From Zopfochytrium polystomum (lineage: Eukaryota > Chytridiomycota > Chytridiomycetes > Chytridiales > Chytridiaceae): 64,000 bases of DNA. The stretch is taken from positions 62,001 through 126,000 of the forward strand of contig JAIVFJ010000185.1 of assembly GCA_025765615.1 (NCBI GenBank), in the 5' to 3' direction. A program made the translations under genes and the position numbers. Shown here piece after piece: positions 1 through 64,000 of this stretch (positions within the stretch are counted from its first letter, which is position 1; every line of letters begins with the position of its first letter). Under the pieces are notes generated by a model. The model made no database searches. It was not told the DNA's origin and saw nothing but the letters and a program-made list of their open reading frames with translations.

Positions 1-313
1 GTGATCGCACGCAACAAGAACGACAGCTCCTCTTCCAACCAACAAACGACGACGCCGTTTTTCTCCGAGCGTTTTCTTTTCCTCAGCCTGTCTCTGGCCC
101 CCTCTTGCTGCTGCTGCCCCTTCTCCCAACTAACTCCATCTTGCTGCTCCCTTCCTTACTCTCTCTCTGTCTCTCTCTCTCTCTCTCTGTCTCCCTCCAC
201 TTCACCCAACCCCCCTCCCCAAACGTGGGTGGGTTTTTCCTTTTTTCCAAAACACAGAAAAAAAGAAACAGCAAGAAGCCCTTCCCCACCACCCATCCCA
301 ACAACAACCAGAG
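1..313. other. 5' flank of the porin gene, pyrimidine-rich
   Basis: No gene is seen here. The stretch holds long C/T runs (a CT-dinucleotide tract near 157-190) and ends just before the porin start codon. It probably contains the porin promoter and 5' untranslated region. No clear TATA box was found. Confidence 0.5.
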
Positions 314-1780
314 ATGATCCCCCCGCACTTCGGCGATGTCGGCAAGCCCGTCAACGACTTGCTTGTGAGTATAGTACGGAGGACAACGAAGGAGGAGGAG
401 GAGGAGAGGAATGTGGAAGGGGAATAAGGGGAAGGAAGGGGGCCGTGTACGCACGATCTGTTCGGGTGATGTGATCCGGTTCCAGGACGCGACGAGATCA
501 GTCGCTGCTTGTGTTTCGGGGCAAACCCCTTGGCCTCCCACCTCCGCTGATCTCTCACCGTTTCCAATCCTTCTCCTCAGAACAAGGACTACCCGATCGG
601 CTCGGCGAAGCTGGAGGTCAACACCACCACCCCCAATGGCATTGTAAGCATTCCCCTCAGCCTTTGTTCGGTCCTTCCTTTATTGGCCTCCATATGTCGC
701 CTCTTTATCTGACGAGGCATTGCGCAGAAATTCACCGTGTCGGGCACCAAGGACAACAAGTCTGGCCACATCCACAGCGAGTTGAAGACCAAGTACACTG
801 ACAAGGCCCGCGGTTCGTGCGCGTCGCTCTCTTGCCCTCTTCAAACGAAACGTGTCTCATCCTGCCTTCCATGTTTGATCAGGCCTTACCGTCACTGAGC
901 ACTGGAACGCGACGAACGTGCTCGGCGCCCAGATCGAACTGCAGGACACCATCACCAAGGGTTTGAAGTTGGACCTTCTCGCCTCCATCCTGCCTGCTAC
1001 CGGGTGCGCGCTCAATCGCAAATCCATCCCCGATACCAGTGGCTAACTTTGATCCATTCCATTCCAGGAAGAAGCACGCGAAAGCCGGTCTTGAGTTCAA
1101 GCAGGCGAACGTTTTCACCCGCGGCAGCGTCGACCTCTTTGCCAAGGACGGCCCAACCGTCCACTCCGATGTTGTGGTTGGGTGAGTCGGGCATTTCTCT
1201 CCGATTGTCGTGGTCAATTGCTCATTTGCCCTTGATAGGAACGACGGCTTCCTCGTCGGTGGAGACATCGCTTACAACGTGAACGAAGCAACCATCAGCC
1301 GCTACAACGTCGCCGCCGGGTACATCGCCCCGGACTACTCCGTCGGCGTCCACGCCACCCAGAAGTTCAGCGTTTTCTCCGCCTCCTACTTCCACAAGGT
1401 CAACCGCGAAGTCGAGGCCGGTGCCAAGGCGACCTGGAACAAGGCCGCCTCCGACGCCGTTGCCATCGAAGTTGGCACCAAGTACAACATCGACAGCAGC
1501 GCCTTCGTCAAGGTGATGGGTCGTATATTCTTGAAAGACGCATTTTCGCACGCGGATTACTGAGACATAAAGTGCAGGCGAAGATCGACAACGCCGGTCG
1601 CCTGGGGCTTGGCTACACTCAGGTCCTACGCCCGGGTGTGAAGCTCGCTCTTGGTGGAAGCTTCGACACCGCCCGTTTGAACGAGAATGTCCACAGGGTA
1701 GGTTACCGCAATGAAAGGACAAACCCCCAACGCTAATGCTGTCAATTTAGGTTGGCCTGTCTCTGACCTTCGACAGCTGA
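314..1780 (+). CDS. POR1: Mitochondrial outer-membrane porin (VDAC)
   Basis: This is the voltage-dependent anion channel, a 19-strand beta-barrel of the mitochondrial outer membrane that passes ATP, ADP and other small metabolites. Joining 314-364, 581-643, 728-812, 883-1003, 1068-1181, 1239-1512, 1578-1697 and 1751-1780 keeps frame throughout and gives 285 aa, the usual VDAC length (about 280-290). The N-terminus (MIPPHFGDVGKPVNDLL) matches the conserved VDAC helix start, and GLGYTQVLRPGVKLALGGSFD near the C-terminus is the typical eukaryotic porin end. Alternating polar/apolar strands fill the middle. Intron 3 uses the unusual donor GTTCGT, and the phase allows no better choice. An AATAAA lies 51 bases after the stop. 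Codon use is strongly C-ending, as in the other metabolic genes of the window. It is a single-copy housekeeping gene by appearance and marks the left edge of the repeat field. Confidence 0.95.
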
Positions 1781-1830
1781 ATGCGTCAGCGCAAACACGA
1801 GTTTCTCTAATTTTTGTGAAAGCTAGTTGC

Positions 1831-1836
1831 AATAAA
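1831..1836 (+). terminator. AATAAA polyadenylation signal of the porin gene
   Basis: A canonical AATAAA lies 51 bases past the porin stop codon, with a T-rich tract downstream at 1867-1880. Confidence 0.6.
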
Positions 1837-2278
1837 CGTGATCCTCTGAAATGCGAACCTCATTCTGTTTTTTTTTTTTTCAGTTCTCCTTTCTGCGTTA
1901 GTTCACGTTAAGGAGCCGTGTTTGGAATATGCCCCACAGCAATTAGTCAGTGTGATTTTGCTGACTTGACTTAGTCACCTGACCCACATAACCCTAACCC
2001 GATTTCAACAAGACTTCGACGAAAACGGGTAGGGTTTTTCTTTTCGACGACCCACGAGCCGTTACAGGCCAGACCAATCAAGTTCCGATGAGACACGTTT
2101 TCCTCGGGTCGACGATCTTGTGCGACGACATCACGCGCATTGATCTCTCCGGGGGCGACGCCCGTCCATAATGCGGGAATCTTCCCCCCCGCAGCTTTAC
2201 ACCGGACTTTCTGGCCCATATCGCGCCCCGCGACTTCTCACGTGCCACCTTACTTGGAAGGCCAGCACATTCGTAGCA

Positions 2279-2308
<30 letters not shown>
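2279..2308. repeat. (CA)n microsatellite
   Basis: A run of about 15 CA units followed directly by an A tract. It lies in the intergenic region after the porin gene. Confidence 0.9.
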
Positions 2309-2313
<5 letters not shown>

Positions 2314-2569
2314 AAAAATGGAAATCACGGCACCAAAATCAAGTACGAGACTGGGCGTCTCTTTTATTGTTTTTTTTTTTTTTCGTTTGTGTTTTGGATG
2401 CCCATCCTTTTTTTATTTTATCACGAGCCCACCGCAGGGAGTACTATTAATCCACAAACAAACAGACCCGCCAGGCTGCTGAACAAGTCCCCAGATTTCA
2501 CCCACCAACCTAAATTTGAGTTGCAACCCCTAATCTCATCCTGGCCACAACCACTCAATCACTCGACCA

Positions 2570-2815
2570 ACAGGCTTTATCGCATAGCACTCGTGCTCAC
2601 TCAACGCTCTCTCACAGCAATAGGGTGGGGACCACCCCAGACAGAAGTGGGAGGCCGGCCGTGAGGCCGCGCCCCTGCTGCTGGAGCCAGCAGAGATCGA
2701 TGACAACTCCTGATCCTCACTCCAATACAGAGCCAGCAGTGTCACACAGTCGCTGGTGGGGCCAACTGCATTCCCCACCCACAGCCCCTTAAGAGGAGTC
2801 CTGCAATGGGACCAT
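2570..2815. repeat. Dispersed repeat R1, copy 1
   Basis: This segment is closely matched by 6925-7235 in the same orientation. Shared landmarks include the block around TTTATCGCAT near the start and the block with CCCCTTAAGAGGAG near the end. No coding capacity is evident. It looks like part of a larger transposable-element relic. Confidence 0.75.
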
Positions 2816-2824
2816 GTACAAACC

Positions 2825-3255
2825 CAGTGTATACAGTCTACTCTGAGCGAGTGAGTGGAAGGAGTGAATGAAGTGGAGATGTGTGTTTGTGGATGGTCCT
2901 TCTCCCCAACTTTGAGAGAAAAGAGAAAACCTCTGTCATGAATAATTGATACACAATGATGATATGCACGCTGTAATAGTTGCTAGGCAAGCGTGACTGG
3001 CACAGGGTAAAAACCTCTCCTATTTTATCTGTTTGAGCAGAGGAGGAGGAAAACTGTTAACAATGGGTTTCTGCTCCACTTAATACTCGGAGTATTTGTC
3101 AACAGCACAAGCCAGCGCCCAGGTCTGCATTGGCGGTGGCTTGCTCTCCCATGGGCATTGTGAGAAAAATAACTGACAGTCACAATAGGTTCAGGTCCGT
3201 TTTGTGCCTCTTGCTGCTAACCAGTCAGTTCTGCCTAACACCTGGGGGTGTTCCA
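2825..3255. repeat. Dispersed repeat R2, copy in forward orientation
   Basis: The reverse complement of this stretch recurs at 29425-29650 (matching its first half) and at 35540-35870 (matching its second half). A forward partial copy lies at 36170-36310. The shared core includes a hairpin-forming TCTG(T)TTGAGCAGA region and the CTGACAGTCACAATAGGTT block. It is non-coding and at least four copies exist in 64 kb, so it is a genuinely dispersed family. Confidence 0.8.
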
Positions 3256-4266
3256 TCTCTCACTACTGTGAGACTGTGCTCTCTAACTCCTCACCTAGGG
3301 CTATAGGTGGAAACTAGAGCATGGACCTAAATACCAATCCTGACTAATGAAAAGGGGCAAAAGGAGGGTGTCTAGGGGCACTAGACAGGAAAGTGTATTT
3401 GGAGTCTTAAAAAGCCCAAGAAAAACACAAATAAATCTCTAACACAAAAGAGGGGTTTCTCACACCAAAGCATGAAACAGACACAATCACAAAAGAAAGC
3501 ATAATCCTCTGGTGCAAGACACAGAAGGGTTTCATCTGGGGCACAAGGCCAAAGCCAAGTTAGACCAGAGACAGAACCGACTTGATCGGTAAGACCGACT
3601 GAATCGGTAAGGGGAGTGACAAGCCACTACAACCCATCAAAAGAAACAACAAAAGAAATAAACAACAAGTCAAACCCTGAGTTGGAGGGGGTTGGAGAGA
3701 CAAAGGGCAGACACAAGGAACAGTTAGTGTGCAGAGGTGCCTGTTGAACCAAATCAGAACTGTTTTCCACTTAACAGAACCAGACACAACTTGTCTCACT
3801 CCAAGGAGAGTGTTCCAACTCAATCCAAGGAAGAGGGTGCAACCAGGGTGGGAGACAGTGGGACTCTTCTTGCTCCATCCTACCAGGAGACAGACCTCTG
3901 CCTCACCAGGCCAGAGAGAATAACCTGTCTTAGAAGCAAGGAAGGTCAATACCCACTCCCACACACAAGGAAGACACCAAAGACAACCACAGGTATTAGC
4001 ATGAAAGGAAGAGGGTCTGAACCCAGTGAACCAGGCCCACCAAAGGCCAAAGGAACCATCACCAGGGACAGGGAGGAATACCAGAGAGACCATACCACCA
4101 CATAATACCTGACCAGCCAACTCATTCATATCACCTTGAGAGACCTGGATTTGAAGTGATGTATTGACAGGAACCGGCGAGGCACTACCACAGTTTTACC
4201 CTCCCACCGTCCATCATCAAGTAGCTCCTACCCCAGACCAGCCTAAACAGTATGTGCAGAATGGTG

Positions 4267-4338
4267 AGGTGCACTGGGACTTGAACCCAGCACACTGCCA
4301 TAAATGGCCAAGAGAGCCAATTCTCCTGTCACACACCA
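4267..4338 (-). repeat. tRNA-like segment (SINE-type head), type 1, copy 1
   Basis: Read on the minus strand, these 72 bases have tRNA proportions: a 7-base acceptor strand, 41 bases of middle region, a perfect 5-bp T stem (CTGGG/CCCAG) around TTCAAGT, and a 3' acceptor strand that pairs with the 5' strand through about six positions including two G.T wobbles. The T arm gives a near-consensus RNA polymerase III B box (GGTTCAAGTCC). The D and anticodon arms are degenerate. A CACCA follows the 3' end. It is more likely a tRNA-derived SINE promoter than a working tRNA. Confidence 0.55.
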
Positions 4339-5041
4339 GGGGACTGCCACCCCCAGCTCATACACACAGTCAGAGAAGGAATAAGGGCAGGCAAGAAGAC
4401 TTCAGGTACAGGTTCTAAGGGGCAACAAGAATGGGGGGTGGGCTGCTTAAATAGGAGAGGGTTGGAATCAGCAGGGTGAAGGAAGAAGGAAGGGAAAAAA
4501 GGGGAAAACATATACAAAAGAACAAAACAATAAATAAAACAACAAAGAAGAGAGAGGAGGAGTGAGTCACCAAACAATGGGGCTGAGCCATCAAACAAGG
4601 AAGACAGCTCAGAAAATCATGGAGCATTTCTTGGCATCAGCTGCCAAGAAAGATGGAGGAGATGGAGAGAGCTGGTTGGTGCAAAGAGGAAGACAGTCAC
4701 TCACAGCCACAAAAGAAAAGAGAGACACACACAGAGACAATAAACAAACAAATAAATAAAAGATAAAACAGTAAAAACAGGAAAAACAGGATAAACTACT
4801 AATTGAAAAAATAAGTAAAAATCATCAATAAAGAAAGGAGAAAAAACCCTATGATCTCATACCCTTTCATGAGGCCTTTCATCATGGTAGCTTATGTAGC
4901 AGCTCTGTGTTAGCTCTGTGTACACCTGGACTCTGTACTTCTACCCACTTAAGCACATCATCCTAATCCATTTCCAAAAGTGAGGGGGCAAGGCTTAGTC
5001 ATTGTGCAGAACTTAGCATTTCTGCATCATTCAGTCAGTGA

Positions 5042-5112
5042 CTGCCAGCATGTCTCGAACTTAGCACCTTTCCCATTGAAGGGAGCGCTCTACACCACTG
5101 AGCTAGAGGGCC
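5042..5112 (-). repeat. tRNA-like segment (SINE-type head), type 2, copy 1
   Basis: On the minus strand this has a clear RNA polymerase III A box (TAGCTCAGTGG) with the paired D-arm GCTC...GAGC, an anticodon-like stem CCC/GGG, and a B-box-like AGTTCGAGACA. The T stem and acceptor pairing are broken, and the anticodon loop is one base short compared with the copy at 9683. This fits a decayed tRNA-derived element rather than a functional tRNA gene. Confidence 0.55.
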
Positions 5113-6599
5113 TCTAGAGCGGCCTGAGCCATTCGGCCTGCAACTTAGTGCGTAATAATAACTTGAATAATATACATGGCCGCAGCTAAGAGACAGTCCA
5201 AATCTCAGTGGTTCGGCTTGCAGGGACAATAATAACCCATGAAAATAATAGGAAATGGGGTCCAGCTGTGTTACGTCACTTTGTGAAACGTTGTTTGGTC
5301 AAGTCAAATTGATAATCCTCACAAGTTATCAGTTAAAAAAGCGGGGTATACTCTTTTTATTTGAGGTCGCAGGCTCAACAGCCTGTCGTCCTCACACTAC
5401 CCTCACCTCGCAAGCCAGATGGATTTGAATGGATTCTGTATTGGTGCCAAAGGATAGAAATCAGTTTGAAGAAAAAAGGAAAAGAGAAATGGCCCAGAAA
5501 ACAGAGAGAAGGAGAAAATTGACAAGGCAACCCTTCAACTTGGAGCAACAAATGCTCTAAGTCCCCAACCCTATGTGCATGTGTACAAGTGCCAAAACTA
5601 AATAATAAATTAAGCAGGTGTGGGATACAGCCTGACAGGCACCCCATCCCTAGGCAGTCAGGCAGTCTTCGTTAGTCACTGCAAAAGAAAATATTTTGGG
5701 AAAACCCTGGCTCAACGGAAACTGTAAAGACAAAAGTAGTAAAGCGGTCCCAGTAATAACTGCAAACACACTTTGATAATGCCTTGGATACTAAAGAACC
5801 AGGAATAATAATAGGGGTCCTGATCCTTTCAGTTTTATGACAGGTACGCTTGAATTTGCAAATAAAATCCCTAGACTTTATCACTGAGACCTCAGTACAG
5901 TCTCACATGATGGCGGTAGCGAGAAATAAAATTTTGGGTATCCCGAGTCAAGCTAAATTGGCTGAGGAAAAGATTTCACTTCCAGTTATCAGTAGGTGCC
6001 ATTTGTTCCATTTGGCAAGAAACCTATTTTGCTTAATGCAACATTTGAGAGAGAACAAAACAAAAGGAAAAATGGTTATGGCAGTAGGTCTGCTGCTGCC
6101 ACTATCGTTTTGAAAACGATGATGAGACCGCAGCCAACGGCTGCAAATCTAGCAGCGGCTTTGCCATCGCTATATCAGTCAGCTATCAGGGCGACTCTCA
6201 GACTGAGAAAAAATCAGTGTTGCAATGGCCAATAAAAGATGAGCTGCTGCCACAAAGGTGTTGAAAATGATGATTGCAGCCGCCAGCTGCGAATCTAGCC
6301 AGCATAGCTGCCACTACATCAGGCAGCAGTGATGGTAAGCAGAGAATTATGTGAGACTATACTCACTCCTTTGACCCTGGGATCTGGGCCCTAGAGTGAG
6401 GGAAAGCAAATAATAGGCTAAAACTAACTTTATTGGGCTGTTGTCTAGGGGGTGTTTCAACCCTACTACTTGCATAGTCCACAAGTATCCCTACTGATCT
6501 GTCTAACAGGGGTCTCAAACACAAAGAATGAACATTCAGAGAGACAATCCTCTGAAGGATCAGTGCCGGAGCACCGATTACTCGCGTGGCTGCAGGCTG

Positions 6600-6845
6600 A
6601 TGCGAGCGGAAACGGGAGGGCACTCCTGAGGGCGCAACACAACTGCAGAATAAAGAGAGAGAAGAGGGAAACGGGGGTTTTTATCTCAGGAACCTAATCT
6701 CAACTACAACAGGAGCAGTTAATAGCAACAGGGCGGACAGGTCGCTAGGTCGCACTCCTTGTCGCAGACGGTGCTGCGCGAGTCCTTGTCGTTGCCAGCG
6801 ACAGGGGGGAGAGAGAGAAGGGAGTCGACTATGTAGGGGTCAGAA
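6600..6845. repeat. Dispersed repeat R3, copy 1
   Basis: This block (AACACAAC..., CAACAGGA..., GTCGTTGCCAGCGACAGGGG, GACTATGTAGGG) is matched by diverged sequence at about 15710-16090 in the same orientation. It is non-coding and rich in short inverted GCGAC/GTCGC pieces. Confidence 0.55.
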
Positions 6846-6924
6846 GGTCGCCAGCAGGGAACTCGCACGTGGAAACACCTGCAATCGTACACGCACCCCG
6901 CCGGGCTGCGTCGGCACGATCACT

Positions 6925-7235
6925 TGACCAACGGGCTTTATCGCATCGCACTCATACTCACACATCTCACCCTCACAGCAATAGGACCGAGGCAGGCGCT
7001 TGTAGATCAAACTCTCAGGAGTCAGGGGCTGCACCAGGCGCAGCCACCAACACCCTCGCGGGGACGGGAAGGTTGGGGACAACGACGCCATCGTCGTCGC
7101 AGCAGGCAAGCGCCAGGGATCCTCACTCCAACACAGAGCCGGCAATGTCACACAGTTGCTGGTGGGGCCAGCTCCATTCCCCACCCACGGCCCCTTAAGA
7201 GGAGCCCCACGAAGGGACCATGTACACACCGGGTG
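6925..7235. repeat. Dispersed repeat R1, copy 2
   Basis: Second copy of the segment at 2570-2815. It carries an insertion of roughly 70 bases in its middle relative to copy 1. Confidence 0.75.
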
Positions 7236-7239
7236 TTGT

Positions 7240-7512
7240 ACCATCTCTCACTGCCCTCACCTTGTTAGCCAGATGGATTTGAAGGGCTCTGCATTGGTGC
7301 CAATGGACAGAAATCAGATTGAAGAAAAAAAGGAAAAAGCGAAATGGCCCAAAAACACAGAGAGAGAAAATTGACAAGTCAGCTCCCTGACTTGGAGCAT
7401 CCACCACAAATGCTCTAAGTCCCCCCAACCCTATGCGTGTATGTACAAGTGCCGAAAATAAACAATAAATTAGGCGGGCTTGGGGTACAGCCTGTCAGGC
7501 ACCCCATCCCAA
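7240..7512. repeat. Repeat block shared with 5400-5650
   Basis: The CTCACCT...AGCCAGATGGATTTGAA start and the ACAGCCTGTCAGGCACCCCATCCC end both recur at 5400-5650. The end contains an inverted GCCTG/CAGGC pair. The block is non-coding. Confidence 0.7.
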
Positions 7513-8918
7513 GGCATGTTGGAGTTCGCACATTACCTACACCTTTTAAGATCCTCTGACCTGTCTTGAAGAGTAAAGATGAGTTAAGATGGCATAAGGG
7601 CTGGTCCCAGTGTTATCTACACTTTTCCAAATCTCTGACACTGTACAAGTGCTTAGAGGTGGTTTCAATCCCCAGTCTGGGTAGACCACATCAGTGTGCT
7701 TCACTCTAGCAATTTGATAGGAATGATTACAGTAGCTTGACAGGGAGCCTGACTTACTTCTTTGCACACATAACTCCATGGAAGTTCTGGCCAAATCAGT
7801 GTGATGCAACAATGATGTCATGACTGCCTCCTGACTCCTCAATGTGAGACTGTGTTCTCTAAATCCTCACCCTGGGCTATGGGTGGCAAATAGAGCAATG
7901 ACCTAAATACCAATCCTGAAAGTGAAAAGGGGCAAACAGGAGATGTCTAGGGGTCACTAGACAGGACAATGTATTTGGAGTCTTAAGAAGCCCAAGAAAC
8001 ACAAAGAAACTCTCTTACTACACACAAAGAGAAGACTCTCACACTCAGACCAAAGGCAACTGTGAAAAGGTGGCACACTAGCAAAGAATGTGCAGGGTTC
8101 TCTGGTCCATGACACAGAGTGGGCCCAATGGGAGGCAAAAGCCAAAGCCAAAGGGGACTGGGAAATCCGGGTAACAATGCTGGAGGCGCAAGATGCAGCA
8201 AGCTCCAGGGAGCGGCACTAAGTGCAGCACTCCAATCCAACTGAAGAAGACAAGAGAGTGGGGAGGAAAGTGGCCAGACTCCGGTCTGTTGGAGCCACCA
8301 CCATGGAGCAAGGCTCCCTCTCTGTCAAAGACAAGCCCTAAGTTGGAGGGGGTTGGACACAGAGGGCAAACACAAGGAACAGTTAGTGTGCAGAGGTGTC
8401 TGTTGAATTAAATCAGAACTGTTTTCCACTTAACAGGACCAGACATAACTTGTCTCACTCCAAGGAGAATTTCCAACTCAATCCAAGGAGGGGGCACACA
8501 GGGGTGGGAGACAGTGGGACTCTTCTTACTTCATCCTACTAGGACACAGACATCTGCTTCACCAAGCCAGAGGAATTCCCTATCTTAGAAGCAAGGAAGG
8601 TTAACACCCACTCCCTCACCCAAATGTGGCACCATGACATCACAGGCATTAATCTGAGAGAAAGAGGGTCTGAACCCAGTGAAGACCAGGCCCACCCGAG
8701 GCCACAGGAGCCAACAACCAGGGAGGAGGGGGCATACCTGAGAGACCATTCCTGCAGCAGTACCTGACCAGACAGCTCATTCATATCCCCCTGAGAGACC
8801 TGGATTTGACTAGATGTATTGACAGGAACCTAGAGGCACCACCACAGATTTACCCTCCATCCTTCCATCACCAAGTGGCTCCTACCCAGTCCAACCTAAG
8901 CAGCATGCAGAATTGGTG

Positions 8919-8990
8919 AGGTGCACTGGGGCTTGAACCCAGCACACTGCCATCATGACCAAGAGGACTTCAACCTCCTGTCACACACCA
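8919..8990 (-). repeat. tRNA-like segment (SINE-type head), type 1, copy 2
   Basis: This is exactly 72 bases like its partner at 4267, with the same perfect T stem and B box (GGTTCAAGCCC) and the same near-complete acceptor pairing. Most differences fall in the D and anticodon arms. Preservation of the B box in both copies fits an internal RNA polymerase III promoter. Confidence 0.55.
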
Positions 8991-9682
8991 GGGGACTGCC
9001 ACCCCCAGCTCTACATACAGTCAGGAAGAAAAGGGCAGGCAAGGGACTTCAGGCACAGGTTCACACAGTCAACAAGATGGGGGGCAGCTGCTTAAATAGG
9101 AGAGGGTTGGAATCAGCAGGGTGAAGGAAGAAGGAAGGGAAAAGAGGGGAAAACATATACAAAAGAACAAAACAATAAATAAAACAGCAAAGAAGAGAGA
9201 GGAGGAGTGAGTCACCAAGAAATGGGGCTGAGCCAGCCAAACAAGGAAGACAGCCCAGAGAATCATGGGGCATTTCTTGGCAAACAGAAGGGAGAGGGCT
9301 GGCAAGAAATGATTGGTGCAGATAAGAAGACAGTCACTCTCAGCCACACAAGAAAGAAAAGACACAGACAGAGACAACAAGGAATAAGTAAAAGAGAAAA
9401 GAGGAAAAACAGGAAAACAAGGATAAATTACTAATTGCAAAAATAAGTTAAAATCACCAACGAAAAGATAAAGAAAAACCCTGTGATCTCATACCCTTTT
9501 ATGAGGTATTACATCATGGTAGCAGGTGGTAGGGCTTGTTAGCTCTGCCATCATCGTGTTAACTCTGTCCATCTGGGCTTAGCACTTCTCCCACAGAAGT
9601 GTTTCAGTCCTAAGTCATTTCCAAAAGTGAGGGGCCATTGGCCAGGCATAGTAGGACTTTGCATTTCTGCTCAGTCTGTCAA

Positions 9683-9750
9683 CTAGCATGTCTCGAAACT
9701 TGGCACCTTCCCAATTGAAGGGAGCGCTCTAACCACTGAGCAAGGGAGCC
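9683..9750 (-). repeat. tRNA-like segment (SINE-type head), type 2, copy 2
   Basis: Partner of 5042-5112. It keeps the A box TTGCTCAGTGG and a CCC/GGG anticodon-like stem with a 7-base loop, TTCAATT. The B-box region has an extra T (GTTTCGAGA). It is not a plausible functional tRNA. Confidence 0.55.
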
Positions 9751-10027
9751 TTGTATCAGCAATTAGAATCAAGACTGAGTCTTTCTGTCTGCATCATTGC
9801 CAATAATAAATAATAATAGTAGAGCTCAGAGGCAGACAGATGGAGCCAGTCGGAGGCTGTATGGAAACCCAATTAATAATAAAAGAGTAGGAATCCAAGC
9901 CTAGTCACGTTTTGCCAGCAAAACGCAGGTTGAGACGGGGTGGTAATCCTCACAATTACCAGTTAAAAAGTGGGTATACACTTAATTTATTTGAGGTCAC
10001 AGGCTCGACAGCCTGTCGTCCTCACAT

Positions 10028-10490
10028 CAAAGTCTAAACTCTATCTCTCAGAGCTAAAAGGCTATCACCAAAGTCTGATTCCTGAGACCACCTGCACTAT
10101 AAAAGGAGGAGCCCCAGCAGCTCCAGAGAAGCATCATCCCAGATCCTGATCACATCTGCCTGCTCTCTCTCTTCCCTCAAATACAACAAACAAAAACCAT
10201 TATTCTTATCTGAGTCACCATACCCTCTACCTTGACCTGCAAAGCTCTTCAAGTTCTACCTCAGGTTGATACCTCGTTTGAATAGGGCACTTTGCTCTTA
10301 CAAGAAAAGGGTGTGCTCTGCACTCTAAACAAGAACAATCTGTCTGAGAGCATCAGCTCTCCATCTACTTTGGCAACAAAGGGAGCTTCCCTCTTAATAA
10401 GAAGAGGGCTCACGCTCTAAACAAGCTTTATCGCTCCACGCTGACTCAAGTCTGTTGGTGCCCTTCTGACACGCCAGGCGCAATCACCAA
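10028..10490 (+). mobile_element. LTR-like insertion inside repeat unit U
   Basis: This segment is absent from the matching place in copy 1 of unit U. It contains a TATA box (TATAAAA at 10098-10104) followed by a GC-rich stretch and a region without open frames, the arrangement expected of a solo LTR. Its exact ends and target-site duplication could not be fixed. Confidence 0.35.
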
Positions 10491-10739
10491 CAAGGCAGTT
10501 GGGCAGTGTTAGTCACTGAAAAAGAAAATATGTTGAGAAAACCATGGCGCAACAGAAACTGTTAAGACAAAAATAAAGACAGGTTAGCCACAAATACACT
10601 TGATAACGCCTTGGAAACTAAAGAACCAGGAATGATAATAGGAGTCCTGATTCTTGTGGTTTTATGACAGGTACGCTTGTTTTTGTGAATAAAATCCCTA
10701 GACTTTATCACTGACACCTCAGTGTAGTCTCACAATTAG

Positions 10740-12666
10740 CTGATAACACAATTATGGTGTTGAAGTTGAATTGTAGATTGCGGCTGAAGGCTGCAAATGT
10801 AGCTACAGCTTTGCCGCTATCAGGTAGCAGTGATGTAAAATTCACAAACCACGTGAATAGTGTTGACAATGAGTAGATTCGCAGCCGAATAGCAGCAGCT
10901 TTGCCGCCCCTATATTAGTCGCAAGCGAAGGCAAGAGCGAGGGATAAAAATTTGTTGGGTATCTCCAGCCTAGCTCAATTACGTACACCTGCAGTTTTTG
11001 CCAGGAATAATTTTGCTCCATTTTGACACGTGACATATTTGTGTAATGCAGCATTTTATGCTTTATTATTGTTGCACATATGGGCGAGTTATGGTTGCCC
11101 ATTGCAAATCTCGCGGCCCCTCGATCGACATTTTCTCGAATAAATAATGCGATAATTCGAACGAGCACTGGGTCCCTCAAGGGTTGGTTATTCAATTCGG
11201 AACCAGGGCAGTGTGGCCTATGATTTTTTTATTTTTTTAATTTTTTTTAAATATAGACGAGGGGGGCGTGCGGATTGGTCTGCTTGTTGTTGACGCTTTG
11301 GACAAAAACAACGCCAGAATTCGAAGCCATTCCGGGTCGATGCATTTCGGCACCGCGGCTTTGGCTGCGACGGCGACTGCGACAACGACGACGTCGACTG
11401 ACCTGCAAGCGCTTGCACCGAGCATTGCTCTTGTTCGCCAACCTGGTGGATGGTGAGTTCTTCGGGGCGCTTGTGTGGGTCGCCGCCGCCGCCGCCGCCG
11501 CCGAGGACGAGGATCATCCAGCGACTCGGTGAGTCACGTTGTTGTTTGCTTTGCTATGTTGTTGTCGTTGTGTCTCACCAGGGGCGGTCGGTCATGTGTG
11601 CCTGTCTGTCTATCGGTCTGTCTGTCCATCTGCCTGTCTGTCTGCCTCTTTGCATGTCCCTTTTATAATCTCCCTCCCTCTCTGACCGCCGGTTTCCGTC
11701 CATGCTCGCTTTCCTTTTGCCGTGCAGGCTGCCGGCGCCGAACGTTCCTTTGGTCCCTTCCCCCCCGTACAGGATTATGATTATGCCCGCCGCCGCTGAT
11801 TGGACGACGCGTCCCGACATGAATGTGCTATAACTGTGGTGTCTGCTGCTTCCCTTCTGAACAGAACCAATCAGCAGCAGCTATTTGTTGTTGCATTTTT
11901 GCTTCTGTTTCCCCTTCACTTTTTTTTGAACCTTTTGTTTCACACAACATTGTTTGCTTTTTTGTTGGTTCCGCATTCACCTGTTTTTGAATGGCATTTA
12001 TTTTTTTCTGTTCCCTTGTCTTTATATTTGTTTGTCTTTATTAAGAGCCCGTTCAATGCTGGAGCCCGTGGTGGCTGTTTGCCCGATTTGGAACTTGTGT
12101 GGGGTAGTGGATTCATTGTATTTTCAACAAAAATGGATTATTTATTTGCTTGCGGCCCACCATGCAACGCGTGACTGCCCGGCGCATGGGGCGCAGAACC
12201 AGAGACAGGAGGGAGATAGAGAGAGAGAGAGAGAGAGTGAGAGAGAGAGAGAGAGAAAGACAAAAAATATCCATGGTTGCCCAAACGAAGGAAGACAAAA
12301 CAAGCACAGTTGAGGGTCGCCGTGGAACCACTTTCATTGCAATTTTATTTTCTTTCTTTTCTCTTCTTTCTCACACGAAATAGAGCAGCAGCACCAATCA
12401 CCGGGCTCCTCCAATCTCGCTTTTCCTCTGTCTCCTGCCTCTGTCTGCGGGCGAGCATGGCGGCGGCGGCGTCAGCGGTGGCGGCGGCGGCTGAGGGGGC
12501 AGCGGTGTTGGCTCGCCTCGATGGCCTCGGCAACCACTACCACCGTCGAAGAGGGGCGTCGGCAGCGACGGCAGCAGCAGCAGCAGCAGCAGCAACAGGA
12601 GGGGAAGTTGGAGGAGGAGGGCGATGGCGGCGGCGCCGCCGACGGCGCACTGCCCCCCACTTCACG
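10740..12666. other. Gene-free upstream region of the membrane-protein gene
   Basis: The first ~450 bases are degenerate repeat resembling 5990-6340. A GC-rich stretch from about 11260 holds a GCC-trinucleotide run (11480-11502) and a CTGT-type tract (11598-11645). An (AG)n tract lies at 12205-12262. Part of 11.3-12.66 kb is probably promoter and 5' untranslated region. No convincing coding exon was found. Confidence 0.45.
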
Positions 12667-14772
12667 ATGGCAAGACCACCCCCCTCATTTCCCTCCAACC
12701 GCTTCCGACTAGTCACCCCTCTGGTCGCTGTCCTTGCAGCCGCCGCATGCCTAACAACAACAACAACAACAACAACACCATCATCGTCGTCGTCCTCCTC
12801 CTCAATCATCGCCCTGGCCCGAGCCCATCGGGTTTTCGCCGCCTCTGCCGCCGTCCCAAACGAGCATAATGGCGTCGAACTCGCGCGGCGGCAGTTTGCC
12901 ATGATCGACTCAACTACCTCTTTCGCCGTCACCACAAGCACCGTCCCCACCGCCCCTCCGGGCCGAGACCGAACTACCACTTCTCCTTCATCTGTTGTCT
13001 CTTCACCCGCCGTCAAGTCGTCATCGCCTAATCCAGATTCGACAGACGCGTCGGCCACCACAACCAGTAGTAATACGTCACCCAGCCCAGCACCCAACAC
13101 CTCCACCACTCGCACCTCCTCCTCCGCGTCGACTTCCACAACGACCACATTCGACCGTCAGCCGGTTTTTCTCTCCGTTGTGCCCATCCCCGCTGATAAT
13201 GCTCCAGCCACCACCAGCTCGACTCCGAGCAGCGGCGGCGGCGGAGGCGGCGGCGGCGCGCAACCATTGCCATCTTCTCGACTCCCGGCCACTGTCACTC
13301 AATCCAATGAACCAAGTCCGACCGCGACAGCAGGAGAGACGACGGCTACCGCAAGCCCGAGCACATCCAATGCGGTTTGGCCCGTCGCCGTCATTCCTCC
13401 GAACGCCGGGAACGAGGATCCTCTTGTGCAGTCTTCAGCCAGCGCAAGCCAGACAAAACAATCCGCCTCCTCCGACACGTCATCTCCCACTGTAATTAAC
13501 CCAACATCGCCCGTTGTGCCTCCGGATTCGGGACCGGATCCGGAGCCTGGAGCTACCCCGACCCCAACGGGAACCGCCCCCGCCCAGTCAGCGGCGTCTG
13601 CCGTCTCAAACGTGGTTGTGGGCGCAGTTGCAGGGACGTTGGCCACCGTGCTGCTCGGCGTTTTGCTCCTGGTTGTGATGCGGCGGCGGAAATCGCTGTC
13701 GAGCGCGTATGGACGGTCGAAAAAAGGATTCGAGCGGTTCGACCAAGACCAAGGACCTCATCCTCTTGCTGCTGGATCTTCTCCTCATCACGACATGTTT
13801 TCGGTGGCCGTTGACAGCGAAGCCGACCGGATCAAGGACAACTCCTCCTTGCCGCCGTTAAAACCCAACAGCTTTGAACGGCTGTTTTCCCCGCCCGTCA
13901 TTGCTAGGTCTGTTTTTGTTGGACCGACCGCGGTCGGTGCAGCGTTTGGGAAGCTGCCGAAAGATGGCACGCTCGCCGCGGCTGGCGCCGATAGCTCTCA
14001 TTTTGTTCCATCGACCGCGCCGGATGAGAGTTTCCTCGGCCGCATCATTCCGTCCGACTCGATGCCGGCGCCGTCCGCCGGACTGGGCTCGCCGGTGCCA
14101 ACGTTGCACCCCCACGAGGACTTGGTGCTGGCGGAACTGTACGCCGAGTGGTCCGAATCGTTTTCACGCGGTTCGACGGGACCTTTGGTGTCGGGCGACG
14201 TCCACGGCGCCGCCGCACCAAAGGAAACCGGCCGGTCGAACTCGGAGTCGCTCGAAATCTCGGAGTTTGTGGAACTGTTTGAATCACAATTGGACGACTC
14301 GGGAAGCGACGGAGCGTCGGACCATTTTGCCGCTGCCGCCGGTGCTTCCGGCGTCTCGACAACGGCTATCCTTGAACGTGGAGCGCCTCGAGCCACGACG
14401 ACGACGGCGACGCAAGCGCCATTGGCTGGCTTCCAATCGCAGCAGGCCCACCTCCGACAATTCGATTTAGACGTCAACGACGTAATCCCATCATCGTCCT
14501 CGTCCCATTCTCCATTCCAGTTGCACCACCGCATCGCCGCCGAGCTCAAGAGGCAGCAGCAGCACGCGCCGATCCGCCCCAGCCCCTTGCGCAGGGTCGT
14601 GGTGGCCGCAACGCCGTCTATCCGATCTGCGCAGAGCGCCTCGGAAAGCGAGCAGTCGTCCACGAACCCCGCCGAACGGTCCGCCTCCGCGCTGTCCGGC
14701 TCGTCGAGCTGGACGGACAATCTTAGTCAATGTAGCGATGACACTTTGGTTCTTAAGGATGACCCGCAATAG
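12667..14772 (+). CDS. Mucin-like single-pass membrane protein, possible cell-surface sensor
   Basis: An uninterrupted frame of 701 aa. I place the start at 12667 because MARPPPSFPSNRFRLVTPLVAV opens a good secretion signal (basic residues, then a hydrophobic core to about residue 32). The frame stays open further upstream, but that part is Ala/Gly/Arg low complexity. Residues ~35-310 are dominated by Ser, Thr and Pro, as in heavily O-glycosylated ectodomains. One membrane segment (VVVGAVAGTLATVLLGVLLL, residues ~316-337) is followed at once by MRRRK, a stop-transfer signal that puts the ~360-residue C-terminal tail in the cytoplasm. The tail has acidic and Ser-rich stretches but no domain I recognise. 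The layout resembles fungal wall-stress and Msb2-type sensors; sequence homology is not shown. An AATAAA lies at 15118. Confidence 0.7.
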   Translation: MARPPPSFPSNRFRLVTPLVAVLAAAACLTTTTTTTTPSSSSSSSSIIALARAHRVFAASAAVPNEHNGVELARRQFAMIDSTTSFAVTTSTVPTAPPGRDRTTTSPSSVVSSPAVKSSSPNPDSTDASATTTSSNTSPSPAPNTSTTRTSSSASTSTTTTFDRQPVFLSVVPIPADNAPATTSSTPSSGGGGGGGGAQPLPSSRLPATVTQSNEPSPTATAGETTATASPSTSNAVWPVAVIPPNAGNEDPLVQSSASASQTKQSASSDTSSPTVINPTSPVVPPDSGPDPEPGATPTPTGTAPAQSAASAVSNVVVGAVAGTLATVLLGVLLLVVMRRRKSLSSAYGRSKKGFERFDQDQGPHPLAAGSSPHHDMFSVAVDSEADRIKDNSSLPPLKPNSFERLFSPPVIARSVFVGPTAVGAAFGKLPKDGTLAAAGADSSHFVPSTAPDESFLGRIIPSDSMPAPSAGLGSPVPTLHPHEDLVLAELYAEWSESFSRGSTGPLVSGDVHGAAAPKETGRSNSESLEISEFVELFESQLDDSGSDGASDHFAAAAGASGVSTTAILERGAPRATTTTATQAPLAGFQSQQAHLRQFDLDVNDVIPSSSSSHSPFQLHHRIAAELKRQQQHAPIRPSPLRRVVVAATPSIRSAQSASESEQSSTNPAERSASALSGSSSWTDNLSQCSDDTLVLKDDPQ

Positions 14773-15117
14773 AGCCAAACAAAACACCCCTTCGACAAAA
14801 AAAAAAAAAAAAAAAAAGAAAACAAAAGATGAAGTATTATCGATTTATCAGTGTTGCGCCTTTTTCTTTTTGCGTTGTTCGTTTTCCCTTGTCTACAAAC
14901 CCACCCTTCCCACTTCCCAATCCCCAATCCGACGTCTCCTCCACCGCCCCATCCTATGCTTTCCGCCCCCTCACCCCTTCCCCTCCACTTTCCGCTCCAG
15001 CAGCAGTATTCAGCTCGCACAGGGTGACCCTTGTAACCCTAGCCATCTCTTCATTCATTATTCGTGGCGTTTTTCTTCTTTTTTTCCCCTTTTTTTTGAT
15101 CAATGTTTCGGTGGTCA

Positions 15118-15123
15118 AATAAA
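15118..15123 (+). terminator. AATAAA polyadenylation signal
   Basis: Canonical signal 346 bases after the stop codon of the membrane-protein gene, preceded by T-rich sequence. Confidence 0.45.
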
Positions 15124-16983
15124 CACAACGACGCCCAGAAGGGGGACGGCTTTTGCTTTCACCTTGTAAAATAGGACGCCCATGTACAGTAAATGCCTTT
15201 TTTTTCTTTTTTTCCTCTCTTTTTCTTGTTGGCAAGGCGATCTTCTATCTATCCGGGGCTATCAATTTGGGGACGGGGCTTCAATGCCTACACGGAGATC
15301 TCAGGTATAAAGTCTAAATCTTACGCGGGGGGGCTCCCAGTTCTCCAGTTTTCCAAGGCGTTATCAGCCCGCGCAGTCGAACCGACAGCTTTTCCCAACA
15401 TCCCAAGTCGTTAGGAGTGTGTGCGACAGGCGTGCGACAAATCCCAGCAGAAATAAAGCATCCCAAGCTCGATAGCCCGATAACAAGCTTCACACTTTTG
15501 CAAACTCAGCTAAAACCCTCCCCTCCCCGGGGTGCGCTCTGTCAAAAAGAAGACAGGTATGCAAGCTGTCCCCTTGTAACGCTCTCCAAAACCTAAACAC
15601 AGTCGTGAAATCCCCACCCGATCCGAGACTCTGCTGGGTTGATACGGATCCGTCCAAAGAAAAGCAGAGCAAACAGTGTTTTGCTCAACAAACGGTCATT
15701 TTTGGAAGGGCACTCTCAAGGGCAACACAAAGAGAAGAGGGCAGCGGGGAGGTTCTATCTTGTGGAACCTATTCTCAAACACAACAGGATTGGTTAGTAG
15801 CGACCGGACAGACAGGGCGTGGCCAGCGCCCCTCGTTTCAAGGGTGCTGAGGAATCTCGTCGTCGGCGGTCCCAGCGACGGGAACAAACAGTAGCCAAAT
15901 GGTGGGACATACAGGTCGCGGCCCGCGACCAAGGAACCATCGTCGTCGATGGAAAAGCAGGGCATGGGGCCGGGGAGGACGAGACGGACAGGGTGCGACC
16001 TAGCACCCCTCGTCGCCTGGAAGATGAGAGGCTGTTGTTGTTGCCAACGACGACAGGGGAGAGAGACGGGAGTTGGCTATGTAGGGCATCCTGTGTGCTG
16101 GATTATCCATACGCACCTCGGTTGTGGGCAGAGGTGTAAGGCTATGCCTCAATTATCTTACAAAAAATTTAAACCACGACCCAGCCCCGTTCCCAAATTT
16201 TCGATGTGGCTTGAGAAAGCGAGTTCTCGTTATCCGTGCGACATTCCCAAGTGATACTGACAATTCTGTTTGGCTGCGCCACAACCAACGTCCCCAAACG
16301 AAACTTCTCGCTCCTTATTGGTTCCAATTCTCACATGTTGTGAAGCCTGATGGGGAGGCACGAAAAGAAGAAGCATTCACTGACGGTGTGGGCCAGCAGA
16401 TTGTGGTGTCGAGCGACACAAAACCATCATACAACCAATCTTGGCGTTAAACGCTGCAAACAGCCGTCTTCTTCCCTCAACGCGCTGCGCTGCCGCGTCC
16501 CCGCATCTCCGGCAAGCCGCCCGATGCCAGCCGTTGTCCATTCGCGACAGCGAGGACGGCTTTGGCCCGTGCGCAGGAACAAACCGCACAAAACAGACCG
16601 CGAAGCCAAGTAACGGTTGATTCTGACGAAGCCTTCTCGCCCCGCTCGCTTGGTATCGGTCAAAGGTCAGTCATGCGGCCACATGAATAGAACGTGGAAT
16701 GGCTGGCGTCATCCTCACCGCCGACCTCAACTTCAGAGGCGCTTTGTTTGTCTGCTTCCGGAAGTCACTTGGTCGACGGGCGCTCGGGACGGCTCTTTCG
16801 GCCCGAAGGGTGCTCGGAGAGGTGAGGCAGAGAGAGAGAGTGTGTGTGTGTGTGTATGTGTGTGTGTGTCTGTGTGCAACGCGTGACAGGCCGAGCCACC
16901 GAGAGACAGACAGGCAGACAGACAGACAGACAGATTGAAGAAGGCGAGACACACACGTGGAAGCAAGCAAGCCAAGCCAAGAA
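15124..16983. other. Intergenic region with a diverged R3 repeat and microsatellites
   Basis: No gene is seen. About 15710-16090 is a diverged copy of the R3 repeat at 6600-6845. A (TG)n tract lies at 16838-16872 and a GACA-type tract at 16905-16935, both just upstream of the decarboxylase start. The immediate upstream sequence presumably holds that gene's promoter. Confidence 0.5.
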
Positions 16984-19564
16984 ATGTCACTGCAGATACT
17001 GGTGCGGCCTGGTTCGGCAGCGACGAGGATAACCGCGACCACAACGGCGACGGCAACGACGACATCGACGATAAGATCATCATCATCATCATCATCATCA
17101 CGTGGCGACGCCGCCGCCGTCGCCGCCGCTGCCGTCACCGCCAGGAGGAGCGTCACTGCGATCTACTACGAACCGCTGCCAAGAATAAGGTCTTCTCCTC
17201 GAATCCGTTTCCTGCCCGCTGCCTCTCGTCGGTCCTTTTCCTCGTCGGCCTCCACCTCCACCTCCTCCTCCTCATCGCACAGCCCCCCAAATCTCTCCTC
17301 GGAGATCGTCGCCGCGTACTGGGCCGCCGTCATGAAGTCCACAAAGGACCCGGACTTTGACCTCGCCCCGGCCTTTGCCCGCGTCGACCCCTTTTCGTCC
17401 TCCGACGACGACGCCTCCATCCGCGACCTCCTCGATCGCGCCACCCGCGCGTCCCGCCGCTCCGCCGGCGACCTCTACCCGCAGCTCCTCGCCCGCCACT
17501 GCCTCGAATTTTACGACGCCCTCGACCTCGATGACGGCCGCCGCAGGTTCCTGCACATCCTCGCTAGGGACTTTGGCGTCAGCCGCGATCGCGTCGTCGA
17601 CAGAGCCAAGGCCGTCATCGCCGCTGCCGCCGTTATCGACGGCGGTGGTGGTGGTGGTGCGGAGGGTGCCGACGAAACTCCATCGCCGAGGGCTGCGCTC
17701 AAGGCCGAGCAGGCCTTAAGGGATGCCCTCGTACCCGCATACCAGCAGTTTTTCGTCAACGTAGGGCAGCTGCCGAACGGCGTCGCCTTCTTGCTCAAAA
17801 TGCGCGCGGACGTGCTGGTATTCAGAACTCGATCGAAAGCGTTGACTGTGACTTTAATCGAATAATGAATTCCCAACAAATATCCACGCCAAACACAGAC
17901 ACTCCTCGCCAAACAACCGTCCTCGCCATCAGCACCCTACCTCCGTGCCATCGACGACACGCTCAAGTCACTTCTCCAATCACTTTTCGCAATGAGCCAA
18001 CTCGACCTCGCCCGCATCACCTGGACGTCGCCCGCCGCGGTCCTCGAAAAGGTACGTTTGACTGAACGCCCGTACCGCCAGTTACACCTGCCGCTCCTAT
18101 CCGTTTTCCCCCCCTCGATATCTCAAAGATTATCAAATACGAAGCCGTCCACGCCATCCCTTCGTGGCAGGACCTGAAACAGCGCCTCGGCCCCGGCCGC
18201 CTCTGCTACGCTTTTTTCCACCGCGAGCTGCCCACCGAGCCGCTCACGTTCATCGAGGTCGCGCTCCTCAAGGAGATTGAGTGGAACGTCCACCGCATCA
18301 TCACGGACCCGGACCCGCTGGACGTGTCGAGCGAGTTCCGCGTCGCCGTGTTTTACTCGATTTCGTCGACGCAGAGGGGACTGGCTGGCGTCGATCTGGG
18401 AAACTTGTGAGCGTCGTCGTCCTCTTCTGCCCGCCCCCCTTGATTTCTTTTTGCGTTACTCGATGGGGGACTTGCGGCGCGTTTGCCGCCTTACCACGAA
18501 AAATCTCCCCACTAAAAACAATACCCGGCAAAACTTGTATGAAATACAGCCTCATTAAACGAGTCGTCAAAGAAATCCAAGCGCTCCATCCTACCGTCAC
18601 GACTTTCTGCACCCTGTCGCCCATCCCGGGCTTCCGCACGTGGCTCGACACGCGCCTCCGTCTTCCAAACGGAGTCGAGACGCTCCTCCTTCCCGACGAA
18701 GCCGACGCCTTGACGCGGAAGGTGCCGGGATCAGCGGCGCCCATCTCGGCGCTGCAGGTGAGAACTGCAGGAGGGAGGAAGGAAGCGATAAATTCGGGGC
18801 GTACTAAATTCTGTCGACGCTCTTGCTCGCATACAGACCCTGCTCGCTGAAGAGGATTGGCACGCGCGACCAGAGTCAGCAGAGTTTTTGAAGCCCATCG
18901 TCACGCGGCTGTGCGCCCAGTACGTTCTCCTCGAGAAAAAACGGTCGTTTGCACTTGACCCTGTCGGTGAGCGGTCCTTTCCCCAGAAACTTTGGTGTTT
19001 TTCGTTCGCCGCACCTTGCCACTCGCGATGGCAGCTTTCAACTGTGCGCGCGTTTCCCAAACACCTGACAACCCCCGCGCGTTCCCCTTCCTCCAATGCC
19101 GACAGCAAACTTCCACATCCGCAACGGCGCCTGCGTACACCGCTTAAACTGGCTCGGCGACGTGTCTGGTTCGTACCATCACTCCTGGTTTTTTTTTTTT
19201 TTTTTCCCCCCCGAAGCATTTCTCGGAGTTCTTTTTTCCCCTGAAACAAACCCCACCACCATTTCTTTCCATTTTTTTTTTTGCACCCCCCCCGCGACGC
19301 GGCCGCGTGCCAGCCAAAGGCCTCACGCAGTCCTACGGCCTCATGATCAACTACGTGTACCTCCTTCCGCACATCGAGCGCAACAACCAGGCGTACCTCC
19401 TCGACGGCACCATCCCCGTCGTCGAGCCGGTCTCGTCTACCCTGCGGTGGGCGTGCCAGGCCGCGGCCGCCGGTGGAGCGGCCGCGGCGCGGGTGAAGCG
19501 CGTCGGTGCCGAGAAGGAGGAGGCCGCCGCTGTTGGGAGCCCCGGAAGTGTGGGGAAGCTGTGA
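16984..19564 (+). CDS. MLYCD: Malonyl-CoA decarboxylase
   Basis: The enzyme converts malonyl-CoA to acetyl-CoA and CO2, removing malonyl-CoA from mitochondria or peroxisomes and so favouring fatty-acid oxidation. Joining 16984-17817, 17899-18051, 18129-18406, 18550-18757, 18837-18966, 19106-19168 and 19314-19564 gives 638 aa in one frame. Family hallmarks in order are GPGRLCYAFFH, VFYSISSTQRGL, LGNFLIKRVVKEIQ, TLSPIPGF, ANFHIRNGA and LMINYVY. The Ser of LSPIPGF and the His of NFH correspond to the catalytic pair known from the human enzyme. Human MLYCD is 493 aa; the excess here is a Ser/Ala/Thr-rich N-terminal extension of ~110 residues, possibly a mitochondrial presequence, and a Gly run. 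The protein ends in GKL, a weak match to the peroxisomal PTS1 (human ends SKL). Intron 6 uses the donor GTTCGT. The first ATG in frame is at 16984. Confidence 0.93.
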
Positions 19565-20804
19565 GCGGTACCTGCCACCGTGTCTGATTCCGCTCTTTCG
19601 GCGGTTTTTTGCGGTTACACTTTGACGCCCCAAACGAAAATGCAACCTCCTTTTGCGTGTCAGCTTTACCGCAGCGGGCAGCTTTTTTTGTTTCTTCGAA
19701 GCAGCACAAATCTTCCACGACGATTGCCGTGGGCCCACAGGCAAAGAAAAAAAAATTTTTTTTTTACTTCTCTTCCTTTGGGTTTTTTCCACGCTATTTG
19801 CGTATCGGTGGAAGGACAAAAGAAAGGTTCCGAAGCCTTGCGCGGTAGTGGGCTGTTTGGAGGGTGCGGTTTGACGCTTGCGCGAACAGAAAGAGCGGCA
19901 TGGCGCAACCGCAAAGACAAACGCGCACACGCACACACACACAAAACATGGAGACTCACACGAGGAGAGAGAGAGAGAGAGAGAGCGCGACGGAGACAGC
20001 CTGATTGTGCGTTGGTTGTGAGCCTGTGTGTGTGCGGAAGTAACAGTGAGTTGCTATCGTTCCAACGCCGCACAGAAAAAGGTAAAATTTTCCTTTTTTC
20101 TTTTCTCGTTTTGGGTGTTGCGTTCGATAGTCCAGGCTTCCGTCGGTTACTCACTCGGATTCCCATCTCTCTGAAGGTTCCACCAGTATCACAGCTCCCT
20201 CTCTCTCTCTCTCTTTCTCATTCTCGTTCCAACTACTCTTCCGACCGAGTCTGGTGTGCTCCACGCACTTGCCTCCCCCTCCCTTAAATTTCCGATTTTG
20301 GGCTGCAGAAAGGCCACCACCTGCCATCTTCTTTGCCTTTTTTGGGCTGAAAGGGACAAAAAGGGTTGTATAGTATTTATCGCAAACTTCCTTTTACGGG
20401 GCGAATGCGCGCTAGCCCACGTGTTTTTTTTTTTCTTTCTTTCTTTTCTTTTTCTTTTTTTCTTTTCAGTTTGCTGCAAAAAATTATGGCTGTGCTGTGC
20501 TGGCTGGGAATTGATTTTGTGGCGAGAGGTCTGTCCGAAATGACGACACACACGCTGAGCAGCAGGTTCTTTTTTTGGCTGTTTTTTTTTTTTTGTTCCA
20601 GTATTTCTTTCTTGTGTTTGTCTCCTCCACCTTGCTTGCGAACAATCGCGAAATCTCTTGCCATCAAAGAAAAAAATCCAGCCAACCAAATTCCCCAAAA
20701 GGGCACAGATTGCGGCAGCATGAATTTTCTGCGGATCGCAGAGCAACGCTGCCTCCGAAGAATTCGGAGGCTGGCAGCCGCAGACAGACTCAACGTGGAC
20801 AGAA

Positions 20805-20836
<32 letters not shown>

Positions 20837-20940
20837 CGACAGACATACAGACAGAGAGACCGACAGACAGACCAACAGGAAGACCTCTATCTTCGAAAGG
20901 AGACAAAAAAAAACACATACTCACACCAAAAACGCGCAGC
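19565..20940. other. Intergenic region, low complexity
   Basis: No gene is seen. It holds long A and T runs, an AG tract near 19965-19985, a CT tract near 20202-20220, and a GACA-type repeat at 20805-20875. The 3' end of the decarboxylase transcript and the promoter of the protease gene must lie here. Confidence 0.5.
20805..20875. repeat. (GACA)n-type microsatellite
   Basis: Roughly 15 imperfect GACA units just upstream of the TATA box of the protease gene. Confidence 0.85.
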
Positions 20941-20945
20941 CAGTG

Positions 20946-20953
20946 TATAAATA
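20946..20953 (+). promoter_or_regulatory. TATA box of the protease gene
   Basis: TATAAATA lies 268 bases before the start codon at 21214, in an otherwise GC-rich setting, with no other gene between. Confidence 0.5.
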
Positions 20954-21213
20954 CCCAAGGACAGAGAAAATTGCTATACAGAGCAACCGCCGCTGGACCC
21001 GACCCGACAGCGACCGGAAGCAGCAAGGCAAGTCCGCCCCGAACGCGAAACGATCCACGCCGGCCACCAAACCACCCCACCCACCAAAGAGCAGAGGCCG
21101 CTTGCTCTCTCGCCGTGCAACTAACCCCTCCGCCCCCCCCGTTACTCTTTCAGAGAGAGAGGGTTGAACAAGCTACCCCACCCCGCAAGCACTAGAGGAA
21201 AAGATATAGAAAA

Positions 21214-24200
21214 ATGCACAACCCCGCAACACCTGACCGCGCCGCCGCTCGTGTTGGTGGCGGTGGCACACCCGCAGGCACGAGTGACCGCAGCCAGCGC
21301 CGCCGCTGGCAAACGCTCGCCGCCGCCTCCGCCTGCGTCGCCCTCGCGACAACTTCCATGATGGCTGCTCTCGCGGCCGAACCTGCCGCTGCCGCCTCCT
21401 CCGTTCAAACACCGCTCTGGAGGCCGCTCAAGAACATGACGGCCACCGCTTTCCGCAAAAACTCCACCGCGCCCGTCAAGCCACCGAGCTTCCTCGCCGC
21501 CGTATGTTTTGCCTTTTCTCCCTCGTCTCACTTGCCTGTCGAAGCATTAAACTCAAACTCACCCCACCCGACCTTCACCCCATCCCTCGCCCCACAACAA
21601 CCAACCCATCAAGGCCCCGCTCAACTTCCCCCGCGTCGAACACCCCCTGAAAGCCGCCAAGCTGTCGATCCAGCGCGCAAAGTCCTTGTTCTCTAAGAAC
21701 GCCCGCTCCGCGCGCCTCGCCGGAAACTCGACGACCGCCCTCGGAAGCAACAACCTCACAAACATCAACGACCTGCTGTACACTACCACCGTCTTTTTCG
21801 GCGACGGCCAGCAGCTCGTCATCGACCTCGACACCGGGTCGTCGGACGTCTGGGCCCGCGGCCCCAACTGCGTTTCTGAGGACTTGTCGTGCGGGCCGGG
21901 GTCAGGCAACGTTGTAAGTTAATTTTTTTTCATTTTCGGTGCGTGGGGGTGTGGGATACTTTATTTCTTTTTCTTTTTTTAATTTTTAATTTTTTTTGTT
22001 TCTCCCCTTTGACGATCAATTCCTGGTCCCACTCCAGGTCAACACAACCGACCCAACCATCTTCCCCACGGGCGAGACCTTTGACGACTCGTACGGTTCC
22101 GGCGAGGCCGCCGGCGACGTCTACAGGGGCCCGGTGACGCTGGCCGGCCTGACCGCCAACATCTCGTTCGGCGTCACCACCCAGGAAATCGGCTTTGGCA
22201 ACCTCGGCGACGGCGACGGCCTGTTTGGCCTCGCGTTCGACTCGCTCAACGCCATCAACGGCGGAAACTGGATCGACAAACTCCACCTGGAGCCCTCGCA
22301 GAACCAATTTGCGTTCTACCTCTCCAGGCGCGACGACGGCGACCTCGGCGAGGTCGCTGTCGGCGGGTACAACCCGGCAAGGTTTACGGGCGATATTACG
22401 TGGGGTGAGTCGTTTGCGGGATTCTCATCCTTTTTTTTTTGCCGCTTTTCCTCTTTGCCCCTCCACTCTCTTCTGGCGTTCGAAATTTTAATTCGTGACG
22501 ACAACCACCAAAAAACAAAAAAAAAAAACAAACGACAGTGCCGCTTTTCGAGGAGCTCTGGTGGGAGTTTGATTTCACCGGCAACTACCTGGCCAACGGC
22601 CAGAACGGCCCGCTGACCTCGACGGCGATCGCGGACACTGGCACAAGTCTGATCATTTTGGACACGGTGACTAACTCTGCTTATTTACTTTTTTATTTAT
22701 TTATTTGCTCCGGACTACAGAAAGTTGTTCTCCGTGACTAACCTCTTCTCGGTCTCGTTTACTCCCTTTGCTCTTCCACTTGCGCAGGCAACGGCCGACT
22801 CCATCAACTCTGCCATCGGTGCCGTGTTCGATCCCAACGAAGGCGTCTACACCGTCCCTTGTGACCAGATCGGAAAAACAGCCCCCATCTTCTTGAATTT
22901 TGGCGGAAAGTCCTTTGAGCTGCCGTCCTCGCGATGTAAGCTGCTCGTTGTCGCACAGCCCAAAACCAACCCCCCTACACAACGATTCCTCCATTTCGAC
23001 GTTGACTGCTCTCCCCCCGCACAGACCTCCTCAAATTCGACGACACCCTCTGCTTCTCCGGCTTCGTCGGCGGCGCCGGCAACGGCGTCCCCAACATCCT
23101 CGGCGACGTCTTCCTCCAGGTCTACTACAGCATCTACGACAAGGACCAGAAGCGCGTCGGCTTCGCCCAGGCCGTCCACCCGTCCGGCTTTGGCGAGAGC
23201 GGCCCGTCCCTCCCGCCCGGACCGCCCACGAACGTGACTGGCTCGCTCTTCACAAAGGACCTGTTCTCTTACCACGGCGGCCCGGTCATCGGGAGCGTCG
23301 AAGTGAAACCGCTGTTTTATGGTGCGGACAAATTTGTGGAAGAGTGGGCCGGAGCGAGAGAAGTTTTCTCGCCGATCTTCCTTTCGCGCCTAATCCTTCT
23401 CTGTTACAGGAAATGTCAGCTTTGGATCCGAGCTCACCCAGTTCTACAAAGACTTTGTCCAGTCACCGTTCTTGGTAGACGTCTGTGAGTTGTCCCCCAA
23501 TTTTATTCTTACATTTTGCTGTTTCAGTAGCCTAATCTTTGCTGTTGTTACAAGTGTCGGAATACAGCACAAACTCGACAAAGATCGGAAAAGGCTCGGT
23601 ATCCGCTATCTACCAAGAAACAGACGTGTCCAGTCTCCCCTCTGGATCTTCCCTGACGGACGTCGCAATTTACGTCAGGTATGTCCAAATTATGGCTTCA
23701 ACCCAAAACCTCCTGTTGAACTCACCTGCGTGTAATTTCCTCCTCCAAAGGGGTCTGGTTGCTGCGGGCAAACTCGTTCCCAACCCGAACTTGTACGTCC
23801 CTGTTGTAAGTGCCTCTCGTTTGGGAAAACTTTAGACCAGCAAGTCACGCAAAACTTACATCGCCTTTTCCTTTTTTTTCCTTTTTCTTTTGTTTTAAGC
23901 ACTTTGCTCCAGGCATCTCAATCACAGATGAAGTTGGCTTTGATATCTGCCAATTTTCCTGCTCTCTGCACCGTGAGTTCTTGAAGTTTCGAACATCGTT
24001 CTGCCACATATCTTACCTTCTCCACCTCCACCTTCCCCCCCGCAGTTGCTGTGAAAACCGACGACATTTCGTCCGAGCCGTTCCTCTACGTCGGCATCAT
24101 CCCAGACACCACCCCCGACTGCGCCTGCGGCATCGGCACCGACCTCACCACCAACCTTGACCTCACCATCTACTCGTCCTGGGGCGTCCTCGCCCTGACC

Positions 24201-26362
24201 ATCCCCGACCCGCTGCCGGGCGAGGGATGGTACAACGACGAAGAGGGCGAAATCGCCGGCCCGTGTCTCTTTGACGTCGGCCGCTGGAACGGCTACCCGA
24301 CCTTTGCCGTCTTCTCCAACAAGCACAAGCTCTGCATCGACCAGATCGACCCGGCAAAGTTCGCCTTCAACTACCCCTACGGCCACGACGAGGTCGCCAT
24401 CGTTCACACCTCGACCCTCGCCTTCCCCAACGTCAACCTGCAGTTGTTTGACCTGTACTTTAACGTCATCCTGGTCACCCGCGCCAAGCGGAACGTCGCG
24501 GACGTTAGGGTCGAGTTTACGAGGACCGATTTCAACCACTCGAATGAGGTGTCGGCGACGTTTGTCAAGACGTTCAATGACGGCGAGTTTGGGTATTACA
24601 CGATGACGGTAGAGTGCTCGATTATTTTTGTGCATCGGAAAACTCATGTTCCCTCATACAGTGGCGCTACGGATATCTTGGATTGGATGATGCACCCGAG
24701 ACCATTCTCCGCGCGTACGCAATCGAAAAGAGCGGCACCCGCAAGGCCGATCCAAACAATGACTACTGGCTCCAGGCTCACGTGAGTTTCTGAGATGCTC
24801 TTACCTTGTTTCCTAACGGACTGATGTATCTTCATTTTTGTTTAATTGTACTCAATTAAAAAAAAAATGAAGGCCACACAAACAAACCCGCTTCTCCTTC
24901 TCACCCAAGGAGCCTACTTGGACACTTTGAACCAAATCCACACGACGGGCATGGTCCGCAACCTTGGCTTCAGCCAGCGCTACGACTTCAACAAGGGCAC
25001 CGTCAAGCTGAACTACACCACTTCCAACTGGGCAAAGTCGAAAAGGGTCGACCTCCAGCTGAACTACTCGAACAAGACGTGGACGTACGATATCATTCTT
25101 GGGAAGCTGGACGGTCCGCTCATGGACAGCTTCGCCTCGCAGATTGTGAGTTTTTGCCTATTCCAGTCATGAGTTCTGCTCATTCGTCGACCTCACGTCT
25201 GCCTTTGCTTCAAACAAAAATCTAGGAATACTACGCCTCCAACGGGAGAACCTACACCCTCCCCGGCGTCTCTGGAAGCCTCAAACCCACCGTCAGCTTT
25301 GACGGCGACGACAACGAGCTCGCCGACGGCCTCCCCCTCGACGGCCACTACCTGATCCTGCAGCAGTTCAACACCATCCTCCCGCTCAGCTTCGCCTTCC
25401 CCAGCGTCAGCATCGATGGCGTCCAGCAAGCGAGCGACCTGTTCATCGCCATCGACTCGAAGGACTACGCGCCCGGCAGGAACCACACCATCTCCATCAC
25501 CCAGGTCATCAGCAACGGCGGGCAGATCACCCTCAACACGAACTTCACCGTCTCCCACGACATCTCGGGCGGAGACATCCGCAGCTTGGATTCCGGCGGC
25601 TTGGGGAACAAGAACAGCATCAGCCTGCTGGGGACGAAACTCGCCGTCGCGTACGACTCGGCCGTAGCCGTCTACGACTACAACGGCGGCTCGGACATCA
25701 AAGCCACCCTGCCGAACCCGGCCGGATTCAGCGGACAGTGGGTCGCCGTCCGCGCAGACTCGGTCGGCCAGCGATTCTTTGCGCTCGACTCCAACTTCAA
25801 CATCTACCGGTGGAACGCCTCGCTGGCCCTGGACGCCGGCTTCGTCGGCTACGGCAGCGGGTCGTCGGACTTTGCCGTCCTCGGCAACACCACGTGGTTC
25901 CTCAACGGCAACGCCGTGATCGTGGTCTACGCCAACGGCACCGTCATCGACGCCCTCACGCTCCCGGGCGCCCCCGAGTTCATCACCTACGACCCGGCGG
26001 ACCCGACCAAAATCTACATCCTCGCGCAGCCCACCGACGCCGCCGACCTCGCCGAAAACGGCCAGCTCATCCCCACAACCGTCTACACCTACGACATCCC
26101 CTCCGCCCGCCTCACCTCGCAGGCCCTCGACTTCCCGGTCTCCAAGCAGGTCCGCGGGTTCGCCACCCTCGGCGCCGACCGCTTTGTCGTCGCCGTGTAC
26201 AACGCCTTCTTCGTCTACAACAGGAAGGACACGTCAAAGTACGCTGCCAGGTGGGTCGACGTGTACAAGGGCTTTGCGTCCGTCGTGTCGGCCCCGGCTC
26301 CCGCAAAGGGCTTTTCGGCACTCGGCGTCTCGTTCAACGCGGTCGTCGACTTTGCGCTGTGA
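21214..26362 (+). CDS. Pepsin-like aspartic protease fused to an EXORDIUM-like domain
   Basis: Fourteen exons: 21214-21501, 21614-21913, 22038-22404, 22539-22666, 22788-22935, 23025-23321, 23410-23484, 23555-23678, 23751-23805, 23900-23972, 24046-24608, 24662-24781, 24873-25145 and 25226-26362. They give 1,315 aa without a frame break. A hydrophobic segment at residues ~33-55 is a signal peptide or signal anchor. The A1 protease domain has both catalytic motifs, DTGSS (169-173) and DTGTS (351-355), and a flap region around SYGSGEAAGD. It ends near YYSIYDKDQKRVGFA. Exon 6 carries on without a break into an EXORDIUM/phosphate-induced-like domain (~500-710: HGGPVIGSVEV, KIGKGS, HFAPGISIT, CQFSCSLH, VGIIPD, GWYNDEEGEI). 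The last ~500 residues are Asn-glycosylation-rich beta sequence, perhaps a propeller. Likely extracellular. The fusion is unusual, and that both parts are one gene rests on exon 6 spanning the junction. Confidence 0.85.
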
Positions 26363-27373
26363 TTTTTTTTTTTTTGTTCTTTGAAGTCGCTTGGAGCTCC
26401 GTCTCCTCCCCCCCAATCTATAATTGTTTCCTCGATGTGACTTTGGCAAATCTCCTTTTTTTCGGGGCATGCCACATTTCTTTTTTTTTTTTCCCCACAC
26501 CTCCCTTTTGCGGTTTTGTTCCCCCTTGATAAAAAGAGGCTCTTCAGTTATTTCGTCGAGTTTTCGCGTCTCGCTCTGTTCTCCTTTCCTTACCCCCCTA
26601 TCCCTCCTTCGCCAACCTTTTCCAGTTCTCAAGCCTTCTCTGCTGCACAACAAAGAATAAAGCTAGAGCGTCCTGCCTGTGACTGCCGCAGGGGAACGCC
26701 ATCGTCGAAATGAGGCTGCGATGACGATTCCGGGCTGCTCAGCGAGCACGGACACGAGTGAGGCGTCTCTTTGCACGAAACGCGAGGCGCGCCGGACGGC
26801 TGGCCCCGGCAAAGAGGGGCGCGTGGCGCGCACGGCGGAATCCTGAGTAGTTCGCCGAACGCCGCGAAAGCCGAATCCGCCGGGCCTATCGCCCAACTAT
26901 TTGTTGCCGAGTGCGCCGCAAACGAATAGGAGTTTGCACACGTTCGTGGGTAAGTCTCAGACCGTGTGCTGGTGCGAACGCGCCATCTGTGTGTGAGTGT
27001 GGTGGACTTGTGGCCATTACAAACGGGTTGGCGAGGGAAACGACAAAAAGGTGGAAGTCCCGCGAGGGCAAGCAGTTGCAAGCAGCGGGAAAAGTTTTCG
27101 GATGCCGCACCTCTCTTCGTCTCTCCGTCTCTCTGTCTCTCGGTCTGTCTCTCACACACACAACACACTCTCTGTCTCTCTCTCTTTCTCTCTCTCTCCG
27201 AACAACTGAAGAAAAAAGCCGATCGGCACACACACACGCACGCACCACCCACACACAAACACAGAACGCACACACACACACACACACACAAACACAGCAA
27301 GCAAGAGCAGCGCGAGCGAGCGGCCAACAACAGCAAGACCCAAGCGGCCAACAGCTTCCAACACACATTCCAC
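26363..27373. other. Intergenic region between protease and nucleotidase genes
   Basis: No gene is seen. An AATAAA at 26656-26661 is the likely polyadenylation signal of the protease gene. From 27120 to 27300 there are CT and CA tracts that belong to the nucleotidase upstream region. Confidence 0.5.
26656..26661 (+). terminator. AATAAA polyadenylation signal of the protease gene
   Basis: Canonical hexamer 294 bases after the stop codon. Confidence 0.5.
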
Positions 27374-29061
27374 ATGCACCAACAGGAAGGACAACACAGC
27401 AACGTGGGAGCCTCCTCTTCCGCCGCAAAAGCACCACCACAACCAGCACCACTACAGCCAAACGCAGCGACGACGGCCGCAGCATCGTCCTCACCCACCG
27501 CAACAACAACCCGGACTGCCACGACAACAACCACCACAACCACGACCGCCACCACAACCACAACCACGTCCGCAGCACCGTCAGCAGCAGCGATCGCCGC
27601 CGCCGAGGACGTGGCGCGGGCGATCGTCGCGCACCCGGACCCGCACCTGGTGTTCCGCGACGCGGCCGCAGTCACCCGCAAGGTCGCGCAGATCCTCGCC
27701 GCCGGCGTCGATGCGTTCCACATTGTCACGGGTGCGTGTGAGCGAGGGAGCGTGCGTCCGGGTGCGTGGATGTAACCGCCCCCCCTGTGTGTGTGTGTGT
27801 GTGTGTTGTCGTCGTCGTCGCGGTCGTCGCTCACTGAGCACGAGTAGCTGAGCGCTCGTTGGCACACACCCACCACCCACCCACACCCACACAGTGAGTG
27901 CTGTGGCGATCGTGCGGCCGCTGATCTTATCGCGGCTGCTTGTCGGTCTGTCTGTGTGTCTCTCTGTCTGTCTCGGCTTCTTTCTCATCGTTCGTTCGTT
28001 CGTCGTCCGAAAACCCCCGAAAAAACGAAATACACAATAACCAACTCGCAGACTTTGACATGACGGTGACCAGGTAACGCGCTTGTTGAAATTGCTTTTT
28101 ATGATTCTTCTTCTTCATCTTAAGTCTGTTGCTGGCTGATATTTAACGACACCAATAACAACAACAACCATGCATAATAATTAAAAAAAAAAGGTACTGG
28201 CAAAACGGCGAGCGGAGTCCGTCGAGCCACGCCGTGCTGATGCGCTCCGAGGCGACCGGCCCCGAGGTCTGTCCGTCTGTCCTTCCAGTCCCTCCAATCC
28301 ATCCCATCCCACGTTAATCCAAACGCCCTCTTCAGTTCAAGCGCCGCAGCGACGAGCTCTACCACAAGTACTACCCAATCGAAATCGACAGCACGCTGCC
28401 GTACGAAGTGCGGCGGCAGGCCATGGAGGACTGGTGGGTGCAGGCGCACCAGGTGATCGTCGACGCCAAGCTGACGCGCCCGGACCTCACGCGGATGGTC
28501 GCCGCCACGCCCGTGGCCTACCGCGACGGCGTGCGTGAGCTCTTCGCCGCCTGCGCAGCCCGCGACATCCCCGTCCTCGTCTTCTCCGCCGGGCTCTACG
28601 ACGTCATCAAAGAGATCCTCGAGGCCGCCGCACTCAAACCGCCCAACGTCCACATCGTCTCCAACCGCATGCAGTTCGACCCCGACACCGGCGTCTGCAC
28701 CTCATTCGCCTCGCCCCTCATCCACGTCTTCAACAAGAACGAGGCAAAGATCGCAGGCTCCCCCTACGAGGCGAGCCTCGCCGGCCGCTCCCGCGTCCTG
28801 CTCATGGGCGACTCGCTGGGTGACCTGCAGATGGGAGACGGCATCGCCTGCGAGACACTCCTGACCGTCGGCTTTTTGAACCACGACACGGAAAAGCACT
28901 TGAGCGCCTACACCGCCGCGTTTGACGTTGTCGTGATCGACGACGCACCCATGGACTTTGCGAACCGCATCGTTGAGGGGTTTAAAGAGGTCGCGACCAG
29001 AGTCGCGGCGGCGGCGGCGGCTGCAGCGACAGCGGGCGTGAATGGCACCGGAGCGGTGTAA
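27374..29061 (+). CDS. NT5C3: Cytosolic 5'-nucleotidase III-like HAD phosphatase
   Basis: Probably dephosphorylates nucleoside 5'-monophosphates (pyrimidine 5'-nucleotidase family). Exons 27374-27731, 28052-28073, 28194-28266 and 28336-29061 give 392 aa. Exon 2 is only 22 bases but encodes most of HAD motif I, DFDMT (residues 120-124), with the nucleophile Asp 120 and acid/base Asp 122. Motif II is the Ser in VFSAG, motif III the Lys in NKNEAKI, and motif IV MGDSLGDLQM. The KYYPIEID...WW cap region and SNRM also fit the family. The first ~95 residues are a Thr/Ala/Ser-rich extension not typical of the family, and Ala repeats close the C-terminus. 27374 is the only ATG in frame before motif I. 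The HAD fold is secure; the exact nucleotide substrate is inferred from the family. Confidence 0.88.
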
Positions 29062-29231
29062 AGGAGTAGTTTCTCCACCGATGGCCACCATCCTCTGATC
29101 CATCAATTTTTTTTTTTTTTTCACCCACCCCGATATTGTTGTTTCCAAGAGTTCCTCTTGTCTTCCGCACTGTTAAGTCCCATATCAAGTTAGCTTATGG
29201 GGGTAACCCCCCCCTAACCCAAAAAAAAAAC

Positions 29232-29237
29232 AATAAA
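29232..29237 (+). terminator. AATAAA polyadenylation signal of the nucleotidase gene
   Basis: A canonical hexamer 171 bases after the stop, followed by two further A-rich variants by 29250. Confidence 0.5.
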
Positions 29238-29424
29238 AACAATAAAATAATAGAAGTAATTTTCAAAATTCGAGCCAAGTAGGCTTTGAAGGTTTGATAC
29301 ATGATGCAAAATTGACCTCAAAGGATCCTCTTCTTTCACAGAAAAGCTTCAACTGCCCATACAACTTTTCAGTTGTAAAGGTTGCTTTTGAAAGGCGTTT
29401 GCCGAAAACCCAGTGTCAAAAGTT

Positions 29425-29650
29425 TTCCTCCTCTGCTCAAGCAGATAATATAGGAGAGGATTTCACCCTGTGCTGGTCACACTTGCCTAGCAACTATTAT
29501 AGCGTGCATATCATAATTGTGTATCAATTATTCATAACAGAGTTTTTTCTCTTTCTCTCCAAGTTGGGGAGAAGGACCACCCACAAACACACATCTCCAC
29601 TTCATTCACTCCTTCCACTTTCTCACTCAGAGTAGACTGTTTACACATGT
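29425..29650. repeat. Dispersed repeat R2, inverted copy
   Basis: Reverse complement of 2825-3055, with high similarity through the block that includes TGCCTAGCAACTATTATAGCG. It is non-coding. Confidence 0.8.
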
Positions 29651-29801
29651 GATATTCATATACAGGGTTGTTGGCCCTGCAAATCTCACAGGCATAATTT
29701 TATTATTGCCATTCGCCAGCCCAACCTTGAAAACATTGGCCCAAGAGCCACTGTAACTGGCCATGTGGAAGCAAAGTTTCGTAAGCAACACTTGTTTTCT
29801 T

Positions 29802-30710
29802 TTATTTTCTGTTTGCCCTTTCCCTCAATGCTTCAATGCTGGTCGTCCCACAAAAAGGTCCGAGAGGGAGGGTGGATTGACAAAGGCCCCAATTCACAAA
29901 GGCTTTTCGTCCTCGTGTTGCTACTACGAGACAGCACAACGATCGATGGGACACTTTGCTTCCGGGTGTCCTCGCAGCAAACATCATTGATGTTACTGCA
30001 CTTCGGATCAATGTCTAAAAGAACACAAATGTGCATCAGGAAATGTAAAGACGCGGCCGAACGCGGAGGAAAAATAACTAACCACGCCCAGCTTGCCACA
30101 GAGCCGTCCACTCGTTCAGCTTGCTTGAACTGTTGCAGCATTGGCAGGCCCTCCGTGCACGTTTGGCTCGTCGTTGCTGCAGGTGGTTCGAGTGCGCTCT
30201 CAAAGCCGGTTTCGACTTTCGGCTTACTGACACTCGTACTCTCAGGAGGTAGGGGAGGGAGCGGTCATCAACAAGCGACTGGCGGCATCACTTCTTCAAC
30301 TCTTCCCTTGACGTTGTCCAACTTCAACTGAAAGAAAAAGAATGAGTAACTTTCACGTTGGTATATTGGTGCCCATACTTCTCCTTGCCGCGCTACATTG
30401 GTGTTGAGTGATGTATCGCAAGTCGTCAGTCGCCATTCGCCGTTCATGAGGAGAAAGGACTCCCTAAAAGTAAGAAAATGGTCAGATAGAAGCACATGAC
30501 AGAAAAAGGTTAAGCTTGACTAACCGGATTTGCCAATCTCGTTGTGCATGCGACTCGGAGTGACGACAACCAAAGGTTTCCGTTCCCTTTCTCCACTTAC
30601 AAAATCGTATTATTTTTTGATCGTCAACAAAAAGCGCAGACGGAAAGTAGCGCAAATAGGGAAGGGCATGTGGGCCAGTGCTTGGTGGGGACATCACAGT
30701 GGACAAGCAT
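29802..30710 (-). pseudogene. Possible minus-strand gene or gene remnant, unidentified
   Basis: Several minus-strand stretches read like protein and are bounded by plausible splice sites. One around 30600-30706 contains ALPYLRYFPSALFVDDQ and is followed by a GTAAGT donor. One around 30340-30460 contains LLMNGEWRLTTCDTSLN, after an acceptor TTTTAG. One around 30080-30250 contains TSQTCTEGLPMLQQFK. One lies at 29802-30014 after a second TTTTAG. The reading phases could not be made to agree across all junctions, and no known domain was recognised. It may be a real gene with introns I have misplaced, or a decayed copy. Confidence 0.3.
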
Positions 30711-30744
30711 CCGTTAACCTAGTTCCCGTTCGTTAGGTTGGAAT

Positions 30745-31115
30745 TGGTGTTGGAGTTTTGACAGTCGACTGAGCGAAGGAACGCGCTTACAGCCGGCCAT
30801 TGCTCTTCTTCGCTCCGCAGAGGGGGCCGGTGCTGGCCAGCCCCATCTTTGGTGCGAGTCCAAGCTGGCCGGAGCCCACAAGCCGTTCAGCAAGTGGAAC
30901 GGTTGTGGTGTCGCGGATTCCTCGAGTGGCGGCGGCGGCGTTGGAGGTAGAGTTGGGGTTTCGACAGCGCAGGTCGGAGGCTTGGACGCTGGAACGCGCT
31001 GAACGATCCAGGAGTCCATTGCCCTTCGTCGCTCCGCAGAGTGGGAGTTGGTTGCCTGGCCCACCTTTGGTGCGAGTCCAAGCTGCCTAGAGCCCACAAG
31101 CCGTTCGGAGCACAG
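30745..31115. repeat. Tandem duplication of about 200 bp
   Basis: Two diverged copies sit head to tail, roughly 30745-30905 and 30950-31115. Both contain GAACGCGCT, CCATTGC(C/T)CTTC(G/T)TCGCTCCGCAGAG and TTTGGTGCGAGTCCAAGCTG...GAGCCCACAAGCCGTTC. No coding potential is apparent. It may be the edge of a mobile element. Confidence 0.7.
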
Positions 31116-31628
31116 AACTCAGAACAGCTGTGTTGTCGCAGATCCTATGCCTCTACGGCTCCGGCCGAGTCCGAGTGACGGCGAATATGGGATTGGAGTT
31201 GCGGAGTGACGGAGCTTGGTTGTGGATGGGAACAGTTTGGAACTTTTCAACTGCAAGCGAACCAATTCGCCAAAATATAAGGGAGGATGAGGACGGGAAT
31301 GAGGATGAAGACGATGACGACGAGGGCGGCGCGTCGTGGTCACGATAGCCTTCGCATTGCGACCACCCGTGACTTTGCACCCCGCCCTCCATTTATGTGT
31401 CTAGTCTCAGGGTTGGGCTGCCGGTGAAGGGCGCCTTTCCTAAACTTTCGCCTCCTTTGCAGGCATCAATTGGCATTTTTTTTTCTAACGATAAAAAAAA
31501 AAAAAAGAACATGATTGGCGAAGCATGAGGTTTCCTCCAAGAGGAGTCGGAGTTCATTTTTTATGAATGCTCGCAGCGATTGGCTGCCCCTCCGCAGGAA
31601 AGCCAAGCGAAAGATTTCCACGCCACCG
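31116..31628. other. Gene-free stretch between tandem duplication and HET gene
   Basis: Nothing is recognised here apart from an A run at 31490-31504 and a GAGGATGAGGACG-type purine tract at 31285-31325. The 3' untranslated region of the minus-strand HET gene should lie at its right end. Confidence 0.4.
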
Positions 31629-34199
31629 TCACACCAAAATCACAGTTTCCTTGCAATCGCTCCCTGGCGGCAAGTCGATGAGCGACTGGTACTGGTCCAC
31701 GGCGGTCTCGGAGCCCCAAAACTGTTTCGGCGTCCGTCTGGCAAACGGCGCGCCGCGCACCACAGTCATGGCGTCCATCCACGCGACAGAGTGCCAATTA
31801 GTGTCCTTGGAGACCCTGAAAACGGGGCTCCCGTCGCTCCCGCGGCGCGTGTCGTCCGCCTTGAACTGAGCAAAGACGCCGTCGGCGACCACCATGGTGT
31901 CGAGGTGGCGGTACGGGTCGGGCAAGTTGATGGCGACGGAGGCGCCGGCGTAGTCAAAGACGAAGCAGCGCTCTGTCGGACACACGGTTTCGGCGGCCTG
32001 CCAGATCAAGAACAATGCGGCTTCAACTACGGCATCCAGGCACGGCTGGCGGAATGCGCCGAAGGGGGTTGTGCGGTCCCAGCCGACCTGGACGCGGTAG
32101 GAGGTAGCCAGCTTGATGAGGTGGGCGCGCTTCCGGACGCCAAAGACGTGGCGATATTCGCACGAGACGAGGGCGCACAGGAGCGCTGTTTCCTCTAGGG
32201 TTTCCTGGGGGCTGCGGAGCGCGAGGAATGTGGCTTCGGTCCGGAAGTGGCGGAGACGAATTTTGAGCTCGACAATAACGAGAGCGATGGGAGACGTCGC
32301 GTGCTTTTTGAGAAAAGCTTGCTCGCCCTGTCCGAGGCCGTATACGTTGGGCATTGAGTATCCCGTGGCTACCATCGCTTGTCCCGGCATGGTAATTACC
32401 TGCAGGAGGGTCAGATAGAAAATGTTTTAGTTCTTCATGAATTCAACACTTGGCCATCAGTTTGGTTCTTACCGCAGGCTGAAGAAAGCGTGCTGCCCAA
32501 GCGAAAAGTGGAACAAAGTCGAGTTCTCCTTCCACCGTCTCTGATGGTGGGAGCAACGATGCCGGCGTAGATCCCGTTCTCGCAAGAACGAGGTCGTTTG
32601 GCATGAACTTCTCAATGTAATAGTCCTTTACGCACTCTCGCGCGGCATCTGCGCGGTCTTTCAGTCCGGCCCAGTGCGCGGCCAGCTCAGAAGAGAGAGT
32701 GGCGGGCACCGCTTTCGCCCTGAGCTTCACGCCGTCGGTCGAGATTTCGAGAATATTTTGGGCCAGCTGCGAGATTAGAGACGACTGGAGGATGTCCACG
32801 TTGCGAGACTGCGGCAACGACACGTTTGCCAGCTTGCGCCAGCCAACGCTGGAGTCAGGCTCCACAAAGACTCTTTCGTTGTAGGCCTCTTGGTTCGCGC
32901 CGTCCGGATCAAAGTAGTCGGCAAAGCCAAGGAGACCGAGGCCGTCGACGCCAAACTGGTCGTTCAAGCCGATCAAACTGTAGTCTCCTGCGCTCAAGGC
33001 GGCGCGAGCGGCGCGGACGGTCAGCTGCTCAAATGTCTCTTCCGGACGGAAGTCCAACGAGTTGGCTGTGGCATTGAGGCCAAATAAGGAGTAGTACAGG
33101 TCGCGCTTATCGTAGCACGACCTCGCCGAGTTTTTTTTGAGAAGGTATCCCAACATCGAAAAGTGGTCGGCTTGGGAGTAGAAGCTCAGCCTGTCCGAGT
33201 AGATCTTGTCAAATACAGAACCGTTACTGGAGTTCAAGGCCACCCGTTTCGCGAGCAAGAGCTCGCGCATCGTCCAAACCCGGTCGACCCAGGCGTCCAG
33301 CGTGTCGTGGTCGTCCAAATCGGTGACGACGTACACCAGCGCCGCCATCTGGTAAATCGAAGGGCTGAGCGCGAGTGAGGCGGCAACGCCGGCAAAGTCA
33401 TCCTGGTCGACGCACTCAATGTCGAGCCAGTAGTGGGTAAGAGGCGTGCCGCCGCACTCCTCCAGTATCTGCGTGGCGCTTGCGACCACTTCTATCAGGC
33501 CGCGAACCTGTTCTGTCCGTGCGAAAGTCCACGGCGCGGAGGAAGACTGCGACTGCCAGTGGTGGCTGATCGCGACGTATTTAATGGAATCGAGCTCGCT
33601 GCGCGTCACGATGACGCGCTGCCACGAGCCAATTTCAACCAATGTGATGAGGGCGTCGTTAATACTGCCAGTGGTGGCGTTTGCGGTGACGGCGGTGAAC
33701 TGGCGCGCCCATTGCTGGGGCCAAACCATGAGAGTTGGGCGCAGGGGACTGTGTTCAAACACGAACCCAGGAGCGGCGGTTGTCGACGAGATATCGTTGG
33801 TGGTGTCGTTTCTAAGGTCGACACCTTCTGCGCCCGGTCCCAGAAGGTCGGCCAGAATACTTGCAACGCTTGGAAGGAACTCTTCGCCATAAAACTCTCC
33901 ATTGCGGAGCTTTTCCTGCTTGATCTTGTTGTGCAGGTCGTATCGCTGCTGTATTGCGATCTGTTTTCCCGGGAAGTAAGAGCTCGAGCCTTTGCCGGGT
34001 CCCAATTTGACTCTTTTTTTTGATGACTCCGCCCTACCTGTTTCGCGTACTCCAGTCCGGCGAGCGGGTTTTCGTACCTTTGGAACAAACTGTTTGTGTG
34101 GCTCTCGGCGTGTTGGAGCCGCTCGGGCGACTGCTGCTGCACCGGGGCCTCGAGGTTGCTGCCGTCTTGGGGAGCCGGTGTGGTGTGTGGCGTAGACAT
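31629..34199 (-). CDS. HET-domain (heterokaryon-incompatibility-type) protein
   Basis: On the minus strand, exons 34199-34038, 33960-32473 and 32399-31629 join in phase 0 at both junctions and give 806 aa. The central region has the HET signature in order: YVAISHHW (about residue 180), HYWLDIECVDQDD (about 235), IYQMAALVYVVTDLDD, and RVWTMRELLLAKR (about 282). In filamentous fungi HET domains act as executors of incompatibility-type cell death and in non-self recognition; their fold is related to TIR. The N-terminal ~150 residues are charged and probably partly helical. The C-terminal ~400 residues are unrecognised. The start at 34199 was chosen because upstream sequence is only a CT tract, and because splicing out 34037-33961 restores frame. 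It sits 6.5 kb from the TIR-NACHT gene, on the opposite strand. Confidence 0.8.
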
Positions 34200-34201
34200 T
34201 G

Positions 34202-34260
34202 AAGAAAGTGACCGAGAGATAGAGAGGGAGAGACAGAGAGAGAGAGACAGTCAGAGAGAG

Positions 34261-34335
<75 letters not shown>
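34202..34335. repeat. Long (AG)n/(CT)n tract upstream of the HET gene
   Basis: About 130 bases of nearly pure AG on the plus strand, ending a few bases from the HET start codon. On the HET coding strand it is a pyrimidine tract in the 5' untranslated or core promoter region. Confidence 0.9.
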
Positions 34336-34337
<2 letters not shown>

Positions 34338-35539
34338 GTCCACATCGAAGCATTGTGTATCCGATGATGATCTCCACCCAACGGACTGAGACAGACACTC
34401 GCTGATGCGCAGACAAACGCATGCGCAGTTTTCTTCAAATCCCGCATGAGGCTGGCACCAGTGCACGGGTTTGGTGGCACAAGGCCAGAGATGGACTTCA
34501 ACAGCGTTGCCTCGCTAAAGTACGCCCAACTGAGCTGGGCCTGTCGTGTGCGTAGGCTGAGTGGGTCTTGCGGAAGTTCCGCTTGGCCAGGGGCCCTGGC
34601 ACCGCGCGGGCGCCCACGGCGTGCCTACAAACAGTGGCGCGAACGGCATTGGATGGTCGGCCACACGAAAGAGAGGGAATCGCTCAGACCCCTCAAGTAG
34701 CCCGTGAAGAATCGTTTTTTTGATGGCAATCAGAGGGAAAAAGACAACCCAATTAATGGGAGTGAAAAAAAAAGTAGAAACATTGAAAAAACGAGCAAAA
34801 AGTCGTACCACACTTGGCTCGGCCCCTGCGCCCCGACCTCCGCTTCAGCACTATCTGCAACTGGGACCTTTTTTGCCCGCCCTTGCTGTCGCCTCAAAAC
34901 CATCAGCGCCAAACAGGACACTCATCCCCAATTGCACCTGTTGTCTCGTCCCTTGATCGCCTGTAAGTCGCTGATCATCTCACTGCACGTTCCTCAATCA
35001 TCCATCACTCAATCAGTGCTGCCCCAGTCTTCAGTTTCATCCAATCTTTTGGAGACTGCTGCAAGCACACCACCGTCATCGCAACGCCCCCACGCAATAC
35101 ACACTGATTGTGACTACAAGAACCTGCCGACTGACTGCCCCACAGCCTGCCTCAACTGTAGCATATTGGCGCATTCAGTGTTGCACTTCAATTGGCAACC
35201 TAATCTCAGTGCCTGCCCCTTTTTACAAACCCAATTGTGACCCTCAATTAGCGGTTGGGGGCTACATTTGAATACCTTTCACTGTATTTTGTTTCATATA
35301 AGTATCCACCCAGATTTTAAATTCTGCAACATTTCTGAGTGCGGCAGCTGAAGTCCAGTTACAGTATGTTAGAGAGAAGTGTTTCAACGAATTTCTTTAA
35401 CTTACAAGACTCAAGATGCCCAACACAATTCAGTATTATGTGAAAGAATGTGATCCAGATCATGTGCGCAGCTGAGATGGTTCACCACTGTTGTTTGATG
35501 GTCAGCCCCTCTTGCCCATGCTTGAGCAGGATGAACTTG
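34336..35539. other. Gene-free region right of the HET gene
   Basis: No gene is seen. The stretch from 34480 to 34640 is GC-rich; from about 34700 the sequence becomes A/T-richer and stays so up to about 48.5 kb. No promoter or RNA gene was recognised. Confidence 0.4.
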
Positions 35540-35870
35540 AGTATGAAGCATGGAGTGTGTTAGGCGGAACTGACTGGTTAGCAGCAAGAGGCACAAGATG
35601 GACCCGAACCTATTGTGACTGTCAGTTATCATTCTCATGATGCCCATGGGAGAGTGAGCCACCGCCAATGCAGACCTGGGCGCTGGCTTGTGCTGATGAC
35701 AAATACTCCAAGTATTAAGTGGAACAGAAACCTGGTGGCAACAGTTTTCCTCCTCCTCTGCTCAAGCAGATAATATAGGAGAGGCTTTTACCCTTTGCCG
35801 GTCATGCTTGCCTAGCAACTATCACAGCGTGCATATCATCATTTTATATCAATAATTCGGATTGCAGGCA
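35540..35870. repeat. Dispersed repeat R2, second inverted copy
   Basis: Reverse complement of about 2945-3260, including the GTTAGCAGCAAGAGGCACAA block and the hairpin CTCTGCTCAAGCAGA. It overlaps in content with the copy at 29425-29650. Confidence 0.8.
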
Positions 35871-36169
35871 TCCATTTGGTTTAAGAAAAAATTTAAACAA
35901 AATCTAAGCATGCTTGAGGAACAAATGAGGGTGAGTCGGATGATATCCTTTCGATCTCCTCCTCATCCGTCTTCAATCACACAGGCGGTGTGCCCGCGTC
36001 TTCGAGCTCCTCCAACGGGTATCTTCCCCTTACTCACAAACACCGCACGACGACCTCTGCAAATGCGACCACTGTGGAAGCCTCACAGGAGTACCTTACA
36101 CCCAGCGGAAGATGGGCATGCAACCCTGAGTCAAACGCTGTGTGGACTCCCAGGATGGGATGGAATCCC

Positions 36170-36310
36170 CATGCATTGTGAGAACAATAACTGACAGTCA
36201 CAATAGGTTTGGGTCAATCTTGGGCATCATGACAATGATAACTGACAGTCACAATAGGTTTGGGTCTCTCTTGTGCCACTTACTGCTAACCAGTCAGTTC
36301 CACCTAATAC
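36170..36310. repeat. Dispersed repeat R2, forward partial copy
   Basis: Matches 3150-3245. The AACTGACAGTCACAATAGGTT piece is itself duplicated here (near 36190 and 36240). Together with 35540-35870 it forms an inverted pair. Confidence 0.7.
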
Positions 36311-36546
36311 GGCAGGTTGCCAGGACCGAGGTTAAGCAATTTGGTTGGAGTGTTACTTGGCCTACTAGGGATGTGGGCTTACCACCCCGGACACCAGGGG
36401 GGGAGTGCAAGTTTTGGGTCTTTTGGTGTGAGCAGTGTGCAGGAGCTTGGACATGATACTGCTCTGCAAGGATGACTTGCAGCATTTTGCAAGTGATGGT
36501 CCTTGTAACAGCTTTGTATAAAGACAAACACAAGACTGACAAAAGC

Positions 36547-36855
36547 TGTTATGAATCACCCTCTGGAAGCCTCTGAAACCTTCTAGAACATTCCTTCATG
36601 GAACCTTGTGGAACCTTCTGGAACCTTCTTTGCTTTCCTGACTTGTCTTGTTATCATCAGGTATCATTGGTATCATTGTATTACTAATTGCTCTTTCTGG
36701 AACTTTCATTGAGTCTTGACAAGGAAGACTCTCAGGAGGTATAAAAGGGGGATGGGGGACCTGTCCCATCCTTCAAGTGAATTATTGTTTCCAATACAAT
36801 CATCACTCCTCTCAGTTCCTTCTCTGCCTTGTCCTGTCCTACCATGTTCCTGACA
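36547..36855 (+). mobile_element. Solo LTR with target-site duplication
   Basis: A 309-bp segment beginning TGTTATGA and ending CTGACA is repeated at 37097-37409 with high identity. It has the TG...CA ends of LTRs and a TATA box (TATAAAA at 36740). The 5 bases on each side are the same, AAAGC (36542-36546 and 36856-36860), which is a target-site duplication. No internal element lies next to it, so it is a solo LTR left by LTR-LTR recombination. Confidence 0.8.
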
Positions 36856-37096
36856 AAAGCCAGGTTCAACCTCCCACTGCCCCCACCTTCAAGGGAGTAC
36901 TCTGCCCATCCATCATCCAACACACTGAATTCTTTCAGGCTTGTTGGAGTCTGCTCACACCACATACCTACAAAGAGTAACCCTGAGGAAAAATGACATT
37001 TGCACTGGTCCCAGTGCTATTGACACTTCTACTGCTTCTGACACTCCATGAGCACTTGGAGGTGGTCTTGGCCACTCTGGCCTCGAAGCCTCAAAC

Positions 37097-37409
37097 TGTT
37101 ATGAATCACCCTCTGGAAACCTCTGGAACCTTCCAGAACATTCCTTCATGGAACATTGTGGAACCTTCTGGAACCTTCTTTGCTTTCCTGACTTGTCTTG
37201 CTGTCATTGGTATCATTGGTATCATTGTATTACTAATTGTTCTTTCTGGAACTTTCTTTGAGTCTTGGCAAGGAAGACTCTTAAAAGGTATAAAAGGGGG
37301 ATGGGGGACCTGTCCCATCCCTCAAGTGAATTATTGTTTCCAATACAATCATCACTCCTCTCAATTCCTTCTCTGCCTTGCCTTGCCTTGTCCTGCCATG
37401 TTCCTGACA
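37097..37409 (+). mobile_element. 5' LTR of a truncated Ty3/gypsy-type element
   Basis: Second copy of the same LTR (TG...CA, TATAAAA at 37289). It is followed 40 bases later by a gag-like reading frame, so it is the left LTR of an element. No matching 5-bp duplication is seen at its right side, as expected for a 5' LTR still joined to its interior. A primer-binding site matching a known tRNA end could not be identified. Confidence 0.75.
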
Positions 37410-37449
37410 TCATAATTCACTTCACCCTCTCCTACTACTCTCTGCCATC

Positions 37450-38030
37450 ATGTCTGACCAAAACAACACCTTCCCTGATGCAACTGCCTTCCAAGCCTTG
37501 ATGGACCAAATACAAGCCCTTTCAAGACAGACACACCAACTTCAAGAACAAGTCCTTCACCAGCAGCACCAGCTTCAACAACAACTTCACCAACAAGAAC
37601 ATCAAGCTCTTCCCCTGCCCCAAGCCAACCAAGCAAGAGAGCCCAAGGTTCCCAGCCCTGACAAGTTCACTGGGCTGGCCAAAGACCTCAGGAACTTTAT
37701 GGCCACTGTGGAGAATGTCATCCTTCTCCAACCTTCAAGATTTCCAAGTGAGCAAGTCAAGGTTCTTTTCACTGGTACAGATCTCTCCCAAGCCCACCCA
37801 CCACCCTGCAAGCGCTCTGGGAGGGGCTGGAAGCTACCTTTGGTGACCCCTACGCATCTTGGACAGCAAGATCCAAGCTCAAGCATATCAAGCAAGGAAA
37901 GCAATCTTGTGTGGCCTACACCAACCAATTCAAGCAACTAGCCAGAGACTCTGGATACAATGATGCAGCTCTGATGGAGCTGTACCATGATGGTCTCCAT
38001 GAGTCTATCCAAGACATGCTTTCTCAGTCT
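37450..38030 (+). pseudogene. Broken gag gene of an LTR retrotransposon
   Basis: The frame opens with an ATG 40 bases after the LTR and encodes a Gln/His-rich coiled coil, then a retrotransposon Gag signature (PSPDKFTG...LRNFMATVENV, FPSEQVKVLF). A one-base frame change lies near 37790-37805. After it the family pattern goes on in another frame (FGDPYASW, YTNQFKQLARDSGY, YHDGL). The coding similarity stops at about 38025 in a T-rich run, with no zinc knuckle, protease, reverse transcriptase or integrase. It is a dead 5' fragment of a Ty3/gypsy-like element. Confidence 0.75.
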
Positions 38031-40734
38031 TTTTTTTTTATTTTTTTTTATTTTTATTTTTTTTATTGTTCCAGCCCCAGAGGGGCTGGTGGGAAGAGAA
38101 AGAGCCATCAACAGTGAACCGTAATGGACTACGTCCAGGTATCACCTCAGCAAACCCACCCCATGCGCTACAGACTTACAGGGTCGTCAGGCATCTCCAC
38201 CGCACATAAAGCCACAATGATCAAAGGAGAAGGGGAAAACACAGAATCAAGAAAATAGAGAAGTGAGTCTGAAGGAGGTCAGTGTACGAGAGGGGAGCAG
38301 CTGTGAAAAGTCGTGAAAAAAAAAAAACAGAAGAAAACAAAAGGCTTCACTGGACGGGCGGGGGGGTCGGCCGGCCGGTCGGTCGGGTCAGCCCTGTCGT
38401 GCGCGATGCGCCAGTGTTTCGGTGACTCTGCTTTCTCTCGGTTTCTTCTTTTGACCTCTTCTTGTTCCCTCTCACGTCCCTCTTGATCCCCAACTCCCAG
38501 CCTCTGCGATGCTATTCCAGGTCTTTTTCTGTCTCTTTTTTTTTTTTCTTTTCCCTGCTAATCTTTGAATGCGCTCTCTATTGTTTGGAAGGAGGGTGCG
38601 GGAGGGTAAGGTGTTAGCAAGGGCAAGACAATGGGATGTCAGTACTATGGGTTCCGTGTCCGGGAGGTACTCGCCTCCCCCCCCCTTTTTTTTTCTTTTT
38701 TCTTTTCTTCCCCCCCCTCCTCCCCTCAGTTTGCCGTAGATAGAGTTTGAATAAAAAAAAGAGCAAACACAGACCCACCCACTCGCCCTCCCCTCCACTT
38801 AACGCCCCCGAGGCCGGAGAGTATCGTGTTTGTTTTTGAGTCGCTTGACCCCCGCCCCTCCCGCGTTCGATGGCGTAACGTGTTTTTAGGGTGGAGGGAC
38901 TTAGTGCCAGCGGGGGGTGGAAGGGGGCGGCCCCGGTACTTTCGTAAGCACACTCCATAATATCCAACGCGCGCTTCGCGACGTTTTTCTGTTTCTTCCT
39001 TCCTTTCCTTTCTTCTTGTTCCACCCCATCGCAACTCGACTTTAGCAAAAGCCCCCTCACCCATTGCAAAAAAATAAGAAAAAAAAAAAAAAGGGCGGCA
39101 CGTACCAGTGATACTTCGAAGTAAAAGTAACTCGAAATTGGATCATCAATCGCAACGTTTCTGCCGTGTGATGGGTTTTCTACGCGCGAGCGCGCGCGCT
39201 CGTGGGCTTCGGTTAGCCAGGTGGGAACTTTCCTCAGCGCAACCGAAGCAACACATACAGTACACGATATGAAAAGCAATTAAATATTACATGAAAGCAC
39301 AAATTAATGGTGAATGAAATCCGCCCACTTCTGTCCGTCGGCTTCGACCTTGGGTCCGTTTGTCCAGTCGAGGCGGGGCGAAGGCTGGGTCTCTCTCTCT
39401 CTCTCGCTCTCTCTCTCTTTCGAACGAGCGCGAAAATGTGGGGAGCGTGACCGTGTGTGTGTGTGAGTGTGTGTGTGTGTGTGTGTGTGCAAATAAAGCA
39501 TCTGCTCTTTACGGGCCGCCACACAGGCGGGCGGGCGGGTGTTGCAAGTGAAAAGCGGCGCAGCCACAACAGCAACAACAACGGCTCGGGGGTCGTGGAC
39601 TGTCCAGCGATGCTCGACGCCGACCCCGCCGACACCGAAGACGCTCTTCACTGCTTCCCCACTTCGACTGCCAAGCGGCTAGCGGCGCAGGCGTGCCTGT
39701 GCCTGAGTAGGATGCCGATCGCGCGCAGTAACCCACAGTGACGCTGAGTGAAAGCCAGACGGGAGAGCTACGAGGCCTGTGTGTCGTGTGGTGTGTGTGC
39801 GTGTGTGTGTGTGTGGTTGGAAAAAAAATAGAGAAAACGACAAAAACAAGATTTTCGTCGACAAGGTGAGTGAGAGTCGAGATTGATCCGAACGCAGTCC
39901 CGCCCCTCCCTCGCCCAGATCCATCCATCCATCCATCCAGCGATCGCCCTCCGCCCCGCATCCCTCCCTCCTTTTAGAGGCTCGCCGGCACCGTGGACAC
40001 ATCGCTCTGATGGATCAGGCGACGTCTGGATCAGGTCGGATCAAGCCTGTCAGGGAAGTACGAGATTTTGCGCACAACCGAAGGTGAGGAATGCTGCTCG
40101 CTGCTGAGAGACAAACGACTTGTCGTCCTTCCAGTCATCCACCCACACAGCCCGCCCTCCGCCCCTCTCTCCCTTTGCATGATCGCCAGACCTCCCCAGA
40201 CGATGCATTGAGGGCGACAACTTCCATGCAACAACGACACAGTGAGCAAGCAAACCTCCGTCCCTTGTTTGAAGACAACACCACTAACTAGCCGATTGTA
40301 CTGCACCCCTTTCAACAAACAGCATCCCCTCTCTTTGCAAGAATCAAGATTTCGTTTCTCGTTGACCAGGATCATCAGCGGTAAGCAATCTTGGGGGGGG
40401 CCAATGTGAAAATCAGCACTCATCTTTAATCGTTTCATTTGCTGTCCTATAAACTCTTGAACACCCAACGGTCCCATCGAATGAATATCTCAGGCTCACT
40501 CCCCGCAGCTGCATCCCTATTTGCTCTTCTTTTTCCCTCTTTTTCTTGCACTAATCAGGTTCTGGGAACTGACCAGCCAACTCCTTCTAAACTAACACTG
40601 AGTACTTCTGAAATTCCTCTGCCTCTATGAAAGTCACCCTTCAAAAGCTCTTTCTCAAACATTTCTAATTTCACCAAATCTAACATTCAAATCTTCTTTG
40701 CAGAGCCCATCACCGATTGTGCTTTCGTAGGAGA
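38031..40734. other. Gene-free region before the NLR gene
   Basis: No gene is established. It starts with a T-rich run where gag breaks off and holds many A/T/C homopolymers, a GCGC-rich palindrome at 39184-39202, a CT tract at 39391-39420, and TG tracts at 39452-39490 and 39780-39815. An acceptor-like CTTTGCAG at 40696-40703 suggests an intron in the 5' untranslated region of the NLR transcript. Confidence 0.4.
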
Positions 40735-43700
40735 ATGACCAGCCAAACAGCTGTGTGGATTGTGGCATTTGTTTACAATGACCTTGGACGGAAGATCCAC
40801 GTTCCAACCAACACAAGTTTTGATGGCTTGCTTCAGCTTGTGGCTGCAAGGTTCCAGATCTCTCCTGCCATTGAGTTGGTGTACATGGACTCTGCCACCA
40901 GCAATTCAATGGTCCTTGACACTAGTGATGATCTGCCCAGTCTGCTTTCTCAGAATTACAAGTGGAAAGTAAGGTTCTTCCTTTTTGTCCTGGATTCTCT
41001 CTTTGTTTCAGTGTGAATTGAACCTCATGTAATTCAAGGTGCTCACCCTGAGCTCCAGTGCCACTGGAAATGTCGCCCCTGCTGCTGCTGGCACAAACAA
41101 CCCAAGTGTAGTGGCTGCTCCTGCTGCTCCTTCTGCCCATGCTGCCCATGGTGCCCCTGCCGCCCCCACTGCTCCTGCTGCTCCCGTTGCTCCCGTTGTA
41201 GGCTCTGGTGGCAACTCAAATGTGGCAGCTGCTGTTGGGGAGAGCTACGACAAGAGTCTTCCACTGAAGAAAGGTGAGGAACCTGATTCAATTCGTTGCC
41301 TCAATGGCTCATGGCCAATTCCTTGGCTTGTTTTCTTTACTCTCCCAGATAAATGGATTGAGCTGATTCCAGATGACTGGGAATGCAAAAGCAATGTTCA
41401 AAAACACCCCTTTTTCATCAGGTTTGTTCCTTATTACGCTTCTCCCTGTGGCTTGCTCTCAAATCCTTGTCAGCTACCGGCAAGCGTCTGAGGCAGGTTT
41501 TGCCCGGAGCCTGTTTGACAGAATGAAGATCACCCTGTTGGAAGCCTACACTGGATCTGACCTCACTGAGGAGTCCAGGATGGCTGCAAGACATGCTTTT
41601 TTGGATGCAGAGTGCCTGGCCTATGCCCAGGATTGGGGAATCAACTCCATGTCTGGACTGTTTCACTCCTCAGTGATCATTCTCCTGTGTACTGATGCAA
41701 GCATGGTCAGAATGCAAAAGGCTGACAAAGAGCCTGACAACTGCTTGTTAGAAGTGAGTTTGTTGTCCCCATCGGTATTCCCCTCTGACAAATGCATCCA
41801 GTGGGAGCTTGCACTTCAGATGAAGAAAGAAAGAGGCCATGACATCCTTCCTGTTCTTCTTTCATGCCAAGATGAGGCACCCTTGGCAAATGGCAAAAAG
41901 GCAAAGGTCATGGTGGACTTCAGCACCTTTGATCTCAAGAAATTTCCTGACCACCCCCATGCCCACCCTTTAAGTCCTGGCCTCCAATCTGTGTCTCAAA
42001 CAATCAAGATGATTTTAGAGCTGAATGGGCCAAAGGCAAATCCTGAGAATGATGTAATGAAGTGCGTGCCAACACTTTTTTTTTTTTAAATTACCTCTTT
42101 CATTACTTACACATGCCCTTCTTTTAACCTTCACAGGATTGTGACTGAAGCCAGAGAAGTGTACAGTCGCCGTAAGGCTGAATTGAAAACACCTAGTCCA
42201 AGCCAAGATATTTCACTTTCCAGATCTAGTTTGGCTGAATTGGAGAACTGGTTGTCCCCCCTGTCTGAATTCATGGATCTTGAGAGGGAGGCTCTCCTGA
42301 AGAATGTGCTTTCTGGATCCAGGGTGTGGTTGCTCAAGAGAGTGTTCAAATTTCTTTCTCCAGATGATCCCCCTGCTGCCAGCGCCAACAGGGTGATGTG
42401 GTTGAAAGGCGTGGCTGGAGTGGGCAAGTCTGTGATGGCTGCCATGGTCTCCAGGGAGCTGCAGGCGCAGGGGATGCTTGGTGGCTTGTTCTTTTGCAAG
42501 CATGATGACGAGTGTCGCAGCAGTGCTCGAAACCTGGTCTTGACTCTTGTGTTTGGTCTTGCAAAGTTTAGTCTTCAGTATGGAGAGATTCTGCTTCAAG
42601 TCAAGCAAGACAATCCAGATATTCTGTCCAGATCTGTGTTTGAGATGATGAAAGTATTGCTTGTTAAGCCATTGCAGAAGGTTGTTGAAAGCAAGAAGCT
42701 GAATGTACCTGTGGTCCTGGTTGTGGATGCCCTGGATGAGTGTGGAGCCATCGGAAAGAGGAATGAGATCCTTGCAGTCTTTCAGGAACTGAACAGGCTG
42801 CTTCCAGTCAATGTGAAGATGCTGGTGACTGGACGCCCTGAAGCAGATATTGTGAAAGCCTTTGAAAAGATTCCATTTGAGGAAATTGAGCCAACTGCTG
42901 AAGAGAACACTCAGGACCAGATCGATTTCACAAGGAATTATCTCAGAACCTTGAGCATGAAGCAATCTGTGATTGATAAGGGATCTGAGATTCTGGTGTC
43001 AAAGTCTGCTGGAATTTTTGTCTGGCTTGTGACTGCTTGCACTTATTTGCAGAAATTGGAGACTGAAGAAATCACTCTTGAGCAAATTCAAGATCTTACT
43101 GAGGGTGACAAGATGGATGGAAGCATTGACTTGATGTATGACAGAATATTCAATGGCATCCTTCAGTCGATCAAAGCGAGTTTTTTGGAAAATCTTCTTT
43201 GTGCTGTGTTGTCCATCATTGTTCTTGCCTATGAACCTCTGACTGCAGCAGCCATTGTCTCTCTGATGGACAAGGAGATACCTGAAAATGTGATGAGGTG
43301 CATCCGGATGCTTGATCCTATCCTTGTGCTTGATGGTTCCACCAAGAAGATTAGGATTTTCCACAAGTCTGTTAAGGACTACCTGATAAATCCTGAAAGA
43401 TGCCAGTTGTCTCTTCGCATTGACTCGAAAAGTAGCCACTCTGAATTTGCTAGGCTGTGCATCAGTGCACTGGACGAAAACCTGAAATTTAATATGTGTG
43501 ATCTGCCATTCTCAGAATTCCATTCTGAGATTCCTGATTTTGATGCGAAAGTGCAGAAAGGAATCCCTGAGCATGTCAGATACGCAGTGAAGAACTTCTG
43601 GGAGCACTGCTTTGACTCCTCAGTGGAAACTACCAGTGAGATTATTAAAGTGGAAGCGAATCAACCCTCAGAGGCATCGTCCCCCAAACAAGACACAGAG

Positions 43701-46121
43701 GCCAAAGGAAAGAAATCATTTTTCAGTTCGTTCAAGAAGCATGGGAGGACAAAAGATGAAGCCCAGCCAAGTGCAGAAATGCGGAAAGATCCAGTCAAGA
43801 GTGCTGCCCCTTTGCTTGTGACATCCTTCAGCAAATTCTTTCAGATTGATCAGACTCTTTTTGCTGAATTGGAAGCATTTATTGTGCAACATGGACATCA
43901 CTTCTTGGAAGCATGCAGCTTGCTAGACTCACTCCATTTGGTGATTCCTGCCATGACAAAGCTCCAGAGTCTTGCCACTATTCCTGAAAAGAAAGGATTG
44001 TACACCCTGATGGAAGACATGAAAAGGGTTTTGCAAAAGTTTCTCATTCCACTCAGGGCATCTGCGTTGCAAGTTTACTTCACTGCTGTTCCATTCTCCC
44101 CAAGTGACTCTGAATTTTTTAAAACATTTGTTCAGAATGTGCCTGGAAGTGTGTCATGCCTGAAAGTTGTAAAGGGGCAACCAAAATCTTGGCCTTCCTG
44201 TTTGAATATTCTTGAGGGACACACTGAGTATGTCCAGTCTGCAGCATTCAGTCCTGATGGGCAGTTTGTTGTGTCTTCTGGAAGTGAGGACAAGACAGTC
44301 AGAATTTGGAATGCTTCCACTGGTCAGGAGCTGCATAAGCTGGAGGGACACACTGATCGTGTCCACTCTGCAGTATTCAGTCCTGATGGGCAGTTTGTTG
44401 TGTCTGGAAGTTGGGACGAGACAGTCAGGATTTGGAATGCTTTCACTGGTCAGGAGCTGCATAAGCTGGAGGGACACACTAGTCGTGTCCACTCTGCAGC
44501 ATTCAGTCCTGATGGGCAGTTTGTTGTGTCTGGAAGTTGGGACAAGACAGTCAGGATTTGGAGTGCTTCCACTGGCCAGGAGCTGCATAAGCTGGAGGGA
44601 CACACTTGGAATGTCACCTCTGCAGCATTCAGTCCTGATGGCCAGTTTGTTGTGTCTGGAAGTGCGGACCGAACAGTCAGGATTTGGAATGTTTCCACTG
44701 GCCAGGACCTGCATAAGCCTGAGGGACACTCTGGTTCTGTCTCCTCTGCAGCATTCAGTCCTGATGGGCAGTTTGTTGTGTCTGGAAGTGATGACGAGAC
44801 AGTCAGGATTTGGAATGCTTCCACTGGTCAGGAGCTGCATAAGCTGGAGGGACACACTGATCGTGTCCACTCTGCAGCATTCAGTCCTGATGGCCAGTTT
44901 GTTGTGTCTGGAAGTAGTGACAAGACAGTCAGGATTTGGAATGCTTCCACTGGCCAGGAGCTGCATAAGCTGGAGGGACACACTGATCGTGTCCACTCTG
45001 CAGCATTCAGTCCTGATGGCCAGTTTGTTGTGTCTGGAAGTGAGGACCGAACAGTCAGGATTTGGAATGCTTCCACTGGCCAGGAGCTGCGTAAGCTTAA
45101 GGGACACACTCGTGATGTCTTCTCTGCAGCATTCAGTCCTGATGGGCAGTTTGTTGTGTCTGGAAGTAGTGACAAGACAGTCAGGATTTGGAATGTTTCC
45201 ACTGGCCAGGACCTGCATAAGCCTGAGGGACACTCTGGTTGGGTCTTCTCTGCAGCATTCAGTCCTGATGGGCAGTTTGTTGTGTCTGGAAGTACTGACA
45301 AGACAGTCAGGATTTGGAATGCTTCCACTGGTCAGGAGCTGCATAAGCTGGAGGGACACAGTGATTGTGTCTTCTCTGCAGCATTCAGTCCTGATGGCCA
45401 GTTTGTTGTGTCTGGAAGTTGGGACAAGACAGTCAGGATTTGGAATGCTTCCACTGGTCAGGAGCTGCATAAGCTGGAGGGACACACTGATCATGTCTAC
45501 ACTGCAGCATTTAGTCCTGATGGGCAGTTTGTTGTGTCTGGAGGCGGGCAGATTTTTTTGTATGTAAGTGGTCGTGACACGACAGTCAGGATTTGGAATG
45601 CTTCCACTGGCCAGGAGCTGCGTAAGCTTAAGGGACACACTCGTGATGTCTTCTCTGCAGCATTCAGTCCTGATGGGCAGTTTGTTGTGTCTGGAAGCCG
45701 TGACAAGACAGTCAGGATTTGGAATGCTTCGACTGGCCAGGAGCTGCATAGGCTGGACGGTTTTTCATTCACAAAGCATCATGGATTTAGTGCTGATGGG
45801 CAATGTGTTTTTTTGAAGGACAGAAATGGCAAAAGAATATTTGTCAAGCTTCGAACAGCATTGCCGGTGGACAGAAGTGAAATCACACTCACAGGTCCAT
45901 GCCTGGCACACAACTTCAGTGCACGTAATTTGTCAGGAGAGCGACTGCAGAGTGAGGAAGGGGTTCTTGAATCTGTGATAAGTGATGGTGTTTGGTTCAA
46001 CTTCAATGTCACAAAAGTCTGTATCTGGCTTCCACCTGAATTTCGTGGTAGATTCCAGCTCCTCTCAAGCCGAAATATGTTCACTTTGGGGCAAGGCTTT
46101 TCTTCTGCCATTCAATTTTGA
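40735..46121 (+). CDS. TIR-NACHT-WD40 NLR-type receptor
   Basis: Exons 40735-40968, 41039-41273, 41349-41421, 41474-41753, 41802-42061 and 42137-46121 keep one frame for 1,688 aa. Order of parts: a ubiquitin/PB1-like beta-grasp region (1-~85); an Ala/Pro linker; a TIR domain (~175-345) opening with FFISYRQASEAGFARSLFD and with LLEWELA holding the probable catalytic Glu (E274 or E276); and a NACHT NTPase with Walker A GVAGVGKS (452-459), Walker B VVDALDEC (556-563) and the sensor TGRPEAD. A helical arm follows, then the fungal pre-WD segment ASALQVYFTAVPFSPSDSEF, and twelve WD40 repeats (~1050-1570). STAND proteins of this kind oligomerise on ligand binding, and here the TIR would be the effector (NADase or signalling). 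The introns were placed by phase; exon 3 to exon 4 joins within the Ser of ISYR. Codon use is A/T-richer than in the metabolic genes. An AATAAA lies at 46174. Confidence 0.9.
44205..45765 (+). repeat. Tandem 126-bp repeats encoding 12 WD40 units
   Basis: Twelve head-to-tail units of about 126 bases (42 codons) lie within the NLR gene. Unit cores such as FSPDGQFVVSGS and TVRIWNASTGQEL are almost invariant at both DNA and protein level. Differences concentrate at the two residues after GHT/GHS, the residue after the next Val, and the residue(s) around the SGSxDx turn. Unit 11 has an insertion of about nine residues near 45542-45570. Near-identity of the units points to recent unequal crossing-over or gene conversion. 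Confidence 0.92.
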
Positions 46122-46173
46122 TCAGATAATGGCTTTACTGAATGATTCATAGTTATCTTCTTTTGGCCACATC

Positions 46174-46179
46174 AATAAA
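46174..46179 (+). terminator. AATAAA polyadenylation signal of the NLR gene
   Basis: Canonical hexamer 53 bases after the stop codon. Confidence 0.6.
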
Positions 46180-46490
46180 ATTCCTACTTTCACACTATTC
46201 GTTGATTTGCCTTCTTCAAGCTGGACCAGTCGCTTTTGTGGTTCCTCCTTAAATGTGTGCTCTCCTCCTGCACATCTTGTTAGAAAGTTTCTTATCCTAA
46301 TCCAACTATCTTTGTTATTCCATCTTTCCTCAGATAGTCCATCTGCGCTAATTTCACCATTATTAAATTCACACTCATTTTCATACCATCTTCAGTTTCA
46401 TAGTCATTATTTGTTTCTATTTTTTTTTTAAGTCCATTCTTACTTTGTCTGTATTCCATCCCAGTTATTATTTACTCAGCTCATTTCCAG

Positions 46491-46751
46491 TCACAGATCT
46501 AATTTCTTGTCTACATATACATCATAACCCTGTCCTTCAAATATTATTTGAGCTTCACTTTCAATGTCAATGTAAAGTGATGCGTTATTGACAGCTTTTG
46601 GAATCCGGTTGTCATACCTGAAATAAATGTGATCGCCACCATCAACTGCCTTTGTAACAAGCGTGTTTATTTCTTCTATTTTCCCAAGATGTTCTTCAAA
46701 CCATGTTTCTGCACTGAACTCTTCATCTTTTTTTGTCAAGATCAACAACAA
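46491..46751 (-). pseudogene. Short minus-strand coding remnant, unidentified
   Basis: An 86-codon minus-strand stretch (for example WFEEHLGKIEEINTLV, DGGDHIYFRYDNRIPKAV) reads like a globular protein end. Upstream on that strand an ATG-led run (MKRNLVVVDLDKK) lies in another frame, which suggests a frameshift or a missed intron. No family was recognised. It could be the last exon of a gene or debris. Confidence 0.3.
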
Positions 46752-46984
46752 CTAAATTGCGTTTCATTCTGCAGTAAATGCCAAAGTTTTGGAGATATTT
46801 TTGTCAAAATATTTGTGGGTCTATTTTTCGTAATTCTTGTTCAACTGATGATTTTTTACCGATTATTACTTTAATTTCTGTCGAGCCAGACTTATGGAAT
46901 GCAAATTGTCATAGTGACCATTGTAGTTCAAAATAGTTTCTAGAAGAAAAGTTCATTTTTTAACAAGCTTTTTATTTTCTTCAA

Positions 46985-48540
46985 ATTCAACAACAAGAAG
47001 TGGCTGGAGGCAGCGGTGGTGGTGCCAGCGGTGGGGGCAGCCTAGACATATCCATCCGGGCCTTACTTAGTGAAAGTGGGGCCACTATCAAGTCCACACT
47101 ATCAAAGTCCACTATCAAGTCCATTAATGAGTCCATTTTGTGTCTCCTTAATTGTTTTTTTTTTGTCAATTTTATTGTTTTTGTTATGATTTTCATTCAC
47201 TATTGAGTCCACACATTTGGACTCAATATGGACTCGTATGAGGCCAAGTCTAGTTGTTTTTTTTTGTCAATTTTTTCATTTTGTTATTGTTTTCCACCAG
47301 GGCCCAAAAAAACTAAGTCCACAGTGACCACCCACACTTTGAGCTCTCCCACCAGCACAAAGATAACCCTAAACTAAGTCCACAGCGACCACCCACACTT
47401 TGAGCTCTCCCACCAGCACAAAGATGACGTGATACGATGTTCTAAGTGTTACATCTCTAAGCTAGAATTGCGAGAGGATTCCGAATCTGCCAAAAAAACG
47501 GCGGGTTGATTAGTGGAAAGCAGGGAATATTGCGGGTTTTTCTGAAAACTCCAGATCCAAAAAGCACTTCCGCTCAGGAAATCTTTTGGAGGAGGCTGCC
47601 CACTGCCGTTTCGACGCCGTAATCGTGTTCTACGAGTGTGGTTTACTTACTGGTCCTGCCCTCACGTCCTAGGCTTGGGTGTACAAGGGTAAACTTGGCC
47701 TAGACATATCCATCCGGCGGGCCGATTAGTACAAACGAAGCCGCACTGCGTCCCACAGAGGGCGCCCTCTCATCAGCCTTCCCACAGAGTCTGCCAATTG
47801 CAGAAATTGATTTTTTTTTGTCAATTTTTTCATTTTGTTATGGTTTTATGTGATGGCAAAAAAAACTATGTCCTCACTGGGTTAGGGTTTATTGCGGGTT
47901 TTTCTGAAAACTCCAGATCCAAAAAACTCTCCCACTCAGGAAATCTTTTGGAGGAGGCCGTCCACCGCCGTTTCGGCGCCGGAATCGTGTTCTACGCATG
48001 TGGTTTGCTTACCGGACCTGCCCTCGGGGCCGATTAGTACAAACGAAGCCGATTAGTACAAACGAAGCCCGACTGCATCCCACAGAGGGCCCTCTCATCA
48101 GCGTTCCCACAGAGGGTGCCTCCACTGCGTCCCACAGAGCGCCCTCTCATCAGCGTTCCCACAGAGGGTGCCTCGCATCAGCCTTCCCACAGAGTCTGCC
48201 AATTGCAGAAATTGATTTTTTTTGTCAATTTTTTCATTTTGTTATGGTTTTATGTGAGGGCAAAAAAAACTATGTCCTCACTGCGTCCCACAGAGGGCGT
48301 CAAAGCCGCACAGCATCCCACAGAGTCCCCTCTCCACAGCGTTCCGACAGACTCCCAAACCCCAGACTGCGTCCCACACAGAGTGCGCCAACAGCATTCC
48401 CACAGAGTTGCAATTAATTTTTTTTGTCACTTTTTTCATTTTGTTATGGTTTTATTTCACCACAGCGTCCCCACAGAGTCCCCACAGAGTAATTGATTTT
48501 TTGTAAATTTTTTTCGTTTTGTTATAGTTTTACGTGAGGC
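46985..48540. repeat. Tandem/minisatellite region with CCCACAGAG motif
   Basis: Diverged repeats of several kinds are interleaved. TAAGTCCACAGTGACCACCC...CACAAAGAT occurs twice at 47310-47425. GACATATCCATCCGG recurs at 47045 and 47700. A ~170-base block (GCGGGTTTTTCTGAAAACTCCAGATCC...GGAGGAGGC) recurs at 47530 and 47895. CGATTAGTACAAACGAAGCC recurs near 47725, 48030 and 48050. GTCAATTTTTTCATTTTGTTATGGTTTTAT recurs near 47820, 48225 and, varied, 48430 and 48510. CCCACAGAG occurs many times from 47750 to 48490. Short frames within it are by-products of the repeats. Confidence 0.8.
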
Positions 48541-48589
48541 CTACCACCTCCACCGCCGGCTGAGGCTCGCCGACCACCTACCCACGCTG

Positions 48590-49520
48590 AATGGCCGTGC
48601 ACAGCGGTGCAACAGAAGGCCCGGTCGAGGACGATGACGCGGCAAGCCACCAGCTGCACCACAATGCCACGGATGACGACGACAACACAGTCGTTGTCGC
48701 CACCGCCGCATCAGCAGCTGCTGAGAGCGAGCTCGTCGCCACCCAGAGCGTTTGCGGCCGAAAACTCCATCGAACCGTCGAGATTGTCCAGCAGCAGCAG
48801 TAGCAGCAGCAGCATTAGCACCGCACATGGATCACGCTCCCGTCGGATCACCAGTCGACGACGAGATGCCATCCGTGTCTCTGCCGCTGCCAGCAGCCTC
48901 TGCTGGCGGCAGCAGGTCAATCTGCGCTGGACAGAGATCCCGCGGGTCCGACCGCAGACGATGACGTTTCGTGGGGAAGAACACACGGTCTCGTTGAGGC
49001 TGGAGCAGTCTTCACGGATTTTTGAAAGTATTACGGTGCTTGTTCCCCTGGCCACTCCCTCACCGACCAACTGCGGCACCATGCTCCTGTGGGAGAACGT
49101 CATCACCAGCAGGACCAACTGCGTCGAGACCACGTCAGTCCTCAGGGCCTACGCGCCAGGCAAGTGAGGGTTAGGTTACTGCGCTGGGTGCGGCTCTGCG
49201 GGCCGTTCATTGCCTCCTGCGCCGTCAACGGGTTTGTCATCGTGTGGGACCGCGCGACCGGAGAGCCTGAAGCTCAGCGCGGACAACGGGTTCGGGTTGG
49301 CGGGCCACGGGGGTTGGTTCGTGCACAGCGGCGTGATCGGGGAGATGACCATTTGGGATTTGCGGACGTGAAACGTTTGTGGGCCACGTCGAGTCGGTGA
49401 CACACCCGACGGCGCATGTGTCGTCTCAGGCTCGCAGGACGAGACCGCGCGTGTGCGGGACGCGGCAACAGCAGGATTGCGACTGGGGACTGCGCCGGCG
49501 TCGTGAAGGAGTAAGGGCTT
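48590..49520 (+). pseudogene. Degenerate WD40-like gene remnant
   Basis: A GC-rich stretch in which WD40-like pieces appear in different frames: FIASCAVNGFVIVWDRATGE (near 49205-49265), WFVHSGVIGEMTIWDLRT (near 49315-49370) and PDGACVVSGSQDETARV (near 49405-49460). Between them the frame changes and stops appear. It looks like a decayed WD40-repeat gene. Its base composition is unlike the A/T-richer NLR gene 3 kb to the left, so it is not a simple recent copy of that gene. Confidence 0.4.
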
Positions 49521-51643
49521 AGGGCTGCGAGGATCGTGGTGAGGCGTTCTGGGCAGTCTGCAAATGGATAGTGAGGGCGGAGAGGTTTTTGAGTTAATCA
49601 AGGGGGCGTCTGCGGCAAGGCAGACAAGAATCGTTCATTGGTCCTCTCTCTTCTCTCTCTCTCATGTGCGATTGCAATTTCTGTGAATGATGGAGACAGA
49701 GAGAGAGAGAGACAGACAAACAACTGAGCTACTGAGCTGTCTGTCTGCCTGTTTGTCTGGAAACCAAACAGCGGTTGCGGACTGCCGCAAAAACTCCAAT
49801 CATTCTGGAAGCTATGAAGGTAGGTTCCTTCTTCTCCCCAAGCAGGTCAAGTTAGGGTGGTGGCGGCAGCGGCCTCTACACGCTCAGCGAGGCAAGGAAG
49901 TCGAAGAAGATGGTAGCATCCCAGTTTCGCCAACAGACGAGGGCATCCCGGGGGCACAACTCTCAAAACGTCTGCAGCAGACAGCGCCTCCAGCAGCCGC
50001 ACAAGTAACAGCTTGGGCAGCATCAACGGCAGCGACCGACGGGTTAAAACCAGGCGCTCTGATCAGAAAGAGTCTTTGTTGACGTTGTTACTGGTCTTGC
50101 GGCAGCCACCACGTTGTCATTGAGTGGGAGTCAGAGTCGGACAGCCACGACGCAACAGCAGCCACAATGCAACAGCAGCAGGCACAGCGCCAAGATCACT
50201 TGGATCACTGTCGTTGTTGGATCTGATGGCCTTGCATGGGGGACAACGTCAGCGGCGTCGAGCTCCCAGATGGCTTCTGACTCTGCTTGTCTACCAGGCT
50301 GTCGTCATTGTTGTCCAGGAGCAGTAGTGAAGGGTCCTTGCCTCATTTACGCAGCAACCTCCACGTGGGAAAGGCTGGGGGTCTTGCAAGATGTGGACAA
50401 CAACGACGACAACAACGACGACAACGGAAGACGAGCCCTATCTTGATCAGACTCTTCCTCACTGGGACAACCGCCATGATGGCAGCAGCAGAAGGCAGTG
50501 GCGAGGGCCACGACACCAAACAAAAAGCGACGTGGACGGGCAGGATTCGGTGGCATCGTCGGTCCACAGTCGGCGTTATTGGTGCCTGAGCTGCCTGGGG
50601 GTTGGCGTGGACACTGCTACCATTTGGGGCGATGCGGAGCCAGAGTTTCAGGCTTGAGCGGTGGGAGCCGGGTGGGTGGCGGCTGCTTTGTTGGCAGGTT
50701 GTGGGAGAGTCTGTTCATTTGAGGTGCGTTGGGGACCGGCACATGTGCGGCCAGGGCACAGCATGGTGTCTCAGCTGAGCGTGGAGACGTCTCTGGACTT
50801 GATGGGCTCGTCAGTTGCTGAGTCTGCGGCTTTGGGGAGACTGGCAGCGACAGGGGTAGATAGGGTTCGTTTTTTAAACCCTAACCCGTGGAGGTGCCCT
50901 ACGGCAGGCAAAGAGCAGTTAGCAGCAGCATATTTGGCGAGCTTGCTGGACAGCTGGACTGCAGGCATGACAAACTTGTGCCAGGGAACGGGAACACGAA
51001 CAGCTTCGGCGGAATAGAACTTCTGGGTTGCGGCTGGCAAGCATCAGTGACAAGGACGGTGACAACGGCGGTGGTGTAGCGGCGCTGCTGGAGTCTGTGA
51101 AGTCGCTGTCGCAGCTGCTGTACCTGATTTGCAGGAGAAGTACGGGAGCCGCAAAGGGTTGGTGGAGGCACGGCATGGTGTCGCAGCTGATTTCTACGTA
51201 ATTGGGCATACGATTAGAAAAACATTGGACACGGGTGACTGAGATTTTATCATTTCTTCGCTATTTCATTTTCCTTTTGTTTTTTTCCATCCACCTTCTT
51301 GTCCATCTAACACCTTTCTTTCTCCCCTAGCAACAACATCATCGTATCTACTGGGCCGCTTTCAGCACTTTCACAATTCTGCTCCCTGAGACAGTCTGTG
51401 TGGCATGGTGGCTGCTGTGCTTTTGGGTTCCTCACATTGCAGTTGAGCGTGTGACTGCTAGAGCTGTGCTGTGTTCAGAGGCGGAGCTGGACCCAGCTGG
51501 TGCACCATCTTAATGACTTTCTCATTCTCTTGTCTTGCTACTCACTCCTGTGCTTCCTTGACCTGTCTTCGATTCTGTACCACCAAAGCAAGCTAAGATT
51601 TTTTTCCTCAATATGCAGAAAAGAGTGAAAGTTGAGTACAAAG
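49521..51643. other. GC-rich region without an established gene
   Basis: CAG/CAA-rich and GAC-rich low-complexity stretches occur here. Short protein-like pieces in various frames (for example LLESVKSLSQLLYLI near 51085-51130) may belong to the same decayed gene as 48590-49520. The last ~400 bases, T-rich, precede the helicase gene and probably include its promoter. Confidence 0.35.
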
Positions 51644-54600
51644 ATGGAAGTAGAAGCAATCTGTGTCGCCTGTCTGGATCTGGAGGTGAGCGCACATGAG
51701 CATTTGCTTTGATTATTTCTTACTAATCCTTCAAAAGAGTTTCGTTGTGTCTGTTGTTTTCAGTTCTCGCACAGAAGCCCAGACGAGATTGTTTCGCACT
51801 GTGCATCATGTGACGGTCCCAAAGCAATTGGTGCAGCCAGTTTGTCAAGAGAGCTTGAAAGTGAAGATTTGGACTCAGATTCAAGTTTGGTTGCAGCTCT
51901 GCAGATCCCTCTTTCAGACAAGACCTCAAGTGTGCTTTCAAATTCAGATCCTGTTGTGTCCAGTTGCTTAGCTGATAAAGTAATTGGAGCGAATTTGGTT
52001 GAGAGTGGTTAGTAAACCGTGGGTTGTCTGTATTTGTGCTTGATCATTCAACTGAAAATTTCTGTTTCAACTTCTCTTTCACTTTTTTCTCTGTTGTTCC
52101 ATGTTTTTTGCAGGGATGACACTTGCACATTGCTCAAGGATTCAAGATTCAGAGGGCGATGGTGTTTTTGAAGTGGATGAAAATGCTCATGATCTGGAAG
52201 CCATGGATACTGATGGACCTGGTTCTGTCACATCAGTATGTGTTAGTAGTGGTAAGTTTAATTAATTCTCAGTTTGCTTGCCTTAGTCTGACACATTTTG
52301 TAGAAACAGCCCTGTTGGAATCATCCCAAGTTCACCCAAGTTCAGATTCAGCTGTGAGCATTGGCTCTGGTGATTCCAGAATGGCTGGCAATGATGATTT
52401 GCTTGTTGTTGAACATAGTGCTGATTCCAACCAAGATGGTGGGTGTTGTGATTTAATCGCTTGAATTTCAAGCTGTTCTTCTGTACTCACACATTTTTCA
52501 TACACATCTGCCCTGGTTTCCTACCCCCATTGACAGATGTGAGGGAGCATGCAGCGTACAATTTCAAGTACAGGGCCCTGTTGTGCAAGCACTGCAAGGC
52601 TGCAGTGAGCCCAGTTGATGTCAGAAAGCATGCTCGCAATGTTCATTCAAACTTGAACCCAGAGATCCTATCAGAGCTTGTTGTTCAGCTGGTGACTTTA
52701 GCCACTGAGCATTCAGCCTTGCACCCTGCTGAGCTTGCTGTTCCTCTCTCCACTGAGTTGAGAGTGCCTGTTTTAGATGTGCGTCCAGGCTTCAAGTGCA
52801 CTGGATGTTCTGCTTTGTTTTTGAACAAGACTAGATTCTGGCGGCAAGAATATCATCTCAACTCCAGATGCATTTGCACAGTGGACTCTATGGTTCCTGT
52901 GAAGGCTGCTCAGCGCTGGGCACGCTTTTGTGGGTTGTTTGAAGTGGAGTCTGGTTGTGTCAACTCTGTGCACAATCCGTCTGATAATGACAATGTGCTG
53001 GATGTAGCTGCAAGGGAGAGGGATTCTGGTCTACTGAATATGCTGAATGAAAGCGTTAAGAATGTCAGGAATCTCTTTGCAAGTGATCTGGAAAGTTTGA
53101 CGGGGCCCCCAAATGGTATCATCCAACCCTCAAACTGGGCAGAAATGCACCAATGGCAACGGCTACTCTCTGGTTGTGATCTAAGTTTGATATCTTCCTT
53201 GGCGGAGCAAGCAGAGAAGAAGGCCATAAGCACCTCTGACGCTGAAACGTCTCTTGTGCTGAAGGAAAATCTGTTTGTCAAGTTTCTGCTTGAGGCACAT
53301 GTTGAAGCAAAGGATGCGCCTGATGTTGTGAGATATGCACTCAATCATGATCGGCCAGACAATGAGGCTGCTGGTCGCCGGAAATTTGGTGTTATGGACA
53401 AAACTGCCCACGATTATGCAGTGCCCTTTGTTGGTATGATCAGGATATTTCTGCGAGCCTACAGGCTTGAGCCCGAAGAGCTTGCAAGGATACCTGCAGT
53501 ACAGATTGCTTTTTTCAAGCACAAGGAAAGAATTGAGAGGCTTGTAAATGCTGAAGCTTTGAACCAAGTACGCACAGCATTCTTTCAGTTTTGTGCTGCC
53601 CTCATCACAGAATTTGATGGTGGTGCAAGAAAACCATGCGCCGCAAAAATTGCTATTGCTTGTTTGGGTGTGGATCCAAGAAGGAAGCTTGCATGGTGCG
53701 AGCCGTGGAATTTTAGCAAACCCCTCTCTGCGCTGATATACCACTTCAGAAGTGTGGGGTACTTTTGCCTCAAAAAGGCCCATGTCACTGTGGCTGGAAT
53801 GGCTCAAATCGGCGACAATAGGAGTGTGATGGGCAATCAGGATGATCCAGCCAATGTACCAGCTCCATATGATGATGATGACCTGGAAGGGCTTGTGATT
53901 GATTTTATGGAGTTTCGCTCAAAGTTTCTGGTGCTGTCCGTCAGCCATGTGTGCGACTATTTGCACAGAGCACGAGCTTACTGCTTCAAGACAAAGAATC
54001 CTTCCATAAGCCAGTTTCACACAGACACTGAAGGCTTCCATTTTGCAGGGAAGCATATCTTCTTCAACTCCTTCAGGCCTGTTGCCAGAGCTATGGTGGA
54101 GGAATTGCTGGAGGACTACTTGAAAATTAGCCTGCACAAGGAGACGGGCACCAAGCCCTGGAGTGTGGATGTGTCTGCTTTGAAGGATAATCTGTGGGAC
54201 TCCACCAATGGATTTTCATTTGTCTCTCATCCTGATAATTGCAATGCTGTCAGCACTGGACCTGATTTGAAGAAAAGGGCTGTTGGATATTTTTTTGATG
54301 AGTCTAAATTGAGGAATGAGGGGCTGGCTGCTGAAATTGGACAAACCTTCCCAAAGGGATTGAAGATGGAAACGTCATTGGATTGGCTTTCAGATGTGCG
54401 TCAGTTCAAAAAGAGTTTGGCCACATGTATCATGTTCACTGCAGGCGCTTCAAACAGGGCCACAGAGCTACTGGCTGCCCTGGTGCAGAATGACACTGAT
54501 TGGCCTCGAACTCTGCGCCTGTTCAATGGCCGGGTTTTCCTGCAGCAAGGCTACAGTAAAAGCATGGCAAAGAGGGAATCAGTTGTCCTGCACTTTTTGC

Positions 54601-57600
54601 CAAAAGCTGTGGGCCAAATTCTTGTAGACTGGCTTGTGCAGGGGCATCCTCTGCACATGATGATTGAGACTGTTGTGTTTCAGCAGGAGTGTCCCCCCTT
54701 GCTGTTTTGGGCCAAGGGAGGGGTTGTGAAGCCTGATGATCTGTCGCAAGACATGTCACTCAAGACTGCAGCATATGGCCTTGGCGCTGCCACTGGAATA
54801 CGCATGTTCCGGCAAGTGCAGGCCTTTGTGATAAGTGCGAAACTTGGCTCACGTGAGGCAATGCACCTGGGATCTGCTGGACCTGATATCAACGAGGAGG
54901 AAAATGATGTATTGGCATATGAGGCTGAGCTTCTCCATGAGCTTGAAAGCACAGAGCAGCTTTCCCAAGTGGGTGTGGCACTCACCTTGCAAGCAGGCCA
55001 CTCTGTCAAGACTGCCCTCAAGTCCTATGGGCTGACACAAGAGGATGTTGTTGGTGTCAACGAGTCAGTCATGGGGGCCATTCTTGCTGCTTCAAACAAG
55101 TGGCACCAATTCTTGGGGCTTGGGGAAGACAGTATTGTGTCCAAGTCCGCTGATGGGGATGATGATGCTGCTGTGGTTGTCAGTGCAATGAATTTTGAGT
55201 CATTGAAGGTCAAAGCTTATTCAGACAAGGATCACCTCAGGGAACCCTCTTGCATAGTGCACCCAGTTTTGAAGACTGGCCCAGTTCCAAGCTCTGTGCT
55301 TACTGCATTACGCTCAATTCACAGTGGAAAAGATATTGTCCTCAGGGCAAATGGTGGTCAAGCGAAGGCCATTTTCTTTGCAAGCACCAGCAGCAGCAGC
55401 ACGCCCAAGCATTTGCTTGCAGCTATCCCGACAGGGACTGGAAAAACAGAAATATGGCTTGGTCCACTCAAGGCAGAAAGAGAGCGTGGCAAGCCACTCT
55501 GTGTTTTGTTTTTGACGCCTTTTGTTGCACTGGGAAAGGATATAGTGCGGAGGGTTGAAAAGGCTGGGCTTGAAGCGCAGTATGTGAGCCACACATCCCT
55601 GAACCTTGTCACTATGTCCACTGCTGTGATTGTTATGACTGTGGATGCCGCTCTAAACGCAGAGTGCATCAAGTATGCCCTGACATTGATTGAATCTAGT
55701 AGACTTCAAAGACTTGTCATTGATGAAGCCCATGTGGCACTCTTTGACTCTTGGCGCACGATATTCCAGGATGTGAACAACCTTGGACAGTTGGCTGCCA
55801 AGGTACCTTTTCTCTTGACAACTGCAACTCTGCCTCCAAGGCAGGAGGCCACTTTGGGTGCAATTTATGGGTTGCAACAGCTGCATGTTGTGAGAGCCCC
55901 AGTTCAGAGAGCAAATGTTAGATTGGAAGTGTGCAGAGTCACTGGCGGTCATGCTGGGATTGAGTCGCATCTGAAGCCTCTAGTGAGAGGAGTACTTGAT
56001 CGTGGTCAGTCTGTGATGGTCTTTGTTACCAGCATTAAGGATGCTGTTTTGTGGGCCGGAGCCTTGAACTGTGGCGTAAGTGTTGAAAGTTCCCATTTGT
56101 TCAATTCTGAAGTAAGTAAAGCTGACTGTTTTTCTCAGTATTATGTGTCTAGAGACGGACAAGGAGATGAGATATTGGACACTCATCTTTGCAATTTTTT
56201 GAGTGCAAGATCGAAAATCATTGTTGGCACAACTGCCTTGTGTGCTGGAGTGGATTGCCCCGATGTTGGGCTTGTACTGCACATTGGTCATCCCTTCTCC
56301 CTGACTCAGTGGGTTCAAGCTGCAGGAAGAGCAGGAAGAGCTAGGAGAGATGGTTCAGTGGCTTGTGCTCAGATTGTTTTGCATGATGATGGACAATCAC
56401 GGCCTGAGGAGGAGCCCTATGAAGGCATTTTGTTTAGAGATGATGCAGTTAGCTCGGATCGAGATGCAATCAGACAGTTTATTTCCAGAAACCAGTGCAG
56501 GAGGATGACTATATCCAGCTTTTTTGACACCAACACTTTTTCGTGCAGTGAATATGGCCAAGATGCAGGCTGTGACGTTTGTGACGCTGCCAATCACTGG
56601 GAACCCAGCCTGCTGGTTCCTTTGGAGGCCAGCAGCAGAACCAATGCCGGTGCAGATTCCACGATTAGGGATCTTTTTTCGGCAACTGCAGAGAATGCTC
56701 CTCCTGCTTCTTCTTTTGGAACGGCAGACAGCAGGAGCAAGGGGAAAGCAGCTTCTTCAGAAGACCAAATCTCTTCTACTGGACCCTTTGATCTGTCAAG
56801 GCCTGGCCCCCCCATCGCTCCTTCTCAAGTTGGAGGAGTCAAGTTGCTCAGAAGCCAGCAGGAAATCTCTGGAGTGGGCACTCTTTTTCCTGCCCCAGAG
56901 TTCAATCGTTCCCTTGGGCCAAAGAGACCAAGATTTTTCTTGGAAGCAAACAAAATACAAGACGAAGATGGAGCCATAGCAAGTCAAGTTGAAGGGGAGC
57001 TCATTCCTGCAACAAGCCAAGCATCTGACTTTGTTCCACCAAAACACCCTGTGCTTCCAATGGGCATCAGGTCTGGTGACACATTGTTTCCAAGATTTAT
57101 GTCAGCCACCGCCCCAGAGGCAGGAACATTGAATAGTGTTGAGATGGGTTCTGCTTATGATGGTGTTGGGGGGTATGGCAGTGCTGCTCCTGGGACATAT
57201 CTTCCATTTGATTTGCCCTCTTTGGTTGGAGCATCACCACTGCCAGCAAGTGCTGAAGGCCCAAGTGCTCTTCCTTCCTTTGGAGAAATCGGCTCTAGAT
57301 TTGATTTCAGTGCCATCAGCCACAACACACAAAGGTTTATTCCAGCAACTGGAAGTGGGTTTGTAAAGCAAAGGCAAGCACCAGCTGCAGCTCCTCCTCA
57401 AGTTGGAGTGATTGGAAACCCTCAGATGAAGGCCAGGACCATCCTTTGTATCCAACAAGCATATCGCTCACATGAAGGTGATTGTGGAGTTTGCCTTGCG
57501 TTGGGCGTTGCACCAGGGCCAGCACGAATGCATAAAGGTTGGAGGAGTTGCCCTAACTCTGATGCCACCAAAGAATCAAACGTGTGGGCTAAATTTGATG

Positions 57601-57845
57601 ATTCTGCCAGCTGCTATTTCTGCTACCTTCCTCAAGATGTCTGTGGTGGACAAGGAGTCAAAGGAAAGTGCAGATTTCAGAGCAAGTTTTTCATTTTGGA
57701 TATTCTCAAAGTGCTTGCAACACACCGACATGCTCTTGACAGAGCTCAACAACTGATGACTTCACCAAAGGCACTGCCTGGAATGAGCCAGCTGCATATT
57801 TTGTACCCAGAAAAAAACTGGCTCTGCTCCAGCCAGCTGGTTTAA
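51644..57845 (+). CDS. OrsD zinc-finger / tyrosine-recombinase-like / RecQ-type helicase
   Basis: Exons 51644-51685, 51764-52007, 52114-52251, 52304-52438 and 52537-57845 keep frame and give 1,955 aa. The N-terminus has a Cys/His cluster (CVACLDLEFSHR, HCASC) and an acidic, Ser-rich region. Residues ~187-330 match the OrsD-like zinc-finger family (YRALLCKHCKAAVSPVDVRKHA, FKCTGCSALFL). Residues ~800-1020 resemble a tyrosine recombinase core as found in fungal OrsD-RecQ proteins: an Arg in TAGASNRATELL, GYSKS, then IRMFRQ and QAGHSVKTALKSYG with the His and a candidate Tyr. The SF2 helicase follows: Walker A IPTGTGKT (~1150), DEAH (1248-1251), TTATLP, and motif VI QAAGRAGRARRDG (~1447). The C-terminus carries a further Cys-rich cluster (GDCGVC...CYFCYLPQDVCGG). 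Proteins of this type are repetitive or subtelomeric in many fungi. A role in DNA mobility is inferred, not shown. Confidence 0.85.
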
Positions 57846-58740
57846 ATTGATGCGGTGGAATGGCCTTCAGGTCTACCCTGCATTTGTTATTGTAGCTGCA
57901 GTGATGTTTGCGCCATAAGACATGGGCCTGGACCCTCTCCATTCGAATCCATTCTGTTTCTTGTCTTCTCTTCTTGCTGATGTTTGATGGTCGTATTGTT
58001 GGAATCCCTTCCTTTGGTTTGTCTCTCAGCCTGTTTTCTTTGTATTCATTTTCAGTTCCTGTCTTGTTGCAAGGAGGCGCAGGGGTTTTTTTTGTAGGTG
58101 ACATCCAGACCTTGGATATAAAAACCTTTTTTTTCCCCTCGCTTCAATGGTAGGGATGCTAGAACACCCAGCCTCCTTTACCTCTTTTTTTTTTGCCTGA
58201 AATGATGTTTCTTTCTTCCAAAGCTACTTCTGTCTCCTTGAAGTAAGACAATAAAAATGCCCAAAAAAAAAAACCCCCTTGGCTTATACTCTGCAGAGCT
58301 GAGTGCCCCAGCAACTGAGATTGAAGAGCAGAGGGTCCCCCAGGTTTTCCAAACAAATTAAAAGAACCAATGAGCCAGCTGAAAGGGCTGTGAAACAGGA
58401 TTGCAAGGCAATCAGCAAAAGCCAACTCCACCGCTATGTTTGTCAAGCGACAAGGCACACCACAGCAGCTTTGCCAAAAGAGAGATCATCCGTCAGTTTG
58501 GGAAAAGGTATGATTTTCCTTCCTCTGATGGGAACCCATTTTGTTGCAAATTTTTTTGACAACTACCAGAGAGCTCCTCATCACTAGGCAGAGGTGGAGC
58601 AAGAGAAGGAAGCAGATGGTGATTTGCAATGTGAATGGTTGTGGTTTGCAGTAGCTCGCAATTTTGATAGTGGAGCAAATCAGATTTGTAATATCATCAC
58701 GACACGGATATTGCAACTAATTTGGTGTACGCACTGAGAA
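57846..58740. other. 3' flank of the helicase gene
   Basis: No gene is seen. An AATAAAA at 58250 followed 10 bases later by an A run may be a polyadenylation region for the helicase transcript. The rest is A/T-rich single-copy sequence. Confidence 0.4.
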
Positions 58741-60149
58741 ACGAAAGGAAGAGGGGGGAAAATTTTCAACCCCCCCACACTGCCCTGCCAAGCTCACCTC
58801 ACGCATTGCGACGGCTCCGACAGCTCCAGCTCCACCGTGCCCTGAAACGCTTTGAACGCCCTTGTTGTAATGCTGCAGCCTGAAACGTTTCAAACGTCTC
58901 ACCCGCCCACTCTCCCGCTCCGCCACTGTCCTCTCTCGCCGCCGGCGCCGCTGCCCCCGCGTCCTCCGGACCCGTCGCCCCCCCTGCGCCCCCCTCCGAT
59001 CGCCGCGGCCAGCCACGTGGCGCCTGCCTTCTCTGGTCTTCCGGTACTGCTCCAGCAGCCGCAGCTCGTAGTCGAACCATGTGCTTTTGTGCAAGCTGGA
59101 TTCTGGCGTGAAGCTCAGCGAGTAGTAAGGGGAAGGACGGGAGCGACGACCACTGGTCAAAGGCGGAGGGAGAGGATGCGGACTGTGGGAGCGGTTTGCG
59201 TCCCCTGCGGCGGAGTGCTGTTGCTGCTGCTGCTGGCGCGCTAACTAGCCCAGCGGTTTGTGCCAGATCAAAAAAAAAAAAAAAAATTCACGACCCAACT
59301 GACGTGGCCGCGACCGTGGCAAACTAATTCGACAGTTTCGCCGCCACTCTGCCAGCTGTAGCAGCAGCGGCAGCAAGCGTAGCTAAACTGGTGCGGCGCT
59401 GCCAAACGGTGTCAGACTGCCTTGAGGGGCTGTTGGCGACGCTCGAGCTCTGGGATTTTTGTGAATAGGCGTTTGTCGGCCAGCCACGCTTTTGCGGCCC
59501 AGCACCGCTGCCGGCTGCACAGCCTGGGTGGCCGACGTGGTAGCCGACTGGTGGCCGACGTGCGCGCAACTCGTCGACCCGTGGAGGTCGCACGCCGCGC
59601 TCTGCGACCCACGCGCTTTTTTCGCCGCCCGACGGCTCCCCTCGACGCCCGACAGCTCCCCTTGACGCCCTGCTCCATGCTTGCCTGCCGCGCAAGCGAC
59701 ACCATCCATCCATCCCACCCCTCCCCGCCTTCCGCCGCCGCCGCAGACGTTGTCAATTCCGCCTCCACGTCTGTCGACCCCTCATTGACAGCCTCAACGC
59801 CGCAGCCGCCGAGTCGCTCGACGCAGAGCCTGGCGGTGGTGGCGGTGCTGGAGGAAGCGGCGCTGCGGCGACCCCGCGTCCCGCTGGCGCGCCTGCCGGC
59901 TAGTGGGCCCTGGCCAGTTGTGTTGAAACCTGATTGCGTTGTCAGTCATTGGGCGGCGGTGGATGGTGGGGAAGGCGAGGAGGGAAGGCGGCGGCGGCGG
60001 CGACGTGGCGACCCTATTAAGATTTGTGTTGGGAAAGTCAGCAGGCCTTTCTACACAGAAAACAGAACAGAAACTGAGAGTCTTGCCTTTTTCCCAGAGC
60101 AAACGGAGCATTTGGGATTTGCGTACAGCCATTGCAAGAAAACAGCCAG

Positions 60150-60178
60150 CCCCCCCCCCCCCCCCCCCCCCCCCCCCA
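60150..60178. repeat. Poly-C homopolymer
   Basis: An uninterrupted run of about 28 C bases. The exact length is uncertain because such runs are prone to sequencing error. Confidence 0.8.
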
Positions 60179-61617
60179 TAACAACAAAGCCTACACTCAA
60201 AGACTATCTCCCAGACATCACACAGGTGCGAGACCAAGGAACCACTGGCATCTACTCCTACGAGGAGCCTGTGATCCCCCTATCTTGGCCCCTGATGGAG
60301 TCTCTGCGGGAACACCTTCAGGGCAATGAGCCAGGCGCCAGCGAGATTCCGAAGAATCGACCAGTCAGGCGGCAAGGCTTCTGTGCGGACTAAAGGTGGC
60401 CTATAAAGAACGTACAATGATGGCCTTCTGCGTATGTGGGGGGTTGGGGGTTGCGGGGTTGACGGCCAAAAGACGGGATTGACTGTAGCTGGGAGATTGG
60501 CTGTAGACAGGACCGATCGTCGAAGTGCGGGAGCGGCACCGGAGGAGTGCTGTTGTGGCCGTTGTTGCCATTGCTTCCATTGCCGCCATCGTTCGTGGTG
60601 TTGCTGTTGCCGCTGTCTTGCGACGCAGTGGCCGTTGCAGTACAATCCAACCCCGCATGCACGCACACAAGAGGGCTTGGCGAGGGAGAGAGTGAGATGC
60701 AGGTGCATCACTCGGCCGCTGTTGAGTTACGTGAAGTCACTCCCTTCGCGCACCTGAGGAAACGCCAGCGCAGGAGATGTCGTCCCTGAGTGAAGTGGAC
60801 AAAAGCATGAGAAAGACGATGACGGCAACAATCACACCGCTGCGGGGTCCCCTACAGTGGGTGAGTGGGTAGGCGGGCAAATGCACCTGTCGCATTGCAG
60901 TCGAGCTTGTCCTAATGTTCTGATGGGAGTTGGAAGGGTGCGCAGGCTGAACTTTCATCTTGGGTGAAGAGAAAAAGTGAGTGGGTGGCGAGTACGTGTC
61001 CAATCAACGATAAGGGACCCCTCCCTCTCCCCTAGCCCAACGAGTCACAGCATGAGAATTGCAGATGGGGGAGGAGGCAGACAAAGGAGATGCACGCTGC
61101 AAACTTTCAAGTCGTCCCACAGGCCCTTAACGTATCACACTGAAAAGCCTGTGCGAGCGTCCCGTCTACAGCTGCGTCACACCTCCTCTATCCAACAACC
61201 TTCCCAAGAGCAAACTCATTAGTGTTTCATGGGTTTCGTGGAGAATCCAGAAGAGCTCAAACTGGGAAGAAGAAAAAAAAAAAATAGAAAAAAAAAAAAG
61301 GCGAACTTTGCCCAGACGAGCTGCGGCCCGACCCAGAACACTCCGTGCGCGCAGTGGTGCTGGAAATCAGCTTGCTGTACCAGGCTGCGGGCCGGGCACG
61401 CTGGCAAGCACGGCGTCGAGGTGGAGGCGGAAGCATTCGCACGCTCTGGAAAGGCAGGATGACATTGAGGGGGGTGAAGAAAGGAATGAGTCCCAGTTAG
61501 TTCTTTGTGTGGGTTGGGAGTGTTGTCCTCGGGAATCGATCAGGAAGGGGGCACGAATGGGGATCGGGGAGGGATGGGGAGGGGGAGGGACATATGGGGA
61601 CATCTGCAGAGCGTGGG

Positions 61618-61695
61618 TTCATCATCGTCATCGTCATCGTCATCGTCGTCGTCATCGTCATCATCATCATCATCATCATCATCATCGTCGCCGTC
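61618..61695. repeat. (ATC)n trinucleotide repeat
   Basis: About 25 imperfect ATC/GTC units in a row, which gives runs of Ser, His or Ile/Val in plus-strand translation. Confidence 0.9.
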
Positions 61696-61709
61696 ATTAT
61701 GATTGCTCC

Positions 61710-62085
61710 TTACCTAAGGTTGGGGTTCCGGGGCAGTGACGCGCGGCATTTGCGATGGTGGTGGTGGTTGTTGGAAGGGAAGGCGATGGCGGTGTGGTGC
61801 TGGGTTGGTGGTTGGTCGTGGTGGTGGTTGGTGAGTTTTTGTTGAAATTCACGGTCGATGGCGTCGTGGGTGGTGCGATGCGTGGACCGCTTGGGGAGGT
61901 CGAGCGACGTCCTCGCGGCCTCGGTGCTGTCTGTGCTGCTTCGTGGGCTTGCCTGGGCGGTGTTGTTGTTGCTGCTGTCGATCCACAGCGGATTGTTCAG
62001 AAACGAAACAGTAGTTGACTGCGAGTAGGAGTATGACAGCGAACGGCCGTTGCTGTGGTTGCGGGTTGCGTGGTTGCGATCTCGG
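61710..62085 (-). CDS. Possible minus-strand exon of an unidentified low-complexity protein
   Basis: On the minus strand this stretch is open and reads as a disordered, Ser/Asn/His-rich protein end (for example GRSLSYSYSQSTTVSFLNNP, LWIDSS, ARTSLDLPKRS) up to a stop at 61710. It is more protein-like than the opposite strand. No upstream exon or start could be tied to it, and no family was recognised. It may also be chance coding in GC-rich sequence. Confidence 0.25.
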
Positions 62086-62681
62086 GAAGGGCGTGACAAG
62101 TCAAGTTTTTTTTTCTTGTTTTCTTCCGTTTTTTTCTTTCTTTTCTTTTCTTTTGTTTTCGTTTCTTTTTCACTTTGTTTCTTTCTGGTTATTTTTTTTT
62201 TTAAAACCAATGAAACTCGTCTGCATCCCGCTAACCGCTGCCCTCTGCCCTCCGCCCCAACGTTGACCCGGGCTTCCCCGCGGCCCGGCGTCAGCAAACT
62301 CGCAGCCACGCACGGGCCTCCACCCCGCAGGCAACGGCAGTGGCGGCGACTCGCGGCCATGTTCTTCCGCCGCGGCGCAGGCCGTCGTCGTGCGCGCCGC
62401 CGAGGCAGGCCAGGAGGTGCTCCACCTCACGAGTGTGTTTCCGACGCTCTGCGCGGCCCCACCCGTTGTCCCAGGGCCGTCGTCCTTCAAACACGCGGTT
62501 ACTACTCGTTCACGCCCCGGCAGAGTTGGTTTTTTGAAGGTGCGTTCACAGATTGGCGAGCACGCGCAAAGGGGCCGGGCACAGGGATCTGGGGGAATGC
62601 AACATGAGGAGGCGCAGAGGAAAAAAAAAAGAAAGAAAAAAAAGAAACAAAAAGAAAGGAAAAAGTGAAGGAACCAGCGAC

Positions 62682-62720
<39 letters not shown>

Positions 62721-63200
62721 ACACAAACAAGCATTTTTCACCTGCATAGGATTTTGTGCAAAATCCACGCACCATCAATCAATCCTTCCCGAAACGGCGC
62801 AACAAACACACACACACACACACAATTCACACACACACACACAATTCACACACACACACACCACACACTCCACACACTCCACACACTCCACACACACGCA
62901 CACGCACACGCACACTCGCAAACAAATGCTTATACCGTACTCCCATAACCCAGCCTTTGCTCTGCTCTTGCTTCAGGCATCTGGCCAAAAACTCCAACCT
63001 CGCTGTCCACGTTCGTGCCAAATAATTTTGTCAACTTGCTCGGCGGTGCTCCACTCCGGCCGTGCTGAAAGTCTTCAAGGTTGTGGGTGGCGTGGGAGGC
63101 TACTGAACGTACGAGTGCCACTGCTGGAGGGCGTCGACATGCCCCGGGTTTGCTGCGCTGAGAATTGGGACATCGCATTGTTGCGCTCATCGATCCTTTT
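62086..63200. other. Low-complexity region with homopolymer and CA repeats
   Basis: T-rich runs at 62105-62200, a GC-rich block at 62220-62530 open on both strands but not recognised, a poly-A run of about 40 at 62680-62718, and (CA)n tracts at 62808-62912. No gene is established. Confidence 0.4.
62680..62718. repeat. Poly-A run
   Basis: About 40 A bases. It could be the tail of a retroposed sequence, but no matching body or flanking duplication was found. Confidence 0.8.
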
Positions 63201-63218
63201 TCCCTGGCCCTTGAAATA

Positions 63219-63220
<2 letters not shown>

Positions 63221-63251
<31 letters not shown>

Positions 63252-63258
63252 TGTGTTC
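63221..63258. repeat. (TG)n microsatellite
   Basis: About 18 TG units, slightly interrupted near the right end. Confidence 0.9.
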
Positions 63259-63289
63259 GTTCTGCGCGCGCGTGTTTAGACCTGGGAAC

Positions 63290-63758
63290 ACTTATCCTTC
63301 CATCCAAATCTTACTGGACCGTAAATGACCTTGCAGTTGCGGAAAATGGGTTGGGGAAATTCGTTCTCCGATGGCAAGAGATGGTGATGGCAGTGACATT
63401 TTTTGCGGATGAATTCTATGAGTATCATGAGTCATCGTCAGAAGGCTCTTGCATTGTGTTTGTAACTGGATTCGGTGTTTATAATGGCGACATAGTCTGG
63501 TTGGGTTTCTTTGCCAGGCCACGGACAGGCGAATTATTGTTGAGACCGGAGCATGCTGTGCAGCAAAAGCTAGTCAGTGGCAGTAAATTAGTTCCTCTGC
63601 ACCTGGGTGATCGAGTACCTTACAGGAAATCTCACTCAAGCAATCCTCCGCACTTGGTGCCAATAACAGGAGTGAACCCATTGCGAAGGAAGCGCAAATG
63701 GCAAGAGAGTATTAATGCTGCCTCTTGTCTTATCATGCGACGACACCAGTGGAAATGA
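63290..63758 (+). pseudogene. Unidentified plus-strand coding stretch near the window end
   Basis: An open plus-strand frame of about 155 codons reads like a globular protein (VAENGLGKFVLRWQE, FFADEFYEYHES, VYNGDIVWLGFFARPRTGEL). It ends in a Lys/Arg-rich tail and a stop at 63756-63758. No ATG clearly starts it, and upstream sequence is a TG tract. No family was recognised. It may be an exon of a gene, or part of a transposon; a further open stretch lies at 63900-64000. Confidence 0.3.
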
Positions 63759-64000
63759 GGTCACTTCAATGGAACAAGTTCTGAGTCCTGGATCATGACT
63801 TCGCTGGCCTTCCCGCACGATTGAGATATCTTCTTTGTTTCACATTTTTTATTCTATCATCAAAGACGGCATCAGGAATAGAGACTGCTGTGGTCATTGC
63901 AGAAAACTTTTCGTGAGATGCGAGATGGCATTGATGGATATGATCCTATAAACAATGAAGCTGTAATATTCACTGCATCCATCCTCCAAATTGTGGCTGA

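Follow-up and report, generated by a model that had tools for sequence, protein, structure and literature searches.

Whether fungi of an early-diverging lineage employ TIR domains as NLR effectors is the question raised by a gene of the zoospore-forming chytrid Zopfochytrium polystomum, found within a 64,000-nucleotide stretch of genomic DNA (the window). A first-pass annotation, made from the letters alone, had described it as a fungal NLR of uncommon type, in which a TIR precedes a NACHT domain. The host being a chytrid, the fungal origin holds, and the supposed rarity fits published surveys: in the portions available to us, surveys of 2010 and 2014 record neither TIR domains (PF01582) in the fungi that they covered nor NLRs in chytrids (PMC2939053, PMC4986451), while a 2022 paper names Chytridiomycota TIR-NLRs in a single sentence and reports TIR-like effectors in Pezizomycotina (PMC9815663). 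Within the genome of Z. polystomum itself, rarity gives way to a large family. If true, a chytrid with at least 73 such loci would place a TIR effector at scale in an early-diverging fungal lineage, and would offer a system for asking whether fungal NLRs signal via NAD+ cleavage, which the accessible part of PMC10197012 treats as an open question for the HET domain.

Gene model and domain architecture

The gene comprises six exons separated by five GT-AG introns (70, 75, 52, 48 and 75 nt), which translate as a single open frame of 1688 codons plus stop (Table 1). Pfam matches follow the fungal NLR layout of N-terminal effector, NACHT and C-terminal repeats, and together with the gene model confirm the in-frame six-exon gene with TIR, NACHT and WD40 parts that was originally proposed. 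Both Walker motifs were located as claimed within an ATPase scoring above cut-off for NPHP3_N (89.9 bits; cut-off 24.8) and NACHT (27.6; cut-off 26.7). The count of 12 WD40 units was likewise borne out, with one extra residue in unit 1 and a nine-residue disruption in unit 11. None of four telomere repeat motifs was found in the final 2.7 kb of the contig.

Table 1. Features of the window gene (window positions; all on the + strand).
Feature	Position	Strand	Basis
Exon 1, residues 1-78, beta-grasp (PB1/ubiquitin-like)	40735..40968	+	PB1 sub-cut-off; P0033 model; genomic loci
Exon 2, Ala/Pro-rich linker	41039..41273	+	translation
Exon 3, TIR region start, HPFFIS at end	41349..41421	+	translation; junction as in P0032-P0035
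Exon 4, first TIR half, E274 as final codon	41474..41753	+	translation, profile
Pfam TIR_2 match, residues 222-318, intron 4 inside	41595..41933	+	profile
E274, candidate catalytic glutamate	41751..41753	+	alignment to SARM1 and Cat1; conservation
Exon 5, second TIR half	41802..42061	+	translation, profile
Exon 6: NACHT, winged-helix-like part, WD40 array, C-terminal region, stop	42137..46121	+	translation
NACHT/NPHP3_N ATPase, residues 443-594	42381..42836	+	Pfam profiles
Walker A GVAGVGKS, residues 452-459	42408..42431	+	translation
Walker B VVLVVDALDEC, residues 553-563	42711..42743	+	translation
TANC1-like winged helix, residues 716-800	43200..43454	+	22.8 bits, below cut-off 27
12 WD40 repeats, residues 1055-1568	44217..45758	+	profile, translation
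C-terminal region without Pfam match	45759..46118	+	matched in paralogues C59, C175, C104; C60 partly

The junction between exons 3 and 4 (HPFFIS/YRQ) recurs in P0032-P0035, the four deposited family members whose sequence includes it, and intron 4 is present, with GT and AG boundaries, at all 26 places where it could be measured. Retention of intron 4 as a switch was considered and is not supported: its length is a multiple of three in 25 of these 26 places, yet 20 contain an in-frame stop.

TIR domain and N-terminal region

The TIR_2 profile matches the window protein at 34.7 bits (cut-off 28), and a TIR fold was predicted for relatives of the window protein rather than for the window copy (mean pLDDT of the TIR model, 74), which bears out the TIR assignment of the first-pass annotation and supports the presence of a TIR domain. 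With a relative's TIR model, Foldseek gave no match at E <=0.001; the nearest folds include the NAD+-cleaving TIRs SARM1 and RUN1, and also the adaptor TIRs MAL and MyD88. E274 aligns with the glutamate of the SARM1 HKE motif (E 0.08) and with one glutamate of Cat1, and is conserved in 27 of 27 places examined; the Trp preceding the SARM1 glutamate (KDWVHKE) is absent here (DNCLLE). Sequence matches of the TIR in the PDB had E >=0.08, one of the 16 being a ribosomal protein, and single-sequence PDB searches returned no TIR or PB1 relative and one plastocyanin match at chance level. Queried by itself against 665 proteins of comparable full length, the TIR region gave no hit at E 0.001, in a search limited by its word filter, which missed the known relative P0004. 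A HET effector was rejected: with E values of up to 10 allowed, Pfam gave TIR_2 and no HET for the N-terminal pieces. A second, different TIR type is also encoded in the genome.

Ahead of the TIR, the ubiquitin/PB1-like region suggested earlier stands as a predicted beta-grasp fold, its identity as PB1 being unproven: PB1 scores of 19.5 bits in the window protein, 18.2 in P0033 and 16.2 in P0034 fall under the Pfam cut-off of 23.6. The N-terminal region of P0033 was modelled as a beta-grasp with block-mean pLDDT of 78-91, within a whole model of mean pLDDT 61.2 and pTM 0.45. Its top Foldseek match is the PB1 domain of AtNBR1 (E 8e-4), and ubiquitin-like, RA and PB1 chains tie as fold matches. 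The predicted beta-grasp fold also occurs in the PB1 domains of NBR1 and p62, although the acidic motif typical of PB1 is kept only in part. Crinkler, of the Ubiquitin clan, is likewise reported at fungal NLR N-termini (PMC9815663); in contrast, Pfam hits of the window N-terminus include no Crinkler, and the accessible part of that paper mentions no TIR behind one.

A large and constrained family

At least 121 beta-grasp loci were found in the Z. polystomum genome, and beta-grasp, TIR and NACHT follow in the same order at at least 73 loci, i.e. 73 of 90 scored NACHT loci, whereas for the remaining 17 the lists used show only one of the two N-terminal parts or neither. Because the three parts repeat in order at 73 places, the architecture is not due to chance. 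At 76 loci or more, the TIR and NACHT matches share a strand and are separated by 16-613 nt. With 90 of 282 NACHT candidates scored and 150 of 210 TIR matches listed, all copy numbers are lower bounds.

Of 91 NACHT matches, two are interrupted by stops and 63 sit within open frames of at least 1000 residues; at least one copy (C542) is apparently broken by a frame shift, and some pairs of loci have equal scores. dN/dS among family loci is 0.23, and TIR and NACHT are under constraint. In the beta-grasp part the median is 0.40, with near-identical pairs reaching 1.76. Nine of 33 locus rows were left out of these estimates: the window's own copy (two rows), L033 and L035 (repeat rows of places already included), L020 (the broken C542), and L015, L018, L030 and L034 (duplicates among near-equal copies, either a further copy or a further row). 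Saturation of dS affected L042 and, in the beta-grasp part, L021 as well; L023 and L038 had no beta-grasp part.

All four paralogues fetched (C59, C175, C60, C104) were examined for the WD40 array. Codon positions 7, 9, 25 and 27 were taken as the hypervariable set of the HNWD repeats, as printed in the accessible part of PMC1805685. Across three genes (31 units), three of 111,930 four-position sets vary as much as the corresponding codons; with a fourth gene (43 units), six sets do. By a simple count rather than a formal selection test, pN is lower than pS at codon 25 alone (0.31/0.44), and more non-modal residues occur at codons 3 and 4, which are not in the set, than at codon 25. The repeats are very similar to one another and look to have been exchanged between loci.

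Proposed mechanism and alternative readings

We consider it probable that the window gene encodes a fungal NLR whose effector is a TIR and belongs to a set of at least 73 beta-grasp-TIR-NACHT loci. It would act as follows. The WD40 propeller, whose exposed loop residues differ between repeats, would bind a non-self or modified-self protein, upon which the NACHT ATPase, by analogy with its family, would oligomerise and gather the TIR domains. The PB1-like beta-grasp may help in this gathering, possibly by polymerising or by docking to a partner, and the assembled TIRs would cleave NAD+ via E274, leading to cell death or a cyclic ADP-ribose signal. To a broader proposal we give even chances: that Zopfochytrium, and perhaps its relatives, built a large non-self repertoire on true TIRs, with at least 73 PB1-like-TIR-NACHT receptors whose WD40 repeats move from locus to locus and have diversified at the same loop residues as in Podospora HET-E, with the TIR replacing HET with the assistance of a PB1-like polymeriser, and that split or truncated deposited models have hidden it.

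Many animal TIRs are adaptors, and the TIR might serve here as a scaffold only, recruiting other TIR proteins without cleaving NAD+. The missing Trp and the second TIR type in the genome would suit such a role; nevertheless, we regard it as rather unlikely given the invariance of E274 and the presence of SARM1 and RUN1 among the nearest folds, which also include adaptors. It is very improbable that the NACHT-WD40 exon is a receptor gene in its own right, adjoining a partner gene made up of the beta-grasp/TIR exons, as might be read from deposited models that divide the gene, in which P0033 (exons 1-5; beta-grasp and TIR) and P0001 (NACHT-WD40) lie on contigs both 202728 long and P0002 begins at NACHT. 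P0033, however, joins exons 1-5, and P0036 continues from exon 5 into exon 6, as does P0032 by about 20 residues; Cladochytrium P0004 is a single protein with TIR, NACHT and WD40; and the window frame is continuous across the GT-AG intron. Along with the shared order and tight spacing at 73 of 90 scored NACHT loci, this supports, from sequence, the earlier view of one gene that some deposited models split. High copy number, incomplete loci, the frame-shifted copy and equal-score pairs could also be expected if the family were mainly decaying or selfish multicopy sequence and had no receptor function, a reading that we find most unlikely in view of the scarcity of stops, the long open frames, the low dN/dS and the focusing of WD40 variation on few codons.

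Comparison with known systems

Among the closest known parallels to the TIR-effector receptors proposed here are the HNWD proteins of Podospora anserina (HET-E, HET-D, HET-R), which, in the portions of PMC1805685 and PMC2873952 available to us, combine an N-terminal signalling domain, NACHT and very similar WD40 repeats, which move between loci and whose variation is concentrated at codons corresponding to those of the window family. They carry a HET domain in contrast to a TIR_2-type TIR and beta-grasp, and the accessible text counts 10 NWD genes in Podospora, of which five are hnwd, compared with at least 73 loci in Zopfochytrium.

Among chytrids, Cladochytrium replicatum P0004, Siphonaria sp. 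P0005 and Polychytrium aggregatum P0006 also unite TIR, NPHP3_N/NACHT and WD40 in one protein. Their TIRs are 35% (P0004) and 26% (P0005) identical to that of the window, with no BLAST match of the window TIR in P0006. A profile of 13 Zopfochytrium beta-grasp domains detected none in these three proteins and nothing in other chytrids above shuffled sequence; a beta-grasp in P0004 appeared likely by eye, but its profile score was no better than that of shuffles. Plant TIR-NLRs are of NB-ARC-LRR and SARM1 of ARM-SAM architecture; with the TIRs of RUN1, RPP1, L6 and SARM1 the window family has the fold and the position of the glutamate in common, at 12-24% identity in the structure rows listed.

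A TIR-containing NLR of a known kind, from a large chytrid family

The window gene is a real gene and was read correctly in the first-pass annotation: its six-exon model is right, with five GT-AG introns joining 1688 codons in a single frame that closes on a stop codon at 46119-46121. Pfam profiles identified TIR_2 (34.7 bits; cut-off 28) and, in the central part, NPHP3_N (89.9 bits; cut-off 24.8) and NACHT (27.6 bits; cut-off 26.7), where Walker A occupies residues 452-459 and Walker B residues 553-563, followed by 12 WD40 stretches, matching the 12 units proposed earlier. The gene is fungal, as claimed: its three best relatives are Zopfochytrium polystomum proteins, and the window comes from this species, a chytrid of the order Chytridiales.

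Features of the window
Feature	Position	Strand	Details
TIR-NLR gene	40735-46121	+	six exons
Intron 4 of the TIR-NLR gene	41754-41801	+	48 nt
HET-domain frame	32443-34434	-	663 aa; 30.8 bits (cut-off 22.5)
OrsD + DEAD + Helicase_C frame	52452-57845	+	1797 aa
Malonyl-CoA decarboxylase N-terminal domain frame	16939-17865	+	39.3 bits

Surveys from 2010 and 2014 detected neither TIR domains (PF01582) among the fungi they covered nor NLRs among chytrids (PMC2939053, PMC4986451), whereas a 2022 paper mentions TIR-NLRs of Chytridiomycota in a single sentence and also reports TIR-like effectors in Pezizomycotina (PMC9815663). Titles and listed abstract lines of the seven papers that name Zopfochytrium contain nothing on NLRs. 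We found TIR-NACHT-WD40 proteins also in Siphonaria sp. and Polychytrium aggregatum, with TIR_2 above cut-off, and in Cladochytrium replicatum, where it scores just below (27.5 bits; cut-off 28). The window gene is a fungal NLR with a TIR, a variant of a kind already known.

The N-terminal region was previously described as ubiquitin/PB1-like. The beta-grasp fold is upheld by residues 1-79 of the P0033 model (a deposited relative; block-mean pLDDT 78-91 in a model weak as a whole, mean 61.2); the PB1 profile scores 19.5 bits, below its cut-off of 23.6. The best Foldseek match of this domain is to the NBR1 PB1 domain from Arabidopsis (E 8e-4), but in a second structure comparison ubiquitin-like, RA and PB1 chains tie; on the predicted fold, it may be termed PB1-like. 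An obvious guess is that it serves the TIR as a partner for polymerisation or docking. The beta-grasp domain was not detected in the three chytrid relatives (P0004-P0006), and the literature matches listed include none in which a fungal TIR-NACHT protein carries a PB1 or ubiquitin-like domain.

The TIR domain and its candidate catalytic glutamate

Alongside the Pfam score, TIR identity is borne out by the predicted fold of P0032, a deposited relative sharing 60% identity with the window TIR. Its AlphaFold2 model (mean pLDDT 74.2, pTM 0.74) returned 50 structure matches, TIR proteins throughout, counting as such the short-Argonaute entries 8ifl, 8fex and 8spo; Foldseek alone gave a best E-value of 1.1e-3. 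Profile searches of the PDB do not stand alone: a nine-sequence alignment matched only Cat1, a CRISPR-associated TIR (E 0.25), and the deposited relatives aligned with the window stretch gave 16 matches (best E 0.08), comprising 14 to SARM1, one to worm tir-1 and one to a ribosomal protein. Both alignments nevertheless pair the candidate catalytic residue E274 with a glutamate, which in SARM1 belongs to the HKE motif, the one that contains E642; SARM1 E642A is, by PDB title, an NAD+-bound mutant. E274 is kept in 27/27 places examined (the best-matching ones and that on contig C60) and E276 in 26. In SARM1, however, a Trp precedes the glutamate, and its absence from the window TIR argues against a close copy of the SARM1 active site.

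Intron 4 lies directly behind the E274 codon, is in frame and holds no stop, such that its retention would add 16 residues beside this glutamate. It has GT and AG ends in all 26 measurable places, and in 20 of the 26 it contains an in-frame stop. A second TIR type was seen at all eight of the best TIR_2 loci inspected (up to 85.6 bits), with motifs such as AMISYAWADKD or VMISYCW; by eye, it resembles the TIR of the Polychytrium TIR-NACHT-WD40 protein.

A large family, probably encoded as single genes

The beta-grasp exon is present at no fewer than 121 loci of the genome (123 matches), TIR at no fewer than 99 (among 150 listed of 210 matches) and NACHT at no fewer than 90 (90 of 282 candidates scored). 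Both beta-grasp and TIR lie upstream on the same strand at 73 of the 90 NACHT loci, the remainder having TIR only (3), the beta-grasp exon only (10) or neither (4); 76 NACHT loci are preceded on their own strand by a TIR no more than 2.5 kb away, versus approximately 0.14 expected by chance from 99 TIR loci in 80 Mb. Together with deposited P0033 (exons 1-5) and P0036 (exon 5 through into NACHT), which span neighbouring exons, these counts agree with the earlier reading of beta-grasp, TIR and NACHT as one gene. Furthermore, all four fetched paralogues, the only ones checked, carry a WD40 array. Of 91 NACHT matches, 63 belong to open frames at least 1000 residues long, and two of the 91 contain stops.

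Among other deposited models, P0034 comprises exons 1-4 and the start of exon 5, P0032 reaches about 20 residues into exon 6, and P0002 begins at NACHT, yet the genome has beta-grasp and TIR exons immediately 5' of it. Of the three main P0002 pieces, two match the genome with 100% identity; the third is 95.6% identical in an alignment that exceeds the length of the piece itself, as expected when reading across introns. P0033 and P0001, whose contigs are equally long, look like halves of a single gene. The architecture may be hardly visible in databases because deposited models such as these are cut. Family pairs with equal or near-equal scores (C66/C191, two on C83, two on C18) are either recent duplicates or haplotypes that were assembled separately.

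Constraint on TIR and NACHT, and variation in the putative sensor

Median dN/dS relative to the window gene was 0.23 for TIR, 0.23 for NACHT and 0.40 for the beta-grasp part, omitting 9 of 33 locus rows (the window's own copy, duplicate or near-equal rows and the broken C542 copy); by these ratios, TIR and NACHT evolve under constraint.

Among the window gene's WD40 units, the nine regular ones agree on average in 90% of their DNA and 84% of their residues. Variation clusters at repeat positions 4, 5 and 7, which adjoin the invariant V6, and at positions 23 and 25, on either side of D24. According to Paoletti and others, four Podospora NACHT-WD40 repeat codons are under strong positive selection, 7 and 9 around 8 and 25 and 27 around 26, and further codons under weaker selection (PMC1805685). 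With an offset of two, these four correspond to window positions 5, 7, 23 and 25, which we treated as fixed beforehand by that study. Across 31 units from three genes, 3 of 111,930 four-position sets are as variable as this one, and 31 combinations occur; adding a fourth gene gave 6 of 111,930 sets and 42 combinations in 43 units. Together the four positions have a pN/pS of 1.74 versus 0.66 for the rest; codon 25 by itself is below 1, and codons 3 and 4 hold more non-modal residues than codon 25.

Unit likeness among the window gene and those on C59 and C175 is 0.89-0.90 between genes versus 0.90-0.91 within; for C104 it is 0.83 to the window gene and 0.82 within. Such similarity between and within genes, despite TIR DNA identities to the window of 74% (C59, row L039) and 67% (C104, row L022), is the pattern that repeat exchange among loci would give; part of the likeness may stem from the repeat being under strong constraint. 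The family evolves like the Podospora HNWD family, yet is no member of it, because the HET domain is absent; its size, variable sensor and HNWD-like evolution add to its interest.

Neighbouring frames

The helicase frame lies approximately 9-14 kb from the contig end, and we take it to resemble telomere-linked RecQ-type helicases; none of four telomere-repeat motifs occurs in the last 2.7 kb. The HET frame lies approximately 6 kb before the TIR-NLR and, as the genome holds 28 HET matches, TIR and HET co-occur.
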